Below are positions 1 through 64,000 of a stretch of 64,000 nt of DNA, one piece after another. Source of the DNA: Tubulanus polymorphus. Taxonomy: Eukaryota > Nemertea > Palaeonemertea > Tubulaniformes > Tubulanidae. The first letter of the stretch is position 1. Every line of letters begins with the position of its first letter. The stretch is taken from assembly GCF_964204645.1 (NCBI RefSeq), contig NC_134028.1, positions 16,479,263-16,543,262 on the forward strand, read 5' to 3'. The translations under genes and the position numbers were made by a program. The notes below the pieces were generated by a model. The model was given only the letters and a program-made list of their open reading frames with translations. It was not told where the DNA came from and searched no databases.

Positions 1-102
1 TTTTTTCTTGATTGATTCACGCTGGGAGGTCTACATCAAATTATATTGTTGATCAAATCAATTATGTTTCAACTGCGAATTCACATTTGATATTGATATT
101 AA

Positions 103-1116
103 TAATCAATATTACCCATCATTATATAGCGCACTGCTGCAAATTGTAACCAGTGTGCTTTTCATGGGTATAAAATTAACACAAGTTGAAGAAATCGAAT
201 TTGAAATACGTGGATAATGAAAAATAAGTTGAAGGTAGGGCGGAGAGATCTGACGAAAAGAAACAACAAACGATATGGGCGCCAAATTGAACCATGCCTA
301 ATTGCCCGACATGACCTGAGTCAAATTAAGCCAAGTCAAATAAGCGTGTTAATTTAAACTGGTTCTGGAAGTCAGTCACTTCGCTTTGCTTAAGTATGGA
401 CTCGTTTTAGAGTCTCTTCAAGCATTGTTTAGTATCGAATGAATGGGTTTGCATTTGAATGTGAAATAAATTTGAACATGAAAATCAGCGCGCTCTTTGG
501 TAAGCCATCAAAACAATTAAAGTCGGACCCTGATTCGAGCCAATTTGTTTGCAAATTAGCCATTGTCCTAGTTTTAACTTCTGATTTGTACCCTGTATAG
601 GCCGGTTTATATTTCTGTTTGTACTCTTTCATAGAAATTCGACAGATATCAAATGGCATCTTTGATTACAGACACTGTTGACCGGTACACACCAATATGT
701 CCATCCATCCGACATACAAGCAATTATCTCATTAATGAAATAATTGCTCGTAGATCCGACAGCTACGTTTTACAACTAGAAGTGCATAAAATCAGATTCC
801 TAATGATATTACATGTAATACTGTTAAGAATAAGCTATTAATTATGATTAAATTCAAAAAGAATTGAGAAAATATCTTGCTTTGAATGGCTTTTAATTAA
901 ATATTGGAAAGGGCGATTTTGAAGGGGGAATTTTATCTGCGGTGTCACTGCTAATCGAGTAATCAAGAAGCACAAACTCCCTAAGGTGATAAAGTGTTTT
1001 AAGCAGATCTTTTCCGATTGTGATCCCAATATATGAATTGCACATGGAACTATTATGTATAAACACCTCTCACAATTTACGTACTGACTGAGTGGCGTCC
1101 TTTTGCACAAGCTATA
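103..1116 (+). repeat. Segmental duplication, copy A, left part
   Basis: Matches about 15,111-16,325 in direct orientation. Shared landmarks are a 'tatatagcgcactgctgcaa' block near 124, the aacttctgatttgtaccctg stretch near 577, and the 'gcacaagctata' at the right edge. No convincing gene lies in it; the short ORFs here are not conserved between the two copies. Copy A is interrupted at 1,116/6,007 by a LINE that copy B lacks. Confidence 0.85.
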
Positions 1117-1403
1117 ATCAATTATCAAGCTATGTTTCAATTCATTTTATTTGTGCGACCATTACCTACAGCGGTCTGTTCCTGCTGAAAATTTCGAAAT
1201 TAGATATTGTTCGAGAAGTCTGGGAACGTCAATATCGAAAAACATACGCAACAATTCGTTCGGCAAAGGTTCACATATGATATAATATTTAATACAAACT
1301 GGTTGCGAACCAGTTACACAGAAGTACGGCAAAAAATCATTCACGCTTGAATAACCACCGGACAAATAATCGCCTGCAGTGTACGAATACTCAAAACCAT
1401 ATC

Positions 1404-2408
1404 ATGTCCAGTGTCGAAGAAATACCGAATAATTCGAATGTGAACAATATATGCTGGACACCACAAAGTATCTCGCACCATAAGGACCCTAGGCCTGGTG
1501 AAAAAAGGCGCCTAATACATCGAAGCCCGCCACTGGGAGCAGGTGGCACTTTGGATTACCTAGACATCGATACCGGCAATATAGTAACCAGAAGGGACGA
1601 TCCACAATGTGGCGACTGTAATCAATTAAATATTAGAATGGAGGCGATGATGAAAAAGATAATAGACAAACTCGATATCTTCCCTGATCTGAACAATAAA
1701 GTAGAAACAATATCCAGATCAATTGTTGATCTCTCATCTAGAGTATCTAAAATCGAAAATGAAATGATCGCAACAAAAAATTCTGTAATAAACACAAGGC
1801 TCGAACACGATGAGATCCGTAAAACTGTCATTGAAAATAAAGGGACTATATTACAAATGACCAAGCAAACCGAAAAAGCGATTGCCCGTCTGACGTCACT
1901 CGAAAATTACAACAGACGCGAAAACTTGATTTTCTACGGAATAAAAGAAAATCCCGATACGTCAACACGAGAAAACTGCGAGAGTCTAGTACGAAATATC
2001 GTCAAGAAATATGACCTGGGTATACCGGACCCAGAAAATGTAGTTTTCCAGCGCGTTCACCGTATCAATCGAAAGACAGGGACATCGAAACCGAGAGGAA
2101 TTATAGCGCGATTTGTGAATTACCAGGATCGTGAACGTATACGCAGAAACGCCTACAAACTGAAAAATAGCGAAATATCAATAAGTGAGGATTATTGCCC
2201 CGAAACGGCCGCACAGATTAAGCAGCTACTACATATTAAGAGAAAAGCTATAAAGTGTGGGCATAAAGCTCACATCAACTGGGAAGGAAGACTGTTCGTT
2301 GACGGAAAACCGTATGATGGAGATGGTGGTGAATTTCTTGGAACACCTACAACCGTAAACAACCAGGACACCGAAACAGTGGACACGGTTTCAGATACAC
2401 AAACATAG
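1404..2408 (+). CDS. LINE ORF1 protein, coiled coil plus L1-type RNA-binding domain
   Basis: The frame is open from 1,347, but the first ATG in it (MSSVEEIPNN...) is at 1,404, giving 334 residues. An N-terminal proline/basic segment is followed by a C-x2-C pair (CGDC) and then a heptad-rich coiled coil of about 100 residues (IIDKLDIFPDLNNKVETISR...). The L1 ORF1p-type RNA-binding module comes next: LENYNRRENLIFYGI, RVHRINRKTG, and the C-terminal part with ISISEDYCPETAAQIKQLL. Such proteins coat the LINE RNA as trimers. No frameshift or stop interrupts it. It ends in TAG at 2,406-2,408, and ORF2 continues in the same frame straight after that stop. The right-edge LINE at 63.6-64 kb encodes a clearly related ORF1 C-terminus. 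Confidence 0.9.
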   Translation: MSSVEEIPNNSNVNNICWTPQSISHHKDPRPGEKRRLIHRSPPLGAGGTLDYLDIDTGNIVTRRDDPQCGDCNQLNIRMEAMMKKIIDKLDIFPDLNNKVETISRSIVDLSSRVSKIENEMIATKNSVINTRLEHDEIRKTVIENKGTILQMTKQTEKAIARLTSLENYNRRENLIFYGIKENPDTSTRENCESLVRNIVKKYDLGIPDPENVVFQRVHRINRKTGTSKPRGIIARFVNYQDRERIRRNAYKLKNSEISISEDYCPETAAQIKQLLHIKRKAIKCGHKAHINWEGRLFVDGKPYDGDGGEFLGTPTTVNNQDTETVDTVSDTQT

Positions 2409-5400
2409 ACCGAGAAACGTAGGATCAGTGACTTAAAAATAACGCATATTAACGTTCATGGGCTGCATACTGTGATCGACAAAACCCGAATATGTAAACT
2501 TGAACTACCGGACGTTCATAAAATAGTTGCAACAAATGACATTACCCTTTTCTCGGAAACTTGGAACAAAAATGATTCAACATTTCACACCCCTGATGGA
2601 TTCTCCTACTTCCAAAGTACCCGAAAGAAACCACCAAGAGCAAAAAGGAACTCAGGTGGTCTCCTTATACTTTATCGATCCGAACTAGAATGCGGCTTAA
2701 AGTTTATTTCTTCTGATAATCCGGATATCATATGGATAAGGCTCGATAAAGTTTTTTTCAAATTGAATCAAGACACATATATTTGTTTAGCATATATTTC
2801 GCCTGCTGATAACAATCGGCGCTTGCGCCAGGATACTTTAGCCACGCTAGAGATCGAAGGATTAGCGTATAGTATCGAGGGCAATGTAATTATCATGGGG
2901 GATTTCAACGCCCGTACTTCGAGTAAATCGGGCCTTATCCATGATGCTATACCCGAAGATCTTACTGATAATCCCGAGCTAAATAATGACATTTTGTCTT
3001 TTTTGGATGATAACATCAATTTTTCAATTGAAAGAAGCTCTTTAGACAGAGCACGTAATGTACACGGCAATGAGCTACTAGAACTGTGTAAAGGTACGGA
3101 AATGATTATATTGAATGGGAGGTCCTTTAAGGATAAGAACATTGGTAAATTCACAAATTTTCAAACCAGTGGCTGTAGTGTTGTTGATTACTGCCTAGCT
3201 AACCTCTCAGCCATTCGCATCCTCGGAAACTTTGAGATTTTGAATTGTCAATATTTCTCTGACCATGCCCCACTATCCATCTCTCTCAAAAAAGCCCAAA
3301 CGATAGGAGCCCCTTATCACCAAGAATCAAATCAACGATACGACAAACTCCCAGCGCGATACGTATGGAATGAACAGATTGAAAACAAATTTATTGATAC
3401 TGTCCGTCGCACCGAATTCCACGACCAGTTGACCTCATCTATTGACTGTATAATCCTTAATCAAAACCCGGGCATTGACGAAGTAAATTCTGCGACGGAC
3501 AATATAACGTCGGTCCTACTAGCCAGTTATGACGCCAATAATTCAACCCTACCTCGTGAAAATCCGAGACCAGTGAGACGGCGGCGTGTCCGTCGTCATT
3601 GGTTCAATAGGAACTGCGCTGTCGCACGTAATCAATTTAGTAAAGCGAATCGCTTATACTACAGATATCCAAACCCTAATAACCTGCAAGATCTACGAAC
3701 CAAGAGAAAAACCTATAGGAAAGAAATATCTAAGGCCAAACATAAATCAGAAAAAAAGATAGCGACTCAAAGTCCTTTTGGAAAATCCTGAAATCCTTTC
3801 AAAATGTAAATTCCGATCAAAATCAGTCGACTCCTGACTTTGAACGATTCTTCAGCGATTTAAGCCATGAAAATGGAGAAACTGTGGTTGACCCCGATTT
3901 TCAAATTACTGATCAAGATAGAATTGATTCACATACGCCACATGAACTGGATATACCAATTACTAATGATGAGGTCCTCAAGGCCATTAAGTGTTTAAAA
4001 CGTTGCAAATCCCCCGGATTAGACAATATTCTACCCGAAATGCTGATTACAGCAGCCGATATTCTATCCCCTACTCTAACTACACATTTCAATGTTATAC
4101 TTCAGACTGGTATTTATCCCAGAAACTGGAGTAAGGGTTGTATATCTCCAATCCATAAGAAAGGATCGACTTCCGATCCAAACAACTACCGCGGAATCAC
4201 AGTTTTAAGTTGCTTTGGAAAAATCTTTTCTATAATCTTAAACACACGTCTTATTCACTGGACTGAAACTTATCATGTTGTTAATAATTCCCAGGCTGGT
4301 TTTCGACCAAACAATGGTACAACACAGCAATCATTCGTCCTGTCTTCTGTTATTGACTATTGTGTAAAGAACAACAAAAAGAACGCCTGTCTAGGGTTTG
4401 TGGATTTTTCCAAAGCTTTTGATTCAATAAACCATGATATTCTCTGGAAAAAATTACTAGAAGCTGGTATTACTGGTAAGGTATATAATATTATAAAGTC
4501 TATGTACGCCAACAACGAATCGTGTGTAAAAAATAACGGGTTCATATCCAGTTTCTTTAAATGTACCATCGGGGTCAGACAAGGCGAATGCATCTCCCCT
4601 GTATTATTTAATTTATATATCAACGACATGGAGCAATATTTCATTGATAATGGTCACACAGGGATCGATTTGCAACTTTTTAAACTCTATATCCTCTTAT
4701 ACGCAGATGACACTGTTATTCTAGCAGAATCCCCTGAAGCTCTACAGCGATGTATGGACATTTTATTTGAATATTGTACAAAGATGAGACTCAATGTAAA
4801 TACTGAAAAGACCAAAGTTATGAAAATAGGACTAAGAAGAAATACCAGAAATGCTCTAGCTTGTAACTATAACGGTATCGCACTAGATGAAGTCTCGGTT
4901 TTCAAGTATCTGGGTCTTATGATATCAAATAATGGTAAACACACAGCAGCCATCAAAGCCCTTGCTGATCAAGGATCGCGAGCCTTCTTTTAGCTGAAAA
5001 AGTACCTGCTGAATGCTAGACTTCTATCTCCTAAGGTTAAACTAGATATTTTTGATTCTCTAGTCAAGTCTGTTTTAGTTTATAGTAGTCCAATATGGGC
5101 TTTTGATAATCTTAACGCTATTGAGTCTATACATTTAAAATTTTGCAAATATTAGCTTCGTGTCCGCAGTAGTACTCCTAATGTTATGGTTTACGGAGAA
5201 CTTGGTCGTTTCCCGCTGTATATTCATGCTCAAATTTCTGCTACCAAATTCTGGCTGAAAATACTGAAAGCCCCACACTCCACAAAAGCTACCAATTCCT
5301 CCTGAACCAGATTAATAACAACCCTCTCATATCTAACTGGGCATCCAAAATCAAATGGGCATCCAAAATGCGTGATTTATTTAATAATTTAGGTCTTGGG

Positions 5401-5810
5401 AATTTTCACAGGATGCAGGAAATGCCGCCTTTCTTATAAAACTGGTCGAGCAAAGACTTAAAGACCAATTTATCCAAAACTGGTCCCACTCTATTGAAAC
5501 CAGCCCCAAATGTTATACCTATAAGCATTTTAAGTCATCCTTTACCTACGAAAAATACCTTGATATTAATGACACCAGTTTAGTAACTGCTTTCAGTAAA
5601 TTCCGCTGTGGAAGCCACGATCTTATGATAGAAAGTGGTAGATGGACCAGGCCACGGATCCCACGCGAAAGCCGTTTGTGTAGCTGTAAGTCGAATCAAA
5701 TCGAAGACGAGTACCACGTTTTATTATGCTGTATCCACTATAACACCCCAAGAAGCAATTTTCTTCCCCAATACTATTGGAATAATCCGAGCATTCATAA
5801 ATTCATTTGA
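2409..5810 (+). pseudogene. LINE ORF2: AP endonuclease and reverse transcriptase, decayed
   Basis: The endonuclease begins directly after the ORF1 stop and in its frame: ITHINVHGL at about 2,436, LFSETWN, GDFNA near 2,900, and the catalytic SDHAP near 3,260. A frameshift in a run of A near 3,757-3,765 separates it from the reverse transcriptase. The RT has NNYRGI, GFRPNNGTTQQ, FVDFSKAFDSINHD, GVRQGECISPVLFNLYIND and the active site YADDTVI near 4,700. In-frame TAG stops occur at 4,991 and 5,153, with further frameshifts near 5,270 and 5,420. The C-terminus has the Cys/His signature RLCSCK...EDEYHVLLCCIHY near 5,670-5,740. An 18-bp tandem duplication (gggcatccaaaat units) lies near 5,340. The copy cannot produce full-length ORF2p. 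Confidence 0.9.
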
Positions 5811-6006
5811 TGAACACAACATCCAACAATCTCTTAAAGCGTATTGGAAAATTTCTCCGACAGATGTTTAAGGGACGTAAATTGCTTCTTGGGGCTACTT
5901 AAATGAAAAAGATATGTATGTACATTTTGAGATAGAACGCCAGCTGTAAAATCTATGAAAGATTGTCATACAAGTATTATAATTATTTTGACGAAAATAA
6001 ATAATA

Positions 6007-6733
6007 TATATTACACCATGATGAAAAGCCTTTTATAGTTTAGAGTTGGATTTCTCGATGTATAAATGCGAGGAGGGCCAGAAGCTTTATGCTCAATAAC
6101 ATTAGGTTCCTATAAATGTTTGCTATGGATTTCAAAATAAAAGAAAAATCTACGTTTAAATGAGATATCTGTTTCATTACTCGTGATATATCGAGGAATC
6201 TCTACAATAAAATTTGACGATTTCAAAATTATTACAAAATGAGCAAACTTTGTGATATCTGCTAACAGTATAAATTCAAGCGTATTTGCGTGATATGTAA
6301 TAATATATAGCGAATAATCAAAGTGAGAAAAGTATCTACCGTAGCTAGAGATGATAATGAGTCCCATATCCAGAATATCTGAACCAAAATATCTCCCTCA
6401 AAAAAACATAGGAATATGGTTGTAGGTAAAAATCTCCAATGCAAAATGTTTCTCCAATTTTATTAATTTGCTATGAGACTGAAATATGTTAGAACTGTGC
6501 AATGAAATCTTTCGTTGCGATAAATTCTTAAGTAAAACTCTTAGCATAAAATAAATTGTTAGAATTGATAAGAATAATAAATTTTTATTTGTAATATCTA
6601 AAGATTCGAACAGGAGTATTTTTGAACTGCGGACTCTTGTTAACTGTGGTATATTTCAGCTGTGCGATGCCAAAAATTATTAGAAATAATGTTCTTTTGA
6701 TTTGAAATATTTTAGATTCAAGCTAGTGTACAG
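6007..6733 (+). repeat. Segmental duplication, copy A, right part
   Basis: Matches 16,326-17,010. Both contain ttacaccatgatgaaaagcc (one mismatch), a 'tttctcgatgtataaatgc' stretch and, at the right edge, 'attcaagctagtgt', after which the copies diverge. It holds only short unconserved ORFs. Confidence 0.85.
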
Positions 6734-8519
6734 TAACGCGCGTACTATCAAACGTGTATATAAAATGCTATGTTTTGATTTATGTATGTATAACCAGGTG
6801 ACATCACCATTGTTTATGTTTGGGGGCACAGTCCCACACGTCTACTCCCTTTGAAATTATACAACGTAGTTGGGTGGACAATTCCAGACACAAGTGATAC
6901 TTTAAATTAAGCCAAGGGGGTCATAGCTATTGGATGGAGCATAGGCTTTCTTCCACTAATCATACAGGCAATTGCATCCGGAGTGCTTTGATTTTACCGG
7001 GAGAAATTCTTATAGGAGAGGACATTGCTCAGTCTAGTGCTCTGGAGCACATGCTTTTATTGAGACAGTACAATTGTAATTTCTGAGTAACACGGGCAGT
7101 AGCAAATCCTTTAAATTTATTATTTTTGCACTCATTGATTTGCGATTTATTTTGCTAAACGAAATTAAATTAGATTTGTTCATTTTAACCTGTACAAAAT
7201 TGACTTGAATTTGGTGCAAAATGAATCGAAAAGTAATTGAATTTGCAAGCACATGGCTTATTAGCATATCACAACATCCATCCTTTTTCATATTGTCCCT
7301 GCATGGTGTGCATGATTTGAAGCTCATCCACCAAACTTTTTATATGGTTCTACCCCAAGAGATGCCTTACATGGGTAGCAAGTTTGAAAAAAGTCGAGAA
7401 TTGCGGTTTCGATTATATTAACAAAGATACTGATGCGGGCGCGTGAATTTTTTTTCCATAGAAATATAACATACGTAGATCATTCTAGACGCCCGAGCGC
7501 ATATTTTATATCTACCCAATTTTCGTCACCGATTTACCCATCACCAACCGTGATGAGATACACGGTTTTTGAATGGGAACTGACTATTTCAGATGACTCA
7601 AAACCAGACCGTTCCGTCTGCAGATAGTATAACGGATTAGCATTTTACATTAGCATGTTGAATGACATATATATGGCGGACAATTCGACATTGTCTTCGC
7701 TGTTATCTACTGACTGTAGTGATTTTAAGGCCGCCCAGGTTGCAATTTAAGAGTATAGCATTAGGTGTTGCAATAATTTGTTACCTGCAATATGTGGTGG
7801 TACATACTAGCTCCGTGCTTATCTCTAACAAAATGTTTTGAGGACTGTGAATGTGTCTTAACATGTAGGCCTAATTGTCTCTGGTAGGGCCTATTGATGC
7901 TTGAAAGTACCCTCTGTATTAGTAATGTGACTATTGAATTCTCTTTATTATAAATACCGGTAAACAGTATATTTTAACTCACATTCAGACTGTAGTAATT
8001 ATGATTCTAAGTAGTATTTTTATTTAAACTTGTTGGTACGGTAGGGCCTACCCAGTGACTGTTGTTTGTTTGTTGTGCAAATCTATTTCACTGAAGCAAA
8101 AAATAAATATATAGATAAATATATGCCAAGAATATAGTTTTTCTTTTCTGTTGTCTCTTGTTTTTTCTTTCTCTAATTTACAAAGGCTTGTGTGGAATTT
8201 TGGGATTTGTAAGTCGCCTCCCTTCCCTCCAGGGAAAGCCCTTTAAAAATCGGAACTAAAAATCAATCCAGAGTACACTGAGGTAAGTGGGACTCGAATC
8301 CAATCAGATCTTCCATTAGTATAAAATTGTTTATAGTTCAAGTTCATTTGTTGATGGTAGAAAATCCGAACTTTACAGAAGAAACGAAAAATAGGAACCT
8401 GGGTTTGAGTCATCTGAAATAGCCAATTCCTTTTGAATGGTCTTATTGTCCTTGTCATTAGTAAAGTCGTAATGACGTTTACCTAATAACATAAATCATC
8501 AAATGTATCCCCTACTCAC
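6734..8519. other. No gene seen
   Basis: AT-rich sequence with short ORFs only and no recognised domain. It lies just downstream of the two RGS-like exons on the minus strand, so it may be intron of that gene. I could not find the exon expected to follow the DEP domain here. Confidence 0.5.
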
Positions 8520-8571
8520 CATATTCTATGTCATCAGGATTGCAGTTCTTGGATGGCCAGAAATACGGACT
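8520..8571 (-). CDS. R7-family RGS protein, exon following the DEP core (host gene)
   Basis: The minus strand reads SPYFWPSKNCNPDDIEY plus one base. In R7 RGS proteins the DEP domain ends with the same tyrosine-phenylalanine-tryptophan-proline-serine block after YRFQ. An AG acceptor (8,573-8,572) and a consensus GTGAGT donor (8,519-8,514) bound the exon. Its 52 bases enter in phase 0, matching the end of the upstream exon at 8,650, and leave in phase 1. The intron between the two exons is only 78 bp. The function inferred from the family is as follows: the DEP domain anchors the RGS/G-beta-5 complex to membrane partners, and the RGS box, which is not in this window, speeds GTP hydrolysis on G-alpha-i/o. 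Confidence 0.8.
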
Positions 8572-8649
8572 CTGAAAGAATCATTTAGCAATATCTATTA
8601 AGAGTGGAACATTCATAGTTAATCGGAATAACTCAAAACGATATTTTAC

Positions 8650-8810
8650 CTGAAATCTGTACAATGAATTATCATCTTTTACAAAAATGTTACGAGATTC
8701 GGTAACCGGAAATATATATCCATACTGACAGAAAAGGTTAGCCATGTGTACTGCTTCTGTTGAATCTAGCATTTGCATTTTTTCTATCAGCCATTCCACC
8801 AAATCATATC
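8650..8810 (-). CDS. R7-family RGS protein, DEP-domain exon (host gene)
   Basis: The exon encodes 53 residues running from YDLVEWLIEKMQMLDS through NLFCQYGYIFPVTES to VKDDNSLYRFQ. This is the DEP-domain pattern of RGS6/7/9/11 proteins (DLV-WL, then LC-YGYI-PV, then KDD-SLYRFQ). The acceptor is ttatattgtAG (AG at 8,812-8,811), preceded by a T-rich stretch. The donor is CAG|GTAAAA (GT at 8,649-8,648). The reading frame is open throughout and joins in phase to the next exon. This is the only clear host protein-coding sequence in the window. Which of the four vertebrate paralogues it corresponds to cannot be told; invertebrates often have one or two such genes. Neighbouring exons to the right were not found. 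Confidence 0.85.
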
Positions 8811-10045
8811 CTACAATATAATATAGAATGACATTCGTGAAAATGTATATAACCTGTTAAAATACGCTAAGAATTGGGGTAGGCCAGAATACTTTTGGGA
8901 ATTGAAAGGCTCATTACGTTTTACTCCTGCTACAATCTCTACAGAAGGAAAGGACAGAAGCCAATAAATGAAAATGTGGCTGTAATCCTAACTCTCGACA
9001 TGTAGGTAAGATAAGATATACTGTAATTAAACGTTGGGGAGTGAGCAACTAAGCAGGAGGTATCATGACGTCGAGAGCTGGGTAAAAGGTCACATGCAAA
9101 TGATAACTATCAGTACCAGGGGCCCAGCTCTCTGTCGATCGTGGAGCTACGTTCGTTGCTCGTTCTTACGGTTGGCCGCATTTGGAGTTCGAGGATCGCC
9201 CCTCTCGAGATAGCAGAGATAAGCGCTATTTTTGGCTAGAGGGAGAGCTAGGACCTTTAGGCTTATGTATAGTTAGTAGGTTAATTTCTCACATGCAGCA
9301 TGTTTCATGGATTTCTTTTTGATTTCTTGGCTTTTGGTGGCTTGTGTGCGTGGATCCTTGACCACGGGCCAGAATCTCACTCGAGGATACGGCAGGAGAA
9401 AGGAACCGCGGAACAAAATCTATCTTACATTCTCAAACCATTTCATTCACAAATGATGAAATGACTAATAGTGTGAAAAGAACGTTTAGTAACATTAATA
9501 ACTACTTATTGACTTGTTTTTATGGTAACTGGCTCTATTGCTGACATATTATTATTCAATAAATGAATTTTGACTGTCTTAAATCACGTTTCAATAATTG
9601 ACGGATATTGTAAATCTGATATAAAAATATCTTAGAAAATATATCAACCACTAAAACGGCCATTGTAATATTCTGGTAAAATTGCTTTAAAATAGTTTTA
9701 AGATTACATTGTAACATTGAATACAAAAAAAAAGAATTGGGCATGATAGCATTATAGAAACTGTCCAATGTTGCTGTTATTGGAAAGGCCATACCCGATG
9801 AAGGTAGACAAATTTTCAGATTATCTGCAATACTTTTTGAATAATCGACCTTATAAAAAATCTTCCTGACATTATATGTTTTACCAGCACGTTACCCAGC
9901 CCATGTTTCAACCGTTATAAATCTACAAAAATAAACTTGAGAATCTTGTCTTTGTTCATTGAAAGTCTGGGGCTTTGAGGTATTAGAGGTAAACGAAATT
10001 TGTTTGATCTCAATCGTAGATCCAATAAAAATTTGAAAAGCACCA
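8811..10045. other. No gene seen; probable intron of the RGS-like gene
   Basis: It contains short ORFs without recognisable domains. A loosely palindromic GC-rich patch near 9,118-9,255 (gcccagctctct ... agggagagctagg) may be a decayed MITE. Further exons of the minus-strand RGS gene would be expected to the right, but none is evident. Confidence 0.4.
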
Positions 10046-10107
10046 GGACTCGAACCGACAATCAAAATTTGGCGGTCAAGTGCAACCACCATGTGATACC
10101 TGGCAAC
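10046..10107 (-). repeat. tRNA-like sequence, possible SINE head
   Basis: On the minus strand GGTTCGAGTCC matches the pol III B box. The flanking ACCAGG and CCTGGT could pair as an acceptor stem about 60 bases apart. The D-arm and A-box are poor and the T stem is not intact, so this is not a functional tRNA. A SINE remnant extending leftward is the simplest reading, but no second copy is seen in the window. Confidence 0.35.
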
Positions 10108-11502
10108 CAGTCTTTACATCGTCCGTTGTTGCAAAATGTTTTTTGATCATTTTAGGACATTTATAGTGATTTATAGCCTTTGCAGTGAGGTTTTATCGCA
10201 TCCAACGTAACGGTAGGATATCGTATTTGAAGGATCAATCATGACGATACATAGTAATAAAAAAAAACGCTCATTAAAAACTTGAAGCGAGAGATTTTCA
10301 TATCAAATGAACTAAAACATGGCGGATTTAGGTTCAAATTTCCGGTTTTGACTAGCACCATCAAACGAGTAATTCCAGAACTTGAATGTGTCGATATCCC
10401 CGTACTATAATAGCTTGCTGGTGTTTTCGTCGTTATGTGATCCCTGGACTTCGCTGAAAGCTGAAACACTGAAAAGAAAACGCTGAAATTTCCGGGAATT
10501 CCAGAAAAACGCTGAAATTTCAGTGAATTCCCGAAAAACGCTGACATTTCAGGGAATTTCCGAAAAACGCTGAAACCGTGCTAGGAACCGACAATACGCG
10601 TTTTGTTTTGTTTTTCCGGGCTGGTGTCCGCTGCCGATTCCTGTACCGTGCTTTGGTCTCTACATAAGTTCCGGTTATTGAGACATGCATAAATAGTAGG
10701 CCTATGTGTGGAGTATACTTGGACAAATTAATTAGGTTGAAATTCGGACTTTTAATGCATACAGGCAGCATAATGAGAGAAAACCCATTCACAAACCGTG
10801 CAAGCCAACTTTAAAGACTATACTGAATATTCCAAGAATATGATTTACTTCTACGCGACGCAGAAAATCTTATTTAAACGTTTCAAATGTATGAAATATG
10901 ATTATATGAAAGCAGCTTTTCTTTTGTCGACACGTCATGATGGGCGACTGTGGTATTCTCTGGGGGTGAGTTAAATTGGCAGCTAGTTATAGTGATGAAG
11001 CGGCTATTGGACAAAAGAGGGATCTATAAATTTCGTTTTAATTCATCGTGCGCATGGAATGGATTGACTCCGACGTAATCTAAATTGGACACACCTTATC
11101 TATAAGAGGAGGAATCATAGGCAAAGTTGATTTGCTTAGAAGGACATACACTGTGAACAATTCTTGACTTGTAGTACATAATCTCAAGTACTGGGCGTAT
11201 CGTATGTTTCAGTATTTATTAAATGTAGCTGTTCCCTCGGACCTCGGTGTTTTCAAACTACCCTATAGGCTATATTGTCAAGGGTGTAATGGCCACTATT
11301 CTTGTATTTCATACTTAAATGCACTTTTTTCTCCTTTTAGACTCGGGCTAAGAATGTACGATCAGATGCTACCAATGAACTTTAACTGTGAAATTTGCAG
11401 CAGAATAGCTAAACGACAGAATTTTTTAAAACAAAATAAAATGGCTATCCGAAAGCTATTTCAGTAATAACTTGATTCAACCAAAGAGAAATAAGTCAAC
11501 TG

Positions 11503-11600
11503 CGGATGTACAGTAGACCCCCTTTACTTGGTTTTCCTGGGACCAAATTTTTATTCTTCAGCTAAACGATATTCCGAGGTAAGCAAAGGGATTTCATTAG
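11503..11600. other. Pogo-like short motif inside transposon copy 1
   Basis: The 'tgtacagtagaccccc' motif resembles the CAGT(A/C)-(G/A)A-CCCC starts of Tc1/mariner-pogo type termini. An equivalent motif sits in copy 2 (near 46,765), so it is part of this transposon family's body and not a separate insertion. Confidence 0.3.
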
Positions 11601-11926
11601 AATAAGAAGCAATGGAACCAGATTTCAAGCCAGAATCTGTGGCTTAAACTATTGATTCTGATATACACATATAATATAGAACTGATTTGTTTTGTGTACT
11701 CTTGCAGAATGTGTGATGTATAATTTAAGCTGTTAATCAATATAGTTAGACAAACGTCCTATTATTAGATCTTACTTATTGACTCGTTTAATTTTGAGAG
11801 TTAAGTTCCATTTAATCCACAGCTTGTGTATGAGAAAATGTTGTTCGACTCATATATGTCAGGCAAATCTAAGCATGAATGCAGATAACGAGTGAAATCC
11901 CACAAAGATTCAGTCAAAGATGATCA

Positions 11927-12063
11927 ATTCTTGAATAGAAGAGTATATATTTTTTCGGCTAATCACTATTAGCCATCATCAGGCGTACTGAGAGCAAAAT
12001 GAAATAACAGAATAGTGTTTAGCCGAAACGTTGCTCAAAATATATACTCTTCTATTCAAGAAT
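11927..12063. mobile_element. Palindromic MITE, 137 bp
   Basis: A perfect terminal inverted repeat of about 26 bp (attcttgaatagaagagtat and its complement) flanks a core with 'cggctaatcactattagcc' and 'tcatcagg'. The element is absent at the matching place in transposon copy 2 (about 47,160), so it inserted after the copies separated. It is non-coding. Confidence 0.8.
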
Positions 12064-13097
12064 GAATGTAGATAGTAGTGTAGCAGCAATAGTTTTAGGG
12101 TTTTATGTGTATGGGAAAAGATAGTATGTGTGCAGTGGGTACGATAGCGCACAATACATGTGTGCTGGTGCGCACACTGAATGTTAATGGCTCGAATTAC
12201 AAAGAAGGAGTATGTTGAATAGAAAGAAGCTTCTAGTAACTACATTTAAGGACTTTAAGGGAATGGTTAGTGTAGTACAGGAGGGAGTAAAATGGAAGTA
12301 GCAACGAAAAGATACACCAAATAGGGTAAGGATAGAAGCGGGTTAGGTCTTCACCCAGCACTGGCAGTGGTTGTCTCCACCAGTGATCTCCGTCGCTCTA
12401 CGATCCTAGTGTAACCAACCTGTGGTACATCAGACACTAAGACTCTTGGTGAAGTTAGGTCATGGTATATGAAGGTGAAGAATGTATATATTAGTATGTA
12501 AGTCAAGGGTTTTTAGATAAGAGAGAGTACAAATGAGAGATGAAAGAGTACGCGAGAGTTGGGGATAAAGCTGAATAGATAATGTAAGCAGTAGAGAGAA
12601 AATAAAGAAATGCTTGATCATACCAGATAGAAGTGTTGGTAGTTAATATATACATAAGGAATAGGCAGGTCAGCGAAAGGAACCAGTTACATAGAAGATC
12701 CAATGGCACAGCATTAGTGAGAAGAACGAGGTACCACAACATGTGGTACAGAGATCGTTAAGTCCCATAGCAACTGGTGGAGATTGTCGTACCATTTCAT
12801 TAATCTCCAGCAAGTTGAGAGAAAAAGTAAACCGTGTTTTACCCCTACCCGTGAGGACCCTTTAGGACTCATCCTTGTATTGTAGACATATAACACCCTA
12901 TCGAAGCTATGATACGTACAGTATACTATGAAGGTTGAACCTTTATTTACGAATTTCAATGACACGGAAAATAAAATCAAAATAATCATAAGTTCGATGC
13001 TAGGTTCATCCTTAAGTACTTACTTTATTCAACTACTACTTGTACGAAACGTTGAAATGATAAGCTGCAAGGAATAACCAAACAATAAGAAAAAATA

Positions 13098-13125
13098 TAG
13101 CTGCAAAGCAGCGACAACGGGTGGT
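13098..13125 (+). mobile_element. Helentron-like 5' terminus
   Basis: The sequence 'tagctgcaaagcag' followed by 'aacgggt' matches the starts at 21,761 and 54,289. It begins exactly where transposon copy 1 is interrupted, in an AT dinucleotide context, as expected for Helitron-type insertion. No matching 3' hairpin was found downstream, so the element's right end is unknown. Confidence 0.45.
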
Positions 13126-13555
13126 TTAAATGCTGGTTTAAATGTCGCACTGGAAAGCGCAAAAAGTTATGTATTTTTATTCTTCTATATCTCCGAAACC
13201 CGGTATCGGAACATTCTTTCAGTTATTCTTATCAGTTGATAAAATGCGACTATTTTGAAGGAGCGCGACACATATCCCGGATATGTGGATCCACAAGGGC
13301 TTCCACGAAAAAGTACTGATGTACCTTAATTGTTTGGCGCTTTCATAGTTCCGTTGGGTGTTGCATGCACTATTCGTACCCGTTGGCAAATGGCAGTTAT
13401 GTATGTACTTATACAATGTTTTTGATGTGATCCAGCTTTGAAACTGAATTCAACCACCTGTGCTCAATAAATGCTGATTGATTTCAACATGCATTCGTGA
13501 AGCATTTTGATAATATCACATCATTAAAGATCTTGATTTATTCTATCAAGGGGGG

Positions 13556-14830
13556 TATATTCCCCGGGTTCTATGTTCCCCGGGTCCTATGTTCCCCGGG
13601 TTCTATTTTCCTCCAGGGGAAACGATACAAAAAGCGTTCCATATTCTCCAAATAAAACAAAGGTTGGCCGGAGGGGTCCATACCTATGGTTTTAATAATA
13701 TTCCATCATATATAACATCTGTTAGCTAAAATACTATAAATTTGATACAGACAAGGTTGCTTTTAATTTTATGCAACAGCGTGAACTGAACGAGATCAGT
13801 TCGAGATGACGATATCGATCAATCACGGTAATTCATGCAGTAGTTACAGAGTCACACTAAAAAGGCTTTAAGACTTGCCCGGGCAATTTTGTATTGTGAT
13901 TCATGTCGTTAATTTTCATTTAATAAGATAAAGATAAAATGAAGATAGTGCCGATTTTCCACAACATCGACTAACATTGGTTGCATTTCAGGTTCGGAAG
14001 CCTTCAAGTTCTTTCGCCATATTTATGTCATGTGATTAGCCAAATCCATCGTCATTTTTACGAACGTCTGATTCGATCGCACGATTGGAGCAAATCGTTC
14101 ACGAAATCAAACGCAAAAATCGGATGCTCGTAAAAACGCCTTTTGATTCCTTCAGTATAGTACGAGACGGCGATACTCTGCATCATTGATTAAGCTGTTG
14201 ACTGGCGAAATAATGAATTATCACATAGGCCTACTGGTGCCCTTTTAACGCAGTCTCAAATGTTTTGTGACTCTCAAAATGTATCAAAAATTTAACTAAT
14301 TTTTAGTTCATAAGTCCTCAAATATTCATAAATGAACAGTTAAAAATTGTTGAAACATGTCGACTCTGCCGTAAAATCAACCTATTAACAGTCCTGAATT
14401 TGGGATAATATTGGGCTTTAGAGAACATAATGCCCCCGAGGTCTTCACATTTACAGAAAATATTGCGTAAGTGATTCACGCGCAGCGCGCGATAGGAGCA
14501 CAATAGAAATCTGAGCCGCGCGTTCTTTGAGTGTCACCAATTAAGAGGACCGCTATTGTGAAAATTGACTGCGGGAGGAATATTCCTCCCAATGTCAATC
14601 GATGGAAACTTGACCATGGGGTCCGATATTTTAACAATTGACTTTGGGAGGAATATTCCTCCCAAGGTCAAACGAAGAGAATTTGACCTTCAGGTCTGAT
14701 ATTCAAAGTATCGACTTCGGGAGGAATGTTCCTCCGAATGTCAAACGAAGGAAACTGGACCTGGTCTGTTATTCGAAATATAGACTTTGGGATGAATGTT
14801 CTTCCAAACCACTAAACGCTTAAACCTGAG
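13556..14830 (+). repeat. Foldback element, left arm
   Basis: The outer part (13,556-13,640) is a short tandem array of 'ttccccgggttctatg' units. The inner part (about 14,250-14,800) ends in four units of about 71 bp, each containing 'gggaggaatattcctccc'. Both parts recur in inverse orientation at 20,575-21,600. About 0.5 kb between them (13,690-14,240) has no match in the right arm. No coding sequence is seen. Confidence 0.75.
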
Positions 14831-15110
14831 CTTTTAGAATGATAGGTATATATATATATATTAATTATATTGGTGTAATAATTGTTTTAATAAGTAGTAT
14901 ACTATAGCGACGACATCAGACATATTTAGGCAATTTGAGTGATAATGTACACGGTATTTGAAGGTCTGCGACGAATGATTTATAGAAAGTTGAATAGCTG
15001 TAGTGCAGGTTCTAATAATAAGCCTAATATAGTCTTCATATCGCAATCAGTTGTTAGAATGCATCTTCCTTTTTCTTTACTTGATCTTGAGTCTTTGACT
15101 ATAATTAACT

Positions 15111-17010
15111 ATAATCAATATTACTTATTTCATTATATAGCGCACTGCTGCAAATTGTAATCAGTGTGCTTTGCATGAGTATAAAATTAACACAAGCTGA
15201 AAGAATCGAAATTTAAATACGTGGATGATAAAAATCAAGTTAAAAGGTGTAGGGACGGAGAGATCTGGCGAAAAAAAAACAGTAATGGGCGCAAAATGGA
15301 CCCGTGCCTAATCGCCCGACCAAAAACTACGGACCAGACCTGAGTCAAATTAAGCGTGTTGATTTAAACTGGTTCTGGAAGTCAGTCACTTCGCTTGGTT
15401 TAAGTATGGACTCGTTTTAGATTCCATGGTTTAAGCATTGTTAAGTCGAGCCTGATTCGAGCCAATTTAGCCCCGACAAATCGTCTCTATAGCTGCGATC
15501 ACACGTGTATTTTTGGCCAGGGCCAAATTTGGCCCGACCAAAAACGTCGGACCAGGCCCGAGCACCAGACAAATGACTGCGTTTGAATTGCAACTAGCAC
15601 CGTAAATGATCCACTTCGCTTTGTTTGAGCATTGTTTAGTATCGAGTGAATGGTTTGCGTGTGAACGCGCTCTTTAATTACCAAATTTGGCCCGAGCCTG
15701 ATCGGTGCTAATTTGGCCCGGGCCAAATCCTCTCCGTGTGATCGCGGCTTATGTGGGTCATGATTGTTGGGAGAAATCTTTCCCTTTATGTTTGCAAATT
15801 AGCCATTGTCCTAGTTTTAACTTCTGATTTGTACCCTGTAGAGGGTTTATATTTCTGTTTGTACTCTTTCATAGAAATACGACAGATATCAAATGGAATC
15901 TTTGATTAAAGACACTGTAGACCGGTACACACTAATATGTCCATCCATCCGACCTACGAGCGATCATCTCATTAATGTGATAATTGCTCGTAAATCCGAC
16001 AGCTACATTTTACAACTAGAAATATATTAGATCAGATTCCTAATAATAAAATCATTACTATTAAGAATATGTTATTGATTATGAATAAATTCAAAATGAA
16101 TTGACAAAATATATTGCTTTGAATGGCCTTTAGATATTGGATAGGGCGATTTTGAATTATTTTTGGGGAATTTTATCGAGAAGCACAAACTCCCTAAGGC
16201 GATAAAGTGTTTAAGGCGGATCTTTCCCGATTATGATCCCACCATATGAATTGCTCACGAAACTATTATGTATAAACACCTCACAATTAACGTAATGACT
16301 CAGTGACGTCCTGTTGCACAAGCTATATTACACCATGATAAAAAGCCTATTATAGTCGAGTAGGATTTCTCGATGTATAAATGCAGGGAGGGTTGGGAGC
16401 TTTATGTTCAATAACATTAGGTTCCAATGTTTGCTCTATGGATTTCAAAACAAAAGAAAAATCTACGTTTAAACGTGATATCTGTTTCATTACTCGTGAT
16501 ATATCGGGGAATCTCTGCAATAAAATTGGACGATTTCAAAAATATTACAAAATGAGCAAATTGCGATTCTTAGTGATTTTTGCTAACAGTATGGATTCTA
16601 GCGTATACGCGGATTTGTGTGTTATGTATGTGTGTTGATTGTTATGTTATGGTAAAGATTTCCTATGTAGAAATCTAAAAAATCTAAACCCTACGTAAAC
16701 ATACCCTGGGTAAAAATCCCCCAAATATTCATACTTGGTGATTGTCAAGAACATGTCAAAGCACGATGTTTCTCGAATTTGCAATGAGACTGAAATATGT
16801 TTGAACTTTTAAATGAAATCTTTCGTTGCGATAAATTCTTACGGATAAAATAAATTGTAAGAATTAATAAGAGTAATAAGAGTAATAAACTTTTATTTGT
16901 AATATCTTAAGATTCGAACTGGAATATTTTTGAATTTCAGCTGTGCGATGCCATGGATTATTAGAAATAACGTACTTTTGATATTAAATATTTTAGATTC
17001 AAGCTAGTGT
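15111..17010 (+). repeat. Segmental duplication, copy B (lacks the LINE)
   Basis: Direct homologue of 103-1,116 plus 6,007-6,733. Across 'gcacaagctatattacaccatg' (about 16,316-16,336) it is continuous where copy A has a LINE of about 4.9 kb. Copy B carries a MITE at 15,491-15,749 and other small indels. It lies inside the region bounded by the foldback arms. It contains no gene. Confidence 0.85.
15491..15749. mobile_element. MITE with 15-bp TIRs, Harbinger-like
   Basis: The termini agctgcgatcacacg and cgtgtgatcgcggct are inverted with one mismatch and flanked by a 3-bp duplication TAT. The interior is rich in 'ggcccgg/aaatttggccc' words. Copy A of the segmental duplication lacks it near 545. 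Family assignment rests only on the 3-bp duplication and the TIR start. Confidence 0.65.
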
Positions 17011-17567
17011 TATATATTTGAAATGTGCGATGAACCCCTTCACTAAGCTGTGCAATAACTACATGTATATGTACTAATTTAGTATCAATGAAAGGTTAAT
17101 TTGTAGTATGTTTTAATTTAAATAGCATAGTTTGTATGGGCATATTGATATCCTTACGGTGTTCGACAGTAAAATATGAATAAATTGGATATACGTATCA
17201 ATAATACGAATTAATTGACCTTAAGATTGTATCTACTTATAATCAAAGGGAGGGGACTACCTAATTTGAAGAATTGGGGATTTTTACCGAGGGGATTTTT
17301 ACTCGCTTACTTAGATGTTTTGAATTATTGACTTAGTTATTTTATTAAGTTTAAGTTAATCACTAGTAAGTTTATTCATTGACCACTTGCATGATAGTTC
17401 TCGATATATTCATTATATGCAATGAAATGAAATGTAAGTTCATCACATTTCTGAATTCATTAATACCGATTTTAATTGTTTTAAGCCCCATGAAAAATAT
17501 GTGATGTCATTATATTGAAAGCTTAATGTTTTATTAACATTGGCAGTAGTTCTCATAAATTTTCCTT

Positions 17568-17682
17568 GGCCTTTTTTCCGTGGCCATTTTAACCTTGGCC
17601 ATTTTTTCCTGGACAAATTACCTTGGCCATTTTTTCCTTGGCCATTCTTTCCTGGCCATTTTTCCTTGGCCATTTTTCCAAC
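17568..17682. repeat. Minisatellite, units of about 17-20 bp
   Basis: Repeats of 'ccttggccattttttcc' with small variations. The Lys/Gly-rich ORF across it on the minus strand (17,443-17,673) is only a translation of the repeat. Confidence 0.85.
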
Positions 17683-17858
17683 ATTCTGGGGTTTTTTTAC
17701 AACTAACCCTTAGCAATGCACTGTAATGAACAATTTACTTTGTTTTGCTAAATTAACTACTTGTAATCAATTCACTATAGAACTGTGGTCGATCCTAACA
17801 AAGAGTCCGGCGTGCTATTCTAAACTTCAGTGGACAAAAATCTCTTTCTAAAAATTAT

Positions 17859-18170
17859 ATTGCTAAGATATTCTTAGTCTTCATCCTTCAGCATGAACTC
17901 TAGGCCTGGATATATTTCGGATTCATTTAATGGTATCATGTGTGTGTAGAACGTTTGGGCGAAGGTATTATCCCCCTGGATCACGCGTAAAACAAACAGA
18001 AAACATATTTTCATATTGCTAAGATATTCTTAGTCTTCATCCTTCAGCATGAACTCTAGGCCTGGATATATTTCGGATTCATTTAATGGTATCATGTGTG
18101 TGTAGAACGTTTGGGCGAAGGTATTATCCCCCTGGATCACGCGTAAAACAAACAGAAAACATATTTTCAT
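17859..18170 (+). repeat. Tandem duplication, 2 x 156 bp
   Basis: Two essentially identical units, each running from 'attgctaagatattcttagt' to 'aaacagaaaacatattttc' at a period of 156 bp. The near-perfect identity means the duplication is recent or is an assembly artefact. Confidence 0.9.
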
Positions 18171-20574
18171 ACATAGGTCATCGCATTATAGAAATTGAAC
18201 TGATGACAAGTTGTATTAAATCTCTATAGATCAAACACTTTTAAGGAAAATGCATTATGTGTGTTGTTTCTATATAACTACTATCGACTGTGCGCCTCGG
18301 GCTCAGTCAACTCGCCATCTTCATGATTGAAATATTTGATTAGGCAGTCCTATCAAAAGTGGCGTAAATTCATACAAGCGAATAATTTGTTGTTTCCAAA
18401 GGTTTTTGTTACCGGCTCGTCTACACGGTAATGGTCGAAATTCCCCGGTAAAAATCCCCTAAGAATACCAATTAAAAAGCTTATGATTTGCTGCCGCTGG
18501 TATGTTTTCGTTTGTATTGCAAAATTAAGTCCAAAATAACTGGAATCGTTTTAAAGGATTTCTGTGAAAATTTTCAATTTTTCCCCACACGTCAACAAGT
18601 GCCTTTCAAATCAAGATCGATTCCTCATGCGTAAAAACGATTGAAGCAATTTTTGCAGTTTTATTTATTTATGGTTTGATACGTCAAGATTTCAGTAAAA
18701 AGGGCAACATCATCGTTTATGTTAGCGAAGCTTGGTATACAAGCAAGCTGACAATAACAAGCCACTGAATTTTATCGGTTTAGGCTTTGTATAGCTCATT
18801 ATCTATAGAAAGTCAGTGATTAAGTCCTAAGTAAATATTGCTCAATTAAAGAGAATTCATTATGACAATGTACAAGCGATGACAGGCCTATGAGGCACCC
18901 GTAAATCAAAAATGTATTTCACGGATTTTGCTGTGCGATGCGATAAATTATTGAAACTTTTTATTTGAAATATCTTTGAAATACTATTGAAATTTGAAAT
19001 ATTATTTTACCAGTGCGATAACTTTTAGTATTAGTTTAGTACTAATGAAGTATTTCAATCTTTGGATAAACGTTGGAAAAATGGCAAGGGGAAAATTGCC
19101 GCTAAATAAACATTAGAATTTGCAAGTTTTGTAATAACTTTGAATTGTTAAATTTTACTGGACATTGGTGTACTGTATGCTGAATATCACGAACAACGAA
19201 ACATATATCTCATAAAAACGTTGATTGTCTTTTTCAACTTTCATCATTTCAATAATAATCAATCGATTTTTAAGTCGATTTAATTAACAGGATAGCGACT
19301 ATATGCGTTTGTGCTTTTAATCAACTAGTTTCCGAATCCGTGGTATGTCAATCAAATAATAATTATTAAGTCGAGAAAAAGTAAGATGCATTCTATCAAC
19401 TAATTTCAATGTAAAGACTATAATGCTTCCTATATGAATCAATACTAAAGCATTCATACCGCAGGCCACTTAATCTTAAGCTTGATTGTGAGAGGTGTTT
19501 AAACATAATGGTCACATGAGTAATTAAATGGTTGTGTCACAAAGGGAGAAATCTGCCTTAGACATAACATCCCGATATCTGGAGTTCTGGGCTTAGTAAC
19601 GCATGTTTAGAATGAATTTTATCCAATATTTTTGTAACATAATGTTTTCTCTCTGCAAATTCCTGACGTTTTCTGGGTGCTAACGTTCAGTGGCTAGTAG
19701 GCTGGATTGTATTTTCCCTTATTTCATAGATCTCCATGCATATAAACTTGAACTGAACTGAATGGGAACTGAGTTCGGTTAGGAGTAAAAACCTCCTTAT
19801 CAACTCCTATTTCTGAATTGTATATAAAGGAGTGAAGAAAGAAACAAACCCTCATACCGAATACACTTTTACGTATAAATGAGAATAATGCACTAGGACA
19901 ATGGCTAATTTGCGACCGTAAATGAAAGAAATACGACTCGAATAATTTTTTTTTATCATGCGTGACACGCGAATCTCCTATTAACGCTAGTAATGAGTGA
20001 AGAATCCACACGAATGAAATGTATCAGCTTCATAATGATCTTTAATCCTTGAATGACCATTCTTAATTAACACAAAACACTTAATATAAATGATTTGTAT
20101 CGATTACTATAGAATTTCCATTTAAAGAATGCATTTATCAAATTACGTCCATTGACTCCGAAAATGAACCTTTAAACCCGTAAATTAGCTAAACTCGTGC
20201 CGTTAAGCTATTTAGATTTATCGCAGTCTAGTGAAAATTTGTAAGCAGTCCTAATATATTCCCTGTATAATCAAAACTTAATTTCTATGTTATGCACGTG
20301 TTTTAATTACGATTTCCCCTCTACATGTTTATCGGGAAGGGCCTGATTACAATCTGATTACAATTGATTGTCAACAAAGTTAAAGCAATTTACTGTTAGA
20401 CAAAGAAAATACAAAATCTATTTAGTTTTCTAAAATTGTATGTAGGCCTATGTCTCATACCGTCTCATTACCTCGAACACTGTGTATCGTATCACTCGAA
20501 ATTCATAAATCTACCGGCTTTATGGCTTTAAAAAAACTAATTACACCCAAAACACCTATCTTTCTAAAATTTCA
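18171..20574. other. No gene seen, inside the foldback region
   Basis: AT-rich, with no domain-bearing ORF, TIR or strong repeat. Short ORFs such as 19,724-20,011 have no recognisable feature. Confidence 0.5.
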
Positions 20575-21600
20575 GGTTATAGCGTTTAGTGGTGGTAGGA
20601 AAAATTCCTCCCAAAATCAATATACTTTGAATCAAAGACTCGGGTTCATTTTCCTTCAGTTGACAAATGAAAATATTTCGAATATCAGACCAGGTCCATT
20701 TTCCTTCGTTTGACCATGGACGTATAAACTAGATTATACGTCCATGGTTTGATATAGGGAGGAACATTCCTCCCGACGTCGATACTTTGAATATCAGACC
20801 TGAAGGTCAAATTCTCTTCGTTTGACCTTGGGAGGAATATTCCTCCCAAAGTCAATTGTTAAAATATCGGACCCCATGGTCAAGTTTCCATCGATTGACA
20901 TTGGGAGGAATATTCCTCCCGCAGTCAATTTTCACAATAGCGGTCCTCTTAATTGGTGACACTCAAAGAACGCGCGGCTCAGATTTCTATTGTGCGCCTA
21001 TCGCGCGCTGCGCGTGAATCACTTACGTAATCTTTTCTGTAAATTTGAAGACCTAGGGGGCATTATGTTCTCTAAAGCCCAATAGTATCCCAAATTCCGG
21101 ACTGTTAATAGGTTGATTTTACAGCAGAGTCGACATGTTTCAACAATTTTTAACTGTTCATTTATGAATATTTGAGGACTTATGAACTAAAAATTAGTTA
21201 AATTTTGGATACATTTTGAGAAAGTCACAAAACATTTGAGACTGCGTTTTTTATGAAAACATGTCACCGATGCCTTGTCCGACAGTGGGTATCCCCACGG
21301 GAAAACCTGGTTACTATTTATAGTTAAAATGAAGTAATTCCGCAATTCCGTGTTTCCGCGATATGACAACACCGGACCTTTTTGTACATTTTCCATAATC
21401 TTCCGTGGGGTTACATATAACCAGGGGAATAGTATAGAACCTGGGAACACCGGACTCGAGAAACAAATAGAACCCCTGATATGTATGATTTCCCTTGGGG
21501 AACATAGGACCCGGGGAATATAGAACCCTTTTTGAATAATTTCTCTTCGGGGAATATAGCACCCGGGGAATATAGAACCCGGGGAACATAGGTATGGACC
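20575..21600 (-). repeat. Foldback element, right arm
   Basis: Inverted match of the left arm. The 'gggaggaatattcctccc' units are at 20,600-20,920, the conserved middle runs to about 21,255, and the 'ccccgggttctat' array in inverse orientation is at about 21,480-21,595. The two arms bound about 5.7 kb. No transposase ORF is visible between them. Confidence 0.75.
20711..20744. repeat. Perfect short hairpin within the foldback arm
   Basis: A stem of about 14 bp (ccatggacgtataa / ttatacgtccatgg) around a 6-base loop interrupts the arm between two repeat units and has no counterpart in the left arm. Confidence 0.8.
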
Positions 21601-21758
21601 CTACAAGAACTCAATCTTATTCTGATGAGTTCAACAGACATAAGAATATATCTCTATTAATTCGAAAAAAGACATCTGTTACATTGAAATATTTGAATAC
21701 ATACGTATGTGAAGTTGTAGATCGCCAAAAAAGCACTATTATTAATATTATTATGAAA

Positions 21759-22264
21759 CATAGCTGCAAAGCAGGATAACGGGTTTTCTGGATGCATGTG
21801 ATCGAAAGGAAAAATTAATTACCGGGTATTCGATGGAAAAAATAAAATGAGATGATTTGGATATTATCGGAGCAATCCTCTTTTTGGTTGAATGGTCTAA
21901 CCCCAGTATAGTCCACCGTGATTTGGAAATTCTCGGAGCCCTCCTTTATTTACTTACTAAATGACGTCACAAACTGTTATTTCGCCGGTGCTTGTGTCTA
22001 ACAATTCAATTCAATTCTTTATTTACAGTAACCTAATAAGTAATTTTAAGTTTCAAATAGGATGGAAAGTACATTCAGACAATCTGTTGGTTCAGAGAGA
22101 CCGTTATTACAGTATCAATTTATACATTTCGTTTCGAAGCTGTCAGTTGCCGAATCTGAATGAAGATGAATTTTATTTGACGAAATCGGCGGAAAATATA
22201 TGATAATGATAATAATCAACAGAATTTCAATAGGGTTTTCGACGAAAGTCAGAAAACCCTAATA
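21759..22264 (+). mobile_element. Helentron-like non-autonomous element (HINE), about 0.5 kb
   Basis: The 5' end has a small hairpin (ctgcaaagcag) followed by 'aacgggttttctgg'. The 3' end is a hairpin 'agggttttc...gaaaaccct' closing in CTAA-T (22,231-22,264). The two ends share GGGTTTTC in inverse orientation, like the subterminal inverted repeats of Helentrons, and the end matches the CTRR rule. It lacks a Rep/helicase. The element at 54,289-56,803 has the same termini. Confidence 0.55.
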
Positions 22265-23214
22265 AAAAACTGATGGAATATCGAGCAATGAATCCCTTCA
22301 GGTCACATGTAGGTAGAATGTTAGAAAACTCCATTGCTGCTTTACAGCCATGTTTTACATTTCATTTGGGTCATCTTTCTCAGGCGTCAATCAAAGCATC
22401 GACGCAATGCAGGCTAACTTGTTTACGTCTCGGTTGCAGCGTGGCAGGGTGGTCATTATATTGCTCACTTAAATCACTTACACAGCCCAATGTTTTTCAG
22501 AGTGTAAACTCCATCGTACTCGGCATTACAGGGACATTGAGCAATTGAATTTTAGGCACCTGAGCCCTGAACTTGATTCGAACAAGAAACCTTAACTGAC
22601 TTCACATAATTTGATTATGAGTCTAGGATTTTCTAAATTGCTGAATACTTTCTGCTCTGGTTTTAAGATCAATTCAAATTTAGTCTTGAATACATAAACA
22701 TTAGTCAAATAAATTTTATTGAAAGAAATTCTACTGAACACAGATTTAGAAATGTACGATGTGTTTGTTGATTTATCCAGGTGAAATAATTACAGCAAAA
22801 TCAACTGACGATCAACAAGGTGAAGTTTTCATCTATCTTTTGATAATTTGTCTACCCCTGATGACACAAGCATTTTGGCTACACCTTTTGAAACATTAAC
22901 GCTTTATCTACTCGCGCTAATTAGTCATTAATCCAAAAATCAAATCTTTCTCAAACCACACAGTCTAACGCAGAAATTCGTTGTCTTTAAGAATAATCTT
23001 ACTTGAAGCGGATTGAATTATCAACAAGGCAATTTGATACTACGTATCTATGTCCCCCGCGATCGCCAGTAGGGAATTAATGACCCCTGAAGACACTGAT
23101 CTTTGGTATAGATAAATGATGAGTGTATCCAGGGATAACCATGCTATGAAATATCATTTTCCTGCCATGAATGGTTATTTAAGAATTGAGTTTACAGGGT
23201 TTAAGGCAAAAGAC
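22265..23214. other. No gene seen
   Basis: The one larger ORF (22,273-22,548) starts within the Helentron-like end and shows no domain. Nothing else is supportable. Confidence 0.5.
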
Positions 23215-23640
23215 GTCTACCAACCTTGACCTTTGACCCTAGAACTCAAAAATCACTAATGCACATCCTCTCCCCAGGGATAATCATACTATGAAATAGC
23301 ATTGTTCTGTTATCAATTGTTCTTCTTGAATCGTGTTCACAAAGTTTCATATGAATAACCTGTTGTGACCTTGACCTTTGGTCCTTGGACTCCAGAATCA
23401 ATAGGGCACATCCTCTCCCTAGGGGTAATCATACTACGTAATAGCATGGTCCTGCTATCAACAGTTCGTCTTGAATGACGTTCATAAGCTTTCACATGAA
23501 TGACCTGTAGTGACCTTGACCTTTAGTCCTTGGACCCCAAAATCGATAGGGCACATCCTCTCCCTAGGGGTAATCATACTTTGTAATATCATAGTCCTGC
23601 GATCAACGGTTCTTCTTGAATCGCGTTCACAAGCTCATGC
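23215..23640 (+). repeat. Tandem satellite, period about 144 bp, three units
   Basis: 'tgaccttgacctttg' recurs at about 23,223, 23,366 and 23,511. Each unit includes 'cacatcctctccctagggg' or a close variant and 'gttcttcttgaat'. The array runs directly into the ACGG tract. Confidence 0.85.
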
Positions 23641-23712
23641 GGACGGACGGACGGACGGACGGAGGCGGATACCAAGTCCCCCGCTCGCGGCCTACGCCGC
23701 GCGGGGGACAAT
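23639..23712 (+). repeat. (ACGG)n tract and GC-rich palindrome ending the satellite
   Basis: About six ggac/ggacgg units, then a GC-rich stretch 'ccccgctcgcggcctacgcc' whose two sides pair ('gtccccc' with 'gggggac'). This looks like the fixed 3' end of a dispersed repeat rather than a chance microsatellite. Confidence 0.7.
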
Positions 23713-26497
23713 AACGAAGTTACGAACTGTTGAAGTGAAAAACCTATCGACCGATCTGACGGAGAGTTGGCTCCCTTGTTTTTTTTATATATAGTACCTA
23801 GGATACTGGGGTCAAAATTTTTTTTTGTCAGGTCCCTATGCATCTGACCTCTTTCCACCTGTAATTAAGCAATCAAATGTAAGAATTACTCAGCTATGTA
23901 ATATAATAGAGGAGTGAAAAAAGTATAATAGATATACCAATTTAAATCGTGCGTTTGTCGTGTAACATCTATTACTACTGTCTCGCAGAGCATAGACACC
24001 GACCATTGAGACATGTGGAATTGGTATTTTAATGGCTATTCGGTTTACTCCAAAACAAGTCTCTGATAAACTTTAATAAATTGCCCATGGGCAAAGTGTG
24101 GTTTACCTTGAAAGCTAGAGGTTGTTTGGAGTAAGGGCATTGCTTGAAAAAAAATCTTTTTAATTCGTGACTTCAAAGTTCTAGAAGTTTATATTGTATT
24201 TTATCTTTCTTAAAGAATTATTTTGTAGTCACATAAGACCAAAGATAAACATTTGTTTATGGTCTACGTCCATAATTTCGTAGGGTACAGGTAGGCGCGG
24301 CATTGGAAACTATTTTATATTTAAAAAAAAAAATATTTTTCACAATATGAACAAATATTCAAATAAAATTCATATGATGTCACATATCAAAGGGTGGCTG
24401 AATATTGAGTCTTGGGAACGAAACTTCTTGCAATGTATGGCCGCGGAAGCTAAAACACCGGAGCGTAGTATTAGATCGTTTTAAATCCTGGAATTTAAAA
24501 CGTACAAACGTACAAACAGAAAACACAGCGCTCATCTTCTGCTACGACGATTATTCAGCCTGTTATCATACCAAACGTGCACGCGCCAAGCAGCGTTACA
24601 GCATCTCCATATAGTAGTCTGTATGAGCGTGTGTTTGTGTATGCAACAGTCTAATGTTTAGCACTCCCGTCCAGCGCACGTGGAGGCCTTGTGTAGTGAA
24701 CGCTTGCTTCACTTCAATCTCAATCAACACAATCATCGGATATTAAAACGAAACAATACCTTTAAAATTCGCACCTAGTCGAATGAAACGTTCGCCATAA
24801 ATGGCTATCCCATTATTTTAGTAGCGCCGGAATTCCCTGTATATCCCAAAAACAGCCAATCATATTCGCTCGTAGAGACGACGCCCCCCAATCGAGGTCA
24901 TTGCAATTTTATACGCAAGAGCTAAGAATTTTCCCGCCAAAAACAGTTTTTCGTCGAATTTTAACAAAGTTGACCATGTCATCGACGGAAGTTTAACCCG
25001 AGAACCAATGAAAAAAATGCTCACATAAAAAAACGTACCGCGATTTTACATGAATTGGCTCAATGCCAACCTCATACTGCTGACAAAGGTAAACCAAAAA
25101 GCTTGATATCAAGGGTATGTCGTAGGACTGTTAACGCCCATGAATTATCATCCCACAATAACAATGAAACCGATTCTGCATGTACGTTAGCTCGACTGAT
25201 TACTAATCCAAATATTTTAAACATGGCATTAGAAAAAAAACCATAACACAAAACGTCAAGTACTTACAGGAGACAGTTGCGCATACGTTACGGCTTTAAC
25301 CGCCAATGACAAAAAAGCTTGATTTGAAACGTACACTTGCACACTGCAGTTGAAATATATTCCCACCTGCTGCAAGAATCCGCAAAGGAATTGAAGACCG
25401 TTGTGACCTGTTCATTCCACGTATAATAGCTGGACAGAAAGTAATCGAAATAAATAGTCGTATACATGAGTGTAAACCAGCCCCTTACTAACTACTTATG
25501 CTTCCACTGGCTCTACTCACTACATTAAGGGCCTAAATCTATCCTAGGCGTATCCCCCCCCCAAAAAAGCTAGGCACTAAGTAGGTAGCCTATCATTGCT
25601 TCGCCGAGTACTCGTACTCATTTTCTACCGTATGTATTTATATCATAGCACCACCCAGTGGAAAGGTCATCTTAACTATAGTTAGAACAAGAAATCATGT
25701 CTAACATTCCCTGGTTAATGGATTCTCACCTTAAATTACATAAACTCTGCCGTCGTTGCCATCATTCAGAGTCGTCAAATGAACGCGGAAGTAAAATTCC
25801 ATATGAAAATTCCATTTCTGTCCATATTGCGTTGATTTGAGCCAGAAATTTCCAGGAAGTGTAGCCAACGTAAATTGATTTACGAATAGAATTAATCAAT
25901 TGACTCATTTTAGGGATCATAGTACAATGAAGTCCTAAAACTTGCCATAAATCAGCGATAAAGTTAAGCCGAAAATGACTTCAACCATCCGCCATGTTGT
26001 TTCATTAATAAGACACTTGTTGCACACCGGCTGTATATTGTTCGCAGTAAATGACGGATCCGGACTGATGGTAAGTCTGAATCCGTAATTTACGGTTGAG
26101 TTTGACACTCGAGGTCGTCCGGTTATTTGTAGGCTTGTCGGGATGTACTTTTATCCTAGGCGTATCCCCCAAATATACGCCTTGGTAGCCTTACTCCAAG
26201 CAGAAAAAGTCCAGGAAATCCCTTATTTCATCACCAATCTGCCTCTCAGGACCAATGGATTTTATACATACAACCGAAATCCGTTACCTATCCCATCTGC
26301 AGAATTATGGCGGCATTTATGGGGGACCTCGTCTTCACTCGAGATACTATTTTTCGGGTCCGGCCCTACGCATCTTCGAGCTACTAACCTAATTGTGGTC
26401 AGCTGCCGTCTGATGCCATCAAAGGTTGAACATGTTGAACGGAGCCGAGGACGACGACCTTGCAGGCATATATCTCTATAACCAATTCAATATCCGA
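23713..26497. other. No gene identified
   Basis: ORFs at 24,405-24,614, 25,055-25,246 and 26,143-26,481 show no recognisable domain and no splice signals that I can defend. The 112-residue ORF at 26,143 is the longest and may contain an exon, but nothing supports that directly. Confidence 0.4.
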
Positions 26498-26667
26498 AAC
26501 TTAGGTAGAGACTAAAGCACGGTTCAGGTCTCGGCAGCGGACACCGGCCCAAAAGTAATAACAAAACGTGTTGTCTGTTCCTTGCACGATTTGAGCGTTT
26601 TTCGGGTATTCCCTAAAATTTCAGCGTTTTCTATTCAGTGTTTCAGCTTTTTCAGCGAAGTTCAGGA
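26498..26667 (-). mobile_element. Solo terminal repeat of the 9-bp-TSD transposon family
   Basis: It matches the right terminal arm of 45,541-47,902, ending in 'agcgaagttcaggaaccg'. No body is attached, and the left side starts within the arm ('ggtagagactaaagcacgg'). Confidence 0.7.
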
Positions 26668-26689
26668 ACCGTGATTTGTGAACTTGCGA

Positions 26690-27420
26690 AGAGCCTGGTT
26701 TCATCGGAGGTTTTTCTATTAATCACACGGACGATACAACCAAAGCCCCAAGTTCTTCAAATTTAAACCAGGCTGGTTAGACCGGTTATGACGAATTCAA
26801 ATGTATCGACTAATGTGGTTTTTAGGCGCTATTGCGCTTTTGTACCCCCCCCCCCTCAAAATATTTTTGAATAGATATAATCAGGGATTCAAAATCAGTA
26901 ATTTTTAACCAAAAAACTTACATTTTCTATGTCAAAATTAAGATATTTTTTGCCCTCAATTCATAAAAGGTTCATCGATGGGCTCGACTTTACTTCCGGG
27001 TTGGTTGTTGCTAATCTCGCGAGAATGGCGCTAAATCTAAACCGGAAATAAGTCCATAATATCACAGAATTACCTTGAGGGTGATATCGTTTAATTATCA
27101 GTATTTTGACATCGAAAAAAAATATGCAGGAATTTTAGAAAGAATTTGGTAGGGGGTACGAAAGTGCAAAAGCCGATTTTCAATAGTTCTACCATAGAAT
27201 ATTTCCATACAGGCAGTAATAAGCAAGCAGTGATTCAAGCTCACGTCTTTACTGACATGTTGTAAGATTGTAAGCGCGACCTGCACCATGGTACGCGTTA
27301 TCAATTACTGATATACACGCAACGAACGCGAGAGTATAAGGCGATATTGCCGACGCGACTGTACCTCATTTTTTCAACGCGCACTACTTATCACTGTGCC
27401 CAAGTTAACAAACTATACAC
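26690..27420 (+). repeat. Dispersed repeat, copy 1, with an insert
   Basis: The edges match 58,125-59,035: 'agcctggtttcatcggagg' and 'cccaagttcttcaaattt' on the left, 'gcgcgacctgcaccatgg' and 'acgcgactgtac' on the right. The middle (about 26,815-27,185) has weak inverted ends ('gcgcttttgtaccccccc' and the complement-like 'gggggtacgaaagtgc') and may be a separate insertion. Confidence 0.55.
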
Positions 27421-28559
27421 ATAATCAGGCCCCCGAAGTGCATCTTTAACCCGAACGTCCATAAAATGAATTCAATTAATGGCGATAAAACAAGTATTCA
27501 ATCGTGTTAATATAAGACTATCACTAAAATTTCGATGCAATCAATATATCAGCCGGCCGTATGGCGACCACGGAAGTAAATTTCCGCATTTTGAACCCTC
27601 ATTTTCGCATAATATCTTGATGCAACGTTAATTTCGAAATTAGACGAATCATTTAACACATTTAACACAATAAACCGTTATAGCATACGCCTTGAGTATC
27701 ATGAGTCGCGCTATAAAACGATGAATATCAACTCATTCAATTGTACCGCCATTTTGTTTAGTAAAATAACGCACACCTGCTCGACCCACCTGCTCGGGGA
27801 TCCCGTGAACATTAACATAAAATCAAACTAGACGAGAAAACTGATTTATCAGAGTACATATAACACGGTATAGCCAATTTACATCATCTATCTATAATCT
27901 TTGCAAGTACAATACATTTAACGAAACTCAACTAATAAATCGATAAATAGACACACGTATATAGCATGCGTTACTGCAACATTGGAACCTTATTCTATCT
28001 GATCTGAACTTTGATCCTGATTTACCAGAAATTCATGTTCAATTTGATGATAAAGATTGTACTATAGCGAAAATTATATCGTCTCAAATTTACAGAAATC
28101 TATTAGTCAAAAATCTCCATAAAATCACACCGGTTGGATAAACGGCACCAGGGTTCGTCTTTGTGCTGTGCAGTTGTATTTTAGTGTATTGTATTTTCGT
28201 GTTTATTTGTGTAAATGCAGTTCTGGTGGTGATGATGTAAGATTTCCAGACATAGGCAATTGTTGAAAAATAAAATTCATTTTACTTTAATTTATATGTT
28301 GCTGTCCTCGTAAGGTTTATTCGAAAAAATAGACACATCCATACGCATAACTCAAGTCATCTCTACAAAGGAATTACCAAAACCATAGAGAATTTTTCGA
28401 ATGTACACTCGCAACTTTTATTTCTCGCACAATTCATTTTGTACAAAAATAGTTACAATCTAGAACAAGGCTCTGATCGCATCAACACAATAATTTATTT
28501 CAAAAACCGACTTTCAGATCGCCCAAATCAAGATATAATATTTCAATAATGTGACGTTT
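27421..28559. other. No gene seen
   Basis: AT-rich sequence without convincing ORFs or repeats. Confidence 0.5.
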
Positions 28560-28661
28560 CCTGCTGGCCGATTATCAATGAACTATAACGCCATTCATTG
28601 TACTCTGAACGGAAGTGTCTTTATTCAGGAAAACTAATTACCGAAAGCTACATACATCACA
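28560..28661 (-). repeat. Possible 3' LTR start of the minus-strand Gypsy element
   Basis: On the minus strand, downstream of the integrase ORF, a purine-rich 'gtgtggaggag' is followed by 'tgtgatgtatgtagc'. This is the usual polypurine tract and TGTGATGTATG start of many Ty3/Gypsy LTRs. An AATAAA lies about 40 bp inside. The other boundary and the 5' LTR were not found, so this is a suggestion only. Confidence 0.4.
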
Positions 28662-28777
28662 CTCCTCCACACTAGTTAAAAGAACTAGGAGTTATCTTAA
28701 AATGCATAAGCTCCATATTAACATCTTAAAATGTAATAAAAGAAAAACTGTCATAATAAAACCCAGGAAATCCACAT

Positions 28778-29956
28778 TTAACTTTCTTCGATCAGCCTCT
28801 TAGGTGGTACAGAAACACGACAAGATTTCCTGACAGTTATAGGAACACTATGGGCTTGGAGTTGATCAGAAACTTCAACCAAATCACCTGAGTTTCTAAC
28901 TCCACTCTCAACATCTGGGTTTGAACCTTTTTGAGTACCCAGATCAGTATTGACTGGAGGTATCACTGGTACAGTAACACTAGGCATATCATATTGTCGA
29001 TTATCTACATCATCTTCACGACTACTATTTACATGAACATTTTCACTACAGGGAAATAAGTGATCAATGTGACAATAACGATATCTGCCACCAACCCTAA
29101 CTAGGTAGGTAAGAAGACCTTTCCTGTGAATAATTACACGTGGAAAGTACTTTTCAAGACCTCTCACATTAGATTAAACCATAACATTTTGTTTCTCAAC
29201 AAACTCTCTAGGTTTTGATGATACGGAATCATGATATCTCCTCTGAATATCCTGTTTTGCACACATTTTGATATACATATCTGGTTTAATAAGTGACAGC
29301 CTAGATCTTAACTGTCGTTTCCTGAAAAGTTCAGCTGGGGACCTACCTGTTATCGAGCGTGGTGTTGTTCGATACATGAACGAAAAGTTATCCAGTCTTT
29401 TAGACGGATCAACCTTATCAACTCAAAATGCATCAAAATGTGTTTCTTGAGCGCTCGTTTAACTATTTGTACTGACCTTTTGGCCGCCCATTTGAGTTTG
29501 GTAAACAGGTGCTGGTGTATATTTGACACCATTATTACATAAGAAGTCATGGAATTCCTCCGAATTGAATGGGGGCCCATTGACACTGACCAACTCCTTA
29601 GGTAATCCCTCCCGAGCAAAAACACTTCTCAAGGTATAAATCACTCTTGGTGCAGTGCAGCTGTTGATGACATCATAAAACATTCCAACCATTTAGAAAA
29701 ACTATCAACATTAATGAAGTAATGTTAACCTTCAAGTTCACCAAAATCTATATGAATCCTATCCCATGCACCATTTGTTGGTCGCCATGGCAACAATGGT
29801 ACCTTAACCGGAGCATTTCTCATACTAAGACACAATTGACAGTTTTGTACTAAATTTTCAATATCTTGATCAATTCCAGGATACCACAAATAATTTCTAG
29901 CTAAAGACTTGATACCAACAATACCAAAATGTTTTTAGTGCAACTCATTCAACATG
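28778..29956 (-). pseudogene. Ty3/Gypsy pol: integrase, broken
   Basis: Reading from 29,956 downward there are remnants of the HHCC zinc-binding region (HFGIVGIKSLARNYLWYPGID, NCQLC), the catalytic core (IHIDFGELEG, then VFAREGLPKELVSVNGPPFNSEEF, where the DN of the second catalytic block reads VN), and a C-terminus with the chromatin-side pattern SCRVSVPPKRLIEES ending at 28,778. Several stops and frameshifts split it, for example near 29,170, 29,350 and 29,690. The rest of pol (RNase H) continues at 40,164 on the other side of the Polinton. Joining the flanks over one copy of AACATG restores the frame across the junction. Confidence 0.9.
29951..29956 (+). repeat. Target site duplication of the Polinton-like element (AACATG), left
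   Basis: The six bases AACATG are repeated at 40,158-40,163, exactly outside the two inverted ends. A 6-bp duplication is characteristic of Polinton/Maverick integration. Confidence 0.95.
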
Positions 29957-30113
29957 AGTAATAGGAAAATGACGCTTTCAGATATGGAGGTCGGAGGTCG
30001 AGACACCACTCATCACCACAAGTAATTTTTTTTCCTAATAAATAGGAGAGAGTGAACAACATACAGAATAAATTGATGTTAATGAAAATCAATATTATTG
30101 TACATATTGTAAA
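29957..30113 (+). repeat. Polinton-like left TIR
   Basis: About 157 bp, over 85 percent identical to the complement of 40,001-40,157, nearly perfect over the first 60 bases. It includes a decayed mirror copy of the first codons of the polymerase gene. The start codon is ATA here (ATG in the right TIR) and the first Cys-x2-Cys can still be read. Confidence 0.9.
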
Positions 30114-30260
30114 CAATCTTTTTATATTAAATCTATCAACATTAACACTTCCCATTTTAAATACTTTTTTTAATACCATTGAATAACTAACATTTCCAAC
30201 TGATAGTAAGGCTCCATTATATAATCCAATTATTATCCACTTATTATCACTCATCTATCT
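30114..30260. other. Polinton-like interior left of the nested LINE
   Basis: A minus-strand reading frame starting at 30,254 (MSDNKWIIIGLYNGALLSVG...) looks protein-like for about 40 residues, then runs into the TIR. It may be the start of a Polinton gene cut by the LINE insertion. No family is recognised. Confidence 0.3.
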
Positions 30261-30507
30261 CCAGTTCTACCCAGTTGCTCATGTTCTACTTTTGAGCAAC
30301 TAGTTGTACTCAGTTGCTCTCATATCCGTCGATGCGAGCGCTCCATATCGGCAAAATATCGGTGATCATTATTTACGAATCGATCGTATGGATTTATTAT
30401 TACAATTCATTTGAATCCGACGCCATACATGGCGATATAACGTGAACTTGCGCTAAGAGGTGACTCGTACTCGTGTTTGCTCATACGTGTCAAGCGGAGA
30501 TCCGACA

Positions 30508-31320
30508 ATGGGCAGAACAAAACGTAAACAAAGTCGAAACAGCTCCGGCTCTGCAAGTTCCAACGCATCCTATGAACCGGATCGTAAAAGACACTCAACC
30601 AGAACCCGTTCTCATCAAGAACCAGTCAATGAAAATGAAAATGAAAACGAAAAAATTGCAGCCGATGATGTTTTTGAGACCCTGCCTTCCGAACGATCTC
30701 TACAGGACGAACTTTTGGATGTAAAGATTTTAGAAGTCCTCAACAGCAAAGGTGTCCGCAGTATTCTAGAATCGTTGGTCAACTCGGTGCTTTCGTCGTT
30801 TAGGAGGGAATTAACGATCATTATAAACGATAAGATGGACAGATTGGATTCTCTTACGTTGGATCTCTGGAAATCACAGGACGATCTCAAAAGTCATATG
30901 GAGACAGCCGTCGAGAAAATGAGTGCTTCGGTAAATCTCATCAAGCAACAAATTGTCGAACTGGAAAATAAATGTCCCAACAGCCAGGCTCACACTAGAG
31001 ATCTCGAAGCTTACGCAGAAGAACTAGAAATGTACACAAGGCGTAATTCAGTTCGGATTTTTGGCTTAACGGAGAGTATCGATGAAGATTCAGTTACCAA
31101 ATGCACCTCGTTTTTCAAAGAAAAATTGGATATTTTAATTTAAGACAATCTAATCGATCGCGCGCATAGGATTGGTAAACCGTCTATCGATCCCCGAGTA
31201 CCGCGACCACTCATCGTTAAGTTCGTTAGACATCTGGACAAAGAACGCGTACTCAAACAAAGGCGTAACCTCAAAGGTACGAAAACCCATATTTGCGAGG
31301 ATACAACCATGAAAACGTGA
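30508..31320 (+). pseudogene. ORF1 of the nested LINE, one in-frame stop
   Basis: Likely start is MGRTKRKQSRNSSGSAS at 30,508. A basic/serine-rich N-terminus is followed by an acidic/Asn-Glu stretch, a coiled coil (LTLDLWKSQDDLKSHMETAV...) and the start of an RNA-binding fold (YTRRNSVRIFGLTE). A TAA at 31,141-31,143 interrupts the frame. The same frame then continues with the rest of the RNA-binding domain (DRAHRIGKP, RPLIVKFVRHLDKERVL, ICEDTT) to a TGA near 31,320. Confidence 0.8.
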
Positions 31321-31707
31321 GCGCGTCATGGTCGTTTGACGGTCGGATTACTGCGATCATTAATGGGAAAAAATTTAACGTAAACGGTTAAGCGGAATTC
31401 GATAGAATCCTGAATGGTCAAAAATAACGAATTCGCTTAGTTTCGAAAACTCCGCGCGCGCCAAACAATAATTGTATTGCGAAAACAATGACTCGTCATA
31501 TAGAACGGAGATTCTATTGTTTATTCTGGTTCGATAATAGCTATGACCACGTTCATTTTACACGTTCATTATATCTATATTTTCTTATCTATTTTTGTTA
31601 GCATCTATATCCGATGATGGTGGGATGTTTTCAAAGTTTTTTGTGTTTTTGAATTCATGCAGGATAAGAATAGTACATTACTACTGCGAGACTTATAATG
31701 CTGATCA

Positions 31708-34702
31708 ATGTGTTTGAATAATATTTTTGATAAGCGGATGAGTGATCTTGAGACTATGGAACAGTTTAACTTGAATAATCTAATAGACGAAGATTTTAGT
31801 TTAACCGGATCTGATTGTCCTTATCTAGATGTATCTGAAATTGGATCTATTGGAACAGGTGATTCAAAATTTAATATAGTTCACCACAATATTCATAGCG
31901 TCTTCAGCAAGTTAAATGATGTTAAGCTATTGATCGATAATTGTAAGAGGAAACAATTCGAAATTGATGTACTTTTACTATGTGAAACGTTTATCACCGA
32001 TAATAATAAGTCCCTTTGTAAGATACCTGGGTATGTTTTGGTTGAGAAACATCGCAAGTCAATGGCTTGTGGTGGTGTGTGTGTATTTATATAAAAGATA
32101 GTATTTCATTCAATACCAGGGATGACCTTAGTATATTCAAAGAAGGATTTTTTGACAGCTGTTTCATTGAGATTAATTTTCGTGATTCTAAAAATTTGAT
32201 TATTGGAGAAATTTATCGCGTGCCGGGTAAAAGTGAAAAACAGTTTTTAAGTGATTATTATCAACTCATAACAAATACACTAGACTCTGAAAATAAGTCA
32301 GTTGTGATAGGTATCAAAATCTGGATTACTTGAAAATAAAAAGTCATCATAATACAAATAAGTTTTTTGAAATCAACGTAAACAATGGCCTTTTACCAAC
32401 TATTATAAGGCCTACTAGAATAACTAAAAACACAGCAACACTTATCGATAATATCTATGTTAGTCAAGATATTTGTTCTGCAAAATCTGCAATCTTATTA
32501 ACACATTCCTCTGACCATATGCCATGCGTACTTTCAATCAAAAAAATTACTGATAAAACAATAACACAGGAATTCATGTTAGAGACCTAAATGAAGGAAA
32601 CATTAACAGAATACGACTAAGACTTGAACAGTTTAATTGGAATAATCTTGAAACTATGAATTCTGAAAACGGCAACAATCTCATAATAAACAAATTGCAT
32701 GATATATTGGATGAAATTGCCCCAAAACAAACTAAGAAACTCAAATCAGTCAAAATCATTGAACCTTGGATGACTCCCGGCTTTTTATAATGTTCAAAGA
32801 AAAGCGACGGATTATATAAAGCAATCATTGGTACAGATAAGAGTAGTGTAAAATACAAAAATTATATATCATATAGAAACAAGTACAATCATTTAAAAAG
32901 AGCTGCAAAAAACCTTTGGAAACCTTTAAACGTGATAGTAGAAAACTGTGGAATATTTTAAGATGTTCTATAGGTAAACACAATGACAAGAGTTCTATTA
33001 TAAGTGATACTTTTGATATTCAAGGTCAACCAGTCAAGGACCCGTTTGTAATTGCCAACTCATTCTGTCAGTTTTTTAGTTCTGTCCTATGCTGAGAAGA
33101 TACGTCATTCGAGTGAAAATTATGAATCTTTTTTAGATGGCTCTAATACAAGTTCTATTTTTATATTTCCAACTGGACCCGAGGAAATAATTAAATTCAT
33201 CAATTATTTGCCTAATAAGAATAGCTCTGGTCACGATGACTTAAGTAATAACTTTCTGAAATGCATTGCAAATCAAATCAGTCAACCGTTATCAATTGTA
33301 TTCAATAAGTCTTTAGTTGAAGGGCATGTACCTGAAAATATGAAAGTAGCCAAAGTTATTCCGCTACATAAAGGAGGTTCAAAAAAGGAGCAAACTAACT
33401 ATAGACCGATTTCTCTCTTACCTGTATTATCTAAGATACTAGAAAAAAATAATGCACGCTAGGCTTTACCGCTTCCCAATCAAATCTAAAAAGATTTACA
33501 ATAGTCAATATGGATTTCGTCACAATCACTGCACCACTCATGCCATTATGGAATTATTAGGGAATTGTATAAGTGGGTTGGATAATAATGACAAAGCAAT
33601 GGGAATATTCCTTGACTTGTCTAAAGCATTTGATTCACTTGACATAGATATTTTATTAAACAAACTTTATCATTATGGAATTCGGGGAATTGCATATGAT
33701 TGGTTCAAGAGTTATTTAAATGGACGGAAAATTTATGTCAAATATAATAGCTTTGAATCGGAAATCAACACTGTTGATTACGGAGTTCCGCAGGGATCGG
33801 TTTTGGGGCCACTCCTATTTTTGTTGTATATAAACGATCTTAGTCATAATCTAGACAACTGCAAAGCTATTTTATTTGCCGACGACACCACACTTCTAAT
33901 TGTAGGGAAAGACTTTGAAAAAATAACTAAACATCTAAGTGACGACTTCAAAATTGCTATCAATTGGTTCAGGGCAAATAAACTCACGCTCAATATAACA
34001 AAATCTGCTGGACTTTGTATTAAACCACATCATCTAAGAATTGACAATCCCACTTTAAAATTTGAAAATAGCCAAATCGAGTTTGTTCATGTGCATAGAT
34101 TTTTAGGACTGCTGATTGATGATGAAGTTACATTTGAAAGTCACGTGAAATCTCTTTGTTCTAAGCTGAATAAGAATATTTACCTATTGAAATGTGTGAA
34201 AAATCTTTTACCAAGCTGGTCAAAGCGATTGCTTTACTTCAGTTACATAAACTCTCATCTAGCATACTGTTTATCTATCTGGGGCCCATTTATCTCAAAG
34301 AAGCAAGTCAATGTTTTAACCAACTTACAAAAGAAAGCAATCCGTGTTACTGGTTGTGCTAAATACAACGCCTCTACCTCACCTCTTTTTAAAAAGTTCA
34401 AGATTCTGAAGTTTGAAGATATGATAAACTTAGAACTTATCAAACTTGCATATGGATTTGTTTATAACCAACTTCCGCAACCAATTGTAAATTTATTCAA
34501 TAGAAATTCCTTTAATCATAGATATAATACTAGAGCTCGAAACCACCCTAGAATCCAAGCCCACAAAACCAGCATTTTCAATAAGTCATTCCTCTGTAAA
34601 GTTCCTTCAATTTGGCAAAGTCAACCTTTACTCATTAAATCCGCTCCAACTATAAACACCCTCATTAGTAGGTTCAAAAGAGATATTTTTAACCAATATT
34701 GA
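31708..34702 (+). pseudogene. ORF2 of the nested LINE: endonuclease and reverse transcriptase, decayed
   Basis: The endonuclease starts MCLNNIFDKRMSDLETME and has NIVHHNIHS, LLLCETFI, IGEIYRVPG and SSDHMPCVLSI. Frameshifts near 32,085 and 32,315 and a stop at 32,588 split it. The RT is in two pieces joined near 33,455: GHDDLSNNFLKCI, YRPISLLPVLSKILEK, then FLDLSKAFDSLDIDIL, GVPQGSVLGPLLF and the active site LFADDTTLLI near 33,870. The 416-residue RT piece is uninterrupted to its stop at 34,702, so decay is moderate. Confidence 0.9.
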
Positions 34703-35018
34703 TACAAAATAGATACTTATACAAAATACTATCCTAATTCATACACGTCTGCATGATTTAAATTCATCTTAATTTTTCATCAACTCATCCCTCTTCATTT
34801 GTTCTTTTCTTTAATTTGTTCTTTGTGTTCAAGGTGTCTGAACATCCGTTTTGATATACAGCCTTTATGGCTTTGTTCAGGCTCCTGTCACCTCATTGTT
34901 TGTAATTTACTATTGTTATTATTAATCTTGTACATATTGATGGTGACAAATAAACTACTATACTATTCTTATAGAACCAAAATTAAAATATCTAGATGAA
35001 ATATTTAATATATTTTCT

Positions 35019-35529
35019 ATGGAAGATCATACACCAGAATATAAGCAATTGCTTGAAAAAATGAAAATGATAGAAAATAAAAATGGTGAAATAACTAAAA
35101 AAGATATTATAAAAACAATTATTCCATCAACATTTAACACACAAGAAAAGAAAATGTATTTATATCTATTATTTAACGATTATTATAAAAAACCCTAAAT
35201 TAACAGAAGAAGATATGGAAAATATAAAAGAAACATTCACAAACATATTAAAATATTATGTGGATAATAGAATAACAGATTCAATTAATTATGAATTCTT
35301 TTTAAATAAGATTGTAAATTTTTTAAACATCGATATTATAATTCCATTTGATGAATTAACGAATAAAAAGAAACAAAGAGAGCGAGATGAAATGTGGTAC
35401 AAGATAGAACTTTATTTAAATGAGAAAAATGAAATGGAAGAACCTAAACAAATTATACAAGAACAATTAAATGGAAAAGAAGAAACCAATAGTGATTTCG
35501 AGTTTGATGATATTAATCCATTTCAATAA
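35019..35529 (+). pseudogene. Small acidic Polinton-element gene, function unknown
   Basis: From ATG at 35,019 (MEDHTPEYKQLLEKMKMIEN) the frame runs to a stop after NDYYKKP near 35,198, then continues in another frame from 35,200 (KLTEEDMENIKETFTNILKY) to DDINPFQ at 35,529. One extra base in a run of A explains the break. The original product would be about 170 residues, helical, Lys/Glu-rich with an acidic tail (SDFEFDDINPFQ). The frame is also open upstream of the ATG to the LINE border, so the N-terminus may have been cut off. It converges on the polymerase gene with a 7-base overlap. No family is recognised; an accessory replication protein is only a guess. Confidence 0.55.
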
Positions 35530-38500
35530 CCATAAGGTAATGTTTTTATACCATCATCTAAAATATGCCTTTTATCATCAAATGGATTCAAGCTAGTCTT
35601 TTCAACTTCATTAATGTACATCTCGTGATCTTCTGATCTTAAACAATTCATTTTATGTTTCATTACAATTGAGTTATATAAACACTTTATATAATCTTGA
35701 AATTCTATATGTTTATCAACCACATGTTTTGTTTAACTTTTTAGCCTCATGATAGCCTCATTTTCTATAACTGTACATTTTACTTCTTATCCCAACAAAT
35801 TCAATCATTTCATCACCCCCTAATTCATCTTTAAACTTACCAGGAATCTTTTCATTATCATTGCTAAATAGTTCATGATCTTTGGGATAATTGCTAAAAT
35901 CAAAATGATGTTTTATGTTTTTAAGTCTTTTGTTATATCATTTGTCTTGATTTTTAATATGTACGCATCCGTATTGGCCGCAATTAATGGATTAATGGAA
36001 ATCCACAGTTAAATGTTCCATCTTCAGTTGATAAATCATAGACATAATCTGATGGGATATATATTTCAAATAAATCTTTAACTTCTTCAGTTATTACTTT
36101 TTCTGTATGCCTTAGATTAAAACAATTTGGCATAGATTTAATCAATCCAATATTCACATCAAAACCTAATGAACTGCATAATATATGTAATCCTGATAAA
36201 GCAACTTTTCCTTTTTGTGCAAATGTTATTTCTGGAGAACTCATAAATTTTTTAGCACCATCTGCAGCATAAAATCCAATGAAGAACCATTTTCTTAAAT
36301 TATCTTTTGCATTTAATACATAATCTGGAACTATCTTTTCTTAAGTTGAAGTATTACTTTTAACTATTGCATGAATATAGAATTCGTCTTTATATTTTAT
36401 AGCAAAATCTTTAGGGTTATTAACGAGTATTCTATAAACTGCTGATGATTTCATAACATCCATGATTCTAAATGTTTTATGTGAATAAACTTCTTTACAG
36501 AATTTCTTAATTCTTTCTAATAATTTCAAGTCTTGATTGCAAATAATAATACCAACAATATTTAAAATATATGTAAATAAAAATACCAACAATATTTATT
36601 ACCCCAAACACTATTATACACACCTGCTGAACCATCTCCCATGAAAAATCCTTTGATTAAATATTCTTTTTCTTCCAATGTTTCGGGTTCTATATTGAAA
36701 ATATTATCAATTATTTCATTAAATGATATATGATTCCTTCTTTGGAAAAATCTTTTATGTAATAATTCATCTCCAATTTTTATATTAGTTGGTTTTATTT
36801 CATCACCATTTCGTTTAATTAAACTATGATCTTCTGTAACATCTACAAACCCTAATTTAGTTCTAACTCTATAGATTTTCTTATTTGTTTTATGCCTAAT
36901 TTTATTCTTAAATTTTTTCCATCCATTTCTTGTCCAAACATCCATTAATTCATTTATTTGTATTAATTCTTTTTCACCATACGAATTATAACATTCATTA
37001 TGTTTTGGAATTATTTCTGAAATTCTTCTAATTAATATCTTACTATTACATTTTAATAATATTGGGTGTCAGCTGTTACAGAATCAAAATATAATATTTC
37101 AATATGCTTTTCCCCAAAAAGTGGTTGTAAAACATTATAATAAAAATCATACATAAATAATTTTGATACTTCTAAAACAGTTGAACCAATGAATATAGGT
37201 TTATTAAATTTCATTGACGTTCTTTTTAATTTAACTGCTGTTAAATAATCTTCAAATCTTTTATTTCCTAAATGTCTAGGACTTGATTGTAAATGTCTGA
37301 ATCGTTCCGAATTATTTACTAATTCAATATAACTTCTATTTCTAATATTTTCACATGTTTTACCATAAAAACTATTATTCATTAATTTGAAGAAATCTTT
37401 TTCACAATCTGTTTTTGATATGGTTCTCTGTTGTGTATTAAAATCTATATATTTTTCTAACAACTTCGATTGATTAAATTCAATATATCGATGTACTTTC
37501 TTTAATTTCATTCCTTGTTTAAGATAAAATTTTAACATTCTATAATGAACAATATAATTGTATTTATTATTTTGAGTAAGTATTAATTTTTCTGTAAAAA
37601 CATTTTTTAAGATTTTTTATCTTAAAGTGACTCCAAATATCTAATGTTCTATTAAAAACTTCATCTTTCATATACTCCTCTTTTAATTGATCATAAAATT
37701 GTTATTTTAATAATTCTGTTTCATTAAAATCATCATGTGTTTTATAAAATGAATAAGGAATTGCGCCTTTATATCTCAATAATTTAAAATCTTGTTCATT
37801 TGGGTAATAATGTCGAGTTATTACAAAATCATTATCAACTAAACTTTTTGCTAAATTATCTAATGAACTTGCTAGAAATCTATAAGAATCTAAAAATCTA
37901 ATGCAACCAAATTAAAATGAAATATAATTTTCGGATGTCTTAGCTAATAGTTTAAAATCATATTTTCTTACATTTGTACCATTCATAGCATTATATTCTT
38001 CTATTTCTTGGAGAATTGTGCCAAATTTTCCTGATAATTGTTTTATAAATAGATGGGTATCATAGCCCGATAAATTATGAAATAATATTGGTACGAAATT
38101 AACTTTCTTAGCTTGTAAATTACAATCTTCATGAGCAGCTCCACGATATTTTGCATTTAAATGATCATGATCTCTAACTTTTTTATCAAATGAATGAAAA
38201 CGTTTTTCACAGTAACAACAATGAGTTGAGTAATTAAAATAAATTTCATCTTCTTTTGTCATAACTATTCTTTTATTTTTGTTTAATAGTTTTGCAAAAT
38301 CACTTTCTAATTCAATTATTTTGTTACAAAAATTATTAACTACATCTTCACCTCTAAAAGGAATATATTGACTTTGATATAATTCAGGATAATTTGATTT
38401 TATGTAAATTCCATAAGCAGCAGCTCTTTGATGAACTTTTTTAATTGTGTTTATAATTGGTGGATTGAATCATATCTTCATTTAATTCATTTCCTTTATC

Positions 38501-40072
38501 CATTGATTTTAAAATTTGCTTTTTATTATATATTTCTTTTCTATCTTGATTAGTTAATTCTTTATTCAACGATTCAAAATCCCCATAAATTACAAATGGC
38601 ACTCTATTTTTTAATTTATGATTAGTAAATTTCAATTTATAATCTTTTTCTGTTGGCATTATTAATTTACATAAATCTTTATTATCACATAATTCTTTAT
38701 GTTTTAGTAATGCATTTTCAGTTCTAAGTTTAGATAAACATTTTCAACATAAATATATTTTGCTATGACTGTTGAAATCACTTTCTGTTCTAAAGAATAA
38801 ATCAATTTGTTTTAACCACATATAATGTTCATTTTCATCTTTTTTGTAATATAACAAATCTATAAAATTTTCATCGTCATAATGTTTTGTTAGATATAAA
38901 GCTTCTAATGTATAATCTTTAATATTTTCACCTTTTTTCTTTGGTAATTGCATTAATTCGAATACATTTATTTTTAAATCATTATCTTTTTCTATTTTAG
39001 GAATCATTTTTATAGTTACTGGATATTGATCAATTTCATATTTTTTTTCATATTTCTCGTAATTTGTCGTACAACAAACATTTTCCTGAGTTGGGTGTAA
39101 GCGACTAATAATTGACCATAGAAAACATTTATTATCTTTATTTTGAATATTTATTACTGCTTTTGTTGTAAATGGTAATTTAATATAAGATGATGCTTTA
39201 ATATCCTTTTCTGTTGTAAAGTTTGTGTCATTTTTAAACATTGTTTTACTTTTTGATGTTTTAATCATTTTTGTATTATAAACATTTAAATCTAAAAATA
39301 TAATTTCATTCAATGTTAAACCAGAACCCTCAAAATATCTTTCTTCAATATGTCGTTTAAATTCATTAAATATTTTTTCTAACCTCTCTTTTATTTGCGT
39401 TTTTGAAATTATTTCTTCAGAGAGTGTTTGAATATCATAATCCATTTCATCTTCTGACTTTAAAAAACTTACTTTCCCAGAAATACTAATTTTTGGATAT
39501 TCAACATCTGTTACCAAATCTAGTATTTTTTCCATGATTTCAATAAATTTACTATAATCTTCTATTGTTGTACATTTAAAAAATCTAAATATAATAGCTG
39601 CAGGACCAATTTTACTACGTAATGTTTCTAATATTTCAATTATATCTTTTATTTCTAGTGAATCGATATAATTTCTAACATTTTCCATGTAAGGTTTATT
39701 TGAAATGGATTTAGTTTTTGAAGTTGATTTTTTTACTTGTTGAGGTTTATCATCAAAATATTCTGATCCTCAAACATTTTTATTTGAATTTTGATAGTGT
39801 TTTTGTGATTCGAGATGTCTTTTATAATTCCTTTTTACTATAAATTCATTACAAACAATACATTTAATTTCATCTTTTTTCATATCATCTAATCGTTCTT
39901 TTCTTTCATTGGAATTTTCTGGAGTTTCAAAATCTATTACATTTTTCATATGATTTGTAGATTTTTCATGACGCGATTTTTGATATTTATCAATGTATTT
40001 TTTACAATATGTACAATAATATTTATTTTCATAAACATCAATTTGTTGTGTGTGTTGTTCACTCTCTCCCAT
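35523..40072 (-). pseudogene. Polinton-type DNA polymerase B with zinc fingers, HNH-like insert and intein, decayed
   Basis: The gene starts at 40,072, inside the right TIR. In order on the minus strand there are two C2H2-like fingers (CTYC...H, CIVC...H); a TGA at 39,770-39,772; an N-terminal domain with NKDNKCFLWSII; exonuclease motif I (VIYGDFES, near 38,580); a Cys-x2-Cys/VRDHDHLNAKYRGAAHEDCN nuclease-like insert with ExoII (FHNLSGYDTH, 37,912-38,262); polymerase motif B (KLMNNSFYGKTCEN, near 37,370); motif C, interrupted by the intein; and the C-terminus DDKRHILDDGIKTLPYGY at 35,523. Motif A (DxxSLYP) is missing, with an apparent internal deletion near 37,540-37,640. Several stops and frameshifts remain. 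Related enzymes in Polintons and adintovirus-type elements copy linear genomes by protein priming. This one is inactive. Confidence 0.9.
35973..37082 (-). pseudogene. Intein with LAGLIDADG endonuclease in polymerase motif C
   Basis: The polymerase frame reads EILYFD and then a Ser (37,082-37,080) opens block A, S-V-T-A-D-T. After a 1-base shift the usual spacer follows, then block B with T-E-D-H (DVTEDHSLI), endonuclease block C (FFMGDGSAG, near 36,640), a second LAGLIDADG-like motif (FFIGFYAADGAK, near 36,260), block F (YVYDLSTEDG, near 36,030), and a terminal Asn (35,975-35,973) followed by Thr-Asp, where the polymerase resumes. The insertion point between the two aspartates of YxDTDS is a known intein site in family-B polymerases. 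Size (1,110 bp) is normal for an intein with a homing endonuclease. Breaks: the early frameshift, a tandem duplication near 36,545-36,600, a TAA near 36,340 and an 8-bp duplication at 35,983-35,998. Confidence 0.88.
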
Positions 40073-40157
40073 TTATAAGGAAAAGAAATCACTTGTGATG
40101 ATGAGTGGTGTCTCGACCTCCGACCTCCATATCTGAAAGCGTCATTTTCCTATTACT
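40001..40157 (-). repeat. Polinton-like right TIR
   Basis: Inverse partner of 29,957-30,113. The ATG of the polymerase gene (40,072) lies 85 bp inside the tip, so the promoter and the first zinc-finger codons are within the TIR. Confidence 0.9.
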
Positions 40158-40163
40158 AACATG
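40158..40163 (+). repeat. Target site duplication of the Polinton-like element (AACATG), right
   Basis: Second copy of AACATG, immediately after the terminal CT of the element. Confidence 0.95.
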
Positions 40164-40785
40164 ATCTGTTTGAACTTTGGTGGTATAACAACTCTCAATC
40201 CCAAAAGTATGCAACCCTGATTCACAGATAATTCATTTCTGCGCCTAAAATAAGGCAAAATATCAGGATCATTGCAGTGATTAGGCCAACCATTAAGTAT
40301 ATGTTGTGACATTGTTGGATCTTTTCTTATCTCAGACTCAATGTCTGCAGCATTAATAGGTAACACATTCACATACGTAAAATAATTAATATCCAGTTCC
40401 ACTGCTTCCATCTCAGCATTAGGATTAGGAATTCCAGACAACATATCACAGTTTTCATGATCTTTACCACTTCTATGCACAATTTCGTAATCATATGCCA
40501 TTAAAGTAAGTGACCTCCTTTGCAGACGCAGAGCTGCCAGGGCCGGAACTCCTGTTTTCGAACCAAAAATTGTTACAAGAGGTTTGTGGTCAGTGACCAA
40601 CAGAAACTTTCTACCGTATAGATATTTGTGGAAGTGCTCGACTCCGTAAATGATTGAAAGAGCCTCACGTTCAATTTGGGAGTAATTGCGTTCTGCAGGA
40701 GTCAAACTACGATTACCATATGCTATGGGTTTCTCTGAGCCATCTGGAAACTTTTGAGAAAGAATCGCACCTAAACCATACGGAT
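40164..40785 (-). pseudogene. Ty3/Gypsy pol: RNase H and start of the integrase linker
   Basis: On the minus strand NPYGLGAILSQKFPDGSEKP opens the RNase H, followed by RNYSQIEREALSIIYGVEHF (the E and catalytic neighbourhood), LLVTDHKPLVTIFG, the C-terminal catalytic region (HENCDMLSGIP, where functional copies have an A-D-LSR pattern), and the pre-integrase linker up to PPKFKQIM at the Polinton border. The frame is open from about 40,785 to the junction. The RT and gag that should lie to the right on this strand are absent: AT-rich Polinton-like sequence begins at about 40,786. Confidence 0.9.
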
Positions 40786-40812
40786 TTAAAATATTATTAA
40801 AAATTGAAAAGG

Positions 40813-40998
40813 CTATATGTTCAATAGATTTTTATTCGATATATTGTAAAATGAGTTACATAAACTAATATTTACTAATTCTAAATCAACACAATTTCTA
40901 AATTCTCTATCTAGTTGTATCAATAAATAATGAGATTTATAATTTTTAAATCTTCTTGAATCAACAAATATTCTATATTCTTTTGATTTATCTTGCAT
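40813..40998 (-). CDS. N-terminal fragment of a possible Polinton/adintovirus-type structural protein
   Basis: The 61 residues start KSKEYRIFVDSRRFKN and continue YLLIQLDREFRNCVDLELVNIS...SFYNIS. The pattern 'short polar start, FVDSR, xFxIxLDxxxxNVxxxELxxxxIPNxFYNI' is what I associate with the N-terminus of minor-capsid/penton-like proteins of Polinton-like viruses, from memory of the pattern only. The frame ends at a stop 27 bp before the Gypsy junction, so most of the protein is missing. It lies just downstream of the 112-residue gene on the same strand. Confidence 0.45.
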   Translation of the reverse strand: MQDKSKEYRIFVDSRRFKNYKSHYLLIQLDREFRNCVDLELVNISLCNSFYNISNKNLLNI

Positions 40999-41015
40999 TT
41001 ATTTTACGTATTTTT

Positions 41016-41354
41016 TCATTCGAAATCTATATCATGACATCCTCTTTCATTCTTACCTTTGTATATGAAATAGAAATCACCAGAACACACTTCTAGATCT
41101 TCACTAGATAATCTATGAAATCTATCTGGTAAATTTGGTCTATATTTATATCTATTTCCTTTTAATCCTTCATATTCTAAGTGAATAACTAATTTATTAC
41201 CATATCTATTAGTAATTGTTTCAATATTTGTAATTAAATATCTCTTATGTAATGTTAATTCGGTTAACTTTTTGAATTTATAATATACAGATTTGACATT
41301 TGTAGTATCTTTTATTCTATCTAGGAATTCACTGTGTATTTGTTTACTCTCCAT
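41016..41354 (-). CDS. Small (112 aa) virus-like protein, possibly OB-fold type
   Basis: Starts MESKQIHSEFLDRIKD at 41,354. The middle has KLTELTLHKRYLITNIETI, TNRYGNKLVIHLEYEG and LPDRFHRLSSEDL, then a tail FYFIYKGKNERG. The alternation of a short 'K-L-x-E-L-x-x-x-x-x-Y' strand, a 'T-x-x-G-x-x-L-x-x-x-L-E' strand and a 'LP-R' segment resembles small OB-like proteins common next to PolB genes in Polinton-like elements. Single-stranded-DNA binding is possible. The frame is intact and begins about 85 bp from the terminal hairpin. Confidence 0.5.
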   Translation of the reverse strand: MESKQIHSEFLDRIKDTTNVKSVYYKFKKLTELTLHKRYLITNIETITNRYGNKLVIHLEYEGLKGNRYKYRPNLPDRFHRLSSEDLEVCSGDFYFIYKGKNERGCHDIDFE

Positions 41355-41438
41355 TTATTATACATATTTTTTTATTAAAATTGATTTCATTGATATTATA
41401 TTCATTTATATAATGTTCATATTTGTGAATATTATTAG

Positions 41439-41584
41439 AGTAATAGGGTAAGTGTTGTTTCAGATTAAAGGTTGAAAGGTTGAGTGAGTAAAAAATAAAA
41501 ATAAATTCGAGTGTGTATTTATTTTTATCTTTTATGAGCTCGACCTTTCGACTTTTGATCTGACACAAGACTTACCCTATTACT
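41439..41584. repeat. Imperfect hairpin made of two inverted Polinton-type tips
   Basis: Left arm agtaatagggtaagtgttgt... at 41,439-41,485 and right arm ending ...acttaccctattact at 41,584 are about 80 percent complementary over some 45 bp, with a loop of about 50 bp. Each arm starts with AGTAATAGG, the same nine bases as the first element's tip. Confidence 0.8.
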
Positions 41585-43440
41585 TACGTCAGGTCGATTT
41601 GTTTTATTGTGAGAAATGGCCGGTTATAGTTCAAAAAGACCGACAGGCCAATGGGTATCGCTTTCAAACACTTTTTAATGATAATTGGACCGACAACTTC
41701 AATGAAAATATATGATGAAGTTTATTTCATTCAAAAAAAACTTATTTCACTGTATGAAAAACGCAGGTAGCCATAACGCGCGCGTCAACATGAGCACATA
41801 TGCTGTCACTGTAGCGTGTGCAGTGTGAGACACTTTGATCTGCCAGCACGCGCTTGCCTCGCGTAGTACATATATGGCTAGACGCCGACTGTTGCGATGC
41901 AATACGTCTGCAGTAAATGAGTAAACGCACGCCACATTGCCATACAACTCGGCGATAATTTCGGTCTTACTGTATGGCTTTCAAGGACATTGTCTAGCAA
42001 CCTTTCAAATTTAAAGACTCCCGCTGACTTTCCCGGCACAAAACAAGGAATTTAAGACCGCTACGGTACCGACCCTTTTGATATTTTTGATATTATTGTG
42101 ATCAACTTCTAGGCCTATCACCATTCAAACCAATATAATGTCAAATAATCTTGAATACAACGTAACCGGATCTATTTTGCAGCGTATTTAACCCCATTTA
42201 TCGTATCTTTCGTTAATTCAATGACTTTAAAAATGGTGCGCTTTGGTTCGCGGTAAACATACACGACACCATGCCGAACCACTCGTAATAGCTCTCTAAA
42301 AATAAGTAACCTATCGTACTACTCGTCTCGTAGTTCATAATTAAACATACCTGTAAATGCTGAAGGTATCGTAGTGAGAAATATCTTCTGACACCTGACA
42401 AGAACGCCATTTATCGGATTTTGCATACCTTGCACTATATTTTCAATCTGAAAGCATATTGAAACGTAGGTACAAGAGTCAATTTACCTTATTATTGTCT
42501 CACTGTGAATTCTACTAACATATCGAAGATATACACGCCACACAGTTGGGCTTAACTGTAATCTAGAATCCAGGGGCCGGTTGCATGGTCATGGCTTAGA
42601 CTTAAAAGACCAGTCTAAGACCAACTTAGTTCTATAGCCAATCTAACAACTTAAGACCCGTCTTAAAATTTAAGACCACTTTTGGACTTAAGTCACGACT
42701 GTGCAACTGGCCCCTGAACCTATTGGAATTTTGAAAATTTGGATGATCATATTCGAACACCAACTAAACGCGATATGATGATTTATCCTTTACTGCGACA
42801 CACCACACTACACTCCCAAGTGAGCATGAGTCTTACAAGCCTTACCGTCGAATTACATATATCCATTTCATCCACTACCTTAACTCAGATCTAGATAAAC
42901 CTACTGAACAAATAACACTGCTCGAAGATTTTGCCATGACAATTCTAATGATAAGGTTAACTTATTATGCTAGATAAAATGAATCCCCAATACGTGTATA
43001 GTTATGAATGAAATCCAACTTAAAGATCAATTAGCGCTTTATTTGTCAAGATGCTTATTTTGAACCCATTCAATAGTTAACTAACCCATATTACAGTACA
43101 AAATGTTAATTCTAGTATATTAAATATTTTACCTTTGAAGAATGTGAACGAATTTGGAACGCAAATAAAATATTTATAATTTATCAGAATGTGATTTTAA
43201 ACCTTTTATTTCTCAATTTAATAATTTGAAATTAGAAATCATAATGGATATTTGATTGATTTAAATAAATTTCCTGTAATTTATGAATAAGTTATGAGAT
43301 GTAAAGATTAATCATTATTTTTTTTATAATAGAAAATATGAATATTAATGTAGGACCGAGTATATCTTTTGGATTTGATTTTAAACATGGTAAAGAAATG
43401 AGAATTAAACATATGTGATGACTGATTTTAACAAAACTAA
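41585..43440. other. No gene seen apart from one MITE
   Basis: The ORFs at 41,742-41,947 and 42,213-42,410 show no domain. Confidence 0.5.
42571..42716. mobile_element. Palindromic MITE, 146 bp
   Basis: The ends caggggccggttgca and tgcaactggcccctg are inverted with one mismatch. The interior is built from 'agactta/taagac' words in both orientations, so the whole element can fold. No coding capacity. Confidence 0.8.
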
Positions 43441-43449
43441 TTGTTCTAA

Positions 43450-43837
43450 CTCGTCTTTTGGGGTAGCTCCAGCTACGATTAAATCCCGAGTTATGCGACA
43501 ATGAGAAAGCTAGTAGTTTTCAGCACTAAACGTAGACGATTTTATTATTTAGATTCTCAATCGAGTAGCTTGGGAATTTGCCTGCAAGATGTATCAGGCT
43601 CCAAGACTCGTCTCAAACTCAACTGCTTGTTCATGGATTTACATTCTATTTATATAATGCTATAAAAGTTGACAGACATGTTTGAGCACACAATTAATTA
43701 CAAAACAAACTGTTATCACAAGTGTCGAATTGACAGATGTCTAACTGATTGTGTCACTAATAATTAATTAATGGTGAATTAAAACAACAGCGCGAGTTAC
43801 TGAGGAATACATCTATCCAAACTTTCTATTATTAAAA
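43450..43837 (+). repeat. Putative 5' LTR of the plus-strand Gypsy element
   Basis: The sequence just before the primer-binding site has a TATA-like 'tatataatgctataaaag' near 43,650. Its right edge is set by the PBS at 43,838; its left edge is a guess. No matching 3' LTR was found, and it is not similar to the repeats at 48,997 and 50,461. Confidence 0.35.
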
Positions 43838-43850
43838 TGGTGGAGAACCC
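43838..43850 (+). promoter_or_regulatory. Probable tRNA primer-binding site of the plus-strand Gypsy element
   Basis: TGGTGGAGAACCC begins with the TGG expected from a tRNA CCA end and lies 27 bp before the gag start. The PBS at 49,376 (TGGTG-TAGAACC) is similar, so both elements may use related primers. Confidence 0.5.
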
Positions 43851-43864
43851 AGCTTCGAATACCG

Positions 43865-45130
43865 ATGCCGCAACCATCTAACAACCGTACGATCGTAACA
43901 AGACAACAAACGAACCAAGTTCAGCAAAACGTTGCAAACCCATTATTAATTCCGCTATACGAGCCGCCGAGGGATATTCAAAAAATTATAGTTCACGAGG
44001 AGGACGAAGAAGTACATCTGACAGAAATCGACCAGGTAGATAACGATATAGACATTAACGAAAACCTAGAAAATAACATGCCTTATAAACTCGAACTTCC
44101 AGGTTACGACCACAGTCGGCCTATCAAAAGTTGGCTGAGTGACTTTGACCGTTGGGTCCAAGCGACAAATATACCGCTCGAGCAGCAAACCACAGCCCTA
44201 ATACTGCGTTTATCTAGTTCCGCCAGATCCGCCATAGATGCATTGACTCTCGAACAACAGAACGATTTGGAAACAGTAAAAAACTGCTTGAAAAATAAAT
44301 CCAAACCTCTGCAAGACCCAATGAGGGGTCTACATAAGCAACAGGCAGACGAATCCGTACAGGCGTACATGGACCGAGTAGAAAGGGCAGCTAGCCAGTC
44401 AGAATGTACGTTGAATGTGCTATCGAGCAAGCCATAGAATGCCTAAACGACTCTATTAAAACCTTAAGTCGCAACTCACTGCCCTAATACATTTGATAAG
44501 TTAAGAAAAATTGCAATGAACGCAGAATCAGCAGCAGAGGGTAAAGTTACCGCGACTTGTAGTCTCACTGCAGCAGTCGACAAACTAACTAGTCTTTTGG
44601 AAAATGTTCAATTAAGACCGGACAATAAGGTGTGTGCGTGTCAAGTAAACGCGATAACGGGAAATCATTTTAATAAAGAACAATATAATAGTTCCAATAA
44701 AAGTGACAACGGATTTAATTATGCGAATGGACAGAATTATCAGAAGCAGCAACAACAACAACAGTCCTGGTCTCCTCAATTCATGCCACAAACGCAACAG
44801 TTTTGGCCGCAGCAGCAGTTTTGGACACCACAACATCAGCCGCAGTTCCAGCAGCCGCATTTCCAGCAGCGGCAGTTCCAGCAGCTGCAGTCTAGTAGTA
44901 GCAGCAGCAGTTCCAGCAGCCCCAGTTACAGCAGCAGCAGTTCCAGCAGCAGCAGTTCCGGCAACAGCACTACAGGGGACACCAGAGGCATAGAGGGAAC
45001 AAAAATAGGAGAAATCAATGGTCGCCGCGGAATGGACATGATAATTCATGTAAACAGGTTCCATTGTGTTACACATGCAATACCCTCGGCCATATATCTC
45101 GAAATTGTCCAAGCTCAGGTCAGAAATAGG
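43865..45130 (+). pseudogene. Gypsy gag with Gln-rich tract and zinc knuckle, frameshifted
   Basis: The first 190 residues (MPQPSNNRTIVTRQQTN...) contain a capsid-like region: LPGYDHSRPIKSWLSDFDRW, QTTALILRLSSSARSAIDAL, MRGLHKQQADESVQAYMDR. A frameshift near 44,415 ends this piece. The next part, from 44,516, includes a Gln/Phe/Pro-rich stretch encoded by cagcagttccag repeats (44,750-44,980), in which the frame shifts again. The nucleocapsid knuckle C-x2-C-x4-H-x4-C (CYTCNTLGHISRNC) is readable near 45,070-45,115. Ser-rich ORFs in this stretch are the repeat read in the wrong frame. Confidence 0.85.
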
Positions 45131-45199
45131 GGTGCGAGCCTGTCCAAGAAAATCCAACTATGGACGGGCACTCGAAGGTTGAAGTTGCGTTAATGGCGA

Positions 45200-45540
45200 C
45201 ATTAGAGAAAAATATTTGTGTCGGGGCACAGAATTAACGCATTGCTTGACACAGGTGCTGGTATTTCTTGCATATCATTGTCATGTCTATACAAAACTAA
45301 ATTTGCTAGTGAAAAATTATCAGCGCCTGAGATAAAAGAAGTAGTTGGCGTGAGTGGAAGTAAGTTGTCAGTCCTAGGTACAGTAAACTTGCCCTTAATC
45401 TTCCCGGGTATAAAAACGCCAGTGGAGCAGAAATTTCATGTATTTCAACATCTTCATCAACCCCTTATACTAGGTTTAGATTTCATAAAGGAGAAGCAAG
45501 TAATAATTGATATACCCATTAAAGTCTTTAGTACGAAGAG
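45200..45540 (+). pseudogene. Gypsy aspartic protease
   Basis: A retropepsin-type domain with the catalytic LLDTGAGISCIS (45,240), a flap-side GVSGSKLSVLGTV and the C-terminal LILGLDFI. Such enzymes cut Gag-Pol into its parts. The frame is intact until the transposon inserted after position 45,540, which separates protease from RT. The linker resumes at 47,903. Confidence 0.85.
45532..45540 (+). repeat. 9-bp target site duplication (TACGAAGAG), left
   Basis: Identical to 47,903-47,911 on the far side of the transposon. Confidence 0.95.
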
Positions 45541-47902
45541 CGGTTCCTGAACTTCGCTGAAAAAGCTGAATCACTGAAACGCTGAAATAAAAACGCTGAA
45601 ATTTCAGGGAATTTCCGAAAAACGCCGAAATTTCAGGGAATTCCCGAAAAACGCTGAAATCGTGCTAGGTACCAACAATACACGTTTTGAAATATTTTCC
45701 GGGCCGGTGTCCGCTGCCGAGTCCTGAACCGTGTTTTAGTCTCTACCTTCGGTTACAGAGACACGCATGGACAGTATGTGTGGAGTATACTTCTAGAGGG
45801 CCACTTGTTGGACAAATTAATTCGCTTGAAATCCGGATTTTTAATGCATACAGGCAGCATAATGAGGAAAACCCATACACAAACCGTGCAAGCCAACTTA
45901 AACACTATGCTCAATATTCCCTGCAAGACGCAAAATATCTTATTTGAACGTTCATGTATAAAACATGGAGCAACTTTTCTTTTGTCAACACGTTGATGGG
46001 CGACGGACTATGTCACTATGGTATTCTCTGAAGGAGGTAAATTAAATTTGACAGCTAGTTATATAAATGATGCAGCTTTTGGACAAAAGGGATCTAACTA
46101 AATTTCTTTTTAATTCACTGTGGAATGGAATGGAATGGATTGACGCAAATGGCATGCAGTAGGCCCCTACGTATGGGTCATACTGATTAGCGTCAACCAA
46201 TTAATCTAAATCGGGCTAACCATTCAACAACTGTGAATAATTTATTTGCTGTGGCGAGATAATAATTAGTTTTTTTGAAGAAATGACATACCAACTGTTA
46301 GAAAAATGAACCCATTCTTATTTTTAGACTACTACTGAATCTATAAAAGGAGGAGTCATAGACAAAGTTGATTTGCTTAGCTGGTGACACTTCTTGTCAA
46401 GTACATCATCTCAAGTACTGGGTGTTTTGTAAGTTTAATTTCAGTATTTATTTACTAAGTGCTGTTCTCTCGGACCTCAGTGCTTTCAAACTAGGCCCAC
46501 CCCATAGGCTATATAGTCCAGGTGTATTAGCCACTATTCTTTTATATCCGACTAAAATGCACCTTTTTCTATTTTTAGATTCAGGCTTAGAATGTGCAAA
46601 TTTTTTGAGATACTGAGAAATCAGATGGCACCAGTAAACTTCAACTGCGAAATTTGCAGCAGGATAGCTGAACGACACAATTTTTAAAAATAAAATGGCT
46701 ATTCGAATGCTATTTCAATAATAACTTGATTCAACCGGAGAGAAATAAGTCAATTGCGGATGTACAGTACACCCACTTTTCTTCCCTGTTTCCTGGTACC
46801 AAATTTTTAGTCTTAAGCTAAGCGATATTCTAAGGTATACTAGTGGATTTCATTAGAATATGAAGCAATGGAACCAGAATTCTAGCCAGAGTTAAGCGAA
46901 CTATTGATTCTGATATAATGTAAGAACTGATTTCCTTTGTATACTCTTGCAGAATGTGTTATGTATTATTTCAAGCTGTTAAATAATATAGTTAGACAAA
47001 TGTCCAATTATTGGATCTTTCTTGTTGACTCGTTTAATTTTGTGAGTTAAGAGTTCCAGTCAATCCACAATGTGCAGTGCCTAGCCTTCATCTACACTAA
47101 AGCCATGCCTGTGTATGGGAAAAAAATATCGGTCGACTCCTATAGGCCAGACACATCAAAGCATGCAATACATTGCAGATAGTAGTCTCCGGCAAGTCGA
47201 AAGTAAACCAGGTTTTACCCCGTACCCCACCCGGGAACAAAGACACTTAAAGATTCCTTCCTCCTTGTAGAAATTGTAGAAATATGGCACCCAATTGTAG
47301 CAATGCTAAGTACAGTATACTATGACGGTTGAACCTTTATTAACGAATTTCAATGACACCGAAAATAGAATCAAAATAATCATTAGTTCCATGCTAGCAC
47401 TTAATTTGGGTTATCAGGTTCAGCCTAACTGTACTTTCATTCAGCTACTACTTGTATGAGACTTGGCAATGATAAGTTGCAAGAAATCACGAAACATAAG
47501 AAAAAATATTGTGAATTAATATTACTGTGATTAAGAATTTATTCAAATGAAGTGATAACTTCATTGTTAGATCGTACCGGTATATGCACATAAAACTATG
47601 GCAAAAAACACATCTAACAATCCACGCAATCCGCAATCGATCAAGTCGATCATGACGACGACCTTAAGGCATGTCTCTGTAACCGAAGGTAGAGCATAAA
47701 ACACGGTTCAGGACTCGTCAGCGGACGACGGCCCGGAAAACATTTCAAAACGTGTATTGTCGGTACCTAGCACGATTTCAGCGTTTTTCGGGAATTCCCT
47801 GAAATTTCGGCGTTTTTCGGAAATTCCCTGAAATTTCAGCGTTTTTATTTCAGCGTTTCAGCTTTTCAGTGTTTCAGCTTTTTCAGCGAAGTTCAGGAAC
47901 CG
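45541..47902. mobile_element. Complete non-autonomous DNA transposon, 2,362 bp, MULE-like
   Basis: The ends cggttcctgaacttcgctg and cagcgaagttcaggaaccg are perfect inverted repeats and belong to TIRs of about 235 bp (to about 45,775 and from about 47,665). Inside each TIR are two to three tandem units of 'cgctgaaatttcagggaat'. The insertion duplicated 9 bp of Gypsy sequence. A 9-bp TSD with long TIRs containing tandem repeats suggests the Mutator-like superfamily, but there is no transposase to prove it. The interior has no domain-bearing ORF. Relatives lie at 10,437-13,097 and 26,498-26,667. Confidence 0.9.
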
Positions 47903-47911
47903 TACGAAGAG
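47903..47911 (+). repeat. 9-bp target site duplication (TACGAAGAG), right
   Basis: Partner of 45,532-45,540. The Gypsy pol linker continues from here. Confidence 0.95.
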
Positions 47912-48979
47912 TGTTGAGGATAAGGTTTTGGACATGGAGATCCATACTAAGTTTGCACGCACGATTAAACCAATCAAATTGAAAGCTCAGAAAAGTCAGA
48001 ACTTCAAATTCCTGTGAAAGCTTCTAAAACTTTTGATAAACAAACTGTACTTTTGTCACCAATACAAGAATTGGTGGCTATGAATTATACAGGTGCCCGT
48101 TGCTTAGTAACAGTTAATAATGGTAGAGCAGTAATGAGATTATTGATAACCCAACTACATCAGTTATCAAAATTCCAAAAGGGCAATCTATAGCATATAT
48201 ATCGGATATTGAAGAGTCGTCAATTATGTCAATTGACTAAGAAGAAACTGTTTCTGTAGATAATATTAATGCTGAAACACCAGATTATGATACTAGCGAA
48301 GCTATGAAGTTCCCTCCTACGGGGCAAACTCCAAACGTTGAAGATTTACAGTTTGACTTATCTAATTCGGATCTAAATAATGAACAAAAAGAATTGTTAC
48401 TAGCTTTTCTTCATAGAAATCGTGAAAGATTCTCTTCAAACTTAAATGAATTGGGGCATACTTCCATATACGAACATACTATTGATACTGGTTTGCCAGA
48501 GGCCATATCGCTGTAATGGGATAATTAGAGAAGAGCAAGATCGTCAGATAGACGAAATGCTCAAAGCCGATATTATAACTACATCAAACTCACCGTTTAA
48601 TTCACCTGTTGTGATGGTAAAGAAATAGTCAGGCGAATATCGCTTCGCGGTTGACTACCGTAAATTAAATGCTATTACTAAATCTGTTTCTTACCCACTA
48701 CCACGAATTGCAGACGCTGTTGACTCCGTAGCAGAGTCTAAAGCTTAATTATTTACAACTCTCGATATGACCTCCGGTTTCTGGCAAATTAAGTTAGATC
48801 CGGCTACTATGCATAAGTCTACATTTGTTACTCAAAATGGCGCCTACATGTTTAAAAGACCACCATTTGGTCTTAAAAATTCACCCATGGCATTCCAAAT
48901 GACCAGGAATGAAGTCCTCCGTGGCTATCATTGGAAATTTTGCTTAGTATATGTAGACGACATTTTGGTATACAGTTAA
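47912..48979 (+). pseudogene. Gypsy reverse transcriptase, interrupted by stops
   Basis: After a linker come the RT fingers (MLKADIITTSNSPFNSPVVMVKK, near 48,560-48,625), RFAVDYRKLNAITK, LDMTSGFWQIKLD (motif A region), FKRPPFGLKNSPMAFQ, and the active site YVDDILVYS ending at 48,976. Stops: TAA at 48,238-48,240, TAG at 48,626-48,628, TAA at 48,746-48,748 and TAA at 48,977-48,979, plus a frameshift near 48,510. The protein ends just after the YVDD motif. Thumb, RNase H and integrase are missing, and the sequence runs directly into an LTR through a microhomology. Confidence 0.9.
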
Positions 48980-48996
48980 GACTTTACAGAACATAG

Positions 48997-49374
48997 TGAG
49001 GGAGGATTTAACAACACTAAATGTCACTTGTTATACAATTGTTATACATATTTCATCTATATTTCGTATTTCTTTATTGTTTTATGTCTCCATCTAATTA
49101 CTCATTGTCCTCTGATACCGTTTGTCTGTGTCAGAATGTGTTAATTGTTGTTTGTCTCACTGTCATGTCACTACTCGTCACCTTTGTTTTTGTATCATTT
49201 TCCATGTCTCAACCTGTCTTGAATCTGTGTTATATAGATAGCTATGTGTAAAAATAAAGTCAGTTCCAGTTTTGGTATTCCAAACTGATAGTTCGCTCGT
49301 TACTCTTTCGCTCTGTTCCGGATTTCCGACGTCGACCATTCTTCGAGAATAGGACAGAAAATAGCTTTGCTAAA
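48997..49374 (+). repeat. LTR, left copy
   Basis: Begins tgagggaggatttaacaaca and ends atagctttgctaaa. It has an AATAAA-like 'aaaataaagtc' near 49,253 that the right copy has lost. The exact start may lie a few bases further in (TTTAACAACACT), because flanking homology extends left of the TG. Confidence 0.8.
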
Positions 49375-49375
49375 T

Positions 49376-49393
49376 TGGTGTTAGAACCGGCGG
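49376..49393 (+). promoter_or_regulatory. Probable primer-binding site
   Basis: TGGTGTTAGAACCGGCGG starts one base after the left LTR and begins with the TGG complementary to a tRNA CCA end. Confidence 0.6.
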
Positions 49394-49465
49394 GCAAGTT
49401 TTACATTCAACTCCCCGTATAAGATCCTGGTACCGCGCTCTCAATAGCTAGTTTTCCCCATCACG

Positions 49466-50278
49466 ATGAATATTCTACCACCGGTAGTCGTAGTAACTCT
49501 TCAAGAGGCTGGATACCACCGTGCACCTCAGAATTGGACTATTAATGCCGAGGAAGGATGTATCAAAGTTTCACTGACATGGACAGTCCAGTCATCGAAG
49601 CCATCGAAAGCGATGAAATCGAAGTCGACTCTGAATCGGGACCATAGACGTATGCAGGAATTCCTAAACCGAAGGATGCTGAAAACAGAATTTCCGAAGT
49701 CAACGAAATCAGATAACGCTACCATGGACACAGCGCTCATGACTGTCAACGCGACTCATGAAATAGGATCTCAGACAGTTGAGGACGTCATAACTACCGC
49801 TGAAATAAAGAAATTGGAAGAAACCTCGCAGAAACTTTCAGGTGAACTTGTCGATTTGAAGGCCAATTTTAGAATCAAAAGAAAGAACCATTATTGGACA
49901 AAAATCTTTGGACTACAATCAAAATTGGATAAATTAAAAATGCGAAATTATCCGTGTCATTGCGCTAAAGATCCGAAAAACACTCAAACATGCGAACATA
50001 CATTAACTGATATCGGGGCTCTTTACGAAGCAGACCAACCGAAAATCATGGCTGCAAAACGAACAGGAGTATTATATGAGGTCCGGGTGCAAGATCCAAT
50101 CTCGAGAAAATATGCTGATTTCTTTGTGCACTGGGGACAATCCTTATCATCAGTTTTCTATGAAATTTTGAACAGATACTATTTGGATTTAAAATCATTC
50201 ACCTATCGCGAACCAAATTCCAAAAATAAATGCTTGGACATTGATCGAAATACTTCATTGTGCTTGTTACATGAATGA
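49466..50278 (+). CDS. Unknown 270-residue protein carried inside the LTR element
   Basis: An intact ORF, ATG at 49,466 (MNILPPVVVVTLQEAGYHRA). Features in order: a hydrophobic/Trp-containing start with 'ISLTW'-like strand (CIKVSLTW, 30-37); a basic segment KSTLNRDHRRMQEFLNRR (52-69), a pattern I have seen in uncharacterised invertebrate proteins of the 'KSPS-RDR-R-FL' kind; a coiled-coil-like helix (about 110-160); a Cys/His cluster CHCAKDPKNTQTCEH (about 165-180); and a C-terminal block with GVLYEVRVQDPISRKYADFF (about 200-220). It resembles no standard retroelement protein. It may be an acquired host gene fragment or a divergent Gag. It lies between a PBS and a polypurine-like tract. Confidence 0.75.
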   Translation: MNILPPVVVVTLQEAGYHRAPQNWTINAEEGCIKVSLTWTVQSSKPSKAMKSKSTLNRDHRRMQEFLNRRMLKTEFPKSTKSDNATMDTALMTVNATHEIGSQTVEDVITTAEIKKLEETSQKLSGELVDLKANFRIKRKNHYWTKIFGLQSKLDKLKMRNYPCHCAKDPKNTQTCEHTLTDIGALYEADQPKIMAAKRTGVLYEVRVQDPISRKYADFFVHWGQSLSSVFYEILNRYYLDLKSFTYREPNSKNKCLDIDRNTSLCLLHE

Positions 50279-50433
50279 GGAATCATCAAACACTTATGGG
50301 ATAAAAAGGGTAGAAATATAGTTTGGTTAGGAATGAGATTTTGATTAGCTTGTAAATGATTGATACTTTTAATGTATATATGATTATTGTTCTCAAATTG
50401 ATAATTCTCCATTAAATTCATTTCATCTAATTT

Positions 50434-50460
50434 TCGGGGACGAAAACTTTCAGAACATAC
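50434..50460 (+). promoter_or_regulatory. Possible polypurine tract region
   Basis: 'cggggacgaaaac' precedes the right LTR by about 15 bp. It is similar to the 'ggggacgaa' found at the end of pol in many Gypsy elements. Confidence 0.4.
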
Positions 50461-50830
50461 TGAGGGAGGATTTAACAACACTAAATGTCACTTATAACTG
50501 TTATACATATTTCATCTATATTTCGTATTTCTTTATTGTTTTATGTCTCCATCTAATTACTCATTGTCCTCTGAGACCGTTTGTCTGTGTCAGAATGTGT
50601 TAATTGTTGTTTGTCTCACTGTCATGTCACTACTCGTCACCTTTGTTTTTGTATCATTTTCCATGTCTCAACCTGTCTTGAATCTGTGTTATATGAATAG
50701 CTATGTGTAAAAATAGTCAGTTCCAGTTTTGGTATTCCAAACTGATAGTTCGCTCGTTACTCTTTCGCTCTGTTCCGGATTTCCACGCCGACCATTCTTC
50801 GAGAATAGGACAGAAAATAGCTTTGCTAAA
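50461..50830 (+). repeat. LTR, right copy
   Basis: Same sequence as 48,997-49,374 with a few indels (for example near 50,490, 50,713 and 50,785) and very few substitutions. Ends ctttgctaaa and is followed by unrelated AT-rich sequence. Confidence 0.8.
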
Positions 50831-51970
50831 TGATATTAAAAGTAAATCATTTAACAACGCATCAATGATTAATAAAGAAAATTATATTAATCAATATAAA
50901 ATGAATAATTATTTCAGCTATTTTCAACTCGTTCGATCAACGCGGTTCATAGTTAAACTATTGAGCGACCCAATCTTGTTCTAAATATCACTAAATGAAT
51001 AGATTCTGAAATCACCCGATCCAAAAGATGCCGGGTTTTAGTAACTTCACTGCCGGATTTTAGCGTGACGTAATTCTACTTCCGATTTCCCCATGAACTT
51101 CAAACCGGACGTTCTCTGACGTAATTTTTTCTGACGTTGTCAGTGAGTCAGATTCGGTTAAAAATACACTTTGTCATATTCGCCTTTATCAAAGGGACGT
51201 CCTCTGGGCGCCTTCGGCATTTAGGTTCGATAGGATATCGATTTTAGGATATTTCCAGAAAGATATTTCATATTACACAGTCAAGTTTATAGGAATTCCG
51301 GGATTTTCCGGAAAGATATCACAGTTGATGGGGGCTGGGGTGTATTGGAATTCCGGAAAAAAAATTCCAGAATTTTCTGGAAATTTCCGGAAAATATATT
51401 TCAATTGTTTGGCCCATAAGTGAAAATCTCATAACCATTACATGTACAGCAATAAAAATGATTTAACACTTATTGAACGTTTTAAAATCAATGTTATTTT
51501 ATAATTTTTAGGTTTAATGAGGGTTTGGGTATAAAGGGTTAAGTGTTCAGAAGTTATGGGATTAGTGTTTAGAGGGTAAGAGTTTAGAGGGTTAGTGTTT
51601 ATAGGCTTTGACGAATTGTTTTTCCGCAAATTTCCGGAATATCCGGAAAGATTTTTCCGGAATTCCGGTGTAGCCCCCTCCGTCTTGGCTTTGACTGATT
51701 GCTTTTCCGGAAATTTCTGGAATTACCCCCCGCCCCTACCGTCGTGATCTTGACCGACTGCATTTTCGGAAAAATCGGAAAAATACTCCTAAATTGTCGG
51801 AGGTCGTACCATTATCTGCAGTCCGTTTATTAACTCGCTTTGATTGCAATTAAATATATGGCCGGTTTCAAAATGGCGTAAACACTGACCTTCTGGTTTT
51901 GCATTTGAAACATCACGTCAATGTTGGCTCTAGTCCAGTATACGATTAAGTAGTCATTGAGACCGCATTA
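50831..51970. other. No gene; degenerate 'ttccggaaa' repeats
   Basis: From about 51,240 to 51,790 the sequence is dominated by palindromic 'ggaaatttccgg' words. A central stretch at 51,510-51,605 has 'gggttag/gtttagaggg' words that are vaguely telomere-like but irregular. The minus-strand ORF at 51,438-51,629 is a translation of this. Confidence 0.6.
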
Positions 51971-52074
51971 CACTTAGAAATGTTTTCTATATTCTTCCGC
52001 GCATATCTTGGGTAGTTCTCCTACTAATTCTGCGCAAATCAATATACCCTTCATAGTATCCCATCCATATCTTT

Positions 52075-52205
52075 CAGGCACTTTAATGACAAACCCGTCA
52101 TACCCGACACTCCCAACATTCCCAACAATCCCTGACATACCCGGCACTCCCGACACTCCTGATACACCCGACATTCCCGACAATCCCGACATACCCGACT
52201 CTCCC
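52075..52205 (+). repeat. Minisatellite of 'cccgacatt/cccgacact' 9-mers
   Basis: About 14 units of 9 bp, readable as Ile/Thr-Pro-Asp repeats in one frame. The inverse of the same array lies at 53,265-53,400. Confidence 0.9.
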
Positions 52206-52439
52206 AGGATAGTAAAGTATAGGTGCTGGGATAGTGAGGTATAGAGGTGCGGTTCGACTCCGGAATAGGTCAAAATAGTTCCATCGTGGATGGTTTTCTT
52301 AAAAACTGTGAGTGGTTTGGTTTCAAATTGCCGTAAGAAACCTGATTGTCGACCATTTCTCAAGTCGACAATCGGCAATCAAAAACCTGATTGCCGATTG
52401 TCGACCTGTTTTCGAGTCGGCAATCGGCAATCGGCAATC

Positions 52440-52975
52440 AGAAACCAATCACCCACAGCATCTATATCACCCTCACAATCGCAGCATCTATATCACCCTC
52501 ACAATCGCAGCATCTATATCGCCCTTACAATCACAGCATCTATGTCACCCTCACAATCACATCATGTATTGCACCCTCACAATCACGGCATCTATTGCAC
52601 CCTAACAATCACAGCATCTATTGCACACTCACAATCGCGGCATCATTATCGCCCTCACAATTACAGTTTCTATATCACCCTCACAATCATAGCATCTATA
52701 TCACCCTCACAATCACATCATCTTTATCGCCCTCACAATCATAGCATCTATTTCACCCGCACAATCGCAGCATCTATAGCAACCTCACAATCGCAGTATC
52801 TATATCACCCTCACAATCACAGCATCTATATCGACCTCACAATCACAGCATCTATTTCACCCTCACAATCACAGCATCTATATCACCTTCACAATCACAA
52901 AAAAATCACAACATCTATTTCACCCTCACAATCACAGTATCTATATCACCCTCACAATCACAACACTGAATTTTA
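52440..52975 (+). repeat. Minisatellite, about 30-bp units, about 18 copies
   Basis: Units of 'catctatatcaccctcacaa' plus 'tcacag' with substitutions. The array keeps long ORFs open in more than one frame because the period is divisible by three. The 232-residue and shorter Ser/His-rich ORFs are therefore repeat translations. Confidence 0.9.
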
Positions 52976-53159
52976 TGAAAGTCAATAAAGGGAAATGGTC
53001 GATTTCCGATTGTCGAACCGAGAAATGGTCGACTAGCAGGTTTCCGATTGCCGAATGCCGGGAATTGCATAGTGAGGTATAGATGTTCTCAATAATGAGG
53101 CATAGATGTGATGGGATAGTGAGGTATATAGATGATGCTGTAATGATAGTGAAGTATAA

Positions 53160-53400
53160 ACGTGCTGGGCTAGTGAGGTATAGAGGTGCCGGGCTGGTGA
53201 GGTATAGAGGTACCGGGATAGTGAGGTATAGATGTGCCGGGATAGTCATGTATGGAGGTGCTGAGAGTCCCGGGTATGTCGGGCTTGCCGGGAGTGTCGG
53301 GTATTTAGGGATTGTCGGGAGTGCCTTGTACGTTGGGATTGTCGGGTATGTCGGGAGTGCCGGGTATGTCAGGAATGTCGAGTATGTCGGGAGTGCCGGA
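53160..53400 (-). repeat. Inverted partner minisatellites
   Basis: 'gtcgggagtgccgggtatgt' 9-mer units (53,265-53,400) and 'ggtatagaggtgccgggatagtga' units (53,160-53,265) are the complements of the arrays near 52,075-52,245. The 30-bp minisatellite is therefore flanked by inverted arms. Confidence 0.8.
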
Positions 53401-54288
53401 CTAAATTTGATAAGCTTGGCAGAATCACACCTTTTCAAAATTAGAAAAACTACATCTACGCACTATTTCACAAGATACTGGACTTGACCCTCTATGGTAT
53501 TTTATTCTTGTACTAACTGACCGACAAGTCTATAAGGAAATAAAATGTGGGTTTTTATACGCATTTTAGAGTGTAGTCCATACAAAATAGAAAACAGTAC
53601 AACCGTAAATATAGACCTAATTTTCTTTTCATATTTTTCAATCATAAAGTGGACATAAGGGGTATAAGTTATATCCAAGTGATTGAAAATGCATTGAAAA
53701 TGCATTTTTCAGTCCTTAGAAAATTTACTCACATTTATGATTATTTCTGCAGATATAATAGAAATATATGCCACAGCCAAAGCATGGGAAAGAACTAGGC
53801 CTACTACGAAACTTTGTTCGGACACGTGAGGTCTGAATTAAATTTCATAATTTTGGTTATAATCGATTGGGTGACGGCGGAAGGCGATAAAACGAAAATA
53901 ATTCTTTTCCTGGTTGTTAAGTCGGAAAAAAAATATTTCATGTATATTTAAAAGTGAACATTCGAAACAAAAAACCTGGTTGGGCCTAAATAATCAGTAT
54001 TTTCCAACTGTGATCAATTTTTAAACTGGAGGCTTGGAATGATAAAAAAGAACCAAAGATATGAATTCAAGAAGATCAGTAACTTTTATTGAATTAATAA
54101 TTCATTTAAGCTAACCAATTGGTAATGTGCATTAGATTTAATAATAATCATATAATAGGATATTTCATTCCATAAATTAACAGTTTTCAAGAAATGAAAG
54201 AACAAAATAACGGACCAACTGGCCCTGTGGCTCACTTTCAAATCATTGAGTGTATATTGTCAAAAATTAAATACTAACTATAAAATAT
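53401..54288. other. No gene seen
   Basis: AT-rich; the only ORFs are short and featureless. Confidence 0.5.
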
Positions 54289-54439
54289 AGCTGCTTAGCA
54301 GAAATAACGGGTTTTCTGCACAGTCTTAGAATGCTGTTCAACGGTGGGTTTCTACAGAGCATTTGATAAGGCACAACATCAGCCATTACTAAATAGGCTA
54401 TTATGAAACAGTATCAATGATAGGTCGCCCAAATGGCTC

Positions 54440-54930
54440 AGAAGTTATCTCTGAACGAAAACTTGTAGCCGAAATCAACGGAACGCCTCATCTTGGAATA
54501 AGTCGGCCGTTCGACCAAAAAACTTAATGTTCCGACAAGAAAATCTTGTTCAAATGAAAACAATTCTGTTTGATCGAACAATACGCTTCGAATAAAAGCT
54601 ATGTTGTTGTTGAAATGAAAAACTTTTGTCCCGGCAAAAAAATTGGTTGATCGAAAACAATTTTTTTCGAACGAATGTTTGAATGAAAACAATTCTGTTC
54701 GATTGTACGAAATACTTAATACTTTTGGTTCGTAGAAAAAAACTTTTTACAATATACTTGTTCGAACGAAAAACTTAATGTTCTGACAAGAAAATTCTGT
54801 TCAAATTAAAACGATTCTGTTCGTTCGAACGATTGTTCGAATGAAAAACCTTTCGTTTGGACAAACAAAAGTTTGTTCAACTTTGTTCTAACGATTTTTT
54901 TCAAATTGGTTCAATCGAACAGAATATTAT
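54440..54930 (+). repeat. Degenerate minisatellite rich in 'ttcgaacgaa' palindromes
   Basis: Repeats of a unit of about 110-120 bp containing 'aaacttaatgttc(c/t)gacaa' and 'gaaaacaattctgttcga'. Many 'ttcgaacg' self-complementary words could extrude hairpins. Confidence 0.7.
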
Positions 54931-55029
54931 TGGTACGAACGAAATAAATTTTGTGTCGACGAAAGAATTTTCAAGCGAAAGGTCTTTTGAACAAAAAAAA
55001 AGATATTTCTGGAGCTCAGCAGTATAACT

Positions 55030-55362
55030 TAAAGCCGGACGTAGGTCGGCCTTGCAACGCGATGCGATCCTCGCGTTGCATCGCAAGTTTCGGTGCAATT
55101 CGGTTGCGATACGATTGTCAGCGACTGTGTGCGACTAGTTTCTGCCAGTAGCAAGAGCGCGTAGGTCGGTTGTGACAGTCGTGTCGCGTCGCAGAAAGTA
55201 TAACCCGTGCGACTCCCTGCGACTGGCGTTGCTGACAGTCGCAACCCGTCGCAAGGGAGCGTAGGTCGATGAGTCGTTGCGACACAATCGTCGCTGGCGG
55301 TCGCAGTGAAAATTGTCGCAGTGAGTCACAAGCCGTCACAAAGCCAACCTACGTCCGCCTTA
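55030..55362. mobile_element. MITE with 20-bp TIRs, GC-rich, Harbinger-like
   Basis: The ends 'gccggacgtaggtcggcctt' and its near-complement '...aagccaacctacgtccgcc' bound a GC-rich interior of 'gcgactg/cagtcgc' words. A 3-bp duplication (TTA, or ACT if the border is shifted) flanks it, as in PIF/Harbinger insertions. Composition differs sharply from the AT-rich surroundings. The overlapping Arg/Thr-rich minus-strand ORFs are not genes. Confidence 0.75.
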
Positions 55363-56803
55363 ACTCATTAGGAATTAATGAAATACCAGTTTCATTTATG
55401 ATGAAAAAACTCAAATGAAAAGTCTGGCATATAAAGCTGTCTGCTCAGACGATATTTTCAAAAAAAAACTTCATTTTTGCCAATAAAATTGATAATTGTG
55501 ATTTATCGTTGCAAGTCAGAACCAGTTAATCACTAATTAACATGCATTTTAATAAATCTGATTCCCTCCTTTGAAGTGAACTTAGCTTTAACCTAGTAGA
55601 GGCTACTAGCCTATGTAGGCCTATGTATATGCGTAGGCCTAACATCCGGACAGATTTGTCGTAGGCCTATTGAATAACAACCCTCCTAAATATCGTAAAT
55701 TTTGTTTTGAAGTTCAATCCAATGAGTCCGTTAATAACCGCAACATTTATACTGTGTTTGTTTGAGACAGTAAAGGTCAGTACCGGTAGGCCTAAAGCCT
55801 TAATGAGGTCACGTAAAACTCGATAAACACTTCAAGCGACACAGCGAACGATCTCCTTTCCCCCACAGCGAACGCTTACTCCGATTGTCAAGTGTGAGTC
55901 CAGCATACGGATAGGAGTGTGTTTTAACCTTGTATTTAGTAAAAACCTTGTGCATTTGACAATGATCGGTATGTACTGTAGGAAATATAGAGAATTGATG
56001 GTATTGATATAGAGGTTGAAGCCCGCGGCCGAATAAAGTAATATATTCTTTTATTTTGATACCTCGTCGACATAACAGCTTTTCTCCGCTATATCTCTTC
56101 AAAGTGTTTAGTTTAGGCCTACGACTACGCGGTACACTAAAGATTTATTTTAGTAAATACACGGTTAATTTGGTAAAGAAAAATAGGTATTGTTAAACTA
56201 ACTCCTTGAAACCCGCAGCCAAATCACTGGTAGTAATACATTAATTTGTACTCGATTTGATTCTCACGATGAGGAGAAACTCGCAGCTGATCCCCGGAAC
56301 GACGATGTAGTGACACACGTCGATTCGTCGATGTTTACGGCTCGAAAGTGCTTTTAAAATCTAAAGTAGTAAATTTCCAGTGTATCGGTAATATGATTTG
56401 ATGAGGAAAATGGGCTATTGTTAAAATTTTGAAGACCGCGGCTGAATTTGAAACCGCGACAATAAATTAGTTCATTTATACTTGAATTGATAATCGAAGT
56501 GACAATCGGCCTGCGGGTTGATTTCGGGATGACGACTCGAAAAACATCTCGCCCCATTGAATGGGGCTAAATTTTCGATGTTTACGGCCGGACAGTGCTT
56601 TTGTAACGATGATTCGTGAAAAAAACACGCGGAGTATTTGTAGATCTCAGCAGTGAGCTGAACGATATCATACGGATTGTATCGACAACAGCGGCAAGGC
56701 AACAAAGCCTTAGTTCATTTAGTGAAAATAGTGTGACATAAAATAATAATAAGAACACGCGAATCTCAATAGGGTTTTCTGTGATGTAACAGAAAAACCC
56801 TAA

Positions 56804-57550
56804 TTAATATGGATTGTAATCGAATGCAGAATAGATTACCAAATTAAAACCATCAACTGGCGATATGCTGAACTAACTCTTCAAACAACAATCCTTTATT
56901 CTAAATCCAATCACTACAATTCTTAGCCCCTTATTAGACGATTGATACATAATATTATTATACTCGCAATTTCCAGATTTGAATTATAGTACGCGCGCGG
57001 CGCACGTCTCCCAGTTTCATCTGTTTGTTTTTTAACAGCACGCGTGTGATAACTATGCTGTACGTTCTCTATTGATCGCTTCGCACGGATTACCGTAGTA
57101 CAATAGCGATATAAGGGTCTATTTACCTAGATAATTTCATTTTCCGCGCACGAGACACCAGATGAATTTAACAGCTCGTTCCCATGGTCAACTTATTGTC
57201 AATTCTGCTATTAGAAGTAAAAGACCCACATTATGAAGAAAAAAATAGATGTTCATTTGACGTGCGACCAAATCATAGGCCTATGGCTATCTTTAAAAAC
57301 TGATTTATTATGCAGTTTATTACTTCAAACATTTAACACGTTTTCCATGCAACTATCCTTTGATACATTTACGCTTGTCTTTGATCCATAAGCATAATTC
57401 GCAACTATTTCACGGTCTCAAAGAACGCGACTTCACTTTGAAACAACTACTTAAGTTTTCTTCATTGTGAGTACTACAAGCGGTGTCAACCATGATTGAT
57501 GTTTTCAATCATGCGTTATCAAATTATATCCTTTTTTTCTTGAAAGAGAA
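56804..57550. other. No gene seen
   Basis: AT-rich sequence with no ORF or repeat that can be supported. Confidence 0.5.
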
Positions 57551-57984
57551 AATTCGAAAGACGTACGTATAAGCCTATCGCTTAATTCGGGCTTAACAAA
57601 ATTCGATGAATTTAAACTGTACGAAAGCGAATAAGACAAATTTGGATATAGTTCTGCTAATTACTGAATACTTCAAATTGGTACCATTAGTAACACTAAT
57701 ATTCAGAATTAAAAATGGTTTCAAATTTAAACTCAAGTGAAACTTAGGAAAACAAAATCAAGGAACGTTTAACAAAAATAAATGTACAGTCAACCCCGAT
57801 ATACCGCACCACATCAGTGCAGAACGATTCTGGCGGGGTATAGCAGTATGGTGGTAGATCAGGGGTGTTTAACAATGTTTTTGTAGATTGAAATAAAGGA
57901 CCAATGGTCCAGTGGCTCGCCAAACTAGTGTGAAGTAAAAATCTGTCACGTAGGCTACCGGTATGCAAAAAATCATTTCATTGA
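57551..57984 (-). repeat. Inverted pair, left copy (434 bp)
   Basis: Nearly identical to the complement of 58,173-58,606. It contains 'cagtcaaccccgatataccgc', a motif like the tips of pogo/Tc1-type elements. Both arms hold the same 74-residue ORF (57,744-57,968 here), which has no known domain. Confidence 0.9.
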
Positions 57985-58172
57985 AAATTAAACGATGACA
58001 TCTTGATAAATTGATTATGGGCTTTTTGTCTGAACAAATGTTCATAATTGTAATACATCCCTTGAATGATGTAAAACAACTAAAACTATGAGTGACTCGA
58101 TAAGATACGGTACAAACTTGATGAGAGCCTGGGTTTCATCGGAGGTTTTTTCATTTTTATCATACGGACCAA

Positions 58173-58606
58173 TCAATGAAATGATTTTTTGCAAACCGGT
58201 AGCCTACGTGACAGATTTTTACTTCACACTAGTTTGGCGAGCCACTGGACCATTGGTCCTTTATTTCAATCTACAAAAACATTGTTAAACACCCCTGATC
58301 TACCACCATACTGCTATACCCCGCCAGAATCGTTCTGCACTGATGTGGGGCGGTATATCGGGGTTGACTGTACATTTATTTTTGTTAAACGTTCCTTGAT
58401 TTTGTTTTCCTAAGTTTCACTTGAGTTTAAATTTGAAACCATTTTTAATTCTGAATATTAGTGTTACTAATGGTAACAATTTGAAGTATTCAGTAATTAG
58501 CAGAACTATATCCAAATTTGTCTTATTCGCTTTCGTACAGTTTAAATTCATCGAATTTTGTTAAGCCCGAATTAAGCGATAGGCTTATACGTACGTCTTT
58601 CGAATT
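58173..58606 (+). repeat. Inverted pair, right copy (434 bp)
   Basis: Partner of 57,551-57,984; the two are separated by 188 bp. This copy sits inside a dispersed repeat: the sequences on its two sides ('catcggaggttttt' and 'cccaagttcttcaaattt') are adjacent at about 26,710-26,765, so it is itself an insertion. Confidence 0.9.
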
Positions 58607-59035
58607 AAGCTCCCAAGTTCTTCAAATTTGAGGCCAGTCAATGCCGGTTGCTGACGAAATAAAGTGTATTGAGTGACATGATTTTTAATAATTTCACGAT
58701 AGGATTGCTTTAAGTAGCTTACATCTTCACTCGGACAAATCGTAGTTACGCGCGACCTACACCGTGGCGCGCGTACTCTATAACTGATACATACACGCAG
58801 CGAACACGAGAGTTGTCGGCAACGCCGAGGTACACATCTGTTTGCGGTTTCAGCTATAGTACTGAATGACCATTTGTCCTATTTAGCTATTTAGAATGTA
58901 CTCTTGTTTATGCCTCCAGTCAAAACCTGGTTACACAGTGTGCACAGCCACAAGAGTATAAGGCTATGGGCCTATTGCCTACGCGACTGTACACTACTGT
59001 TTTCAACGCGAACGCTCCACTGTGCCCCAGTGGCG
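58607..59035 (+). repeat. Dispersed repeat, copy 2
   Basis: Matches the right side of 26,690-27,420 ('gcgcgacctacaccgtgg', 'acgcgactgtacac'), with about 90 bp extra near 58,850-58,940. Confidence 0.6.
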
Positions 59036-59297
59036 CAAATAGCATTGCATTTTCACATGTGTTCTTTTGGACAGTAAAAAGATGCTGCATAAAAAAACGT
59101 GCTAAAATAAATCGAATTTTTTACACTTTTTGGTAAATTTCTCAAAAATATAAAACCCACGACTTTCAACTTTGCGCACAATAAAGAAAAACCAATAACG
59201 AAATATGTTTTTGCTTAATCCGTAATTCGCCCATTAGTAGCGAAATTACAGGCAAATGAAATTGCGTTTGAGTGAGCTAAAAATAGCTTCAAGCGTA

Positions 59298-59299
<2 letters not shown>

Positions 59300-59364
<65 letters not shown>
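59300..59364. repeat. (TA)n microsatellite at the LINE 3' end
   Basis: About 32 TA units immediately after the complement of an AATAAA-containing LINE tail (59,365-59,380). Confidence 0.95.
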
Positions 59365-59367
<3 letters not shown>

Positions 59368-59631
59368 TTTATTTACGTGTCATCTTTTTTACAAAGCCAG
59401 CCTCCTAGAGGCTTACGAAACACAATATGCATATACGTACAGAAAGTTACATTGAATTGTAAATTATTAGTAGAAGTTAAGATAGTACGTGTTATTCTAA
59501 ATGACGGCATTGCGCAGTTGTAGGGCTGTATTTATAAAGTTAGTTAGCGACTAATTTACAGACTTTACCTTCATTTAGGAGTAGAGAGATTCTACTTGAT
59601 ACAGGTAGGTCTAAAATATCGATATTCAACT

Positions 59632-62600
59632 TTACATAAATTCTATTAAATAAATCTGCCGTTCATCTGAGTAACGATTACAATAAGGTAGAAAGTGTTC
59701 TTCTGTTTCTATTTCTCTTTGGTTGCATGATTCACAGAGTCTATAGTTAATTGGGATATTTCGGTATCTGCCTAGTTCAATATTAATAGGAAACGTTCCA
59801 TTTCTCATGCGTGCAATGTTAGATCTGTTCATTCTTGACAGTGGAGCTTTTACATAATCATCAGTTTTAAAATCAAATTTGAAAGTGCAATAGGTTCTAA
59901 GTTTAGGAAGTGAGGTAACAGTTCTAAGCCATTCAGTTTGGTAAAGTGATAAACATTTGGTTTTACAGTACAAAATAGTTTCCTTAATCGTAGAATTGCG
60001 TAGTATTTTATTTCCTATATGTTCGTAGTATTGAGCTATATTTAGTTTATACATAATTGAAATTACGTCCTTACACCAGGTATTTCTAGTTAACGATAAA
60101 TGATAGTCCCAAAGAAATATTTTCCTAGTAAGTCTATAAACTGGTAAGTTACACAAACGGAACCACAATCTCAAAGTTTCTAGTTGGTGGCGGATTTTGA
60201 CGGGAGTCCATCCAATATCACCCTCCAGTGTCACAAGTGCGGAATATTTTCCTACACCTAGATAAGATCTCATTGCTCTGTACTGAACATTTTCTGCCAC
60301 CCGCCATGGTTTGAGTCCCCATACACCGGCACCGTAATCCAGAATAGGAACCACTGTCGTATTAAAAAGTTTAGTATAAACCGCATACGGGAGTCCATTA
60401 GTAGAGAAATGTTTCGCTAAAATTCCAGCTAAACTGGTGAACAATTTCTAGTGGTTCGAGTCCATATCTAAAGTTGAAATTAGTTTCGGGCGATGTCTTA
60501 TTTCGGAAGTGCATCATTTTTGTCTTATCGGTGTTCACGGCCATACGCCATTTATCGCACCAATTATGTGATACATTTATCATGCGCTGTAACGAATCCT
60601 CACTATCGCTGATTAAAACAATGTCATCGGCATATAACAAAATCGACACTTTTATACCATCTTATCCCAAGGTCTAAGCTTTTGATTTCTGATGCTAAAT
60701 CGTTAATATAGATATTAAACAGTGTAGGCGATATATTATCTCCTTGAGTTGTTTTAAATCCATCGGTATAGTGTCCGTTAATTCGAATATGCGCGCTAGT
60801 GTTCGTATACATGGCTTCGATAATCTTGAGAAAGTTACCTCTTATTCCTTGACGGTGTAGTTTATACAATAATAAAGTTCTATTTACAGAATCGAACGCT
60901 TTCGAAAAGTCAACATAGCACACAAACATTGGTTTTTTAACTAATTTACGATTACTTACGATACTAGTGAGGCTAAATACTAGGTGGTCAAGGCAACTGC
61001 GATTAGGTCGAAAGCCGTTCTGCTCGTCGCATACAAGACGTATCGGCCCCACTCCGCGCGGTGGCGCCACCCCGCGGGATTTACGCGAAGCAGCAGAACA
61101 CAAACACGGCCACTCTCTCAATTTTCAATGATAGAAATCGTGTGTGCATTTCAATTATTTCGGCTGTCAGGGTTTTAAGGCACAATATAAGTTGATGATG
61201 TGATATGGCGATGTTCATTAATGATAATTCCGCAGTGAAGCTAGTCACGAACGGTGCCGATTGAGTGTACAGCTGCCAAAAACACTGAAATGTGCGTAGT
61301 TGCGTAACTATTTGCAGTGAATTGCAGACGAAACATGAAGCCTTAACGGCCGTTTAAAAAAAAATTATACCAATCGCAATTGTAAAATAAAAATGAGATA
61401 GAACCTAAGTTAAAATTCTGGCCATTTCTAAAATGTTATTAATTATTATTACTAATTTTTAGTCAGTGCGGAACGTTTAGTTTTCCAACAATAATGAGGG
61501 GTGGTAGGTAGTCATGCAATTCAAGTCATCATTTATTACACGTTACTTCCGTGTTGTTGAAATCTCGCGAGTCCTGGACTAAACCCCAATGAACAATGTG
61601 ATCTGTGTGCTGGCCACAAATGCACACAGATCACACTACGCTACCCATTACACACTCCAGTACCCACAGCTTTCATATATCCATCCAAATATTTAGTGAC
61701 TTTCTTCCTGGGTCGTATTTCTCGCAATATTGGGTTAAACGGTTATTCAGAACGCTGCTGAATAGTTTTCCTATTGTTGAGTTCAGGCTGATCGGTCTAT
61801 AGTTCAACGGATTTTCGGGGTCATTTCCTTGTTTATGTATCGGATGAATAATACTTTCGTTCCACGATGTTGGCACTTTCCCATAACTGAATATCTTATA
61901 GAAGAGTGCATGTAGAATATTCGTTAAGTGCGGGCTTTTTAGAATTTCGTTTGGTATCTTATCAGAACCGGTTGCTTTTCCATTCTGTAATTTACAAACA
62001 GCTTTGACAATTTCAATTCGTTTTATCGGTTCATTCAGTTCTGCATTATTGGGTTCAGCGTTTGGTGTATTGTCCGATCGAATGTTCGACCATTCCCGTT
62101 GTATCTCGTTAAAGAACGTATCGTTAAATTCGTGATTTTGTTTATTGTATAAGTTGTCCCATTCGCTCTTCCATTTTTCTAAGATGGTATCTTTTTCGGT
62201 TGAGGTACTTCCGTCGTCCAGTTCAACAGATGATATTTTCGAGTTCTTTCCGCTATTGGGGCCTAGTTGTTTGATTTCACGCCAAAACAGTTTTGGGTTG
62301 TTTGTTTGAAGTAGTTCTATATCCGACATTTTGCCACTATAATAACGCCGTTCGGCTTTACGATATTCGCGATCGAATTCATTTCGGGCTTTTTTAAACG
62401 CATTTAGATATTGGTCTCTACGAGGACCTTTGTGTCGTAGATATTCGCGTTCTCGAGTTTTGCATCGCGTCCATAATGATTTTAAGTCATTGTTCCACCA
62501 CGGTTTTTCTTTTATTCTATGGTTGTTACGATGAAAGTTAGTTTTTAAGTCTTTATACGGTATCGAGACATCCATTTCATTCTGAAGTTCTCGTATTAAT

Positions 62601-63607
62601 TCCATATACGATTCGTCTATGTCTGTCTGTGTTGAGTGTGATTTGATTTTATTGTTGCATATAGCGATAATTGCACGACGTCTACGATCATTCAATAGGA
62701 AATTTAAGTGCGCTCCGTTTGGTGAATATTTTCGCTCTTTTCTTTTATCGCGTTCACGTTGCGGGGTTTTTCGAGAGAATTTACAGCTATCTATGTATTC
62801 TGAATGTTTGATCGTGCAGCAAAATATGGAGTGATCGGGTATCCGACAGTCTGCACCGTAGGTGGATATTTTTGCGAGATCGGAGATAGTATGCACTTTA
62901 AAGTTTTCGATTTTATCAAAACAGCTGATCGGTGTTAAGAGGTAATCCACTACCGATCGACCTTTCGATGACACGCATGTGTAATTATCGTATTCCGATT
63001 CAAAGCGCCCGTTTAATACGCAAAGATTGGTGTCCTGCACGAATGATAGGAGAAAGTCACCGAATTTATTGTGTGTTTCATCTACATTTATTCTTTCGGG
63101 GAGGTTTTGTTCTTCGTGGTCTTTTTTACTACCAATTCTTCCGTTTAAGTCACCTGCAATTATGAGTATATCGTTATTCCAGTAGTAGTACATTTGCGTC
63201 GTGAGCGTGTCGTAGAACTCTTGAGCTTTATTGCCCCGTGACGATCTTTCCGGTGGCAAGTATGTCGCGCAGAGTGTAAATGTTGAATTATCTTCTTGGT
63301 TACGAAATCGCATCCACATTATATCTTCATATGAACGATCAAGTACTTGCGGTTCAAACCTGTTTAGTACTGAGTTTTTAACTAGTATTCCTACTCCTCC
63401 GGAGCCTCGCAGTGCTTTCTTGTGTATTTCTTTACGATTATGACCGTACCAAGTGTATCCTGTCAGCGTTATCACCTTCTCGTCCATTAAGTGTGTTTCG
63501 TTAAGTATCAATATATCTAGATTGAGTTTTTCTATGATATCTGAGCGAAGTAGATTTGCGGCGTGATTTTCTGTTTCCGTCCAGCCATATACGTTCCATT
63601 GTCCCAT
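59632..63607 (-). pseudogene. LINE ORF2: endonuclease, RT and C-terminal Cys/His domain; broken by an insertion and indels
   Basis: It starts MGQWNVYGWTETENHAANLL at 63,607, with LILNETHL, ATYLPPERS, IAGDLNGR, VDYLLTPI and the endonuclease SDLAKI...PDHSIFCCTIKH. Then comes a basic linker and the RT: KATGSDKIPNEIL, YRPISLNSTIGKLFSSVLNNRL at about 61,720, where the insert cuts it. It resumes at about 61,045 with NGFRPNRSCLDHL, YVDFSKAFDSVN, TQGDNISPTLFNIYINDL, and, after a frameshift near 60,650, the active site YADDIVLI. A further frameshift/deletion near 60,440 removes part of the thumb. The C-terminal 270 residues (to 59,632) are open and include CESCNQREIETEEHFLPYCNRY. Confidence 0.9.
61050..61710. 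other. Insertion of about 0.65 kb inside the LINE RT
   Basis: LINE coding stops at about 61,712 and resumes at about 61,050. Between them is non-LINE sequence, including a GC-rich piece (61,050-61,120) and the words 'tgatctgtgtgctggccaca' and 'tgcacacagatcaca', which could pair. The flanks share CGTAT, a possible short target duplication. The nature of the insert is not recognised; it may be a MITE or SINE. Confidence 0.6.
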
Positions 63608-63640
63608 TGTTATATTACAGTCTAGAGACTGGCTGATGTC

Positions 63641-64000
63641 TTATTCTGTGTGTTCCTTGTCATTGTCCGGTCTTGTTTCCAACCGATCAGGATCCGGCTC
63701 AGGTTCAGCATTTTGGGTATCCATTGATTGTTGACCTGATACGTTTCGGAGGTCTTTGAGATCTCCGGTGTGTACTTTCCCGTTGATGAAAAGCTTCCCT
63801 TCCCAGTTGAAGTGCGCTTTGTGTCCCTGTTTGATAGCTTCTTTTTTAGCTGGTAGTTTTTTCTTAATTTCAGCTGCCGTTTCTGAGCAGTAATCTTCAC
63901 TAACGGATATATTAGAGTTCTTCAATTTATGCGCTTTACGACGGGCATTTTCCCTGTCAGGAAAATTAGCGAATCGTGCTATTATTGCGCGAGGTCCGGG
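63641..64000 (-). CDS. LINE ORF1, C-terminal part, cut by the window edge
   Basis: The frame is open from the right edge (PGPRAIIARFANFPDREN...) through ISVSEDYCSETAAEIKKKL and HKAHFNWEGKLFING to TAA at 63,641-63,643. It aligns with the C-terminus of the ORF1 at 1,404-2,408. ORF2 lies 33 bases downstream in the same frame. Confidence 0.9.
   Translation of the reverse strand, partial: PGPRAIIARFANFPDRENARRKAHKLKNSNISVSEDYCSETAAEIKKKLPAKKEAIKQGHKAHFNWEGKLFINGKVHTGDLKDLRNVSGQQSMDTQNAEPEPDPDRLETRPDNDKEHTE

What the first reader, a model, noticed from the sequence alone, without database searches (positions are those of the whole stretch)
35973..37082. Intein with homing endonuclease in an animal Polinton-type DNA polymerase
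The polymerase frame is interrupted at the first aspartate of the catalytic YxDTDS motif by a module with recognisable intein blocks: a Ser-initiated block A (S-V-T-A-D-T), block B with T-E-D-H, two LAGLIDADG-like motifs, block F, and a terminal Asn followed by Thr-Asp, where the polymerase resumes. Inteins are very rare in animal genomes. I know of them in large DNA viruses and their relatives but cannot recall a described example in a Polinton/Maverick. If confirmed, this is a selfish protein element nested in a selfish DNA element nested in a retrotransposon.
Basis: partly seen in the sequence, partly recalled or inferred. Interest (0 to 1): 0.92.

Follow-up and report, generated by a model that had tools for sequence, protein, structure and literature searches.

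The report
Intein in an animal transposon's polymerase
In an animal genome, a family of virus-like transposons (Polintons) carries inside its DNA polymerase gene a second parasite, a self-splicing protein segment (intein) with a DNA-cutting domain, of a kind that reviews say animals lack, and copies with and without it sit side by side.

Summary
Window 35,973-37,082 (minus strand) is a decayed intein between YFD and TD of the catalytic YxDTDS motif of a Polinton PolB. It is not an oddity of one pseudogene: one search scored 150 related intein N-halves in the same genome (its cap), and 11 copies have uninterrupted 1,686-1,690-aa PolB frames with the intein in frame. Over 76 distinct copies, broken ones included, Ser1, block-B Thr and His, terminal Asn and Thr+1 are nearly invariant, both LAGLIDADG Asp residues are kept, and dN/dS in open copies is about 0.22. 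Nine intein-free alleles of the same subfamily (95-100% identical across the site), 141 scored copies of an 81-85% sister subfamily and 8 of 8 read copies of other PolB families run straight through the site, so the insertion is exact. A marker 9 bp away occurs in both states with and without the intein. Relatives at the same site lie in viral and Asgard-archaeal polymerases. The host is a spiralian animal (ordered Hox cluster on a contig that also carries intein copies). Reviews state that inteins are absent from metazoan genomes. Splicing and homing are inferred, not shown.

The parts
35973..37082 (-). Intein (decayed copy) inserted between YFD and TD of the PolB catalytic motif
   Evidence: open copies; intein-free alleles
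37065..37082 (-). Block A, SVTADT, Ser1 nucleophile; the frame breaks shortly after it
36562..37068 (-). Open piece: N-terminal Hint half and first LAGLIDADG helix
   Evidence: TIGR01445 E 2.7e-4, PF14890 E 0.0047
36826..36837 (-). Block B T-E-D-H
36631..36660 (-). LAGLIDADG motif P1 (LIKGFFMGDG)
   Evidence: PF14528 in open copies
36341..36595 (-). Open piece: middle of the endonuclease domain
   Evidence: aligned to an open copy
35984..36340 (-). Open piece: second LAGLIDADG half and Hint C-terminal blocks
36257..36286 (-). LAGLIDADG motif P2 (FFIGFYAADG)
35990..36049 (-). Block F (DYVYDLSTEDGTFNCGFPLI)
35973..35975 (-). Terminal Asn codon (block G)
37083..37616 (-). N-extein piece next to the intein (ends ...ILYFD)
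   Evidence: its last 120 aa 92.5% identical to the open copy L004
35523..35972 (-). C-extein from TDAYIL to the PolB stop codon (frame disturbed)
35523..40072 (-). Decayed Polinton PolB gene fragment (zf-U1, Endonuclease_7, PolB pieces)
   Evidence: equivalent open copy PF03175 E 1.9e-20
35113..35529 (+). Convergent neighbour gene of the Polinton (VLTF3-like hit in this copy)
   Evidence: PF04947 E 4e-7; convergent ORF at the same place in L101

Best explanation
A LAGLIDADG-type, pol-c-site intein has invaded one subfamily of Polintons (Mavericks) in a spiralian animal. PolB is translated as a roughly 1,688-aa precursor. The intein's Hint domain (Ser1, block-B Thr/His, Asn355, Thr+1) excises it and rejoins YFD to TD(S/A), restoring the catalytic YxDTD motif without which the polymerase should be dead. 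The endonuclease half may cut intein-free PolB alleles at this site, so that repair from an intein-bearing copy spreads it among the many Polinton copies of one nucleus. Shown: exact insertion; intein-plus and intein-free alleles in one genome; conserved catalytic residues; purifying selection; a nearby marker in both states with and without the intein. Inferred: splicing, endonuclease activity, homing as the driver, and acquisition from a large DNA virus.
For: Profiles. Residues, counted on alignment columns over 76 distinct copies without asking for any residue: S1 73 of 73 read, T83 74 of 74, H86 74 of 74, D150 73 of 73, D262 70 of 73, N355 74 of 76, Thr+1 76 of 76. dN/dS in 34 open copies: intein 0.217 (bootstrap 0.206-0.231), residues 170-355, which were in no selecting query, 0.218, endonuclease 0.242; N-extein 0.138 (0.034-0.306) and C-extein 0.111 in 33 copies each. 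11 copies have uninterrupted frames of 1,686-1,690 aa with a 355-aa intein in frame. Empty alleles: 9 at 95-100% and 141 at 81-85% among 150 scored of 1,600 candidates; 9 and 8 of these read directly; 8 of 8 other-family copies. Both TDA and TDS occur in plus and in minus alleles. Same site in relatives. Element type.
Against: The penultimate residue is Lys 55, Val 11, Phe 8, Ala 1, Asn 1 of 76, never His, so C-terminal cleavage may be slow or differently assisted; a clade of viral relatives also ends in KN. Many copies, the window's included, are broken. dN/dS was measured on copies picked for open frames, which biases it down. Distances between copies correlate poorly even among adjacent 150-300-bp windows in intein and exteins alike, so general recombination, not homing, could explain the spread; recurrent mutation could explain part of the marker pattern. 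No transcript or protein evidence. The structure model of the N-half is weak (pLDDT 65; best Foldseek E 0.21).
Confidence: 0.9

Rival explanations
1. It is a true intein that splices, but the endonuclease no longer homes; presence and absence are shuffled by ordinary recombination and gene conversion among Polinton copies.
For: Mosaicism is seen in all windows compared, not only near the intein; flank trees mix plus and minus alleles.
Against: The endonuclease domain is about as constrained (dN/dS 0.242) as the whole intein (0.217); D150 73 of 73 and D262 70 of 73 copies read. Endonuclease domains that stop homing usually decay (general knowledge).
Confidence: 0.35
2. A dead relic: a former intein that no longer splices and is carried along by amplification of defective elements helped in trans.
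For: The window copy and many others are broken; the penultimate His is absent.
Against: Strong purifying selection, nearly invariant splice residues even with broken copies counted, and 11 long uninterrupted PolB frames through the intein.
Confidence: 0.07
3. A lineage-specific polymerase domain that stays in the mature enzyme and only resembles an intein.
For: Of the 30 copies best matched by C-extein, 28 hold it and 2 keep only its last residues.
Against: It splits the catalytic YxDTD motif; intein-free alleles at 95-100% identity have the motif uninterrupted; splice junction residues are conserved.
Confidence: 0.02
4. Foreign contamination: a protist or virus sequence mis-assembled into an animal genome.
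For: Inteins are reported absent from animals (PMC5784728, PMC8529194; passages read).
Against: Intein matches lie on 11 of the 12 large contigs and C-extein matches on all 12; the window copy lies among retrotransposons; contig C6 carries both intein matches and a ten-homeobox Hox cluster.
Confidence: 0.01

Closest known systems
pol-c inteins of family-B DNA polymerases (archaea and large DNA viruses; the label pol-c is recalled)
   Same: Same insertion point YxD^TD, Ser1, TxDH block B, a YVYD block F, LAGLIDADG-type relatives, Thr+1. Of 28 relatives read, 25 have an Asp directly before Ser1, 22 end N^TD and one Q^TD.
   Different: Extein is a Polinton PolB (PF03175) rather than a PF00136-type PolB (4 of 4 tested); penultimate residue K/V/F; many copies in an animal nuclear genome.
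Inteins in PolB of large eukaryotic viruses (67 DNA polymerase inteins listed in PMC5784728, passages read)
   Same: Nearest clade in the tree is L132+L133 (support 99/96); L132's extein resembles Pol delta (E 1e-45).
   Different: Only about 32-35% identity; L133's extein is instead closest to 1s5j, 'DNA polymerase I' (archaeal by recall); long branches make the placement rough. The viruses behind L132 and L133 were not identified.
PI-PkoII archaeal polymerase intein (PDB 2cw7)
   Same: Best solved-structure match by sequence (E 3e-7; 1e-11 with profile).
   Different: 537 aa against 355; insertion site of PI-PkoII not tested here.
Homing-endonuclease insertions in polinton pPolBs and GIY-YIG/HNH genes of Polinton-like viruses (PMC11071308, PMC12220804; passages and one section read)
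   Same: Insertions in replication proteins of the same class of elements; PMC11071308 suggests that they result from intein invasions.
   Different: The families named in the passages are GIY-YIG and HNH, for pPolB only 'diverse'; the passages read mention no Hint domain, splice junctions or plus/minus alleles in an animal.

Membership tests
Intein | Nucleophile Cys/Ser/Ala at position 1 | tested here: met
   Ser in 73 of 73 copies read, 3 not read
Intein | Block B TxxH | tested here: met
   T83 and H86 in 74 of 74 read, 2 not read; window TEDH
Intein | C-terminal Asn/Gln and +1 Cys/Ser/Thr | tested here: met
   N355 74 of 76, Thr+1 76 of 76
Intein | Penultimate His (usual, not universal; recalled) | tested here: not met
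   K 55, V 11, F 8, A 1, N 1 of 76. Usual rather than required, so it does not exclude membership; viral relatives ending KN exist
Intein | Curated intein profile | tested here: met
   TIGR01445 30.9-31.3 bits > 24.5 in 3 of 3 open copies; PF14890 below its cut-off in 3 of 3
Intein | In-frame insertion with uninterrupted homologues at the exact site | tested here: met
Intein | Hint fold | tested here: inconclusive
Intein | Self-splicing activity | not testable with these tools
   needs a bench assay
LAGLIDADG homing endonuclease | Two LAGLIDADG motifs with acidic residues | tested here: met
   D150 73 of 73, D262 70 of 73 read; PF14528 above cut-off in 3 of 3 open copies
LAGLIDADG homing endonuclease | Cuts the empty allele and homes | not testable with these tools
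   only indirect: plus/minus alleles and mixed flanking markers
Polinton/Maverick | PolB of the PF03175 class | tested here: met
   E 1.9e-20; protein priming itself not tested
Polinton/Maverick | rve integrase | tested here: met
   375-aa ORF, PF00665 E 1.9e-7 but 31.7 bits just under the cut-off of 32.6; Chromo E 2.3e-4, also under its cut-off
Polinton/Maverick | A32-like packaging ATPase | tested here: met
   PF04665 E 4.2e-11, 43.2 vs 22.8 bits
Polinton/Maverick | Double jelly-roll major capsid and penton proteins | tested here: inconclusive
   253-, 462-, 481- and 326-aa ORFs without a convincing Pfam/PHROG hit; no fold made
Polinton/Maverick | Terminal inverted repeats and 6-bp target duplication | not tested

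The most novel reading that the evidence does not exclude
An active homing intein is running as a drive inside an animal germ line: its endonuclease cuts intein-free polymerase genes among the Polintons of one nucleus, copies itself across, and the double-strand-break repair helps cause the fine mosaicism of these elements; splicing efficiency (non-His penultimate residue) may act as a switch on Polinton replication.
Probability: 0.4. Interest if true: 0.95.

Novelty: new variant of a known kind. Interest (0 to 1): 0.87.

Why it matters
Reviews read here in passages state that inteins are absent from metazoan genomes (PMC5784728, PMC8529194), a premise used to argue for splicing inhibitors as antimicrobials. 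Here a well-conserved intein sits in many copies of a transposon in an animal nucleus, with empty and filled alleles side by side. That makes intein invasion, homing in a multicopy target and virus-to-transposon transfer directly testable, and it supports with sequence the suggestion (PMC11071308) that inteins have invaded polinton polymerases. No claim of first report can be made beyond the ten open-access searches run.

Tried and rejected
Chance resemblance: rejected on profile scores and on exact intein-free alleles. Window-only pseudogene: rejected, 40 of 78 loci read hold an open intein (chosen partly for open frames). A first residue tally was partly circular, because the extraction pattern asked for YFD, Ser-Val and N-T-D; it was redone on alignment columns without such a demand, and only that tally is cited. 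A diversity profile along the locus suggested peaks at both junctions but is confounded, because loci were picked by similarity to an intein N-half or C-extein query; not used. A frameshift shared by broken copies near the C-junction looked like a repair scar but is mostly length change in an A-run; not pursued. A polymerase query in viral contigs found no relative. Plasmids: no intein hit; phages: one record at 28%. Rfam on the window: nothing at gathering scores. Host by mitochondrial COX1: no match, which shows little because organelle contigs may be left out. Foldseek E-values for the N-half model are not significant by themselves.

Full report
Observation. The window copy is decayed: block A, the N-half, the middle and the C-half lie in separate open pieces. 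Pieces were searched apart. The N-half alone gives TIGR01445 E 2.7e-4 and PF14890 E 0.0047.

Copies in the same genome. The window lies in an unnamed 267.8-Mb assembly of 77 contigs, twelve of which are large (11.5-32.1 Mb, about 262 Mb together; lengths). The N-half finds 466 candidates; 150 were scored and all 150 match (the window's own copy at 100%, the rest at 85-92%). A C-extein query finds 1,425 candidates; 150 were scored, all at 93-100%. I read 78 loci, which are 76 distinct places since two copies were fetched twice. The 40 loci were chosen mostly for long open frames, so the share of open copies is no estimate. A pattern search found 38 loci with an open intein from YFD to N^TD, and reading the longest frames added two that start SITADT. 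Searches list 11 distinct copies with a frame of 1,686-1,690 aa and no stop in the match; all 11 hold a 355-aa intein in frame. Six of the 11 were found with the intein itself as query. One search lists two more frames of that length with a stop inside.

Selection. In 34 distinct open 355-aa copies dN/dS is 0.217 for the intein, 0.242 for its endonuclease part and 0.218 for residues 170-355, which were in no selecting query; in 33 copies each it is 0.111 for the C-extein and 0.138 for the N-extein (interval 0.034-0.306). Choosing open frames biases this downward, so it supports function without proving it.

Empty sites. A PF03175 search and distances to C-extein matches pointed to intein-free copies. 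Eight of eight fetched copies of other PolB families read YTDTDS or YMDTDS without interruption. Five, then four more, copies of the same subfamily have no intein: eight read ILYFD^TD(A/S)YIL and one has Ile at +1. A natural intein-free allele used as probe found 1,600 candidates. All 150 scored run through the site: 9 at 95-100% and 141 at 81-85%, a sister subfamily, of which 8 were read. Of the 150 C-extein copies, at least 8 are these empty alleles. Of its best 30, 28 hold the intein and 2 keep only its last residues.

Mobility. N-flank and C-flank trees (36 plus, 8 minus, 8 sister rows each) unite plus and minus alleles against the sister group (100/100) and mix them; well-supported branches force at least 3 (N) or 4 (C) changes of the plus label. 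At +3 after the site, Ala and Ser codons both occur among filled copies (48 and 28 of 76) and among empty alleles (6 and 3 of 9). The main intein tails (QK, AK, AV, CF before Asn) each occur with both codons, some combinations in only one or two copies (4 of 78 loci not read). So intein presence and a marker 9 bp away are not linked, by recombination or, less likely, recurrent multi-base change. However, distances in neighbouring windows correlate weakly everywhere (Spearman 0.07-0.29 between neighbours), so general recombination is rampant and homing is not singled out.

Element and host. PolB has zf-U1, Endonuclease_7 (weak) and PF03175. Downstream in another copy lie a convergent zinc-finger gene, several ORFs without convincing hits, an integrase with chromodomain and an A32-like ATPase. 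That is a Polinton by gene content; capsid genes and terminal repeats were not settled. A homeodomain probe found 38 matches, ten of them on one strand of contig C6 between 5.318 and 5.635 Mb. Read in order and named by recalled signatures, they are a Post2-like gene, two Lox4/Lox2-type genes with the UbdA-like peptide, Antp, Lox5, Scr, Dfd, Hox3, Pb and Lab: a spiralian set. C6 also carries intein matches. Contamination is therefore very unlikely.

Origin. Viral contigs yielded relatives (3 loci, 18, 80 kept of 106) and bacterial/archaeal genomes 5. Of 28 loci read, 25 have an Asp directly before Ser1, 22 end N^TD and one Q^TD. Exteins tested are PF00136 polymerases (4 of 4). In a tree of 29 inteins the Polinton ones join L132 and L133 (99/96), with long-branch warnings. 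L132's extein is Pol-delta-like, L133's is closest to 1s5j. The simplest reading is transfer from a large DNA virus in a shared host; the donor is not identified.

Literature. PMC5784728 and PMC8529194 (passages read) state that inteins are absent from metazoan genomes. PMC11071308 (passage) notes homing endonuclease insertions in polinton pPolBs and suggests intein invasions. PMC12220804 (passages and section 12) describes GIY-YIG and HNH genes in PLVs. Passages of PMC5718144, PMC3671162, PMC10120064, PMC4642659 and PMC10583447 added nothing closer. Ten searches of open-access papers, of which I saw the listings, showed no described animal Polinton intein; most subscription papers and bioRxiv are not held.

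Verdict. A genuine intein, most likely able to splice in its open copies, in a Polinton of a spiralian animal, polymorphic among copies. Splicing is inferred with high, homing with moderate confidence.

Noticed in passing
window 35113-35529 (+): The gene convergent to PolB gives a VLTF3-like hit (PF04947, E 4e-7), while the longer ORF at the same place in L101 (521-1816, -) hits zf-U1 and no VLTF3.
   Followed up: partly
L110: One intein-free allele of the intein-bearing subfamily has Ile instead of Thr at the +1 site (IDAYIL), a change that should block splicing if an intein entered.
   Followed up: no
L014, L015 (C4, 8 kb apart): Two near-identical derivatives in which sequence upstream of the last residues of the intein is replaced by unrelated sequence: shared deletion or local duplication.
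   Followed up: partly
L003, L017, L023, L035, L039, L053, L054, L055, L058, L064: These copies differ by one base in length at an A-run exactly at the intein/C-extein junction, a mutation hot spot created by the QKN tail.
   Followed up: partly
32 open copies among L004-L081: Pairwise distances barely correlate between adjacent 150-300-bp windows: extreme mosaicism among Polinton copies, cause unknown.
   Followed up: partly
L088, L090, L093: Viral pol-c inteins whose frame stops 184-193 aa after the intein start; in L093 an endonuclease-like frame follows, as in fractured split-intein genes (likeness recalled).
   Followed up: no
window 52269-53462: Long frames of tandem histidine- or proline-rich repeats on both strands, probably a minisatellite.
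   Followed up: no
window 33443-45550: A LINE-type reverse transcriptase (33443-34702, +), a gypsy-type RNase H (40142-40831, -) and a retroviral-type protease (45206-45550, +) surround the Polinton fragment.
   Followed up: partly
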